The notes below the pieces were generated by a model. The model searched no databases, was not told where the DNA came from, and saw only the letters and a list, made by a program, of their open reading frames with translations. A stretch of 31,511 nucleotides of DNA from a virus. Location of the stretch: the IMG/VR virus record IMGVR_UViG_3300044911_003152, positions 1 through 31,511 of that record; one strand, given 5' to 3'. The position numbers were made by a program, and so were the translations under genes. Every line of letters starts with the position of its first letter. Within the stretch, counting starts at the first letter, position 1. This document shows positions 1 through 31,511 of the stretch, one piece after another.

Positions 1-1223
1 GCGGCGATCTTCACCTTGCGGGTCGTCAGGTCCAGGAACAGGCCGAGGTCCGTGATCGGCACGTAGACCGAGTGGATCTGGGCGATGTCCTGGTCCGGGC
101 CACCCGGCTTGGGCAGGAGCGCGATGGTGTTGCTGGCCATGTAGCGGACCTTGTAGCCGTCCCAGCGCCCGATGGAGAGGGCGCCCGCGCCCTCGGTCGC
201 GCCGTTGGCGGCCGTCGCGCCGACCATGCCGTCACCGGCGGTCGCGCGGCGGTTGATGCCCTGCTGCATGAAGCCCATCGCGTTCAGGTCCTCCATGAGC
301 TGCATGGAGTCCGGGTCGCCCAGCATGACCTCGGTGCCGCGGAAGCCGTCCGCCGACTTGTAGCAGTCGTTGTCCAGGCCGGTGATGGTGCGGAAGATCG
401 TGTTCCGCCACTTGTCCGGGTCCAGCACCTCGTAGATCGTGCCGGCGGGAGCGGTCTTCGGCCAGACGCCGGTCACGCCGGCCGAGGCCACCGTGTCCTC
501 CAGCGCCTGCCCCTCGACCTCGCGGCCCAGCTCCAGGGCCAGGAACTCGCGGCCGCGCTCGGGGAGGCTCATCCCGTACTGCGACGCCAGATCCTGCTGG
601 GCGTTCAGGTGCCACTCGGCGTGGATCGCGTTCTCGACCGCGGTCACGGTCGAGCTGGCCATCTGGAAGTCGGCCGCGCGGGAGGTGTCGCCCTCGCTCG
701 CGATGGCCGTGTAGTCCGGGTCGAGCTTGCTGTTGAACAGGTCGCCCGTGCTGAAGGCGCCACCGTTCTGCGCCGCCTTCTGTTTCCAGGTGTGGACGAA
801 CGCGCGCGGCTGATTCTGGACGCGGACGTCGCAGAAACGGTCGAGCAACGTGCGCTCGTACACCTGCTCCACCACGGCGAGCTGCTGGACGGTGAAGGCG
901 GCCACCGCGGAGCTGGCGGTCGTCTCGCCCATCCGCAGGCGCTTGGCCTCCTCGGCCTTGCCCTTACCGTCCAGGTAAACCGCGGCGGCCTCGCGGAGCG
1001 ACGGATCGTTGACCAGCAGGTCGTGGCCGTGGAAGGACAGGCCGAACGTGCCGGCGGCCTCCAGGGCGGCCATGTGCTTGGCCTGCCGCTCCATGGCGAG
1101 CGCGATGAAGGCACGCTTGCGGGAGGGCAGCGCCTCCGGGATCAGCATGCCGTAGGTCTTCAGAGCGTCGGCGACCGCCTTGAGGTCGCTGCGCCGCGGG
1201 TCGAGGGCCTCTCCAATCATCAT
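1..1223 (-). CDS. Major capsid protein (partial, C-terminus off the window)
   Basis: This is an open frame of 407 complete codons that runs off the left edge. It was read directly on the minus strand and begins MMIGEALDPRR. The start at 1223 has GGAGG at 1232-1236, 8 nt upstream; the second Met at 1220 is possible. Composition is balanced and protein-like, unlike the Arg/Pro-rich shadow frames. It lies 44 nt downstream of the protease/scaffold gene, the classic place for the main shell protein. The N-terminal part is helical and charged, as in capsid proteins with an N-arm; the later part is rich in short beta-prone stretches and Gly/Ala/Thr loops. I infer the HK97 fold from context; no single motif proves it. 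A decoration or other head protein is the main alternative. Confidence 0.75.
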   Translation of the reverse strand, partial: MMIGEALDPRRSDLKAVADALKTYGMLIPEALPSRKRAFIALAMERQAKHMAALEAAGTFGLSFHGHDLLVNDPSLREAAAVYLDGKGKAEEAKRLRMGETTASSAVAAFTVQQLAVVEQVYERTLLDRFCDVRVQNQPRAFVHTWKQKAAQNGGAFSTGDLFNSKLDPDYTAIASEGDTSRAADFQMASSTVTAVENAIHAEWHLNAQQDLASQYGMSLPERGREFLALELGREVEGQALEDTVASAGVTGVWPKTAPAGTIYEVLDPDKWRNTIFRTITGLDNDCYKSADGFRGTEVMLGDPDSMQLMEDLNAMGFMQQGINRRATAGDGMVGATAANGATEGAGALSIGRWDGYKVRYMASNTIALLPKPGGPDQDIAQIHSVYVPITDLGLFLDLTTRKVKIA

Positions 1224-1267
1224 TTCCGTTTCCTCCAGAGTGGAACAGGTGTGTGGGACGGGTCCGC

Positions 1268-1900
1268 TTACTCGCGGCCCAGGCCCGTGCGCAGCTTGTT
1301 GATGGCGACCGCCATCGTGGCGGCCTCCACGGTCAATTCGGGCGCCGGAGCGGCCGGAGCGGGAGCGGCCGAGGGCGGATCGTCGGTGGCCTCGGTGCGG
1401 ACCAGCCCGGTCGCGGCGGCGGCCGTGGCCTTCGCCACTTCGTCGGCGACCTCGGCGAGCGTCTCACCGGCGGCCTTCACGGCCTCCACGGTGGTCGCCT
1501 TGCCCTCCTGGACCCACTTGACCAGCTTCGCCTCCACCGTCTTGCGGTGCGCCGCCGGAGTGGCCTCCACGGCGTCGATGACGGCCTTGGCCATGGCGTC
1601 GGTGTGCTCCGCCTTGGCGAGCTTGTCGTTTGCCTCCTTGGCCTTGGCCTCGGCCGTCTTCAGGGCGGCCGTCGCCTCGGTCAGCGCGTCCTGCGCGGCC
1701 TTCAGCTCGGTCTCCTTGGCCTGGACCTTGGCGGCCTCGGCGGTGCAGGTCGTCTTCACCTGCGCCAGCTCGGTCTCCAGGGCGGTGCAGCGCGCCTGGG
1801 CTTCGGACAGCTTGCCCTCGCCCTCGACGGTGGCCCGCAGCTCGGCCATCAGCTCCGCCACCAGGGCGGCGTGGTTCTTCTTCAGCTCGGCCAGCGTCAT
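1268..1900 (-). CDS. Nested scaffold protein from an in-frame internal start
   Basis: This predicted second product of the protease/scaffold gene has 210 residues. It starts at Met226 of the long protein, exactly where the coiled-coil scaffold begins (MTLAELKKNH). AGGAGG lies at 1906-1911, 5 nt before the ATG, which is much better than anything in front of the full-length start. The arrangement matches lambda C/Nu3, where the scaffold is made alone from inside the protease gene. This would supply excess scaffold over protease. The internal ribosome site and frame are read directly; production of the short form is inferred. Confidence 0.6.
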   Translation of the reverse strand: MTLAELKKNHAALVAELMAELRATVEGEGKLSEAQARCTALETELAQVKTTCTAEAAKVQAKETELKAAQDALTEATAALKTAEAKAKEANDKLAKAEHTDAMAKAVIDAVEATPAAHRKTVEAKLVKWVQEGKATTVEAVKAAGETLAEVADEVAKATAAAATGLVRTEATDDPPSAAPAPAAPAPELTVEAATMAVAINKLRTGLGRE

Positions 1901-2575
1901 CGTCGCCTCCTCGGTCTTGATCATCCCGGCCTCGACCAGTCGCGCATACGCTGCGCTGGCCTCCCGGTGGTTTTCCGTGTTCGGTCGCGCGAACGTGCCC
2001 GCCGAAGGCACGCGCACCGCATCGTAAGTCTCCAGCTTCCAGCCGCGGACCTCGCACACAAACTGGTTTCTGTACGGCTCGTTGGCGTCCCAATACGGGG
2101 ACGCCTCATCGATCAGGTGCTCTTCGATGTAGCCGGTGCCGCGGGAACTGAACCCGATCTGCAACCCGGCCCGGTAGAGGACCAGCATGTCTCGCCCGTG
2201 CGTGGTGTCCAGGAAGGCCACCTTGCCGCGGGCGTGAGCGACCTTGCCGGGGTAGACCACGTCCTCGTCCACGCCGAGTCTGACGAGCGCCAGCGGGACC
2301 TTGAACGTGGGGTTCCAGTCCGGGTGGTCCTCTTCTCCGTCCACAAGGTCGAGGCCGCCCAGGCCGGCCTTGATGCGCTCCGCCAGGGCGGCGTTCTCCG
2401 CCCGGAAGTCGGCGACCGGATATACCCGGTGGTTGCCGTTCACGCGCCCGGCCACGCCGAAGTCGGCGTCGACCACGGCGAGGTACAGTTTGGGGTCGAG
2501 ACCGAAGCTGGCGACGTCCTCATAGACGCGACCGCCAGGGGCCATGACGAATCGTTCTCGCAGGGCGATGCGCAT
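1268..2575 (-). CDS. Prohead maturation protease fused to scaffold (S80-like)
   Basis: This 435-residue protein joins a protease to a scaffold. Residues about 35-190 resemble the T4 gp21-type prohead core protease (peptidase S80). An NGNHRVYP segment (46-53) leads to EEDHPDW with the probable catalytic His84, and then GFSSRGTG with the probable nucleophile Ser143 or Ser144. From about residue 226 the chain becomes a long Lys/Glu/Ala-rich coiled coil with a Pro/Ala-rich linker near the C-terminus, as expected of a scaffold. The start at 2575 is chosen because homology-like sequence begins soon after. It has no clear ribosome site; Met at 2545 is an alternative. The protease would cut scaffold and capsid protein during prohead maturation. 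The capsid gene follows immediately. A nested scaffold start is described separately. Confidence 0.8.
   Translation of the reverse strand: MRIALRERFVMAPGGRVYEDVASFGLDPKLYLAVVDADFGVAGRVNGNHRVYPVADFRAENAALAERIKAGLGGLDLVDGEEDHPDWNPTFKVPLALVRLGVDEDVVYPGKVAHARGKVAFLDTTHGRDMLVLYRAGLQIGFSSRGTGYIEEHLIDEASPYWDANEPYRNQFVCEVRGWKLETYDAVRVPSAGTFARPNTENHREASAAYARLVEAGMIKTEEATMTLAELKKNHAALVAELMAELRATVEGEGKLSEAQARCTALETELAQVKTTCTAEAAKVQAKETELKAAQDALTEATAALKTAEAKAKEANDKLAKAEHTDAMAKAVIDAVEATPAAHRKTVEAKLVKWVQEGKATTVEAVKAAGETLAEVADEVAKATAAAATGLVRTEATDDPPSAAPAPAAPAPELTVEAATMAVAINKLRTGLGRE
1898..1911 (-). promoter_or_regulatory. Strong internal ribosome binding site and start for scaffold
   Basis: On the minus strand AGGAGG (1906-1911), a 5-nt spacer and ATG (1900-1898) lie in frame inside the protease/scaffold gene, at the boundary between the protease and coiled-coil parts. 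Confidence 0.6.
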
Positions 2576-2581
2576 GGTCGA

Positions 2582-2610
2582 GGTGTATCCCAGCGAGGAG
2601 CGGCGTGCAA
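2582..2610 (-). promoter_or_regulatory. Weak candidate promoter for the capsid genes
   Basis: Minus strand TTGCAC (2610-2605), a 17-nt spacer and TACACC (2587-2582). Each hexamer matches only 3 of 6 sigma70 consensus positions. The -10-like element is followed by six bases and then the proposed ATG at 2575, so transcription from here could give a leaderless message. The same spacing (TACAAC, six bases, ATG) occurs in the two stronger cassette promoters further right. Confidence 0.25.
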
Positions 2611-2631
2611 CCCCTGGATTTGCAAGGATTT

Positions 2632-2659
2632 CCACGGCGCGTGGTAGACACCGCCACGC
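2632..2659. other. Overlapping, mutually exclusive hairpins before the capsid operon
   Basis: Three short arms lie in a row on the plus strand: CCACG (2632-2636), CGTGG (2640-2644) and CCACG (2654-2658). The middle arm can pair with either neighbour. It forms a tight 5-bp hairpin with a 3-nt loop, or a 6-bp hairpin (2639-2644 with 2654-2659) with a 9-nt loop. The element lies in the 118-nt gap between the 90-residue gene and the protease/scaffold gene. No T-run follows, so it is not a simple terminator. Confidence 0.3.
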
Positions 2660-2693
2660 CGTAGCGAAATGGCTTGCCGGTCGCGGGGTTACT

Positions 2694-2966
2694 TCACGGC
2701 GCCGGTGCCGCGCGCACCACTGGCCCGGTGCCGTCCGGGCCGAGGTGGAAGTACGGCAGGTCCGCATACGCCTGCCCGTGTCGCTTCACGGTGCGCAGGA
2801 ACGCGGTGACCGCCTGCTGGACCACGGCCTCCGGTCTGCGCGTCCGGTTCGCTCGCCAGACGAGCGAGATCAGGAGGCTCAGGCGTTTGCGCTGATCGGA
2901 GGTGAGGGGGATGGAGTCGATGGAGGCAGGGGAGGGGGGAGGCGTTGCGGTTCGGGTGGCGGCCAT
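2694..2966 (-). CDS. Small protein of unknown function (90 aa)
   Basis: I do not recognise this protein. After a Pro/Ser-rich N-terminus, residues 22-60 read as two amphipathic helices (LTSDQRKRLSLLISLVWRAN, then EAVVQQAVTAFLRTV). This is reminiscent of small helical DNA-binding or accessory proteins. The start ATG at 2966 lies 11 nt after the fibre gene's stop and has no good ribosome site. Translational coupling to the fibre gene would be needed if this start is right. Codon composition resembles the neighbouring real genes and not the shadow frames. A loosely similar segment, LTDEQREVFERAVAHF, occurs in the 115-residue protein at 21117-21464. The family is unknown. Confidence 0.55.
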   Translation of the reverse strand: MAATRTATPPPSPASIDSIPLTSDQRKRLSLLISLVWRANRTRRPEAVVQQAVTAFLRTVKRHGQAYADLPYFHLGPDGTGPVVRAAPAP

Positions 2967-2977
2967 GCCGCAGGACG

Positions 2978-4753
2978 TTACCCGAAATAGACGGCGGTGA
3001 GCACCTGACCGTTGCCCGGCGCGTAGGTCGCGCCGTAGAGCAGCTCGGTACCATCGGCCTCCACCGAGTCGAGCTGGGCGAACTCGTCGTTGCTGCCCTG
3101 GGAGCCGTCGGTCACGGGCACCTGCGGAGCCGTGCCGCGGATGAGCAGGACGGCGCCCTGGGCGCGCCGCGACAGGACGAGGCTCAGGCTGGAGCCGTCG
3201 CCCGTGAAGTTCTCCACCCGCTGGACCGGGGCGGCCGGGCGGCGGTGATCGTAGATGGCCGCGTTGGCGATGGTCGTCGCGTTGGCGGCGACCTTGACCA
3301 CGGCGAGCTTGACGTGGTTGGCGGGCAGCGAGGGGACGGTGGGCGAGCCGGCCGGCGTGCCGGCCGTGACCGTGGCGACGCCGCTGGCGTCGAACGAGAT
3401 CAGGTCGTAGCGAGGGTTGGTCGCGTCGGCCGCGCCGATGGCGAGGTTCGTGTTCTGCGCGCCGGCGATGCGCGTGCCGCTCGCGTTGTAGACCGTCGCG
3501 GCAGCCACCTGGACGCTCATGTCCGGCGAGGACTGCGCGGTGACGAGCCCGGCGGTCGCGGTGTCCTGGTTCACGACCACGCCGTTGGCGTGGACCGGAG
3601 CGGCCACCTCGATGTCGCGGCGGCGGATGTTGGCCAGGAGCGAGGACGCCCCTTCCTTGCCCAGGTCGGCCAGCTTGGACTCGGCGATGGCGGCGCTGCC
3701 GTTGATGTGCGCGTCCACAATGGCGCCGTCGGCGATGTGCTCGGCGGCGATGCTGTCGTCGGCGATCTTGCTGCCGTCCACGGCGTCGGCGCCGATCTTG
3801 CCGTTGGTGACCGCGCCGTCGTTCATCTTGGCCGAGGTGATCGAGCTGTCCAGGATCTTGGCCTCGGTGACCGCGTTGTCGGCCAGGGCGTCGGTGCCGA
3901 CCGCGCTGTTCTGGATGTGCTCCGCGCCCACCGCGTCGTCCGCCAGCTTGTCGGCGGTGACCGCGTCGGCGGCGAGCTGCGCCGTACCGACCGCGCCGGC
4001 CGCGATGCCGGCCGCCACGCGGGAGAGCATGACCGAGTCGGAGCGCAGCGCGTCCAGGGCCATGTCGGAGAGCGTGACGATCTGCGGGTAGACGAGGCTG
4101 TACGCCTCCTCCACCGTGACCGGGTTGTTCAGGGTCAGCTCACCGCTGCCGGTGAGGGGCCACTCGTCGGAGTAGAACCGGATCGTGTAGGTGCCGCCCG
4201 TGGTACGCGCCGAGGCCGTGATGATGGCCCAGACGTCGTTGCCGGTGTTCGCGTCGACCAGCCGCGCGCCGTTGGTCTTGTAGACCTGGGCCGCGTACTT
4301 GCCCTTCTGACCCAGCATCACCTTGCCGGAGTTGGTGTTGAAGGCGTTGGCCTGCCCGGAGTTGCCCGCGGACACCTCCAACAGGACGGGAATGCCGACC
4401 ACGCTGCCGTCGCCGATCACGCCGGCCGTGGTCGTGAAGGGGAACTCGGTCGTCTCGGGCGAGCTGCTGATGGCGATGGACGTGCCGTTGGGATTGCTCA
4501 GGTCCCCGGTGGCCACGAGCTGGAGGATGCGCTTGGAGCCGAGCACGCCCGACTTGGCGCCGCTGGAGAGGTGTGCGTCGTCGATGGCGCCCGACGCGAT
4601 GTGCTCCGAATCGACCGCGTTGTCCGCGAGCTTGGAGCCGTCGATGGCGTCGGCGGCGATCTTCGCCCCCGACACCTGCCCGTCGCCGATGTCGGCGCTC
4701 TGGATGGAGCCGGCGTCGTACTGACCGGCGTAGACGAAGACCTGAGTTGCCAT
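2978..4753 (-). CDS. Tail fibre protein with decapeptide repeats
   Basis: This 591-residue protein is a likely host-binding fibre. The start at 4753 has GGAGG 9 nt upstream, which is preferred over the longer frame from 4792. Two blocks of ten-residue repeats stand out. Residues 15-64 carry five copies and residues 253-352 ten, with a pattern like DAVDGSKIAD, NAVDSEHIAS, GAIVDAHING: a hydrophobic pair at positions 2-3 and another at 8. Such periodic repeats are typical of trimeric fibre shafts. Between them is a Gly/Thr-rich beta domain (about 65-225). The C-terminal third, after RRRDIEVAAPVHANG, looks like a structural beta domain ending in a short segment before the stop. It sits with the other tip genes downstream of the tape measure. 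A whisker or baseplate fibre is an alternative role. Confidence 0.8.
   Translation of the reverse strand: MATQVFVYAGQYDAGSIQSADIGDGQVSGAKIAADAIDGSKLADNAVDSEHIASGAIDDAHLSSGAKSGVLGSKRILQLVATGDLSNPNGTSIAISSSPETTEFPFTTTAGVIGDGSVVGIPVLLEVSAGNSGQANAFNTNSGKVMLGQKGKYAAQVYKTNGARLVDANTGNDVWAIITASARTTGGTYTIRFYSDEWPLTGSGELTLNNPVTVEEAYSLVYPQIVTLSDMALDALRSDSVMLSRVAAGIAAGAVGTAQLAADAVTADKLADDAVGAEHIQNSAVGTDALADNAVTEAKILDSSITSAKMNDGAVTNGKIGADAVDGSKIADDSIAAEHIADGAIVDAHINGSAAIAESKLADLGKEGASSLLANIRRRDIEVAAPVHANGVVVNQDTATAGLVTAQSSPDMSVQVAAATVYNASGTRIAGAQNTNLAIGAADATNPRYDLISFDASGVATVTAGTPAGSPTVPSLPANHVKLAVVKVAANATTIANAAIYDHRRPAAPVQRVENFTGDGSSLSLVLSRRAQGAVLLIRGTAPQVPVTDGSQGSNDEFAQLDSVEADGTELLYGATYAPGNGQVLTAVYFG
3698..3997 (-). 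repeat. Ten tandem 30-bp coding repeats in the tail fibre
   Basis: Ten consecutive decapeptides (residues 253-352 of the fibre) fit the pattern x-A-V/I-x-x-x-K/H-I/L-x-D/N. The spacing is exactly 30 bp without interruption. The DNA copies have diverged but keep the periodicity, so this is an old protein repeat rather than a fresh DNA duplication. Confidence 0.8.
4562..4711 (-). repeat. Five tandem 30-bp coding repeats in the tail fibre
   Basis: A second block of the same decapeptide lies near the N-terminus of the fibre (residues 15-64), for example DAIDGSKLAD and NAVDSEHIAS. It is separated from the ten-copy block by about 190 non-repetitive residues. Confidence 0.75.
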
Positions 4754-4841
4754 GCGAATTGACCTCCGGCGTTGTTGAGTTGCCGGCCCCAAGTTGCCGA
4801 GCCTTTACGGCCGCTGCAAGGTGCGGGGTAGACACTCGACC

Positions 4842-4856
4842 ACTCGCCGGGCGAGT
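4842..4856. other. Inverted repeat just after the 193-aa tail gene
   Basis: ACTCG, CCGGG, CGAGT forms a 5-bp stem with a 5-nt loop, starting 3 nt after the stop codon of the gene at 4859-5440. There is no T-run on the minus strand, so it is at best an RNA-processing or pausing hairpin. The rest of the 105-nt gap to the fibre gene holds only the fibre ribosome site. Confidence 0.25.
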
Positions 4857-4858
4857 CG

Positions 4859-5440
4859 TTACGCGGGCTCCAGCCAGTTGACCGTGACCACTCGGCCGCT
4901 CGGGATCGCGTCGCCCAGCTCCACGGTGGCGCCAGAGACGTAGAAGCGGCCGGCCGGCGGCGGCGAGCTGGCCGACCGTCGGATCGGGACGACACCGTGG
5001 CGGACCTGGACGCTCGCCTCCCAGCCGGCGGACACCGACTGCGGAAGCTCGAACGACGTGGTTTCACCTGCGGTCTCGAAATCGTGGTCGCGCGGCGTGA
5101 CGCCGCCTCCGCCGGCGCTGTTTGCACCGACGATCTGGCCGCCAACCCGCTTGAGATACTGCCCGTCGGCGATTGCGCCGAACTCCAGCTTGGCCTCCGG
5201 CGTGGAGACCTCGGCCGGCGGCCGGGTCTCGCGATGCCACCGCCCAGGCGTGGCCTCGGCGAAGCCGTTGCGGAGGATGACGTCGTCAGACGGGGTCTCG
5301 GTGGAGTCAGGCACCCAGACGAACAGGTCGTCCTCCGCCTTGACGAAGACCACGTCCGTCTGTGAGGGGTACAGCGCCCGCATGGCGGCGAGCGTCGCCA
5401 CCCGACGGATGCTGCCTCGGGCTTGTGCGGTGATCGTCAT
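4859..5440 (-). CDS. Tail-tip or fibre-associated structural protein (193 aa)
   Basis: I do not recognise the exact family. The protein has phage tail-fibre traits. Its N-terminus (about 10-60) resembles modules that begin fibre proteins, with ALYPSQTDVVFVKAEDDLFV and WVPDST. A central ADGQYLKRVGGQIVGAN stretch (about 95-111) is the kind of 'step/layer' motif seen in many fibre shafts. The C-terminal 70 residues are beta-rich. AGGAGG lies 6 nt before the ATG. It sits between the 164-residue gene and the decapeptide-repeat fibre, in one leftward run of tail-tip genes. It may join the fibre to the tail tip, or be a short fibre itself. Confidence 0.7.
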   Translation of the reverse strand: MTITAQARGSIRRVATLAAMRALYPSQTDVVFVKAEDDLFVWVPDSTETPSDDVILRNGFAEATPGRWHRETRPPAEVSTPEAKLEFGAIADGQYLKRVGGQIVGANSAGGGGVTPRDHDFETAGETTSFELPQSVSAGWEASVQVRHGVVPIRRSASSPPPAGRFYVSGATVELGDAIPSGRVVTVNWLEPA

Positions 5441-5455
5441 GGCGGCCCTCCTGGG

Positions 5456-5950
5456 CTACTTCAGCAGGCGCGCGGTCTCGGCGTCCTGCGGAAGCACGCT
5501 GAAGCCGACCGAGACCTCCACCGTCGCCTCGCCCTGGCCGTCGGTGCCCCAATACCAGCCCTCGGCCTCGGCAATGTTTGGCCAGATCATGCCCCGGACC
5601 GGGACGTCGGAGTCGCAGGTCAGATAGGCGGTCCCCACGAGCTGCAACCCGTCGTCGCCGTCCGACTCGGCGAGGTAGGCCAGAATCACCGGGGGGCCAC
5701 TCTTCAGCACCACCTCGATTTCAAGGACCACCGCGCCGGCGACCACGGCGGCCTCGGCGGCCTCCACCTGTTCCTCGGTTGGGTCGCCGGTCAGCCCCGG
5801 CGTGAGCGCCTTGACGAGCCAGGGGCACAGGCTGGCGTAGACAGCGTCACGGACCGTGTGCAGGGCGAGCTTGCCCGCCGCGGTGTCGACGGTGAGCGTG
5901 CGGGCGGCCACGAAGGCGCCGGCGACGGGGCGAGAGGGATAACCGCGCAT
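5456..5950 (-). CDS. Tail-region protein of unknown function (164 aa)
   Basis: No family is recognised. It starts 2 nt after the stop of the 1309-residue tail-tip gene, with its AGGAGG inside the end of that gene 7 nt before the ATG, so the two are probably translationally coupled. The protein is mixed alpha/beta. A helical Ala/Val-rich middle (about 60-80) is followed by beta-prone stretches with Trp and Tyr (EAEGWYWGTDG, about 129-139). There are no signal peptide or membrane segments. Position between two tail-tip genes points to a virion tip component or an assembly factor. Confidence 0.7.
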   Translation of the reverse strand: MRGYPSRPVAGAFVAARTLTVDTAAGKLALHTVRDAVYASLCPWLVKALTPGLTGDPTEEQVEAAEAAVVAGAVVLEIEVVLKSGPPVILAYLAESDGDDGLQLVGTAYLTCDSDVPVRGMIWPNIAEAEGWYWGTDGQGEATVEVSVGFSVLPQDAETARLLK

Positions 5951-5952
5951 GA

Positions 5953-8900
5953 TCAGACCTCCTCATCGAACGAAAGCGACCGGACGGCCATCCAGGGCCG
6001 GACCACGGATTGTGGAGAGACCGATGCCCCCGATGGCAGGGCCTCCTGGGAGCATTGGAAGGCGATTTGCCGGACCTCGACACCACCCGGCCGGACCAGC
6101 ATCAGCTCGTAGCCGTTGGCCGCCCCAGCGGGCGCGAAGTCTCTGTCCTGCGACTCGGAAGGGAGCGCGCGTTCACCCTGCCAGACCAGGGCGCATTGCC
6201 GAGCGCCGAAGCGCGCCGCGGCCAGCAGCTCCACGACCTCATTCCAGGTGCTGGGTGTCGTGGGTCGGACCGGGGTTGCGAAGGCCGTGGAGCCCTCGCT
6301 GAAGCGCCGTTGCCCGTAGTCGCAGGAGAAGCTGCGCAGCGCCGGCCGCAGCTCATTGACCACCCGGCCGCCACCCGGAAGCGCGCGGGTCTCGACCCCA
6401 GGGTCCACCTTGAAGCCCCAGCCCCAATCGAAGTCCGGGCCGGAGAGATCAGCGAGGCGCCCGAACAGGAAACGGCGCGTCTCGGCGTAGGGGTTCAGGT
6501 AGGACCGCCAGTGGCCGCGGATCGTCACGCGCAGGTAGCGGCGGCGGTGGGTGAGACCGCTGACGTTGTCGTGCGAGTGGAAGTGGTTGGCGAAGGACAC
6601 GGCGAAGCGGTCGCTGAAGATGCAGGCCCGCTCGGTCTCGCCCGCTCCGCTGCCGGAGACGTTCCAGGTGGGAAAGTAGGTCAGCGGGTTGTCGTCCAGG
6701 TAGAGCCGGTCGTGGTCGTTGTCCACGATCCTGAAGACGCGCGGCGCGGAGAGCGAGGACGCCCCGCGCGCGCCCTCCACCCGGACCGCAAAGTAGAACT
6801 GCGGCCCACCGGGGTTGGGGTCGGAGCGCCACTGGTGCGGGCGCCAGACGTTGGGCGTCACGGTGACGCCGGCGCTCACGTAGACCATCCGGTAGGCGAA
6901 GCGCACCCCGTAACCGCCGTTGACGGCCGGGTCGATGAGCCAGTCGGAGAGGTCGCGGTGCCACTCCTCCAGGCCGGCGCCGCCACCGGGGTACAGGGGC
7001 AGGCCAAAGTCCATGGTCCGCCAGGGTGTGCCGGCCTCGGAATCGGAGCCGTACAGGTCCAGGCGCATGTTCGGCCAGGAGCGCCCGAAGACGGCCAGCG
7101 CGTCGGCGCCCCACCCGTCGGCCCCGGCGTCCAGGACCAGGACGGCCTCCGGGACGTACCCGTAGGTGTCCAGCGCTGGGATGCGCCAGGGCGCTCCGCT
7201 GCCGACCAGAGCATTACGTGCGCCCAGGTCGTAGCCGCTGCGGTAGACGTAGGCGCCGGGGGTCGCAGCGTCGCCTCGCCAGCTCGCGCGCAGCCCGGCC
7301 TCCACCCACTGGCCCGAACCGACGCCGGCGGTGGCCTGCGCCGCCCGCATGAGGTTCACGAAGCCGGAGTCGTTGCGGGAAAGGAACCACATGGGCTCGC
7401 GCTTGTTGATGAGCCAGCTCGGGATCGGCGTGGTCGTCAGCTCATGAGTCCAGTCGCGGGTTCGCACGGCGAGCGGCGGCGTCTGCGCCTCGCGGCCGTC
7501 GAAAAACTGAGTGTCGGGGCGGTGCAGGTGGACGAGCTTCCACCGGCTTGTCCGGGTCAGGGTGGCGTCGCCGGTGACGTGCCCCCAGGAGAGCCGTTCG
7601 TCGGACAGGTCCTTGGACAGGTAGGGAGACAGCGTGCCCTGCCCGACCAGCTTGTATTCGGCCAGGAAGTCCGGGTCCTCGTCTCGGCGCCACACCCGCG
7701 CAAAGCACCAGCCCTTGAACTGCCCGTCCATGTCGAGCGCGTACAGCACCTCAATCCAGTCGCCCACGCGGGCCTGGACCGTCGCGCCCGACCCGATGCC
7801 GTCACCCTTGAAGGTGTCGACGAAGCGCAGGTCCACGGCGCTCGCGCTGGCCCGCTTCAGGCGCACCTCCACCGCGCTGCCGTAAGTGGTCGTCTCCGTA
7901 CCACCGGCGTACCCGTTGGCCACCAGGACCATGCGCGAGCCGATGGCGCAGAAATCAAGGTCTCCGCCCTCGACCACGTCTACCCAGAAGCGCACCACGC
8001 CGGAGAGCTGGGCGTTGCCCGCTTTGCCCTCGGCCTCGCCATCTGCGCCGTTGGGGTTGGGCAGGGTCTCTCGGAAGTAGACCACCGGCCCCGTGAGCTG
8101 CGTTGCGGACTGGTCGTGATCGGCGTCGACCACCTGCATGTCGATCAGGCCGCCAACCTCCTGGTCCTTCTGCCAGCCCCATTGGTCCGGGCTGCCCTGC
8201 GCGTCCCAGCCCATGTGGTAGGCGCGGCCCCACGTCGTCGACTTGGACAGGCTGTTGCTGAAGCCGTTGGTCGTCAGCTTGAAGCCGAGCGCGAGGCACT
8301 CCTGGAGCGGCTGCCAGTTGTTCGCCCGGAACACCACGATGCCAGCTTCCACCAGCGTCGCGGTGCTGCCGGTGCCGCCCTCATGCATGTAGGCGTTGGC
8401 GAGGTAGACCGAGCCCCGGTGCAGGCAGGCCGCGATGCCGCCGGCCCAGCCGGCATAGTGGATCACCACCGAGTTGCCGAGCTGCCCATCCGCGCCGGTC
8501 AGCGTGTGGCCGTGCATCGGGTGGAGCGCCCAGAACGTCGGCGGGTCGCCTCCGCCGTAGTTTGCCGCCAACTGCGAGACGTCGGGGAACAGGTCGGCGG
8601 CGGTATGGTCCATGCGCGGCTCGCGCGTGGCCATCGTCCGCGTGGCCATGAGGTCGCTCCAGACCGAGCCGATGTCGGGCACGTACCACTGGTGCGCCTG
8701 CACGTAGAGCTGAGGCCAGCCGTCGTCGCGAACGACCACGGCGGGGGCGTCGGTGTAGGGGCATGGCGTGGCGTGCCCGATGTCCTGTCGCGTGCCGTAG
8801 TCGGCCCCGTCGGCAGTCAGCCAGCCGTAGATCCCAGAGGCGAACGGGTAGCTGTCGGTGTCGAGCCCCAGGGCCAGCACCACCCAGCACAGCCCGCTGG

Positions 8901-9882
8901 GCAGCATGGTCGAGCTGAGACCGCAGTAGTGCAGGTCCGGGTGGGAGCTGCTGTTGCCCTTCAGCCCGCTGGACACGGTCAGGATCGTCGCGGCCCGGCT
9001 GAAGCTCCGCCCTCGGTCGTCCGACACCAGCGAGTAGACGGCCTTCATCGTCGCCACGACCACCAGCAGGCGCCCAGAGGCAAGGATCTGCGCGGTGCAG
9101 GCCAGGAGCGCGGTGTCGTCGCTTCCCAGGCTGATGTCGGGCGTGGAGCCCATCAGGACGTGCTCCGCCTTGACCTGGAAGCTCTGCGCGTCGCTGTTCG
9201 AGCTGGCGACGTGGAGGCGGCGGTCCCTGAAGAAGCCGGTCGCGAGCTGGGTGTGTGCCGTGCCCACCGTGATCGCGAGCACCTCGCCCGTGTCGGGGTA
9301 CTGGACCAGGGCGAAGTCGAACAGCTCCACCGCCATGTTGTCGCGGCGCCCGTACCAGATGGACAGCTCGGTCGGCGCGCTCCAACTGCCGTTCGGAGAC
9401 ATTGCCGAACGGTAGATGCCGGCCGGCCCGACGCCGGCCCCTCGCCCGGCGTCCTCGGTCTTGCTCACCTGCCGGAGCCAGACGCACAGCAGGTTGCCGG
9501 AGGCGAGTGAGAGCAGCTTGGGGCGAACCAGCCGGTGCGCGCCCAGGCCCGACTCGCGCGCCAGGAGGTCCGGGTGAGTGACCACTTGCGGCGACTGGCG
9601 GAGTTGGAGCGAGCTGTCGTCGGTGCGCGTGAACCCCCAGCGGGCGTCACCCTCCACGCCCGGCTGCACCACGACCAGCCGCCCCTCAACCTCATCCTCC
9701 GGCGTGCCGGTGAGCACAGGCCGCAGGTCGCCAGAGGGCGCACCGTCAGAGTCGGGCTCAACCTGTCGAACGCTCAGGCCAGACTCGACCGGAGCGCCAC
9801 TGGCGTCCGTAGTCGTGACCGAGTGAACCTTGGCGGTCTCGGAGGCGAAGTCCTGGATGAGCAAGAACCGGCGTGGGCGCAT
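5953..9882 (-). CDS. Large tail-tip protein with sialidase-like beta-propeller region
   Basis: This 1309-residue protein follows the tape measure gene by 40 nt, the usual place for the tail-tip or receptor-binding assembly. Residues about 110-470 look like a beta-propeller of the sialidase kind. A textbook Asp box, SDDRGRSFS, lies near 287-295, with a related PNGSWSAPTEL at about 162-172. The region is rich in Trp, Gly and short beta strands. The middle and C-terminal parts are also beta-rich and have no family I can name. The C-terminus contains an HFHSHDN cluster and ends in SLSFDEEV. Whether the propeller binds or cuts a surface sugar is unknown; I cannot identify a full catalytic Arg triad. 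The ATG at 9882 lacks a good ribosome site. Confidence 0.8.
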   Translation of the reverse strand: MRPRRFLLIQDFASETAKVHSVTTTDASGAPVESGLSVRQVEPDSDGAPSGDLRPVLTGTPEDEVEGRLVVVQPGVEGDARWGFTRTDDSSLQLRQSPQVVTHPDLLARESGLGAHRLVRPKLLSLASGNLLCVWLRQVSKTEDAGRGAGVGPAGIYRSAMSPNGSWSAPTELSIWYGRRDNMAVELFDFALVQYPDTGEVLAITVGTAHTQLATGFFRDRRLHVASSNSDAQSFQVKAEHVLMGSTPDISLGSDDTALLACTAQILASGRLLVVVATMKAVYSLVSDDRGRSFSRAATILTVSSGLKGNSSSHPDLHYCGLSSTMLPSGLCWVVLALGLDTDSYPFASGIYGWLTADGADYGTRQDIGHATPCPYTDAPAVVVRDDGWPQLYVQAHQWYVPDIGSVWSDLMATRTMATREPRMDHTAADLFPDVSQLAANYGGGDPPTFWALHPMHGHTLTGADGQLGNSVVIHYAGWAGGIAACLHRGSVYLANAYMHEGGTGSTATLVEAGIVVFRANNWQPLQECLALGFKLTTNGFSNSLSKSTTWGRAYHMGWDAQGSPDQWGWQKDQEVGGLIDMQVVDADHDQSATQLTGPVVYFRETLPNPNGADGEAEGKAGNAQLSGVVRFWVDVVEGGDLDFCAIGSRMVLVANGYAGGTETTTYGSAVEVRLKRASASAVDLRFVDTFKGDGIGSGATVQARVGDWIEVLYALDMDGQFKGWCFARVWRRDEDPDFLAEYKLVGQGTLSPYLSKDLSDERLSWGHVTGDATLTRTSRWKLVHLHRPDTQFFDGREAQTPPLAVRTRDWTHELTTTPIPSWLINKREPMWFLSRNDSGFVNLMRAAQATAGVGSGQWVEAGLRASWRGDAATPGAYVYRSGYDLGARNALVGSGAPWRIPALDTYGYVPEAVLVLDAGADGWGADALAVFGRSWPNMRLDLYGSDSEAGTPWRTMDFGLPLYPGGGAGLEEWHRDLSDWLIDPAVNGGYGVRFAYRMVYVSAGVTVTPNVWRPHQWRSDPNPGGPQFYFAVRVEGARGASSLSAPRVFRIVDNDHDRLYLDDNPLTYFPTWNVSGSGAGETERACIFSDRFAVSFANHFHSHDNVSGLTHRRRYLRVTIRGHWRSYLNPYAETRRFLFGRLADLSGPDFDWGWGFKVDPGVETRALPGGGRVVNELRPALRSFSCDYGQRRFSEGSTAFATPVRPTTPSTWNEVVELLAAARFGARQCALVWQGERALPSESQDRDFAPAGAANGYELMLVRPGGVEVRQIAFQCSQEALPSGASVSPQSVVRPWMAVRSLSFDEEV

Positions 9883-9922
9883 GGGAGGGAACCTACCACC
9901 GTGCGCCGGCCCGTGCTACCCG

Positions 9923-12900
9923 TCACCCGCCCCGCATGGCGCGCGCCCCTGGGACCGCCCGGCGGTCGAGCATCCGGGCCACGTCGGAGCCGGGGTTGCC
10001 GCTCTGAATCACGATGCGCCCGATCAGCATCCGCAGGAGCGCGTCAACCCCTCGCCCATCGGGCAGGATCTGAACCGTCGTCGCGCCGCCGGACGCGGCC
10101 GGCGTCCACCCGGCGTTGCGCGCCGCCAGCTCCGCCTCGCCCATGCTGCGCATCGCCCGGTTGTTCAGGATGCCCTCGCCCGCCTTGGCGAGGATCGTGA
10201 CCTCGTCACCGTTCAGGCGGCGACGGATGTCACCCTGGAGGGACTGGACGAGCCCTCCGTCGGCGAAGCGCGGCGCGCCGGCCATGGCGTGGGCCGCGGC
10301 CTGGAGCAGGTTGCCCGGACCGCGCACCACACCGCCGGAGTGGAAGATCTTGCCGCCGGTCGCCTTCCAGGCCGACTTGAGGCCACCGCCGATCTTGGCG
10401 AAGAAACCCTTGGTCCCGCGCCCGGCCGCCGTCACGAACTCCCAGAACGACCGCCCGGCCGCCGTGATCCAGCTCCACAGCGCCTTGCCACCCTCGGCGA
10501 GCGCCCGACCCACCTTGGCCCCGGCCCGGCCGAGGCCAAGGCCGATCTGGGCGAACGCGAGGCCGAGGCCCTTCGCGAGGCCCCAGACGACCAGGGGGAT
10601 GAGCTTCAGCAGCGCCCAGATGATTTGGGGCAGGGCGCGCACAATGGCGACGATGATCTCGGGGAGGTGCTCGATAAGCTTCGCCACGATGAGCCCGACG
10701 CCTTCGATGAGCGCGCTGATGATGTCGGGCAGCGCGTCCACGATGGCCATGATGATCACCGGGATCGCGTCGATGATGGCGATGAGCAGCCCCGGCAGGG
10801 CATCGGCGACCACCTTGAACAGCTCCGGCAGGAGCTTGACGATGCCCTGGATCACCGTCGTCACAATCTCGGGCAGCCGCTGAATCAGGAGCGTCAGCGC
10901 CTGGAGGATGCCTTCGATGATCACCGGGATCGCCTGCACAAGGGCGTCGATGAGCACCGGCAGGGCGTCGATGAGCGCGTTGATCACCGTCTTCAGCAAC
11001 GGACCAATTTTCGGCGCGATGGCCTTCAGGAGGTCGGCGATACCCTTGGCGAGCCCTTCGATGACCTTCGGGAGCGACGCAATGATCGTGTTCAGCACCG
11101 TGACGGCGATCTTGGGCAGCTCCTGAACCACGCGCAGGAGGACCGCGTTGACCTGCTCCACGATGCGACCCAGCACCTTGTCCGGCTGGGCGTCGGCGTT
11201 CTCGCGGCGGAGCTTGTCTTTCTGCGTCTCGCCCTCGGCCTGCGCCTTGGCGGCCTCGCTGAACTGGCCCTTGGCGCGCAGCTCTTCCACGCGCTTGCGG
11301 GTCTCGGCGTCCACGTCGCTCAGGCGCTTGTTCAGGGCCTCTTTCGTGTTATCCGGGTTCGTGAACGCGGAGAAGACCTCCGCCGGCGCGGAGAGGAGCC
11401 GGTCCAGCGGCGCGGTGGCCGCCGACAGCGCCGGCGACAGGAACTTGGCGTTGAACTGCTCGAACAGCTTGGAGGGCAGCTCCAGCAACGGCCCCAGGTA
11501 GCGGCCGAGGTCTTCGCCCAGCAGATCCTTGAGCGGAGCGACGATGGCCTCGTTCAGCCCGGAGACCATCCCGTTCAGCCCGGCCACGAACGTAGCCGCG
11601 CCCGACTCGCCCATGTTCGTGAACGCCTCGGTGAGCGAGCTGCCCAGGTTGGCGCCGACGTCGGCGAGCTTGCCCGGAATCGCCAGCAGGTCGTCACCCG
11701 CTTTGCTCAGGCCGGTCTTAAAGCCGGCGTACATGCCGGCGATCTGGCCGCCAACGGCCTCACCGATGCCCTTGAGGCGGTCGACCAGGGCGTCGCCGAG
11801 GACGGCGCGGGTCGCGGTGCTCATCGCCTCAGAAACGGCGCCAGCGCCCTCCACGAGCTTGTCCTTGACCCAGCCGCCGGCGTCGCTGACGGCCTGCGCC
11901 GCCACCTCGAACGCGCTGGCGACCTTGGCCGAAGTGCCCTCGCCGAAGACGGCGTCCAGGCTGGACGAGACGGCGGCGCCCAGGCGCGTGCTCAACCTTT
12001 CCGCCCCGTAGGACAGCGACTCCAACAGCAGCGACCCCAGGCTTTCGGCGGCGTCCTGCGCGCCCTCGGTGAGCGCGTCCCACAGGCTGCCGATCAGCCC
12101 CCTGAGCGAGCCTTCAACCTCCGGCGGAACCTCGGTCGCCCCCCAGACGTTGAACCGCTTGGCGAGCCCGGCGATGCCCTCGGCGATCTGGATTGAGACG
12201 GCGACCTCGGCGGCCTTGCGCTTGTCGCGCAGCTTGGCCTGGACGTCCTCCAGATCCCTGGCCGCCTGCGTCTGGATGCGAGTGACCTCGGCGGCGGTGG
12301 CCTTTTCCTTGGCCTGGACAAGACGCGATACCTCCTCCTCCTGGTCCAGGCGCGCGGCCGGCGACAGCAGCTTGGCGCGCTCCGCGGCGGCGGCGCGGAT
12401 CTCTTTCAGCTCCGCCTCCAGCGACGTCGTGGCGGCGGCGGCCCGTTTGTCGGCGAGCTGCTGGACCATGAGCGCCTGCGTCTCCAGCAGGTCAATCACC
12501 TTCTTGAGCGCGGCCTGTTCAGCGATGGCCACCTGCCCGTCGGTGGCGCCGGCCTCCTGCATCGCCTCGCGCTGTGCGGCGGCGGCGGCCTCGATGGACG
12601 TGACGGCGCGCTCCTGTTCCTGGAGCATGGCGTCCAGGAACGCCACGCCGGCCTCGGAGCCGAGCTGTTCGGCCTGTTCGCGCAGGCGAGCGAGACCGTC
12701 AAGGGCCTGGGCCACCGCCTGTTCGTGCTCTTTGCGGACGCGCTCCGCCTCGCGCGCGGCGTCTTTGGACTGCCGCTTGCGCTCGCGCTCCGCATCCTTG
12801 GCCGCCTTCACCTTGGCCTTCAGATCTTCGTCTCGCGCCCCGATCTGTGCGGCCGCCTCGCTCTCACCCTCGGCAATGTTTTTCGCGAGCCCGGCGGCCT

Positions 12901-15181
12901 CCTCGCGGGACTGGATGAGCGACCGCTGAACCTCGCGAGACCGCGCCTCCAGCTTGCCCAGCTCCTCCTCGGCGGCGGCCATCGACTTGACGTGCGGGTT
13001 GACCCCGCCGGCCAGGGCGCGGCCGAAACCCTCCAGCGTGGTGTTGGCGTCCTGGCGGTACTTTTCCGCGGCGGCCCTGGCGCCCTCCGCCTCGGCGCGC
13101 AGGGCCTCCATCCGCGCGTCCAGGGTCGCCTTCTCATTCTCCAGGTCCCCGATGCGCGCCCCGATGCGCGCGGACGCCTCAGCCGCGGCGGCCTGCGCCT
13201 CCTCCGGGGCAGCGTGGAACGCTTCTTTGACGTCCTTCAGGTCTTCTTTGTTGAAGCCCAGGCGGGTCTCACCCGCGGCGTTCTTGGTGCTGTTCGGAGA
13301 GCCCTTGAGCAGGACGGCCGCACCGCTCCGCAGGCGGTCCAGCGCCGCCTTCATCTCCTCCACGTCCTTGAAGCCGGCGGCGAGCGCGGTGTCCAGGCTG
13401 GCGTTGGACATGGCCTCGGTGGACTTGCGAATGGCCTCCTGCGCGGCGTCGCCGAACTCGCTGTCCCGGCTGGCGAGGCCCTTGCCCAGCCAGTCGCCGA
13501 ATGCCTGCCCCAGCTCCATGCCGACCGCGGCGATCATGGCGAGCACGTTGGGGTTCTTCAGTGCTTCCTTCAGCGACTTCAGCAGGCCCGCACCGGAGAG
13601 CTTCACGCCGGTCGAGAGCCCTCGTCCGTAGCTCAAGCCGTAGTCCTGGCCAAAGCGCGCGGCGGTGGCGCCGACGCTGGAGGTGACCTTGCCGAGCGTC
13701 GCCAGCTTGTCGCGCAGCGCGTCCAGGCCGGACATGGCCGCTCGGCCGATCTTCACCGCGGCAAGCCCGGACAGCAGGAACAGGATGGTTTTGCCGTGCT
13801 CGGCCGCAAACTGGCCCAGGCGGGCGACAGCGGCCGCCAAGCTGCCGAGGCTATCCACGAGGCCGCCGGAGGCGAGCGCGCTCGACAGCGCGTTCATGGT
13901 GGCCGTGAGCGCGGGCAGCATGCGGTCGCCGATCTGGATCAGCGCGGCGGTCACCCGGTTCTTCAGCACCTTCCACTGTTCGTTGAAGGTCGCGTTCACC
14001 TTGGCCGCGGCGCGGTCCACCGCGCCCGTGCTGTTCTTCACCGCGTCCAGGTTCTGGTGCAGGCTGTCGAAGCCCTGCGAGGTGAGCGACAGGACGCCTT
14101 TCAGGCCATCGACGTCGGTAAAAAGCTGGGTGATCTCGGAAGCGGAGCCCTGCGTCTTCGCGATCACGTCCTCCAGGACGCCGGTGAGCTGCTTTCCCTT
14201 CAGGGCGGTGACCCCGTATTCGATGCCCAGGGCCTTGAACCGCTCGCCCACCTCTTTCGGCGGCCGGGCCAGGGACACCATAATCTGCCGGACCGAGGTC
14301 AGGGCCTCCGACGTGGAGAGGCCGCCCAGGGTGAGCTGGGCCATGACCGCCAGCACCTCGTCCAGCGAGACGCCGAACGCGGAGCTGATGCCGACGATCT
14401 GGCCAAGGCTGCTCGCCAGCTCGGGCATCGTCGTGACGCCCTTGTCGACGGTCACCCGGAGCTTGTCCGTCACCTGCGCGGCGGTGAGGCCCGATTTCTT
14501 GTAGGCGTTCAGGACGGCGTTGACCGCGCGGACCACGTCCGCGGTCTCCGCTCCGCCCGACGCGGCGGCCTTCTGCGACGCCTCCAGGACCGCGAACGCG
14601 CCAGCCGCGCCCTCCACCGCAGGGATGCCGGAGGAGAGCGTGTCGTACAGGCCCTTGGTCAGGTCCAGCAGGTCGCGAGAGCTGCGCCCGGACAGCTCCA
14701 GGAGCTGTTCCCGGTAGCGACTGACCGAAACGCCCGACCCGTCCAGCAGCGTGTTGACGTCGGCAAGCGACCGCTCGAAACCGGACGCGGCCTCGGCGGC
14801 CTTGGCGAGCCCGGCCGCCCCGAAGACGGCGGCGAGTTGCCCCTTGAAGTCGGCGAGCGGACCGAGCATCCGGTTGAACGCGCCGGAGGTGCGTTTCTCC
14901 AGGCCCTCCATCGCGGCAGCGCCCTTGGCGCCGGCGGTGGCCGCGGCGGACTCCAGCGACGACAGCGCCTGCGTTCCGGCAGCGACGGTCCCCTTGAGCT
15001 TGCCCAACGCGCGGGCGGTGCGGCCCTCGAATCCCTCCATGGAGCCGGCCGCTTTGCCGGACACCCTGGCCGTCGCGGTCTCCAGCTCGGCAATGACCCG
15101 GGTGGCCTGTTTGATGCCGGCGCGCAGCTTGGAGTCAACGACCTCCAGCAGGAGTGCGATGCGATGCGAGGTGTCGGACAT
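9923..15181 (-). CDS. Tape measure protein (1752 aa)
   Basis: This is the longest gene in the window and the ruler of the tail. The start at 15181 is chosen because GGAGG lies 4 nt upstream, in preference to the longer frame at 15217. Residues about 135-420 match the conserved phage minor-tail/tape-measure region (FERSLADVNTLLDG, DKGVTTMPELASSLGQIVG, LTLGGLSTSEALTSVRQIM). Long coiled coils follow at about 665-1000. Residues about 1350-1540 form a run of hydrophobic helices with a mostly 11-residue period (LPGLLIAIIDA, IPVIIMAIVDA). The C-terminus has the usual FHSGGVV, ADGGLV and AKAGEGILNN motifs. At roughly 0.15 nm per residue, the size suggests a tail near 260 nm; this is an estimate. The chaperone genes that normally precede it in the same direction are here divergent. 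Confidence 0.95.
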   Translation of the reverse strand: MSDTSHRIALLLEVVDSKLRAGIKQATRVIAELETATARVSGKAAGSMEGFEGRTARALGKLKGTVAAGTQALSSLESAAATAGAKGAAAMEGLEKRTSGAFNRMLGPLADFKGQLAAVFGAAGLAKAAEAASGFERSLADVNTLLDGSGVSVSRYREQLLELSGRSSRDLLDLTKGLYDTLSSGIPAVEGAAGAFAVLEASQKAAASGGAETADVVRAVNAVLNAYKKSGLTAAQVTDKLRVTVDKGVTTMPELASSLGQIVGISSAFGVSLDEVLAVMAQLTLGGLSTSEALTSVRQIMVSLARPPKEVGERFKALGIEYGVTALKGKQLTGVLEDVIAKTQGSASEITQLFTDVDGLKGVLSLTSQGFDSLHQNLDAVKNSTGAVDRAAAKVNATFNEQWKVLKNRVTAALIQIGDRMLPALTATMNALSSALASGGLVDSLGSLAAAVARLGQFAAEHGKTILFLLSGLAAVKIGRAAMSGLDALRDKLATLGKVTSSVGATAARFGQDYGLSYGRGLSTGVKLSGAGLLKSLKEALKNPNVLAMIAAVGMELGQAFGDWLGKGLASRDSEFGDAAQEAIRKSTEAMSNASLDTALAAGFKDVEEMKAALDRLRSGAAVLLKGSPNSTKNAAGETRLGFNKEDLKDVKEAFHAAPEEAQAAAAEASARIGARIGDLENEKATLDARMEALRAEAEGARAAAEKYRQDANTTLEGFGRALAGGVNPHVKSMAAAEEELGKLEARSREVQRSLIQSREEAAGLAKNIAEGESEAAAQIGARDEDLKAKVKAAKDAERERKRQSKDAAREAERVRKEHEQAVAQALDGLARLREQAEQLGSEAGVAFLDAMLQEQERAVTSIEAAAAAQREAMQEAGATDGQVAIAEQAALKKVIDLLETQALMVQQLADKRAAAATTSLEAELKEIRAAAAERAKLLSPAARLDQEEEVSRLVQAKEKATAAEVTRIQTQAARDLEDVQAKLRDKRKAAEVAVSIQIAEGIAGLAKRFNVWGATEVPPEVEGSLRGLIGSLWDALTEGAQDAAESLGSLLLESLSYGAERLSTRLGAAVSSSLDAVFGEGTSAKVASAFEVAAQAVSDAGGWVKDKLVEGAGAVSEAMSTATRAVLGDALVDRLKGIGEAVGGQIAGMYAGFKTGLSKAGDDLLAIPGKLADVGANLGSSLTEAFTNMGESGAATFVAGLNGMVSGLNEAIVAPLKDLLGEDLGRYLGPLLELPSKLFEQFNAKFLSPALSAATAPLDRLLSAPAEVFSAFTNPDNTKEALNKRLSDVDAETRKRVEELRAKGQFSEAAKAQAEGETQKDKLRRENADAQPDKVLGRIVEQVNAVLLRVVQELPKIAVTVLNTIIASLPKVIEGLAKGIADLLKAIAPKIGPLLKTVINALIDALPVLIDALVQAIPVIIEGILQALTLLIQRLPEIVTTVIQGIVKLLPELFKVVADALPGLLIAIIDAIPVIIMAIVDALPDIISALIEGVGLIVAKLIEHLPEIIVAIVRALPQIIWALLKLIPLVVWGLAKGLGLAFAQIGLGLGRAGAKVGRALAEGGKALWSWITAAGRSFWEFVTAAGRGTKGFFAKIGGGLKSAWKATGGKIFHSGGVVRGPGNLLQAAAHAMAGAPRFADGGLVQSLQGDIRRRLNGDEVTILAKAGEGILNNRAMRSMGEAELAARNAGWTPAASGGATTVQILPDGRGVDALLRMLIGRIVIQSGNPGSDVARMLDRRAVPGARAMRGG
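10570..11130 (-). repeat. Hydrophobic 11-residue repeats in the tape measure
   Basis: This part of the tape measure gene encodes tandem amphipathic/hydrophobic helices with a mostly 11-residue period and a Leu-Pro or Ile-Pro start (LPDIISALIEG, LPVLIDALVQA). A few units are longer. Similar runs in other tape measure proteins are linked to tail packing or membrane insertion on DNA entry. Confidence 0.6.
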
Positions 15182-15231
15182 TGGGCCTCCCCTGGAGTTC
15201 AGGGCGAAACCTACCACGCGCCCCGTGGGAC

Positions 15232-15261
15232 TTCACCCAGCGGGCGCCGGCGTGTTATGAA
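15232..15261 (+). promoter_or_regulatory. Candidate promoter for the plus-strand chaperone genes
   Basis: TTCACC (15232-15237), an 18-nt spacer and TATGAA (15256-15261), each matching 4 of 6 sigma70 consensus positions. It lies in the 105-nt divergent gap between the tape measure start and the first chaperone gene, about 25 nt before its ATG. Because the chaperone genes are inverted they need a promoter of their own here. Confidence 0.4.
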
Positions 15262-15286
15262 CACCTCCCACCCCACGGGAGAGACC

Positions 15287-15886
15287 ATGACGACCAACCC
15301 GACCATCGCCCCCAACGACCCGTTTGCCGCCCTGCGAGACCTCACCGAGCAAGTGCCCGTCGGCGGCGACGTCCTCACGGTGCGCACCGCGCGCCTGTCT
15401 CAGGACGAAACCGCGCTGCGCCTCATCGGACAGCTCGACATTGCCGGCCTCGGTGTCGTCCTGGCCGAGGCCCTGGGCACCGCCGGCGGCCTCGACGCCA
15501 CGGGCGGTGACCGCAGCGTGCTCACGAAGATGCTCCCCCTGGTGCCGGCGCTCCTGCCCAAGCTCTGGGAACAGGCGCGCACCGTGCTCGGACAGCAGCT
15601 CATCCCGTGCATCCGCGGGATCGCCATCGTCATGCTGGACACCCGCGAGAATGCGCGCGTGCTCGCCAAGGCCGGCGTGTTGCCCGCGGCCGAGGCCGAG
15701 GTCTCCGGCGCGTGGAAGGGCTCCCAGGCGGTGCAGGACCACCTGCTGGAGAACCTCTCCACGCCGCAGGCCGCGCGCGTCGTGGCCGCGGCCTTCCGCG
15801 TCTCCAACTGGCGTGAGATCGTGGGAAACCTGACGCCCCTGGCGACGGCCAAGGCGCCGGGGGCGATGAGCGAGGCGAAGAACTAG
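15287..15886 (+). CDS. Tail assembly chaperone, G-like (199 aa)
   Basis: This is the first of two plus-strand genes and sits exactly between the tail tube and tape measure genes, where siphophages carry the tail assembly chaperones (lambda G and G-T). The ATG at 15287 has GGGAG about 5 nt upstream; the in-frame ATG at 15257 has none. The protein is mostly helical, with an N-terminal region typical of a cytoplasmic assembly factor (RTARLSQDETALRLIGQL, about 29-46). Near its end a -1 frameshift signal leads into the next gene. It would bind the tape measure and recruit tube subunits, and is probably absent from the virion. The assignment rests on position plus the frameshift rather than on sequence family. 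The orientation, opposite to the tape measure, is very unusual. Confidence 0.8.
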   Translation: MTTNPTIAPNDPFAALRDLTEQVPVGGDVLTVRTARLSQDETALRLIGQLDIAGLGVVLAEALGTAGGLDATGGDRSVLTKMLPLVPALLPKLWEQARTVLGQQLIPCIRGIAIVMLDTRENARVLAKAGVLPAAEAEVSGAWKGSQAVQDHLLENLSTPQAARVVAAAFRVSNWREIVGNLTPLATAKAPGAMSEAKN

Positions 15887-16422
15887 CCGACGCGCTACCC
15901 GGCCCGGCCACTCTGGTCGCCATCATGGCGCAGCGGTCGGGCATGAGTGCCGAGGACTACTTCTTCACCCGGACCAGGGCGCAGTTTCTGCTGGACGTGT
16001 CGGCGTGGCAGGCGTCGTTCACGACGCCCACAGTGTTGCTCGCCCGCGCCTTCGGACTGTCCAGCGACGAAGGCCCCCAGCAGCCCCGTCAACGCGAGGT
16101 GGCGGAGAGTGCCGCTCCTGCGGTCGGGCAGGACACCGCGCCGCCTCCACGGCGCCCTGGAGGCAACCGGACGGCCCCTCCACGATGGTATCGTCAGGTC
16201 AACGGCCGCCACTACGACGTCCACGACATGGACACGAGAGACCCCACGCGCTTTGCCGCTCGCGCCGCAGCCCTGCGCGGCGTCTGGTCTCAAGTGTCGA
16301 AGTGGTCGGCAGGGAAGTGGGGGACGGGACAGACGTTCGGCGTGGCAGACGAGCCGGTGGCGCGGACCACCCTCGTCCAGGCACTGACGAGGGTGAAGGC
16401 CCGCGCGGAAGCCGGCGCTTAG
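15287..16422 (+). CDS. Frameshifted tail assembly chaperone fusion, G-T-like (378 aa)
   Basis: This is the predicted -1 frameshift product. The ribosome reads 181 codons of the first gene, slips one base back on GGGAAAC (15823-15829), and continues in the frame of the second gene to 16422. The new frame is open from the slip site through the stop of the first gene and into the second, which I checked codon by codon. After the slip the protein reads PDAPGDGQGAGGDERGEELA and so on, and then joins MAQRSGMSAEDYF. This is the same logic as lambda gpG-T, in which the T part binds tail tube subunits. How often the slip occurs cannot be told from sequence; a few percent is usual for such signals. Confidence 0.75.
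15823..15865 (+). other. -1 programmed ribosomal frameshift signal
   Basis: The heptamer G GGA AAC (15823-15829) is in the correct frame of the first chaperone gene (X XXY YYZ) and differs from lambda's G GGA AAG only in the last base. After a 4-nt spacer comes an 11-bp stem, 15834-15844 with 15855-15865, interrupted by one G-U pair and closed by a 10-nt loop. Slippery site, spacer and GC-rich stem are all as in known -1 signals. Confidence 0.85.
15925..16422 (+). CDS. Second chaperone frame, T-like part (expressed by frameshift)
   Basis: This is the downstream frame of the chaperone pair, 165 codons from an ATG at 15925 that has no ribosome site. The frame is already open well upstream and joined to the first gene by the -1 signal, so it is probably made only as the fusion and the ATG is not needed. 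It contains a helical segment, EDYFFTRTRAQFLLDVSAWQ (about 10-29), a low-complexity Pro/Gln/Arg linker (about 50-85), and a C-terminal basic region with RQVNGRHYDVHDMDTRDPTR. Its stop TAG overlaps the stop of the convergent tube gene (shared bases TTAG, 16419-16422). Independent translation cannot be excluded. Confidence 0.65.
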   Translation: MAQRSGMSAEDYFFTRTRAQFLLDVSAWQASFTTPTVLLARAFGLSSDEGPQQPRQREVAESAAPAVGQDTAPPPRRPGGNRTAPPRWYRQVNGRHYDVHDMDTRDPTRFAARAAALRGVWSQVSKWSAGKWGTGQTFGVADEPVARTTLVQALTRVKARAEAGA

Positions 16423-17003
16423 GGCGTCTCGGTGAAGACCGGCGAGACGTTCGGGTTCGGGCAGTACAGCTTGCCCAGCGGGCTGTCGGCGCTGCCACCG
16501 AAGCCCTCGTTCGTGTCGTCCAGCGCGTTGAACTCGGCGTTGGTGCCGACGACGCTCGCGTCACCGCCGATGGACATGGCGCCCGACCCGGTGGTCTTCC
16601 AGATCGTCGCCTCCATCACGAAGCCGTCGCACCGCTCGCGCCGCGCCACGAGGTTGCCGAAGACGTCATCGAACGCGCAGGCCGCGCCGGGGTTGACGTA
16701 CTGCGAGACGTCGGCGATGTCCTCCCCCATCAGGAGGTGCATGTTCGCCTTGTGCAGCTCGTCCAGCCGCCCGCTGAACTTCATGCCCATGCGGGTGGGC
16801 GAGAGCAGCTCGACACGGCGCGGGAACGTGGTGCCCAGGTACTCGGTGTCCTCCCGGCTCATCTCCAGGACGGCGTCCTGCATCACGCCCAGGTAGTACA
16901 GGGCCTCGTCCTCGGTGCCGGGCGCCTTGACGAAGTGGACGTGACTCCAAAAGCCCTGGAAGAGATTGGCCGAGGAGTGGGTGGACTGAAGACCAATCGG
17001 CAT
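16419..17003 (-). CDS. Major tail tube protein (194 aa)
   Basis: This is probably the subunit that stacks into the tail tube. Evidence is mainly position: after the tail terminator and before the chaperone/tape-measure block, with about the usual length for tube proteins. AGGAGG lies 5 nt before the ATG, a strong site fitting a highly made protein. The sequence is beta-rich with Gly/Ser/Thr loops (VELLSPTRMGMKFSGRLDEL about 64-83; KTTGSGAMSIGGDASVVGTN about 136-155) and a flexible, Asn/Pro-rich C-terminus. The 3' end meets the chaperone gene tail to tail, with overlapping stop codons and no terminator. Confidence 0.7.
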   Translation of the reverse strand: MPIGLQSTHSSANLFQGFWSHVHFVKAPGTEDEALYYLGVMQDAVLEMSREDTEYLGTTFPRRVELLSPTRMGMKFSGRLDELHKANMHLLMGEDIADVSQYVNPGAACAFDDVFGNLVARRERCDGFVMEATIWKTTGSGAMSIGGDASVVGTNAEFNALDDTNEGFGGSADSPLGKLYCPNPNVSPVFTETP

Positions 17004-17015
17004 GGAAGCCTCCTG

Positions 17016-17612
17016 CTACGGGATGAAGCCAACGGCGCCCAGCGCGTCCTGTGGGAGCCGGATCGTGAACGTCAACGTAACGCGCTGCAAACCGTCGGTC
17101 ATGTGGTGTCTACGGCGCTCCTCCGGCGCTCCGAAGGTCCCCCTGGAGCGCGACTGGACCATCAGCTTCTGCCCGGTGGCCTGCGGCGAGTCCACGTCGG
17201 CGAAGTCGAGCACGTCCACCGCCCAGCCGGGCAGGCCGGCGCGCCGCTCGGTGAACCGGGCCTGAACGGCGGTCGCGAGGTGCTCGCACCGCACGCCCAG
17301 CGGGTCTTTGTCGCCGGCGTCGGCGGTCGGATCGCCCACCCGGCTGAAGACGTCCACTTGCGCAGACGACCAGCCGCCGGCCCCGGCCAGCTCCTCCAGC
17401 CAGCGCACCTCGACCCACGCCTGGGCCTCGCGCGCGCCATCGGCCTCGCTCTGCCATTCGTCGCCGGCCCCGGCCCCGCCCTCGGCCAGATCGGGATCGG
17501 CCAGGGCGTAGTCGTGGATCACCGGAAACGTGCCCTCCGGGCAGGTCACGGTGGAGCCGAGCCAGACCTGGAACGACCGCTTCAGATCGGAGTGGTCTCG
17601 GTGCTCGCTCAC
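17016..17612 (-). CDS. Tail terminator-like protein (198 aa)
   Basis: The start is GTG at 17612, overlapping the stop of the neck gene as GTGA, with GGAG 7 nt upstream. The longer minus-strand reading from 17960 runs inside the neck gene and is a shadow. Order (adaptor, stopper, gp10-like, this gene, tube) matches the slot of gpU/gp17-type tail terminators, which cap the tube and join it to the neck. The family's usual size is 130-200 residues. The mixed alpha/beta sequence has a C-terminal beta strand pair (QRVTLTFTIRLPQDALG, about 176-192) typical of such proteins, and a Gly/Ala/Glu-rich loop at about 41-60. Role is inferred from order; sequence similarity is weak by eye. Confidence 0.6.
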   Translation of the reverse strand: MSEHRDHSDLKRSFQVWLGSTVTCPEGTFPVIHDYALADPDLAEGGAGAGDEWQSEADGAREAQAWVEVRWLEELAGAGGWSSAQVDVFSRVGDPTADAGDKDPLGVRCEHLATAVQARFTERRAGLPGWAVDVLDFADVDSPQATGQKLMVQSRSRGTFGAPEERRRHHMTDGLQRVTLTFTIRLPQDALGAVGFIP

Positions 17613-18127
17613 GACGCCGCTCCAGCCGTCGCGCCCACCGCGCGGGCCACGACCGCGCCGATGTTCTGCGCCTCGGCGACGGCGAGCCCGTGGGCGGCCC
17701 GCATCATGCCGTAGGGCTTGGTCCCAGGGTGCGCGACCGAGGCCACCGTGACGAAACGGCCCACCGCCGGCCAGAAGAACGCCAGGACGCCGCCGGGCTT
17801 GGCCCGGATCATGTGGGGGCGCGTGCCGTACTCCAGCATCTCGCCCAGGTTCGTGATGCGCCCGTCGGACAGCTCGACCGAGGCGTTGAAGCGCGGGTCG
17901 GTGTTCTCGACCACGAAGCCCCGCGCCCCGTCCTCGCCCTTGAACGACCGCACCACCCACGCCTTGTGCGCGTGTTTCCCAGGCGTCTTCAAGGCGGCCC
18001 GGTTGGCGGCGGCCTCCGCGATGCGCCCCAGCTCGCGCTCCACGGCCTCCACAAGCCGGCTGGAGGTCTCGGTCAGCCGCTCGGACGTCAAGGTAAGGGG
18101 CGGCTCGAACCGCAGGCTCATGGTCAC
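17609..18127 (-). CDS. HK97 gp10-like neck/tail protein (172 aa)
   Basis: The start is GTG at 18127 with GGAGG 7 nt upstream; an ATG two codons in is possible. The central and C-terminal part carries the marks of the HK97 gp10/SPP1 gp16.1-like family: EYGTRPHMIRAKPGGVLAFF (about 98-117), then a conserved VAHPGTKP (about 131-138), which in relatives reads '..V.HPG.kp..'. The N-terminal 40 residues are helical. Members sit between stopper and tail terminator and help join head and tail. It lies 2 nt after the stopper gene and overlaps the next start, consistent with a coupled connector operon. Confidence 0.8.
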   Translation of the reverse strand: MTMSLRFEPPLTLTSERLTETSSRLVEAVERELGRIAEAAANRAALKTPGKHAHKAWVVRSFKGEDGARGFVVENTDPRFNASVELSDGRITNLGEMLEYGTRPHMIRAKPGGVLAFFWPAVGRFVTVASVAHPGTKPYGMMRAAHGLAVAEAQNIGAVVARAVGATAGAAS

Positions 18128-18129
18128 GT

Positions 18130-18639
18130 TCAGTCCTCCCGGCTGTAGCGCGTCTTGACCCAGATCAGGCCGGCCCCGAAGTCGCCGGCGACGTCGATCA
18201 CCTGGAAAGCGTGCGGCCCGTACACCGGATCGTCGTAGCGGATGCGGTCGGTGAGCAGGACCCGATCACCGGCGAGCTTGCCGTCCGCGGGCACGTCCAC
18301 CAGGAGAAACGCGCGCTCCCCTTCCTTGAGCTGCCCAAAGGCCGCCGGCGCGCCGGGCCTGGAGCCGGACCAGGAGCTGGGCGTGAAAGGCACGGCCTGC
18401 ACCGCGTCCAGCCCGGCCACGTTGGCCCAGGTCGCATCCTTGCCCACCGCGGGGTTGCCCTCGGCCACCTTGCGGCGGCGCAGGATGGCGACCGTACAGA
18501 CGGATTCACCGTCAGCCGTCGGCGGCCGTTGCCGCTCGGCCAGGACGGCGGCGCCGGCGCGGAGCAGCTCGTTGGCGTAGCCCGTCCCCGTTGGGCCGAG
18601 GAGACGTTCAAAGCCGGTGCGGGTGGAGTCGTCGGACAT
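18130..18639 (-). CDS. Head closure (stopper)-like protein (169 aa)
   Basis: This follows the adaptor and precedes the gp10-like gene, the usual slot for the head-tail connector that closes the DNA exit (SPP1 gp16/lambda FII type). The C-terminal half is beta-rich, with a GDRVLLTDRIRYDDPVYG segment (about 123-140) and then VIDVAGDFGAGLIWVKTRY (about 147-165), similar in style to stopper beta barrels that contain an 'rI.yd...y...V..v' pattern. The ATG at 18639 lacks a clear ribosome site. The 91-nt gap upstream holds a short palindrome. The assignment is from order and pattern, not a decisive motif. Confidence 0.6.
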   Translation of the reverse strand: MSDDSTRTGFERLLGPTGTGYANELLRAGAAVLAERQRPPTADGESVCTVAILRRRKVAEGNPAVGKDATWANVAGLDAVQAVPFTPSSWSGSRPGAPAAFGQLKEGERAFLLVDVPADGKLAGDRVLLTDRIRYDDPVYGPHAFQVIDVAGDFGAGLIWVKTRYSRED

Positions 18640-18714
18640 GCGACAACGCTACCACGACGCCCGCGCCCGGACCCAGCGGATCAGACCGGGGTGATGCGAG
18701 CGTTCAGGTCGGCC

Positions 18715-18728
18715 CTGGCGGCCGCCAG
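18715..18728. other. Palindrome between adaptor and stopper genes
   Basis: CTGGCGGCCGCCAG is a perfect 14-nt palindrome (5-bp stem with a 4-nt GGCC loop). It starts 3 nt after the adaptor gene's stop. No T-run follows on the minus strand. It could be an RNA hairpin or a protein-binding site. Confidence 0.25.
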
Positions 18729-18730
18729 CG

Positions 18731-19423
18731 TCACGGCTCGCCTCGGATCGGGGCGAGCGGTCCCAGGCCGTCGATGAACCGCTGATACGCCTCGCCGGCG
18801 GCCGCCTTGTGGTGCTCCGGCGCGCGCGTCGTGGTCGAGACGCCGGAGGCGCCCGACACGTTGGAGATCGCGCCCCGGCCCACGGCCAGGAGCGAGTGGC
18901 AGCGGAACTCGGCGTAGTTCTGGAACGCCGTCTCGCGCTCATCATCCACGTCGGCCACCGTGGCGAAGCGGTTGCCGAAGTAGGTGAAGTAGACGGCGAC
19001 CACGCCCTGCGGGATCGGGTCCAGGTAGACCAGCGGCCCCTGGATGGTCGCCCGCCCCGCGAAGAACCGCGCCTGGAACTCGCGCAGCCGGGCGGCGGCC
19101 AGCTCGAAAAACGGCCGCTGGACCGTGAGGTTGCCCGCCTCATCGCGCGTGACCTCCGGCCCCAGGTCGATTGCGTGGCCCTCGGAGTCGTAGAAGACGT
19201 CCACGATGGAGCGCGCGCCCTCCACGCCCACCAGGGGGCTGTAGACCTGGGTGCCGGCCACCGTGTTGAAGCTCGCCACGCCCACCGCGGGGAAGTGTCG
19301 GTTCACCTCGCGCAACGCCTCGGTCAGGCACTGGTCCACGATGGCGTCGGACAGCAGCGTCGTGTCGGTGGCGTGGCCCACCGCGGCCCGAAGGCGCGCG
19401 CGGAACTCGGCGAGGGTAGGCAT
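18731..19423 (-). CDS. Head-tail adaptor-like protein (230 aa)
   Basis: The protein begins MPTLAEFRARLRAAVGHATD, then a helix with DAIVDQCLTEALREVNRHFP (about 27-46). This helical opening with conserved acidic and aromatic residues is like gp6/gp15-type adaptors that bind under the portal. A beta middle (GTQVYSPLVGVEGARSIVDV, about 58-77) is followed by a C-terminal helical part (AFQNYAEFRCHSLLAVGRGA). It starts 1 nt after the 227-residue gene's stop. Connector order to the left supports the role. The length is longer than a minimal adaptor (100-150 aa), so an added domain is possible. Confidence 0.65.
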   Translation of the reverse strand: MPTLAEFRARLRAAVGHATDTTLLSDAIVDQCLTEALREVNRHFPAVGVASFNTVAGTQVYSPLVGVEGARSIVDVFYDSEGHAIDLGPEVTRDEAGNLTVQRPFFELAAARLREFQARFFAGRATIQGPLVYLDPIPQGVVAVYFTYFGNRFATVADVDDERETAFQNYAEFRCHSLLAVGRGAISNVSGASGVSTTTRAPEHHKAAAGEAYQRFIDGLGPLAPIRGEP

Positions 19424-19424
19424 G

Positions 19425-20108
19425 TCAGACCATCGCGTCCGACGCGGCCGCCTCGCTTCCCAGGTGCTTCAGCTCCTGGGCCTGCCGGTGCGTCATCACC
19501 TGCTGGGCGTAGGCCATGACCGCCTGCCGGTTGTCGAACTCGCGGATGTACCGCTTGATCGCCTCCGGCGTCCGCAGGGCGGCCACGAACAGTTGAGCTT
19601 GGCGGATGGAGTGCCGGTAGGTGCCGCCCGCCGGATTCTTCAGGCCGGACGGCGGCGCGTAGGAGTCCGTGGTGAAGATCATGCCGCTGGAGCGGTCGGT
19701 GAACGACTCGGGCGCGGCGTCGGCCGGGCGGGCCTCGGGCTCGAACGCCAGGGTGGGCCGCTTGTTTTCATGCTTGCGGTCGCTGATCTGGCGGAACAGG
19801 CGCTTGGCGTACTCCAGGGGCAGCTCCGGCGAGACGCCGAAGGCCGGGATCTTGACGCGCGTCACGCCGCCACCCGTGGGCACAAGGATGGTCGTGGTGC
19901 CCATCTTCATGTTGATCACGCGCACCGACTTGGCGCCGCCCCTCGCGGCCTTGGCCAGCCGTTTCTCGGCGGCTTCGCGCTCGGCGGCGCTCACCGGCGG
20001 CTCGAAACTCTCGATGACGCTCGCGTCACCGCCGGCCTCGGCGGCCAGCTCCTTGTCACCGGGCTTGAACGCGTCTTCCAGGCGGGGGGGGTCTTTCGGC
20101 GTTGCCAT
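19425..20108 (-). CDS. Structural-region protein of unknown function (227 aa)
   Basis: No family is recognised. The start at 20108 (MATPKDPPRL) has GGAG upstream and is preferred over an in-frame extension to 20168. The N-terminal 85 residues are charged and helical (AAEREAAEKRLAKAARGG). A middle beta segment is TTTILVPTGGGVTRVKIPAFG (about 90-110, with some overlap at the ends). The C-terminal half is helical with many Gln/Arg (RHSIRQAQLFVAALRTPEAI; QQVMTHRQAQELKHLG). A candidate promoter lies directly upstream, so this gene may start the connector/tail transcription unit. Its place just before the adaptor suggests a head-completion or decoration role, but that is a guess. Confidence 0.7.
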   Translation of the reverse strand: MATPKDPPRLEDAFKPGDKELAAEAGGDASVIESFEPPVSAAEREAAEKRLAKAARGGAKSVRVINMKMGTTTILVPTGGGVTRVKIPAFGVSPELPLEYAKRLFRQISDRKHENKRPTLAFEPEARPADAAPESFTDRSSGMIFTTDSYAPPSGLKNPAGGTYRHSIRQAQLFVAALRTPEAIKRYIREFDNRQAVMAYAQQVMTHRQAQELKHLGSEAAASDAMV

Positions 20109-20136
20109 CGTCTCTCCAGCGGCGGTTGAGGAGGCA

Positions 20137-20165
20137 ACGGTATTCGTGGCGCGCCTGTAGGTCAA
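20137..20165 (-). promoter_or_regulatory. Candidate promoter before the connector/tail genes
   Basis: Minus strand TTGACC (20165-20160), 5 of 6 to the -35 consensus, a 17-nt spacer and TACCGT (20142-20137), only 3 of 6 to the -10. It lies about 30 nt before the start of the 227-residue gene, in the 84-nt gap after the 95-residue gene. Confidence 0.4.
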
Positions 20166-20192
20166 CACCTCTCAGCGAGGCTCCCAGGCGGC

Positions 20193-20480
20193 TCAGGCGG
20201 CCTTTTTCTGGCGGGCCGGGCGGAGGGCGACCGGCGAGGGCACCTTGAAGACCAGCAGGGTGTGCCGGAGGGAGTCCATGTAGGCGACGAATCCAGGGCG
20301 CCAGAACTCGAAAGCGGCGCTGGCGACCCACCCGTCCGCGGCCATCGCCGCGCGGGCCTCGGCCAGGGTCTCCCCCATCGTCGCGTGCCGGCTGGCCCGG
20401 CTCCACCAGCTTCGGTGGTAGCAGGCGCGCTCCGACTCGGTGAGGGTCGCGGTCTTCATCTTCTTCAGGATCGTGCTCAT
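20193..20480 (-). CDS. Small protein of unknown function (95 aa)
   Basis: No family is recognised. The start at 20480 (MSTILKKMKTATLTESERAC) has GGGAG about 6 nt upstream and overlaps the stop of the preceding gene by 4 nt. The sequence is helical and basic, with many Trp/Tyr/His residues in the middle (YHRSWWSRASRHATMG, about 21-36) and a basic end (RPARQKKAA). It is the last of three small genes that follow the right-hand cassette promoter at 21026-21054. Confidence 0.7.
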   Translation of the reverse strand: MSTILKKMKTATLTESERACYHRSWWSRASRHATMGETLAEARAAMAADGWVASAAFEFWRPGFVAYMDSLRHTLLVFKVPSPVALRPARQKKAA

Positions 20481-20737
20481 GTAGTCTCCCGGCCAGCTAC
20501 TGCTGGCAGTTGTTGCACCACCCGCTTGGCGGCGATCACGTAGGCGCGGCCCTGCGCCAGGGACAGCTCCTCGCGCGTCCCTTCGTGATCGGCAAACGCC
20601 TCGCAGTCGTTCGTGAGAGCCATGAAACGCTCGGTGAGGTCCGCTTCCCAGCGGGCGCGGCTCAATCCGTGGCGGGCGGCCTCGGCGCGAAGGGCGGCGA
20701 ACTCGGCGCGCACGGCGAGCAGCTCTGACGCGGCCAT
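20477..20737 (-). CDS. Small helical protein of unknown function (86 aa)
   Basis: The start is at 20737, where TGATG joins the stop of the upstream gene to this ATG. The longer frame to 20836 would overlap the upstream gene and is rejected. The protein is almost wholly alpha-helical (LLAVRAEFAALRAEAARHGL, about 6-25; LAQGRAYVIAAKRVVQQL, about 60-77) without Cys clusters or membrane segments. The family is unknown. Tight coupling suggests it works with, or is made in step with, its two small neighbours. Confidence 0.7.
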   Translation of the reverse strand: MAASELLAVRAEFAALRAEAARHGLSRARWEADLTERFMALTNDCEAFADHEGTREELSLAQGRAYVIAAKRVVQQLPAVAGRETT

Positions 20738-20982
20738 CAGTGCGCCCCAACGGCGCGGGCCGAGGAAAAGCCGGCCGCCTGGAGGGCGCGAACGGCGCGC
20801 TGGAAGTCCGAATCCCCTCCGCGGAACTCGGCCCACATCTCACGGCAGTCCTGCGCCATGAGGAAGCCGCCCTCCACCACGGCCCACGGCCGGGACAGCT
20901 TCTGCCCGGCGCGCTGCGCCCGCGCTACCAGCCGCCCCGCCTCTGCCTGCGTCAGCTCGATTCCGAAGATTCCGCGTGCCAT
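20737..20982 (-). CDS. Small protein of unknown function (81 aa)
   Basis: This is the first gene after the promoter cassette. GGGAG lies 6 nt before the ATG. The protein begins MARGIFGIELTQAEAGRLVA, followed by helical sequence ending SARAVGAH. No family is recognised. It opens a three-gene coupled unit (20982 to 20193) lying between the accessory operon and the connector genes. Confidence 0.75.
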   Translation of the reverse strand: MARGIFGIELTQAEAGRLVARAQRAGQKLSRPWAVVEGGFLMAQDCREMWAEFRGGDSDFQRAVRALQAAGFSSARAVGAH

Positions 20983-21011
20983 CTCATTCTCCCGTCCGGG
21001 GCCACCGCGGC

Positions 21012-21054
21012 CCGTTCATGCTTACGTTGTAGCGCAGGCATTCCTGGGAGTCGA
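21012..21054 (-). promoter_or_regulatory. Cassette promoter, copy 1
   Basis: Minus strand TCGACT (21054-21049), a 17-nt spacer and TACAAC (21031-21026), each 4 of 6 to the sigma70 consensus. The same -35, -10, spacing and start-site sequence occur in a second copy at 27218-27246, although the spacers differ. A 23-bp stretch over the -10 and start site (21012-21034) is identical to 27204-27226. Conservation of the two hexamers against a divergent spacer supports a real promoter. Confidence 0.7.
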
Positions 21055-21058
21055 GACG

Positions 21059-21081
21059 AAAACGCACGCCGAATGCGCTTT
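21059..21081 (-). terminator. Cassette terminator, copy 1
   Basis: On the minus strand AAAGCGCA, a 7-nt loop and TGCGTTTT form an 8-bp stem with one G-U pair and a four-U run. This resembles a weak Rho-independent terminator with an A-tract upstream. It lies just before the cassette promoter and about 35 nt after the upstream gene, so it would end one unit where the next starts. Confidence 0.45.
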
Positions 21082-21116
21082 CTTTCTGGGCCGCGCTGTT
21101 GCTCGCCGCCAGCGCG

Positions 21117-21464
21117 TCAGAGCCCGGACAAGAACTCGGCCGCCAGCAGCTCGACCACGCGACCCTCGCTCATGTCCGGCTCCATGGCGCGGAAATGGGC
21201 GACCGCTCGCTCGAACACCTCGCGCTGCTCATCGGTGAGCCGGATGGCGCGCGCCTGGGCGGGGCCATCGTAGGCGCCACGCGCGGGCCGCTCCGGCGTG
21301 GAGCGGCTATTGCTCTGTCCGGCCTCCGCCTCCATGAAGGCGAGCACGCGCGCCGCAGGGCTCGGCAGGCCAGGGAACCGTGCGGCGAGCGCGGCCAGGA
21401 ACTCGCTGAACCGCGCGCCCTGGTTCTCCGTGTCGAACCGGATCGGGAGTGGTTCGGTCGACAC
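21117..21464 (-). CDS. Protein of unknown function, last of the accessory operon (115 aa)
   Basis: The start is GTG at 21464, 3 nt after the stop of the GroES-like gene, with no strong ribosome site. No family is recognised. The N-terminal half has NQGARFSEFLAALAARFPGL (about 14-33). A polar linker follows (about 47-70), and then a helix-rich C-terminus with LTDEQREVFERAVAHFRAME (about 76-95) and GRVVELLAAEFLSG. The second half has the look of a small helical, perhaps dimerising, domain, and loosely recalls the 90-residue protein at the other end of the window. Confidence 0.65.
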   Translation of the reverse strand: MSTEPLPIRFDTENQGARFSEFLAALAARFPGLPSPAARVLAFMEAEAGQSNSRSTPERPARGAYDGPAQARAIRLTDEQREVFERAVAHFRAMEPDMSEGRVVELLAAEFLSGL

Positions 21465-21467
21465 GGG

Positions 21468-22010
21468 TCAGCTTTCGACCACGGCCTCCAGGCCGCGGCC
21501 GACTGCCCAGGGCGCATCGACCGGATGGTGGCGGCGGCTGCGCAGGCAGCCGTTCAGGGCGGCCTTGGTCGCCTTGACCTCGGCGCGGTAGTGGGCCAGG
21601 AGGATGGCGCAGCGGGGGCGGTCGGTGGGGCGGACGACGTCCAGGAGCTGCATGAGGTTCTTGACGTGGTTCTGGTAGACCCGCAGCCGGTCCTCCAGGT
21701 CGTCGCCAGGGCGGCCGTCGACCACGCGCACCAGGGCGGCGTACCGGCCCGGCGTGCCACCGAAGACCTCGGCGGGCAGCGCGTCCGCCTGAGCCGGGTG
21801 ACCGCTGAACCGCTGGAACACCACGCGGTCCCCAACGGACAGCTCCGCCGGCGCGTCTTTCCCCTTGGCCAGGACCACCGCGTAAATGGCATCGAACCGG
21901 GCCTTGTGCAGCGCGGGCAGCCACAGGCCGCTTGAATCCTGCACCTCGCCTTCACCTTGGAAGTCGGGCTCCACGGCCACCCAGGGACCGAGCGGTTTGG
22001 CGACGGCCAT
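21468..22010 (-). CDS. GroES-like co-chaperonin with C-terminal extension (180 aa)
   Basis: Residues 1-75 follow the Cpn10 plan. KPLGPWVAVEPD (5-16) matches the first strand, QDSSGLWLP (24-32) matches the end of the mobile loop (GGIVLP in GroES), AVVLAKGK (44-51) matches the VVAVGKG strand, and LSVGDRVVFQRFSGHP (57-72) matches VGDRVLFGKYSG. The hydrophobic Leu-Trp-Leu would be the GroEL-binding tripeptide. Residues about 76-180 are an extra domain not found in GroES. T4 gp31 and its relatives are phage co-chaperonins that let GroEL fold the large capsid protein; the same role is inferred here. It overlaps the small basic gene by 4 nt. A fold-only similarity is the main alternative. Confidence 0.65.
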   Translation of the reverse strand: MAVAKPLGPWVAVEPDFQGEGEVQDSSGLWLPALHKARFDAIYAVVLAKGKDAPAELSVGDRVVFQRFSGHPAQADALPAEVFGGTPGRYAALVRVVDGRPGDDLEDRLRVYQNHVKNLMQLLDVVRPTDRPRCAILLAHYRAEVKATKAALNGCLRSRRHHPVDAPWAVGRGLEAVVES

Positions 22011-22201
22011 CAGGTGAGCCCTGCCTGCCGGCGGACATGCGCCCGCTGCGCGAGCTTCTGGCCACGTCGGCGCTGCCGTCGGTTGGGGCCGGCCGGCGCC
22101 GGGGGCGGCGCGGCCTCGCTCGCGGTGTCGGACAGCGCGCGGCCCAGCTCCGCCTCGCGCTGTTCCTTGGACAGCATCGTTCGTTTCCCGTTGTCTTCCA
22201 C
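22010..22201 (-). CDS. Small basic protein of unknown function (63 aa)
   Basis: This is a short helical start (LSKEQREAELGRALSDTASE, about 10-29), a Pro/Ala linker, then a very basic tail with NRRQRRRGQKLAQR (about 40-53). It could bind nucleic acid. The start lies 2 nt after the zinc-ribbon gene's stop, and its own stop overlaps the GroES-like start as ATGA. The coupling on both sides and the non-shadow composition support a real gene. The family is unknown. Confidence 0.6.
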   Translation of the reverse strand: MEDNGKRTMLSKEQREAELGRALSDTASEAAPPPAPAGPNRRQRRRGQKLAQRAHVRRQAGLT

Positions 22202-22203
22202 GT

Positions 22204-22932
22204 TCAGCTCCTCGGACAGGTGTAGCAGGTGAGCCCGGCCGGCGTGGCGGACAGGAAGCCGCCGCAGGTCGGGCAGGTCGGGCGCCCGGTCGCCACCGGC
22301 GCGGGCGCTGGAGGCTCTGGCGGTTCGATCACGGGCCGCTCCTCCTCGGTCCGGGCGATGAGGCCGCCCCAGGAGCCGACCACCTCACGGAAGCGGGCGA
22401 TGGCTTTCACGTCACCGCGCAGGACCCGGCCGCTGGGATGCGCCCAGAGGTGGAGCACCTCCAGCTCGGCCACGATGTCCTCGCCCACCTTGCGGTCCGC
22501 CTCGCGCTCCAGGTCGAGGGCGCGGGCGCGGGTGACCAGCTCCTCCAGGCGGCGCTCGTCCGCGGCGTAGAGCTGCCGGAAGAAGTGGGCCATGGAGGGC
22601 ACCTCTTCCACGAGCCACGCCAGACGGCCCAGCAGGGTGTCCACCTCCGGGGGCGGCTCATACGTGCGCAGGCGCTCCGCCGCTCTGGCCAGCGACGCCC
22701 GGCCGTCGGGCTCCAGGTCAATGCCGGCGATGATCGGCCCGGCCACCTCGGCCTGGAGGATCGCCAGCAGCTCCGGCCCGAACTCCTCCCGGAAGGCGCG
22801 GAACTCGGGCGAGCCCGCGGCGTCACCGACGAAGGCATCCAGCAGGCGCAACACCTCCACGACGGCGCGGGCGCAGACCTTGGCGACGGCCTGACGGCTC
22901 GCGTCCTGGTCTCCGAAGGTGCGCACCCTCAT
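22204..22932 (-). CDS. Helical protein with C-terminal zinc ribbon (242 aa)
   Basis: The start at 22932 (MRVRTFGDQDAS) overlaps the preceding gene as ATGA; the longer frame to 22998 is rejected. Residues 1-185 are mainly alpha-helical. A Pro-rich linker (about 198-214) precedes a compact CPTC...CYTC zinc ribbon with Cys220, 223, 236 and 239. The ribbon likely binds zinc and perhaps nucleic acid or a partner protein. No family is recognised for the helical part. It lies between a ribbon-helix-helix-like gene and a small basic gene, so a regulatory or DNA-linked job is possible. Confidence 0.7.
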   Translation of the reverse strand: MRVRTFGDQDASRQAVAKVCARAVVEVLRLLDAFVGDAAGSPEFRAFREEFGPELLAILQAEVAGPIIAGIDLEPDGRASLARAAERLRTYEPPPEVDTLLGRLAWLVEEVPSMAHFFRQLYAADERRLEELVTRARALDLEREADRKVGEDIVAELEVLHLWAHPSGRVLRGDVKAIARFREVVGSWGGLIARTEEERPVIEPPEPPAPAPVATGRPTCPTCGGFLSATPAGLTCYTCPRS

Positions 22933-23315
22933 GGCCGCTGCGCCTCGGCGTCGAGACCCCTGGCGGGCGCGCAGACTCGGCACGAAGACCGCTCGCACAG
23001 GCGCAGGCCGGCCCGGACCAAAGCGCGCGCCGCGGCCGAGTAGGTCTGCCGGTTCTTGACCGACACGTTGGCGATCTGTTCGTCCAGGTCCACGTCCGGG
23101 TAGAAGTGCTGGCGCTGCGCCACGTCGTCCATCTCTGCGGCGTCCTCGAACGCGATGCGGTCGGCCACCGTCAGGCCCAGCTCGCAGAGGTGGCAGAGCT
23201 GGGCGGAGTAGCTGCGCCGGCTCGCGTCGGCCAGACGCCGGACCTCCGACACCAGGGCGTTGGAAAGGTACAGCGAGCGAGGGTCGCGGCCTGGGTCGTC
23301 ACGTTTGCCGGTCAT
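22929..23315 (-). CDS. Ribbon-helix-helix-like protein with two similar halves (128 aa)
   Basis: The start is ATG at 23315, with a weak ribosome site; the longer frame to 23729 runs inside the upstream gene and is rejected. Residues 13-48 (RSLYLSNALVSEVRRLADAS, then RSYSAQLCHLCELGL) fit a strand-helix-helix of Arc/MetJ type. Residues 81-106 (IANVSVKNRQTYSAAARALV then RAGLRL) look like a second copy: both have a Ser/Thr-Tyr-Ser-Ala motif at the start of the last helix. A C-terminal CRVC is present. A DNA-binding regulator is a reasonable but unproven reading. Confidence 0.55.
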   Translation of the reverse strand: MTGKRDDPGRDPRSLYLSNALVSEVRRLADASRRSYSAQLCHLCELGLTVADRIAFEDAAEMDDVAQRQHFYPDVDLDEQIANVSVKNRQTYSAAARALVRAGLRLCERSSCRVCAPARGLDAEAQRP

Positions 23316-23347
23316 GGTCGCAAGGTGCGCCACGCACCTGCCGGCCG

Positions 23348-24970
23348 TCAACCCCCACCGGAGCTGATGCCCTGGGTGTAGTGCGGCCGGATCGTCGTCG
23401 TCGGCTCCACGATGCCCGGACCGAGCCCGGCCGGTGACAGGCTCACAAGGCCGATGGCGACCGTGCCGTCCGATGCCGGGCGCACCGACTCCAGCAGGAA
23501 GCGCCGCCCCGCCCAGCCGGCCCTGGAGTCGGTGACCTCGATAACCGACCCGTAGGGCAGGCGCAGGATCGCAGGCTCGGTGCAGAGGTAGCCCACCCGC
23601 TCGAACACCTCCGACTGACGGGCCACCTGTTCGGAAAGCAGGAGCACCGCGGTCGCGGCGTCGGCCACGTCGGCGGCCTGCCACCGGAAGTCGGCGCTGC
23701 GGCCCCAGCGGCTGGCCGAGGCGCGGCACCGCTCATCGTTGTCCGCCCTGCGCTCCAGGGTGTTGGGCGCGTGTCCAGTCGAGCCCCGGTAGCCCCACTC
23801 CAGGATGAAGGCGTTGCGCACCGCGCTCCGGGCGGTCTCCTGGACGTCCGTCCGCTGGAAGGCGTTGACGCCGTAGGACAGCGCGAGCGCCGGCGGCGCG
23901 TCCGGCCTCGGCGTGAGGACCACGTCCCACCCGAAGCGCCCTCCGACCGCTCCGAAGACCACCGGAAACTGCCCTCCGAAGCGGCTCGCCAGGAGCCCCA
24001 ACAGAGTGTCGCCCGTCTGCCGTTCGTTGAACAGGACGCCCACCGTGTAGCGGTTGAGCACGCGGTTGGCCGGCCGAATGCGGTCCGTCGCCAGCTCCTG
24101 CCACTGGTCGCGGCCGTAGGTGTGGACCATGTGGTCGATGACGTCGCCGAGGCCCGCCAGGGGCTGTTCCTCCGGGCCGAGCATGCCCAGGATCGTGCCG
24201 GTGAAGAGGCTGTTGTCGCTCCAGGAGGCGGCGGGCACGTCCACGGCGCTGTAGAAGTCCCCTCGGCCGTCCCGCATGCGCTTGATCGCTGCGCCGGCCA
24301 CGACCACGACGTCCGCTCCAGGCCCCTCCTCGCCGGTCCGCGCTCGCAGGACGTCCAGGTGGCCGGGATCGTCGGGGTCGCCGTGGATCGGGTGTCCGGC
24401 CACGAGACAGCGCACGGTGTCCACGTCCACGTTGAACAGGGTCACGAGCGGCACGCCGTACACCCGGCCGTAGACCACGGGCACGGTGGCGCCCTTGCTG
24501 TTCTCGTTCAGGTTGCTGAAGCGCCCCGGATCGGCCGTCATCGCCGGCGGGAACACCGTGTCGGCGGTCGAGCTGGGCTCCACGGCGGAGAGCGTCACGA
24601 TGCGCTCGTCCAGGTTGAACGAGGGCGAGTCCACGACACCGCGGTACAGCTCCACCGCGTCGGCCAGGGTGGCCTCGCCGGCGTAGGCGTAGACGAACAC
24701 CTCCAGCGCCTGGAGACGCGCTCCGGCGCGCCGCATGGCCCACAGGTCCAGGCGGTCGAGGGCGATGGTCAGGCTGACCTGATCGCCACCCGGAGACGAC
24801 GCCCCAAGCTGAAGCTCGCGGCCGGGCAGGTCGAGCGACTCCAGGGCCTGGACGAACTCCAGCGGCGGCCGTCCGGCGGCGAGCGGCACGCTGAAGGCGC
24901 CGGACTCGCACAACCCGGCCAGCAGGTCGTCACCGCGCAGGACCACCAGCGGCGTGAAGGCGCCGTTCAT
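23348..24970 (-). CDS. Probable tail-tip or baseplate-hub protein (540 aa)
   Basis: This large beta-rich protein overlaps the upstream gene by 4 nt. The N-terminal part (about 40-160) has an LSLTIALDRLDL-like barrel strand region. A conserved-looking PVVYGRVYGVPLVTLFNV stretch lies at about 163-180. A long C-terminal part has SVIEVTDSRAGWAGRRFLLE (about 475-494), as in hub proteins of the T4 gp27/lambda J N-terminal type. It ends in a flexible Gly/Ser tail. Such proteins normally sit after the tape measure; here it lies about 8 kb upstream of it, among accessory genes. The assignment is tentative. An unrelated virion enzyme scaffold is an alternative. Confidence 0.55.
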   Translation of the reverse strand: MNGAFTPLVVLRGDDLLAGLCESGAFSVPLAAGRPPLEFVQALESLDLPGRELQLGASSPGGDQVSLTIALDRLDLWAMRRAGARLQALEVFVYAYAGEATLADAVELYRGVVDSPSFNLDERIVTLSAVEPSSTADTVFPPAMTADPGRFSNLNENSKGATVPVVYGRVYGVPLVTLFNVDVDTVRCLVAGHPIHGDPDDPGHLDVLRARTGEEGPGADVVVVAGAAIKRMRDGRGDFYSAVDVPAASWSDNSLFTGTILGMLGPEEQPLAGLGDVIDHMVHTYGRDQWQELATDRIRPANRVLNRYTVGVLFNERQTGDTLLGLLASRFGGQFPVVFGAVGGRFGWDVVLTPRPDAPPALALSYGVNAFQRTDVQETARSAVRNAFILEWGYRGSTGHAPNTLERRADNDERCRASASRWGRSADFRWQAADVADAATAVLLLSEQVARQSEVFERVGYLCTEPAILRLPYGSVIEVTDSRAGWAGRRFLLESVRPASDGTVAIGLVSLSPAGLGPGIVEPTTTIRPHYTQGISSGGG

Positions 24971-25491
24971 TTGGCGACCACCAGCGCCGGTCGAGCGGGC
25001 GCCGCGGTCGCGGGTTGCGGGGGCGCGCCGGGGGCGACGATGAACCGCTCACCGGGCAGGTTCTGCACCTGGACGCGGGCCTCGCCCGGCCGGTCGAGCT
25101 GCCGGTTGACGCCGAGGATGCCGCGGCCGGCCCCGAAGACCTTGCCCAAGGCCCCGAAGCCGGAGACCGTGACCCGCCCCAGGCACAGGTCCCGCGCGTA
25201 CAGAACGGCCTCCTCACCGAAGTCGAAACCGTCGGCTCGCAGCTTGGGTTCGTCCAGGCCGCACAGCTCGTACACCGCCCAGACCCGGCGCCACGTCCCT
25301 GGCCGTGCGCCGGGAACGTAGCGTCCGTCCACCAGGAACTGGTTGGCCCGGCGGTTGTCCAGGTCGGCGGCCTCGCGCTCATCGCGCGCCCGGCGTCCGA
25401 CGTGGCGCTGCCGGTCCTTGGCCGCGCGGGCCTGGAGCGCGCGGGCCTTGCGCCATTCGTTCTCGGTTCCCAGGAGCACTCCACTCATCAC
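24967..25491 (-). CDS. Protein of unknown function (174 aa)
   Basis: The start at 25491 or 25488 (two Mets) overlaps the upstream gene. The N-terminal 50 residues are a strongly basic helix (RKARALQARAAKDRQRHVGR). A central domain (about 55-150) holds VYELCGLDEPKLRADGFDFG and VTVSGFGALGKVFGAGRGIL. The C-terminal 25 residues are Pro/Ala-rich and probably disordered. No family is recognised. It is coupled to the probable hub gene and may help assemble it. Confidence 0.65.
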   Translation of the reverse strand: MMSGVLLGTENEWRKARALQARAAKDRQRHVGRRARDEREAADLDNRRANQFLVDGRYVPGARPGTWRRVWAVYELCGLDEPKLRADGFDFGEEAVLYARDLCLGRVTVSGFGALGKVFGAGRGILGVNRQLDRPGEARVQVQNLPGERFIVAPGAPPQPATAAPARPALVVAK

Positions 25492-25883
25492 GTCCCCCGT
25501 TTCAGCTCGCGCCCGGCGAGCAAGTCACTGATCCAGCCGTTGATCGCGGCGTCGGCCTCGCGGTCGCCGGACAGGAGCGTGGAGAGCAGGTGCGCCCGGT
25601 CCGTAGTCGTCAAGTTGACCTGCCGTGCGATGCCCCAGGCGATCTCCACCGGATCGTCCGACGGCCCCAGCACCAGCTCCACCTTGCGCAGCGCGCGGCT
25701 CTTGAAGTCGGACAGTTGTAGGACCCGCTCCTCCGCCGCGGCCACGTCCCGAAAGATCACGAAGCCATCCTCCAGCGCCGTCACGGTGACGAGGCGGCCG
25801 CCACGCACGAAGCGGTCGCCGGCGGACACCTGGACGCGGGCCTGGACGCGCCGGGCCTCGGCTTCAAGGGCGTCTCGCATCAT
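25488..25883 (-). CDS. Protein of unknown function (131 aa)
   Basis: This gene overlaps its neighbours at both ends by 4 nt. Residues about 18-60 are beta-prone (GGRLVTVTALEDGFVIFRDV), then comes a helical second half (DRAHLLSTLLSGDREADAAI, GWISDLLAG). No motif is decisive. It is part of the coupled run of genes that leads into the hub-like gene, so a virion accessory role is plausible. Confidence 0.65.
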   Translation of the reverse strand: MMRDALEAEARRVQARVQVSAGDRFVRGGRLVTVTALEDGFVIFRDVAAAEERVLQLSDFKSRALRKVELVLGPSDDPVEIAWGIARQVNLTTTDRAHLLSTLLSGDREADAAINGWISDLLAGRELKRGT

Positions 25884-26317
25884 GGCGACGGCACCTTGGA
25901 GACGAAGTCGCGCAGGCCGGGCACACGCCGGACCAGCAGGCCGGTGATGCTCCGGGCCAGCTCGTCGGCGTCTACCTTGCCGGGCTGGAGCAACAGGATC
26001 GCCACCGCAGAGCGGCCACGGCCTCGCCAGTAGCCCCGTTGGTCGAAACCATGCCCATCGGGCACGGCGATGACGCGCAGGCGCGCCAGCGCGTCGTCCA
26101 CCGCGTCCAGGTCGACACTTGTGGCCTTCATCGCGGCGCGCAGGGCCAGGATCGTCCGGGCGGCCTCGCGCTGATCGACGCCGGCGCCAAGCTGCCAGAG
26201 CGTGACGCCGTGCGGGAGCTGCGCGCGCCCGAAGGCGACCAGCAGCTTGCCCCTGGCGAGGAGAAGTTGGGCGGCAATCTCAGGGGCAGCCGCCAGCGCC
26301 CCGCGTAGGTTCCACAT
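25880..26317 (-). CDS. Protein of unknown function (145 aa)
   Basis: The start at 26317 (MWNLRGALAAAPEIAAQLLL) was chosen because the longer frame to 26407 overlaps the upstream gene and begins with shadow-like sequence; no clear ribosome site is present. The N-terminal half is helical and hydrophobic. A middle segment has GHGFDQRGYWRGRGRSAVAI (about 97-116). The C-terminus is helical (DELARSITGLLVRRVPGLRD). It overlaps the next gene by 4 nt. The family is unknown. Confidence 0.6.
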   Translation of the reverse strand: MWNLRGALAAAPEIAAQLLLARGKLLVAFGRAQLPHGVTLWQLGAGVDQREAARTILALRAAMKATSVDLDAVDDALARLRVIAVPDGHGFDQRGYWRGRGRSAVAILLLQPGKVDADELARSITGLLVRRVPGLRDFVSKVPSP

Positions 26318-26327
26318 GGGGGCGAGA

Positions 26328-26573
26328 CTACGCGGGAGCGGACAGCGCCGCCAGCACCTGCGCAGCGGAGCGTGACCCAAGCTCCACTGCCTCCGGCTCG
26401 TACCCACCGAGGGTTCCGGCTATCGCCTGCGCGGCGGTGAGCGGTGTGCAGGGGCGGATCGATCCATCCTGCGGATCGCGCAGGTGGAAGTCGCAGCGCA
26501 GGGCCACGGCCTTTTCCACCGCGGTCTGCGCGTCACGCCCGGCGTCGCGGGCGAGGTCGATGAGACGGATCAT
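26328..26573 (-). CDS. Small protein of unknown function (81 aa)
   Basis: It overlaps the preceding MazF-like gene by 4 nt. The N-terminal helix (DLARDAGRDAQTAVEKAVAL) is followed by HLRDPQDGSIRPCTPLTAAQ and a helical end. No family is recognised. The pairing with the short MazF-like protein recalls toxin-antitoxin gene pairs, but the sequence gives no antitoxin DNA-binding motif. Confidence 0.6.
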   Translation of the reverse strand: MIRLIDLARDAGRDAQTAVEKAVALRCDFHLRDPQDGSIRPCTPLTAAQAIAGTLGGYEPEAVELGSRSAAQVLAALSAPA

Positions 26574-26761
26574 GCGGCGCGCACCTGGACGGCGAAGCCC
26601 AGCAGCTCCTCCGCAAAGACCACGCGCGGGCCGGGCTCATCGCAGACCTTGACCTCGTACACCTCGTCACCGAGGTCGCGAAGCACCACGGCCGGGCGCG
26701 GCGTCGCGCGCTTGTCGTCTCGTTTGGGCATGTGGACCACGTCACCGTTGGTCGGAGACAT
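26570..26761 (-). CDS. Short MazF/PemK-like protein (63 aa)
   Basis: The start is 26761, with GAGGAGG 8 nt upstream and a candidate promoter just above it; the longer frame to 26893 is rejected. Residues 6-29 carry the pattern of the first strands of MazF/PemK toxins: NGDVVHMP (GDIVWV in MazF), then RPAVVL after about 16 residues. Full toxins have about 110 residues, so the second half is missing. It may be a half-domain protein with a changed role, or a chance match. It is the first gene of the accessory operon. Confidence 0.55.
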   Translation of the reverse strand: MSPTNGDVVHMPKRDDKRATPRPAVVLRDLGDEVYEVKVCDEPGPRVVFAEELLGFAVQVRAA

Positions 26762-26781
26762 TGTTCTGACCTCCTCGCCAT

Positions 26782-26810
26782 ACAATAGCGCCACGGTACA
26801 CCATACGCAA
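26782..26810 (-). promoter_or_regulatory. Candidate promoter of the accessory operon
   Basis: Minus strand TTGCGT (26810-26805), a 17-nt spacer and TATTGT (26787-26782), 3 and 4 of 6 to the sigma70 consensus. It lies about 20 nt before the start of the short MazF-like gene, in the 62-nt gap after the 115-residue gene. From here the coupled genes down to about 21117 could be one transcript. Confidence 0.45.
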
Positions 26811-26823
26811 CCGCGGACCTCGG

Positions 26824-27171
26824 TCAGGTAAAGAGGTGGGTCAGAGACAGCGGCGAGTGCTTGCCGTCGGGCTTGCCGATGGGTCCACCCCAATCGACGA
26901 AGTCGTGCATCGGGGCGCTGCGCGCGTCGCGGAGGACAGGCGCCGCGTTTTTCAGGGCTTCAACGACGTGCCCGACACAGTGGTAGCCGGCCGTGATGCG
27001 CTCGAACGTCACGACCACCGCGAACTGCGGCGCTTTAAGCTTGCCGATGCCCTCACCCTCGTAGCGGTAGATCGTCGCCTTGCCGGTGAACCCGGCGTTC
27101 GGATAGGTGCGGCCGTTGGGCTTGCGAGAGACGTTCACGTTCCCGATCTCGGTCCAGGTTGCGCTTGCCAT
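26824..27171 (-). CDS. Protein of unknown function after cassette promoter 2 (115 aa)
   Basis: The ATG at 27171 has GGGAG upstream. The N-terminal half is beta-rich and basic: WTEIGNVNVSRKPNGRTYPN, then FTGKATIYRYEGEGIGKLK. Residues about 50-62 are beta (FAVVVTFERITAG). The C-terminal part is less regular (SPLSLTHLFT). It looks like a small beta-barrel protein, possibly ssDNA- or virion-associated; no family is recognised. It is a single gene between the cassette promoter and the next candidate promoter, so it may be expressed on its own. Confidence 0.7.
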   Translation of the reverse strand: MASATWTEIGNVNVSRKPNGRTYPNAGFTGKATIYRYEGEGIGKLKAPQFAVVVTFERITAGYHCVGHVVEALKNAAPVLRDARSAPMHDFVDWGGPIGKPDGKHSPLSLTHLFT

Positions 27172-27203
27172 CGTTCTCTCCCGTTCAGGGGCGCCTCGCC
27201 GCG

Positions 27204-27246
27204 CCGTTCATGCTTACGTTGTAGCGTGGTGCCCTGAGCAAGTCGA
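27204..27246 (-). promoter_or_regulatory. Cassette promoter, copy 2
   Basis: Minus strand TCGACT (27246-27241), a 17-nt spacer and TACAAC (27223-27218). Hexamers and spacing match copy 1 exactly and the spacer differs. The 23 bp at 27204-27226 are identical to 21012-21034. The start site should be near the A of ATGAACGG, six bases after the -10. Confidence 0.7.
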
Positions 27247-27249
27247 GAG

Positions 27250-27273
27250 AAAACGCGCGCCGTGCGCTCTTTT
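27250..27273 (-). terminator. Cassette terminator-like hairpin, copy 2
   Basis: The minus strand has an A-rich arm, GCGC, a 3-nt loop, GCGC and then a GCGTTTTC run. The core stem is 4 bp and is interrupted further out, so it is weaker than copy 1. It holds the same place just before the promoter, about 30 nt after the 200-residue gene. Confidence 0.35.
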
Positions 27274-27299
27274 CCTGGGAGCGGCTCTGTAGGCTTAGA

Positions 27300-27902
27300 T
27301 CAGGTCTCGGAGTCGGAGCACGGGTCCAGGTGGCCGCCCACGAGGTAGCCGTGGTAGCGGGCGGTGCGGATGGACGGGCTGCACGTCAGCTCGGGGGCGA
27401 TGCCGGTGCGAGTCCACGGGCGGTTACTGTTGGCGGCGGGCGCGTCCGGGCACCACTCGGTCCCGTCGGGCAGCTTGACGTAGTAGCTCCGGCCGTCCTG
27501 CCCCACGAAGGCGTCGCTGTCCTCATTCCAGAGGGCTCGCCAGATGGCGCCCGGCGGCGCCTCGGCCACAGTGACCAGGAGCCCGGACGGCGCGCCGGCG
27601 AACAGGCGGTGTTCGTTGAGCTGCCAGTGGTCCTCGGCGGCGAACGGGCGTCCGCAGGCGGCGCAGGCGGTGGGCCACCGCTTGTCGGCGCGCTCCTCAG
27701 CCGTGGGCTCGCGTCCGCTGCCAAACGAGCGCGGGTCCAGCCTGGACAGGCCGCGCTCGGTCTGGACCGTGGCGTTGCAGTAGCCCAGGCGCCCTTTGCA
27801 GGGCTCGCTCGCTCCGGCGTCCGGGTGGATACGCATTCGGCGCAGCTCAATCATCGACTGGTCGGTCGGCTCCAGGAGGAAACACCGGACGGTCGCGCGC
27901 AT
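27300..27902 (-). CDS. Cys-rich protein of unknown function (200 aa)
   Basis: The ATG at 27902 has AGGGG a few bases upstream; Met17 is an alternative start. Cys35, 42, 80 and 83 (CKGRLGYC and CAACG) could bind zinc. The C-terminal part has WTRTGIAPELTCSPSIRTAR followed by YHGYLVGGHLDP (about 163-194). That 'PSI...YHGyl.dG' ending is common in hypothetical phage proteins, but I cannot name a family with confidence. It lies between the MuF-like gene and the second promoter cassette, closing the portal/MuF transcript. Confidence 0.7.
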   Translation of the reverse strand: MRATVRCFLLEPTDQSMIELRRMRIHPDAGASEPCKGRLGYCNATVQTERGLSRLDPRSFGSGREPTAEERADKRWPTACAACGRPFAAEDHWQLNEHRLFAGAPSGLLVTVAEAPPGAIWRALWNEDSDAFVGQDGRSYYVKLPDGTEWCPDAPAANSNRPWTRTGIAPELTCSPSIRTARYHGYLVGGHLDPCSDSET

Positions 27903-27968
27903 CTGAAACCCCTGTTTTGGCGACGTTGACGAACTTTTTTGGGGTCGCAGGCAGCTATTGCTCTGCGC
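27903..27968. other. 66-nt gap after the MuF gene with a six-A run
   Basis: On the minus strand an A-tract (27940-27935) is flanked by CCCC and, further on, GGGG. These could pair only across a 27-nt loop. No convincing terminator or promoter is seen. Confidence 0.2.
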
Positions 27969-29666
27969 TCAGGAGAGGTAGGGGGCGATCCCAAGGCCGG
28001 GGGCAGGGGCGGCGGCGTTCCAGGCGGTGAGCAACCGCTGCACCTCGGCGCCCGGACCGCGCACCCAGAACCCAAGCTCCAGGGCGAGCGTCGCCCAATC
28101 GGCGTCCACCGGCCCCAGCTCCACCTGGAAGGGCTGTTCCGCCGTGGCGAGGACCGTGAGCAGGGGCTTGGCGAGCGCGGCCGTATGGCGGGCGCCCAGG
28201 CCCACCACCGACACGGTCTGCCACCCGAAGGGATCGGGGAGCTGCGCGGAGCTGGGCAGCTCCGGTTCCGCGTCGGCCTCCAGGGCTCGCGACTGCTCCA
28301 ACCCGTGCGCCCCGCAGGCCGGGCACGACCACGCCAGCGGGCAGCGGCAGCGGTGCATGTGCGCGCCGCATCCGCAGATCGGCGCCTCGGCCTCGCCTTG
28401 CCCGTCACCCTCCGGGGGCGCCTCCGGGGGCGCCAGGGCGCGGCGGAGGGCGGCCGCTCCGGGCAGGGCGGGCCGGGCCGGGGGCAGGTTGGCGAGGCGC
28501 GTGGCGAGCTGCTCCATGGCCTCATCGGCGGCGCCGGCGGCGGCCTCGCGGGCGACCGCCACCGTCTCGCCGTCGACACCGCGGGCCACGACCAGATCGG
28601 TGACCGCGGCGCCTCCGACCTCGGCCCCGTTGACGACCTCGGACACGCTGAACGTGGGGACGTGGTAGATGCGCTCGCGCTCGGTCAGGTCGATCAGCTC
28701 CTGGTTCAGGGCGCGGCGGGTCTTGATCCACTGGCGCTGCGCGGCGCTGTCGGGCGGGTGGGAGGCGATCTGCCGGCGGGCGAAGTTCAGGCGCGACTCC
28801 AGATCGCGCAGGGTGTCCCGCTCGCTCGGAGTCGGCGAACGCCAGCCGATGGGCGCCTGCGGCGGGTCGTTCAAGGCCGCGGTCGCCACCGAGTCCGGGT
28901 CCACCGCGGGCCGCTCCGGCGCCTTGCCGGGCTTGAAGACCAGCGAGCACTTGCAGTTGCTCCGGCAGGGCGTGGCGCCCGCGCGCGGCACCGTGGGGAG
29001 CGTCTCTCGCGTGTACGGGCCATAGGCGGCGAGCAACGGGCACTCGGCACAGTGGTCCGCGTTGCCCAGCACCCACACGATCAGCTCGCCCGGCGGGCCG
29101 CCGTCCACCGCGCCAAGGTTGAAGGCCGCGCCGGTGGCGTTGGCGTATGCCTGGGCGCGGGTCGCGTAGGGCTGCCGGCCGGGCATGTTGGGGACGCCCT
29201 CCGCCATGTCCTGCGCGAAGCGGGCGGCGGCCGCGTGTTGCCCTTCCACCATCGCCTTGAAGCGCGGCGACAGGGTCTGAATCCCCAGCGTCGTCTCCGG
29301 GGGCAGCTTGCCCCGCGCCGCGAAACCGAGCTTCCACGACGCCTGGAAGTGGCGGGTGATCGTCGTCTGCCAGCGGCGCTCCAGGTCGGAGACGGCCGCG
29401 CGGAGCGCGTCCTGGCGAGCGGCCGCGGTGGCGAGCTTGGCGCCGGTGGTCGGGTCGAACCCAGCGCGGATGCGGGCGGTTTTGCCCCGGAACACGCCGG
29501 CGGCCGCGTGCCACTCGCTCGCAAACGCGCCCCGCACGTTGGCGAGCTGCGCGTTGGCGAACGCGGTGGAGGCGGCCTCGGCCATCGTCGCCTGCGCGTC
29601 CAGGCCGGCGAGCCCGATCAGGTCGAGGGCGAGCCCGTCACCGTGGTCGGCGCCGCAGTCGCACAT
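27969..29666 (-). CDS. MuF-like head morphogenesis protein with extra Cys cluster (565 aa)
   Basis: The start shares one base with the portal stop (TGATG). Residues about 100-245 resemble the Mu gpF/SPP1 gp7 family of minor head proteins. A helical N-terminal part leads to NADHCAECPLL (202-212) and CRSNCKCSLVF (234-244), a zinc-binding set typical of the family (W...d..C..C, then C..C.C). Beyond about residue 300 the chain is longer than minimal members. It contains a helical region and then a second Cys-rich cluster with ICGCGAHMHRCRC and WSCPACG (430-452), before a C-terminal domain of about 110 residues. Family members sit inside the head next to the portal and help DNA ejection. The second cluster is of unknown use. 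Confidence 0.85.
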   Translation of the reverse strand: MCDCGADHGDGLALDLIGLAGLDAQATMAEAASTAFANAQLANVRGAFASEWHAAAGVFRGKTARIRAGFDPTTGAKLATAAARQDALRAAVSDLERRWQTTITRHFQASWKLGFAARGKLPPETTLGIQTLSPRFKAMVEGQHAAAARFAQDMAEGVPNMPGRQPYATRAQAYANATGAAFNLGAVDGGPPGELIVWVLGNADHCAECPLLAAYGPYTRETLPTVPRAGATPCRSNCKCSLVFKPGKAPERPAVDPDSVATAALNDPPQAPIGWRSPTPSERDTLRDLESRLNFARRQIASHPPDSAAQRQWIKTRRALNQELIDLTERERIYHVPTFSVSEVVNGAEVGGAAVTDLVVARGVDGETVAVAREAAAGAADEAMEQLATRLANLPPARPALPGAAALRRALAPPEAPPEGDGQGEAEAPICGCGAHMHRCRCPLAWSCPACGAHGLEQSRALEADAEPELPSSAQLPDPFGWQTVSVVGLGARHTAALAKPLLTVLATAEQPFQVELGPVDADWATLALELGFWVRGPGAEVQRLLTAWNAAAPAPGLGIAPYLS

Positions 29667-31255
29667 CAGCGCACCAGGGCGGCGGCGGTCGCCTCCGGGT
29701 TCAGGTCGCCGAAGGAACGCACGATGCGCCGGCCGTGGAGGTGGTAGTTCTCGCGGGTGCGCGCGGCCAGCTCGCCCAGCGCGGCCTGCTGGCGAAAGAC
29801 CCGTTGCAGGACGTCCTCACCCGGACGGGCGGCCTGGGCCTGCGCGGTCGGATCGGCCTCGAACGCGGGCATCTGCCACGCATCCATCAGCTCGGTGGCC
29901 TCCTCCTCGGAGATTCCCATGACGGTCTCCAGCACCCAGCGCATGTCCAGGCCCACGTCGATGCCGAGCACCTTCGCGGTCTGCGCGCGGATCTGCTGGA
30001 CCTGGGCGCGGAGCATGTCGTCGAACGCGCTCACCCGTGGCATGCGCACGATCACGTCGCCCTTGTTGGGCTTGATGCCGGCGACCAGCAGGGCGACGTA
30101 GAACAGGAACAGCGTGTTGTCCGCCACCTCCTGCTGGTCCATGCGGGTGGTCGCGACGAAGTGGAGGCCCTGCTGCTCCAGCGTGGCCCGCGCGTTCACG
30201 TTGCGGTCCACGCCGGCGAGGGCGGCGGGGACGCCGGTGGCGACGAAGTACCGCTCCTGCTGGAACTTCAACAGGTCCAGCAGCGGCAGGATCTCCGGGG
30301 TCGGTTCGTTGTGGAACACCGGCGCTTTGGCCGAGGTCCGGTAGGGGTAGATGATGTCGTCCAGCTCCAGCAGCGCGGCCAGTCGGCGGCGCAGCTTGCC
30401 GGACGAATCGAAGAACGCCGGCCGCTCGTTGGAGCCCTTCAGCTCGCGCGTCCACACCTTGAGCTGCTCGGGGGTCAGCGAGTCGGGCACCGGGTAGGCC
30501 ACCGACTTGCGGTTGCCGGCCTTCAGCAGCGTCAGGATGGAAAGCACGTCCTCCAGGGTGTCGGCCGCGCGCCAGATGCGCCGGGCGGTCTCCCAATTAG
30601 ACGTGCCGTACTTGCACCCTCGGCCCTTGTCGTAGGCGAAGTGGAGGGCCTGCCAGGGCTTCAGGGGCTGGGCGCCACCGACGGTCGCGTTGGAGGCGCG
30701 CACGCGGTAGCCGGTCAGCCGGCCCCACTCATCCCACTGGACGTCGAAACGCTCGCAGATCAGGGGCTTCACCCAGACAAGCCGGTCGTTGGCCCAGACC
30801 AGCTCGGTCGCGGAGTCGCCGAGCTGTACGGCCTCGCGGTACTTGGCCCGCATCAGGCGCGGGGTCTGGATGGCGTTGTCGGTCTCCTCGACCACGCCCC
30901 GGACCTCATCGGCCGCGCCGTCGGCGGTCTCAACGTGCATGCCGCCGTGTGTCTCCCGGCCATCCTCCGACGGTCCGCCGAAGACGAAGTCCACCTTGAC
31001 GCCGAGGCTCCGCTTCAGCTCCGGCACCTCGCGGCCCATTTCCCGGAAGTCCGTGACCTTCGCCACGCGCTCGGTCTGCTGGGTGTCGAACAGCGCGCTC
31101 ACGGTTGAGCGCGCCCGGTCCACCGAGCCGTCGCTTGAGGTCGAGGCGCGCAGGTCGAGCTGGACGGCGGTGAGGTCGGCGATCACCACGTCGTCGGCGC
31201 CGGCGATCATCTTGCCGATGCGGGTGGCGATCCTCTGAACGGCGCTTTCGGCCAT
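29666..31255 (-). CDS. Portal protein (529 aa)
   Basis: This is the dodecameric vertex that DNA enters and leaves. The length and layout fit SPP1/HK97-like portals. Recognisable marks are the N-terminal alpha/beta part, a helix region with RIWRAADTLEDVLSILTLLK (about 224-243), ERYFVATGVPAALAGVDRNV (about 316-335; the family's 'f.vP...lg...' region), and an acidic, Gln/Glu-rich C-terminal helix. GGAGGAG lies 4 nt before the ATG. It is coupled to the MuF gene downstream and starts 1 nt after the small zinc protein gene, as in many phages. The large terminase that usually precedes it would lie to the right of the window. Confidence 0.9.
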   Translation of the reverse strand: MAESAVQRIATRIGKMIAGADDVVIADLTAVQLDLRASTSSDGSVDRARSTVSALFDTQQTERVAKVTDFREMGREVPELKRSLGVKVDFVFGGPSEDGRETHGGMHVETADGAADEVRGVVEETDNAIQTPRLMRAKYREAVQLGDSATELVWANDRLVWVKPLICERFDVQWDEWGRLTGYRVRASNATVGGAQPLKPWQALHFAYDKGRGCKYGTSNWETARRIWRAADTLEDVLSILTLLKAGNRKSVAYPVPDSLTPEQLKVWTRELKGSNERPAFFDSSGKLRRRLAALLELDDIIYPYRTSAKAPVFHNEPTPEILPLLDLLKFQQERYFVATGVPAALAGVDRNVNARATLEQQGLHFVATTRMDQQEVADNTLFLFYVALLVAGIKPNKGDVIVRMPRVSAFDDMLRAQVQQIRAQTAKVLGIDVGLDMRWVLETVMGISEEEATELMDAWQMPAFEADPTAQAQAARPGEDVLQRVFRQQAALGELAARTRENYHLHGRRIVRSFGDLNPEATAAALVR

Positions 31256-31256
31256 C

Positions 31257-31457
31257 TCACTCCTCCAGGCGGCCGCGCGGTCGGCCGCGGTCGGGGACCT
31301 CGTTCAGGGGTTGCCGAGCGCCGTCACCTTGGAAGTGTGAACAGCGCGTCACCATGGTCCCGGCGGCGAGGGCGCGGGCGCCGCTCGCACCGTCAGCCGC
31401 GGCGGCGCAGCCGCGGGGGGCCTGGAAGCGTTTGCAGGTGTGGCAGATGGATTGCAC
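31257..31457 (-). CDS. Small zinc-finger protein (66 aa)
   Basis: The start is GTG at 31457. Cys5, Cys8 (CHTC), Cys17 and Cys39 suggest one zinc site, followed by a basic Arg/Gly-rich tail. It ends 1 nt before the portal ATG. Small Cys-rich proteins are common between terminase and portal genes; the function is unknown. The 54 bases to its right show no feature I can support. Confidence 0.6.
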   Translation of the reverse strand: MQSICHTCKRFQAPRGCAAAADGASGARALAAGTMVTRCSHFQGDGARQPLNEVPDRGRPRGRLEE

Positions 31458-31511
31458 GGGGCCAGAATGCCCCGCGTGGGGGGCAGGGTCAACCGGGCTG
31501 GGAGGGCGGGG

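Follow-up and report, generated by a model that had tools for sequence, protein, structure and literature searches.

The window analysed here, 31,511 bases long, is an entire IMG/VR virus record of metagenomic origin; no end repeats were detected in it, and it is probably a fragment. Between its tape measure gene and a presumed tail tube gene lies a module of two overlapping reading frames, ORF1 and ORF2, carried on the plus strand. The features of this region are the following.

9923-15181, minus strand: tape measure gene, with PHROG and Pfam PhageMin_Tail matches
15182-15286, between the strands: divergent intergenic region, 105 bp separating the start of the putative chaperone gene from that of the tape measure gene
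15287-15886, plus strand: ORF1, the putative zero-frame product of the chaperone (G-like), 199 aa; ATG start, GGGAGAG at 15277-15283, codon statistics
15823-15829, plus strand: -1 slippery heptamer G_GGA_AAC in the ORF1 frame, a heptamer also present in relatives' chaperones
15834-15865, plus strand: predicted hairpin, separated from the heptamer by a 4-nt spacer, -25.8 kcal/mol
15829-16422, plus strand: ORF2, the putative -1 frame extension (T-like), 197 codons, with a predicted fusion product of 378 aa; in-frame ATG at 15925
16419-16422, both strands: TTAG, the overlapping stops of convergent genes (TAA of the presumed tube gene on the minus strand, TAG of ORF2 on the plus strand)
16419-17003, minus strand: presumed tail tube gene, 194 aa, assigned by order and size only
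17016-17612, minus strand: gene between the neck/completion and presumed tube genes
17609-18127, minus strand: neck/completion protein, weak PHROG match
18731-19423, minus strand: SU10-type adaptor

The plus-strand module and its neighbours

The GC content of ORF1 at the three codon positions (0.725, 0.49 and 0.93) resembles that of the minus-strand genes. When positions 15287-15829 are scored with the record's own codon table, ORF1 reaches +74.7, and the other five frames range from -174 to +3. On the basis of codon-position GC and codon score, therefore, we conclude that ORF1 is a native coding sequence on the plus strand. The codon signal of ORF2 is weaker than that of ORF1; its frame scores best of all frames in 15925-16080 (+11.6) and in 16181-16419 (+3.8), and the linker at 16081-16180 is uninformative. 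According to a gene finder based on codon usage, ORF1 is the sole plus-strand gene, the remaining predicted genes of the 31.5-kb record all being on the minus strand. The placement of the module on the opposite strand, as given in a preliminary description of this DNA, is thus borne out.

That description also set the module in the slot that separates tube from tape measure. On the tape measure side, where the family matches confirm the neighbour, this position is established; on the other side the neighbour is presumed, from order and size, to be a tube gene, with the neck, adaptor and portal genes upstream of the module in canonical order. The presumed tube protein has no family match, its profile-profile scores against the tubes of relatives are not above those of controls, and its predicted structure (pLDDT 30, from a single sequence) is too poor for a fold search. 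The divergent start region that had been described at 15182-15286 is present and now lies upstream of both the module and the tape measure gene, whose own ribosome site, AGGGGAGG on the minus strand, is intact at 15186-15193.

Three further observations concern the genes around this region. The head genes depart from the canonical siphophage order: a Gp23-like major capsid gene, truncated by the end of the record, and a prohead protease gene (2-2767, minus strand) follow the tail fibre gene on its downstream side and do not adjoin the portal gene. A possible GroES-like (Cpn10) gene stands among the structural genes (21468-22010, minus strand), just below the Pfam cut-off and with a weak PHROG match. 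The tape measure gene is followed immediately downstream by a gene for a 1309-aa protein (5953-9882, minus strand), which has neither a family match nor a relative in IMG/VR.

A frameshift signal near the end of ORF1

The -1 frame is open from a TGA at 15814 to 16422, and GGGAAAC, the only XXXYYYZ heptamer in the tail of ORF1, follows closely 3' of that TGA, about 20 codons ahead of the ORF1 stop. The free energy of the hairpin is in the lowest 0.2% among all 40-nt windows of the record, and the fold of the 61-nt region has z = -3.25. In-frame XXXYYYZ sites number 6 in the approximately 9,400 codons of the record, and hence the chance of finding one in the 23 eligible codons is roughly 1.5%, an estimate from which the hairpin is left out. 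A scan of both strands for a long first frame with a stop close by and a lengthy -1 extension returned the site at 15823 and one weak match (-9.4 kcal/mol) as the complete signals in the record, and no other frameshift pair able to serve as a chaperone. Read from the sequence, then, the heptamer, spacer and hairpin are a canonical -1 frameshift signal, predicted to join ORF1 to the second frame. The two overlapping frames and the frameshift signal reported earlier both hold.

In phage lambda, the chaperone products coat the tape measure, recruit tube subunits and then leave; the first two of these steps are described in PMC5009743. Like the lambda genes for G and GT, whose shift site is G_GGA_AAG, the module adjoins the tape measure gene and consists of two frames that overlap, with a predicted -1 shift late in the first of them; its heptamer, open -1 frame and hairpin would join the frames in the manner of the G/GT chaperones. 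Its heptamer differs from that of lambda in one base. The module is unlike G/GT in its long -1 extension of 197 codons, in having no detected sequence similarity, and in lying on the strand opposite to the tail operon, the same strand being a usual but not strictly defining property of such chaperones. A heptamer identical to that of the module, G_GGA_AAC, has been reported as the g-t shift site of the haloarchaeal virus HCTV-1 (PMC5009743), which belongs to a different virus group and whose likeness to the module lies in the heptamer.

The orfA/orfB plan of an IS3-type insertion sequence, had one entered between two tail genes, would likewise combine a -1 heptamer and hairpin with frames that overlap, all on the opposite strand. 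We regard this as very improbable: the module has no match to a transposase (DDE) or any other domain, it has no copies in phages or plasmids, its codon usage is native, and inverted repeats at its borders are not significant, scoring no better than 47% of random pairs. Neither an insertion sequence nor a defence gene found support in the domain and family searches.

Identity of the module

Searches of PHROGs, Pfam and NCBIfam gave no match for ORF1 or for the ORF2 frame. The Pfam test has low power, since those chaperones of relatives that were tested lack Pfam matches as well. Profile-profile comparison of the module with the chaperones of relatives gave scores not above controls, an Rfam search gave sub-threshold matches only, and the predicted structure of ORF1 (pLDDT 45, from a single sequence) is too poor for a fold search. 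For ORF1, ORF2, and the tube, capsid, portal, adaptor and 1309-aa proteins, no relatives were found, each having been searched for in at least one of phages, plasmids, IMG/VR and GTDB genomes.

One resemblance did emerge. The 25 residues preceding the slip, ENLSTPQAARVVAAAFRVSNWREIVGN, resemble those at the same place, EHLTLAQATEILVAFLELNQLPVIRGN, in a locus with a related tape measure (L012, IMGVR_UViG_3300010284_000005); the comparison has z = 4.0 and is the best among about 60. The L012 gene matches phrog_1442, 'tail assembly chaperone', and it too carries GGGAAAC. It is unlike the module in being co-oriented with its tube and tape measure genes, and there is no full-length similarity between the two. 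We treat this likeness, seen at the sequence level, as a lead and not as proof.

The absence of a chaperone family match would also be expected of an unrelated pair of plus-strand genes, a moron or regulatory pair that entered the slot between tube and tape measure, with the real chaperone absent or, the record probably being a fragment, located outside it. Genes that run against the direction of a phage structural operon are indeed often accessory, the small leftward genes of cluster O mycobacteriophages being an example (PMC4351075). Yet a -1 frameshift signal with a hairpin at the expected place is not normal for accessory genes, the module has native codon usage and no accessory-domain or defence match, and the record offers no alternative chaperone candidate. 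We consider an unrelated pair improbable.

A tail assembly chaperone is therefore our best reading of the module, based on its frameshift architecture, its slot and a weak likeness, in the residues before the slip, to a chaperone that PHROGs recognise. The chaperone identity proposed in the preliminary description is retained in this sense, the profile searches of both frames neither confirming nor contradicting the family.

Orientation of the module

To our knowledge, the slot of the tail chaperone and its co-orientation with the tail genes are treated as near-universal, and are used for annotation. A search with the tape measure domain yielded 80 IMG/VR loci with distantly related tape measures, of which 73 have enough sequence upstream of the tape measure gene to be surveyed; seven annotated phages were also read for comparison. 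A co-oriented frameshift pair occupies the slot, on the strand of the tape measure gene, in 47 of the 73 loci, and GGGAAAC is the heptamer in about 15 of the tape-measure-related loci. As no pair was recognised under the survey criteria in the other loci, the survey demonstrates a rule of co-orientation and not a rate of inversion.

An opposite-strand pair was scored in a single locus of the 73 (L054), where it lies antisense to the gene for the tape measure, and we therefore attribute it to chance. The tape measure gene of that locus (L054:7300-9665) has no recognisable tube or chaperone gene upstream and is preceded by small genes on both strands, which suggests that it has been displaced. 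Minus-strand genes flagged upstream of the tape measure gene in L017 and L071 proved, when the reading frames were read, to be antisense shadows of co-oriented plus-strand tube or chaperone genes; a simple gene finder flagged such genes in L066 also, in the same pattern as in L071. Comparison of gene order thus recovered co-oriented chaperones among the relatives, often with GGGAAAC, and the inverted layout in none, whether among the tape-measure-related loci or in the searches for protein relatives. Nor did the open-access literature, in the parts covered by our search, yield an inverted chaperone.

With a layout this unusual, known from a single metagenomic sequence, a genuine chaperone may have been inverted by an error of metagenome assembly, through a flipped segment or the mixing of two populations. 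The lack of any relative with this layout, and the prevalence of co-oriented pairs in the survey, speak for such an error. However, the borders carry no significant inverted repeat that would cause a flip, the ends of the module are gene-precise, with both ribosome sites intact and the stop codons overlapping, and the module shares its codon usage with the remainder of the record. Given ends this clean and codon usage that is native, we judge an assembly artefact unlikely as the source of the inversion.

We infer instead, with reasonable though not high confidence, that the module is a frameshifted tail assembly chaperone of the lambda G/GT type, inverted in an ancestor and served by its own promoter. 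A unit comprising the upstream gap and both frames would have been turned round in the interval that separates the tube gene from the tape measure gene. The majority of ribosomes would make the 199-aa ORF1 product, and a minority, assisted by the hairpin, would slip by -1 at GGGAAAC to make the 378-aa fusion. If lambda is a guide, both proteins would coat the tape measure, recruit tube subunits and then leave.

Since the module lies on the opposite strand, it should be transcribed separately, from a promoter of its own, convergent with the tube gene and divergent from the tape measure gene. The preliminary description held that the inversion removes the chaperone from the tail transcript and makes its level independent of the tape measure. 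The first part agrees with the strand; the second, independent control, does not follow from it, and the late minus-strand transcript may equally read through the chaperone gene as antisense. No consensus promoter or terminator was seen. The observation made in that description is thus confirmed, and its interpretation partly supported.

It is possible, and we suggest it only tentatively, that this lineage has split transcription of the chaperone from that of the tail operon, with a separate promoter, an antisense late transcript, and a level and timing set apart from those of the tape measure. If the arrangement is real, co-transcription of the chaperone with the tape measure gene would be dispensable, and the virus would be a naturally occurring system in which to ask whether it is the ratio of G to GT, or that of chaperone to tape measure, that matters. 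Annotators would also be warned to check both strands for chaperones.

Follow-up and report, generated by a model that had tools for sequence, protein, structure and literature searches.

The locus between the probable tail tube gene and the tape measure gene of this virus very probably encodes two tail assembly chaperones of the G/GT type, which would share a single start codon and arise by programmed -1 ribosomal frameshifting. This reading, drawn from the sequence, is supported by the geometry of the signal, by a -1 frame that stays open, by codon usage that moves into that frame after the G stop codon, by the lack of a Shine-Dalgarno sequence for T, and by the canonical genomic slot. The mechanism is ordinary, and G/T is a member of an already known kind of frameshift gene. 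The part that deserves a second look is the inversion of the cassette. The window, by which we mean the whole stretch of DNA analysed, is a virus record of 31,511 bases (70.5% GC, no N) from an uncultured metagenomic source, and is possibly a fragment. Coordinates of the features are collected in Table 1.

Table 1. Coordinates of the G/T locus, its frameshift elements and the neighbouring head and tail genes.
Feature	Position	Strand	Remarks
G-like 0-frame ORF, 199 aa	15287-15886	+	ATG 15287; upstream RBS-like GGGAGAG; TAG 15884-15886
T-like -1 extension, 197 aa after the predicted shift	15829-16422	+	ends with TAG 16420-16422
T-frame ORF as expected from a gene finder	15925-16422	+	ATG 15925, without Shine-Dalgarno sequence
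Slippery heptamer GGGAAAC, read G_GGA_AAC	15823-15829	+	0-frame codons GTG GGA AAC
Spacer CTGA, 4 nt	15830-15833	+	between heptamer and stem
Hairpin	15834-15865	+	11-bp stem (15834-15844 with 15855-15865), 10-nt loop
Tape measure protein gene	9923-15181	-	phrog_1272, E 7e-48; PF10145, E 4.3e-25
Divergent intergenic region, 105 bp	15182-15286	.	between tape measure and G starts
Probable major tail (tube) protein, 194 aa	16419-17003	-	position only
Neck/tail-completion protein	17609	-	phrog_5, E 3e-4
SU10-like adaptor	18731	-	PF24175
Portal	29666	-	phrog_9232

Predicted slip site, hairpin and reading frames

The sequence-only reading had described a GGGAAAC heptamer in the proper frame, a short spacer, an 11-bp stem closed by a 10-nt loop, and a -1 frame running open through the next gene. 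Each of these elements was recovered. The heptamer lies within the G ORF, 21 codons ahead of its stop, and the stem contains a single U-G pair among its 11. In the -1 frame a stop at 15814 is followed by an open frame from 15817 to the TAG at 16422, giving a predicted fusion of 379 residues. RNA folding, which had been proposed as a check, gave a predicted -25.8 kcal/mol for the 39 nt 3' of the heptamer, and equally stable folds were found in only 0.12% of the 39-nt windows of this GC-rich fragment.

Codon-usage scores trained on the other genes followed the same division of frames. Over 178 codons of G the 0 frame scored +73.7 and the other two plus-strand frames were negative; the 0 frame kept a good score as far as the G stop, and over 15830-15883 the -1 frame scored only about 0, both of which count against the frameshift reading. 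Past the G stop the -1 frame was the best plus-strand frame over 15887-16050 (+7.6 and +9.6), and it was weak in the proline-rich middle of T (16050-16250). None of the start codons in the T frame is preceded by a Shine-Dalgarno sequence, which fits expression of T by frameshifting only. Minus-strand ORFs over 15287-16422 were rejected as shadows of the plus-strand coding.

By this model, most ribosomes would read the 199-aa G and stop at 15886. A minority, held up at the GC-rich hairpin while GGA occupies the P site and AAC the A site, would slip onto GGG and AAA and read on as far as 16422, yielding a GT fusion of 379 aa. On the lambda pattern, the role of G would be to coat the tape measure protein, and that of the T part of the rarer GT to recruit the tail tube protein. 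That ribosomes shift at this site and that the products act as chaperones are both inferred from the sequence. Two orphan ORFs can thus be read as one gene with two products, an arrangement that a gene finder would miss.

Tests of the signal against chance

In combination, the heptamer and the stem are above chance; the heptamer alone is at chance. GGGAAAC occurs three times in the window against 2.76 expected, so the heptamer by itself is not special. In-frame heptamers of the form X_XXY_YYZ with Y = A or T are rarer, and about 9,200 codons contain only 4, including the site at 15823. GC-rich hairpins are common in the fragment, and 2.7% of its 50-nt windows contain an equally stable fold. 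We then kept the G protein fixed and redrew the synonymous codons of the 22-codon overlap from the phage's own usage; 2.7% of the draws produced an in-frame heptamer at some point of the overlap, and 0.2% produced a fold after the site at least as stable as -25.8 kcal/mol (z = -4.0). Dinucleotide shuffles of 50 nt gave a milder result for the stem (z = -2.43). The codon GGA makes up 4.8% of glycine codons in this phage, and the genes used contain some 48 Gly-Asn or Gly-Lys pairs, of which only the one at the slip site and one in the tape measure gene have it. All of these tests depend to some degree on the site having been pointed out beforehand.

A scan against Rfam gave sub-threshold chance matches only. 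The match to htlv_FSE at 16143 was rejected, as it scored 20.9 bits where the cut-off is 45 and is 300 nt away from the site.

Comparison with known systems and distant kin

The conserved -1 frameshift of lambda gpG/gpGT (Xu, Hendrix and Duda 2004, as cited in PMC3483164 and PMC5009743) is the reference case. In the lambda model many copies of G bind the tape measure protein, and the tube protein is brought in by the T part of GT, the rarer product (PMC5009743). The present locus resembles lambda in having a heptamer close to where the first ORF ends, a -1 frame open through the second, a slot beside the tape measure gene, and a short first product with the second as a fusion, which is predicted here. 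It differs in that G and T show no sequence similarity to the lambda proteins, in its strong hairpin, and in lying on the strand opposite to the tape measure gene. The lambda heptamer is G_GGA_AAG, as compared with G_GGA_AAC here.

GGGAAAC itself has been reported in chaperone genes of Burkholderia phage KL1 (gp18/gp19; PMC3483164), Caulobacter phage Colossus (PMC3556154) and the archaeal virus HCTV-1 (PMC5009743), which share with the window, as does R26L (below), both the heptamer and the kind of gene. Because several phages and an archaeal virus are reported to slip at GGGAAAC in their chaperone genes, the predicted frameshift is well explained. In E. coli, A_AAG is more shift-prone as the second half of the heptamer than A_AAC (PMC5009743), which counts against the frameshift reading.

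Distant kin were found through the tape measure protein, and slip sites were sought in the gene preceding it. Dinoroseobacter phage R26L (L011:3430) has GGGAAAC with the -1 frame open to 3810 and the tape measure gene at 3818. Vibrio phage V-YDF132 (L023:2820) has AAAAAAG with the -1 frame open to 3080 and the tape measure gene at 3084. Two further loci carry GGGAAAG (L003) and AAAAAAC (L008) in this gene, and in both the -1 frame stays open until shortly before the tape measure gene. The remaining loci examined contained no convincing slip site. The architecture thus recurs in the same slot in some distant kin.

Differences from the window were also seen. The R26L heptamer lies 10 nt before the stop and is not followed by a GC-rich stem at 4 nt, and in R26L and KL1 the chaperone genes are, as far as seen, in line with the tail operon. 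Mycobacterium phage Typha (L018:1737-2617) shares the order stopper, terminator, tube, chaperone pair annotated as a joined CDS, and tape measure; unlike the window it has all of these on one strand, and its pair shows no detectable similarity to G or T. As a separate observation, the apparent GGGAAAC frameshift in R26L (L011:3430-3810) joins the annotated pre-tape-measure chaperone to the next gene, which is annotated as a hypothetical protein.

Identity of the products

No homologue of G or T was found in PHROGs, Pfam, NCBIfam, PDB sequences, 50,697 phage records or the viral contigs reached by pattern, and none of G in 72,556 plasmids, a set searched with G only. Scans of viral contigs with G, T, the tube protein, the tape measure protein, the portal, p23348 and the protease as queries, scans of genome contigs with the tape measure domain, and tblastn against phages and plasmids likewise returned no G/T homologue. 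The tape measure domain scans reached distant phages only, most of them AT-rich. Tail chaperone families can diverge past recognition (PMC5009743). An AlphaFold model of G built with no alignment (pLDDT 45) gave an all-helix impression and was too poor for a fold search, as was a model of the tube protein, also built with no alignment.

The name chaperone is therefore given by position and architecture, because neither product has a detectable homologue. The sequence-only reading had placed a lambda G/GT-type signal in a chaperone gene; the signal, the open frame and the slot held, but neither product drew a family match, and the word chaperone is to be taken in this positional sense. By position, a chaperone function of the G/T products is probable. 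With this locus, a phage lineage that has no close sequenced kin contributes one more well-formed case of a known recoding signal.

Genomic slot and orientation of the cassette

On the minus strand the genes run in the order portal, further head region, adaptor (18731), p18130, the gene at 17609, p17016, tube (16419), tape measure and fibre genes, with G/T lying on the plus strand between the probable tube gene and the confirmed tape measure gene. The tube candidate had no family match. This position is the standard slot of tail assembly chaperones.

The sequence-only reading had overlooked that the cassette is inverted relative to the remaining tail operon. G/T is the only coding unit accepted on the plus strand, and all 25 other accepted genes are on the minus strand. 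The G and tape measure genes start back to back across the 105-bp gap, both with ribosome-binding sites, and the T and tube genes end tail to tail with their stops overlapping in TTAG. G/T does not run in the direction of the tape measure gene, the direction that is typical of chaperones without being strictly defining. Among the annotated phages viewed and the contigs with listed ORFs, the slot was co-directional with the tape measure gene, and the window is the exception. A full-text literature search of incomplete coverage found no report of an inverted chaperone pair.

We consider the chances roughly even that the G/GT cassette is truly inverted, with a divergent promoter of its own and the late operon transcribed antisense through it. 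A cassette inverted against the late operon would need a separate promoter, for which the 105-bp gap upstream of G is the simplest place. The best promoter-like match in that gap, TTCACC-18-TATGAA on the plus strand from 15232, agrees at 8 of 12 positions, and 13 of 300 shuffles contained one as good; a simple scan for promoters and terminators found nothing. Late transcription of the minus strand would run antisense through G/T unless stopped.

An alternative explanation of the orientation is an assembly error, with G/T on the minus strand in the real genome; the frameshift signal would be unaffected. The record is a fragment of an uncultured metagenomic virus, and the co-directional slot in all compared phages also points this way. 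Against it, the sequence contains no N and the junctions are clean, with the shared TTAG at the tail-to-tail stops and both ribosome-binding sites in the divergent gap. In addition, the two junctions share no inverted repeat above 8 nt (shuffled sequences gave a mean of 7.3 and a maximum of 11), a result that speaks against flipping through repeats as well as against the usual type of assembly error. We regard such an error as unlikely, and inversion through recombination at repeats was rejected, as the junctions have none.

Genes inserted on the other strand of a phage late operon are typically morons. G/T could be such an unrelated opposite-strand insert, frameshifted or not, with the true chaperones encoded elsewhere, and both its strand and its lack of homologues would suit this. 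However, since G/T fills 15287-16422, the gap between tube and tape measure would then hold no chaperone gene; the minus-strand frames there score poorly, with a weak shadow signal only, and a frameshift-type signal in exactly that slot would be a coincidence. We therefore hold a moron to be quite improbable. Least probable of all is that G and T are separate proteins, T being translated from its own start or by re-initiation (ATG 15925, 39 nt past the G stop) with a coincidental heptamer and stem: the chance-level heptamer count and the common 50-nt folds would agree with this, but no T-frame start has a Shine-Dalgarno sequence, the heptamer and stem together are improbable under the synonymous redraw, and a like layout is seen again at this position in distant kin.

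If the inversion is real, the supply of G and GT would be uncoupled from late tail transcription, and possibly limited by it, with the G:GT ratio still set by frameshifting. It would also be a natural test case for the need to co-transcribe the chaperone genes with the tape measure gene, an order that is usually taken as fixed.

Other genes of the window

Four further minus-strand genes drew attention. The head maturation protease (1268-2575; phrog_207, E 1e-14) has a long coiled-coil C-terminus and is placed after the tail fibre genes and not beside the portal, an unusual position. A 540-aa protein encoded at 23348-24970 had no family match and looks by eye like a tail tip or hub protein; its gene is placed upstream of the neck genes and a long way from the tape measure gene. 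The gene after the portal (27969-29666) encodes a protein that is MuF-like by position and by eye, with cysteine/histidine clusters at both ends that resemble metal-binding sites. Finally, the product of 2978-4753 is fibre-like, contains many degenerate repeats of the AIxxSKIADDAIDG type, and matches tail fibre PHROGs.
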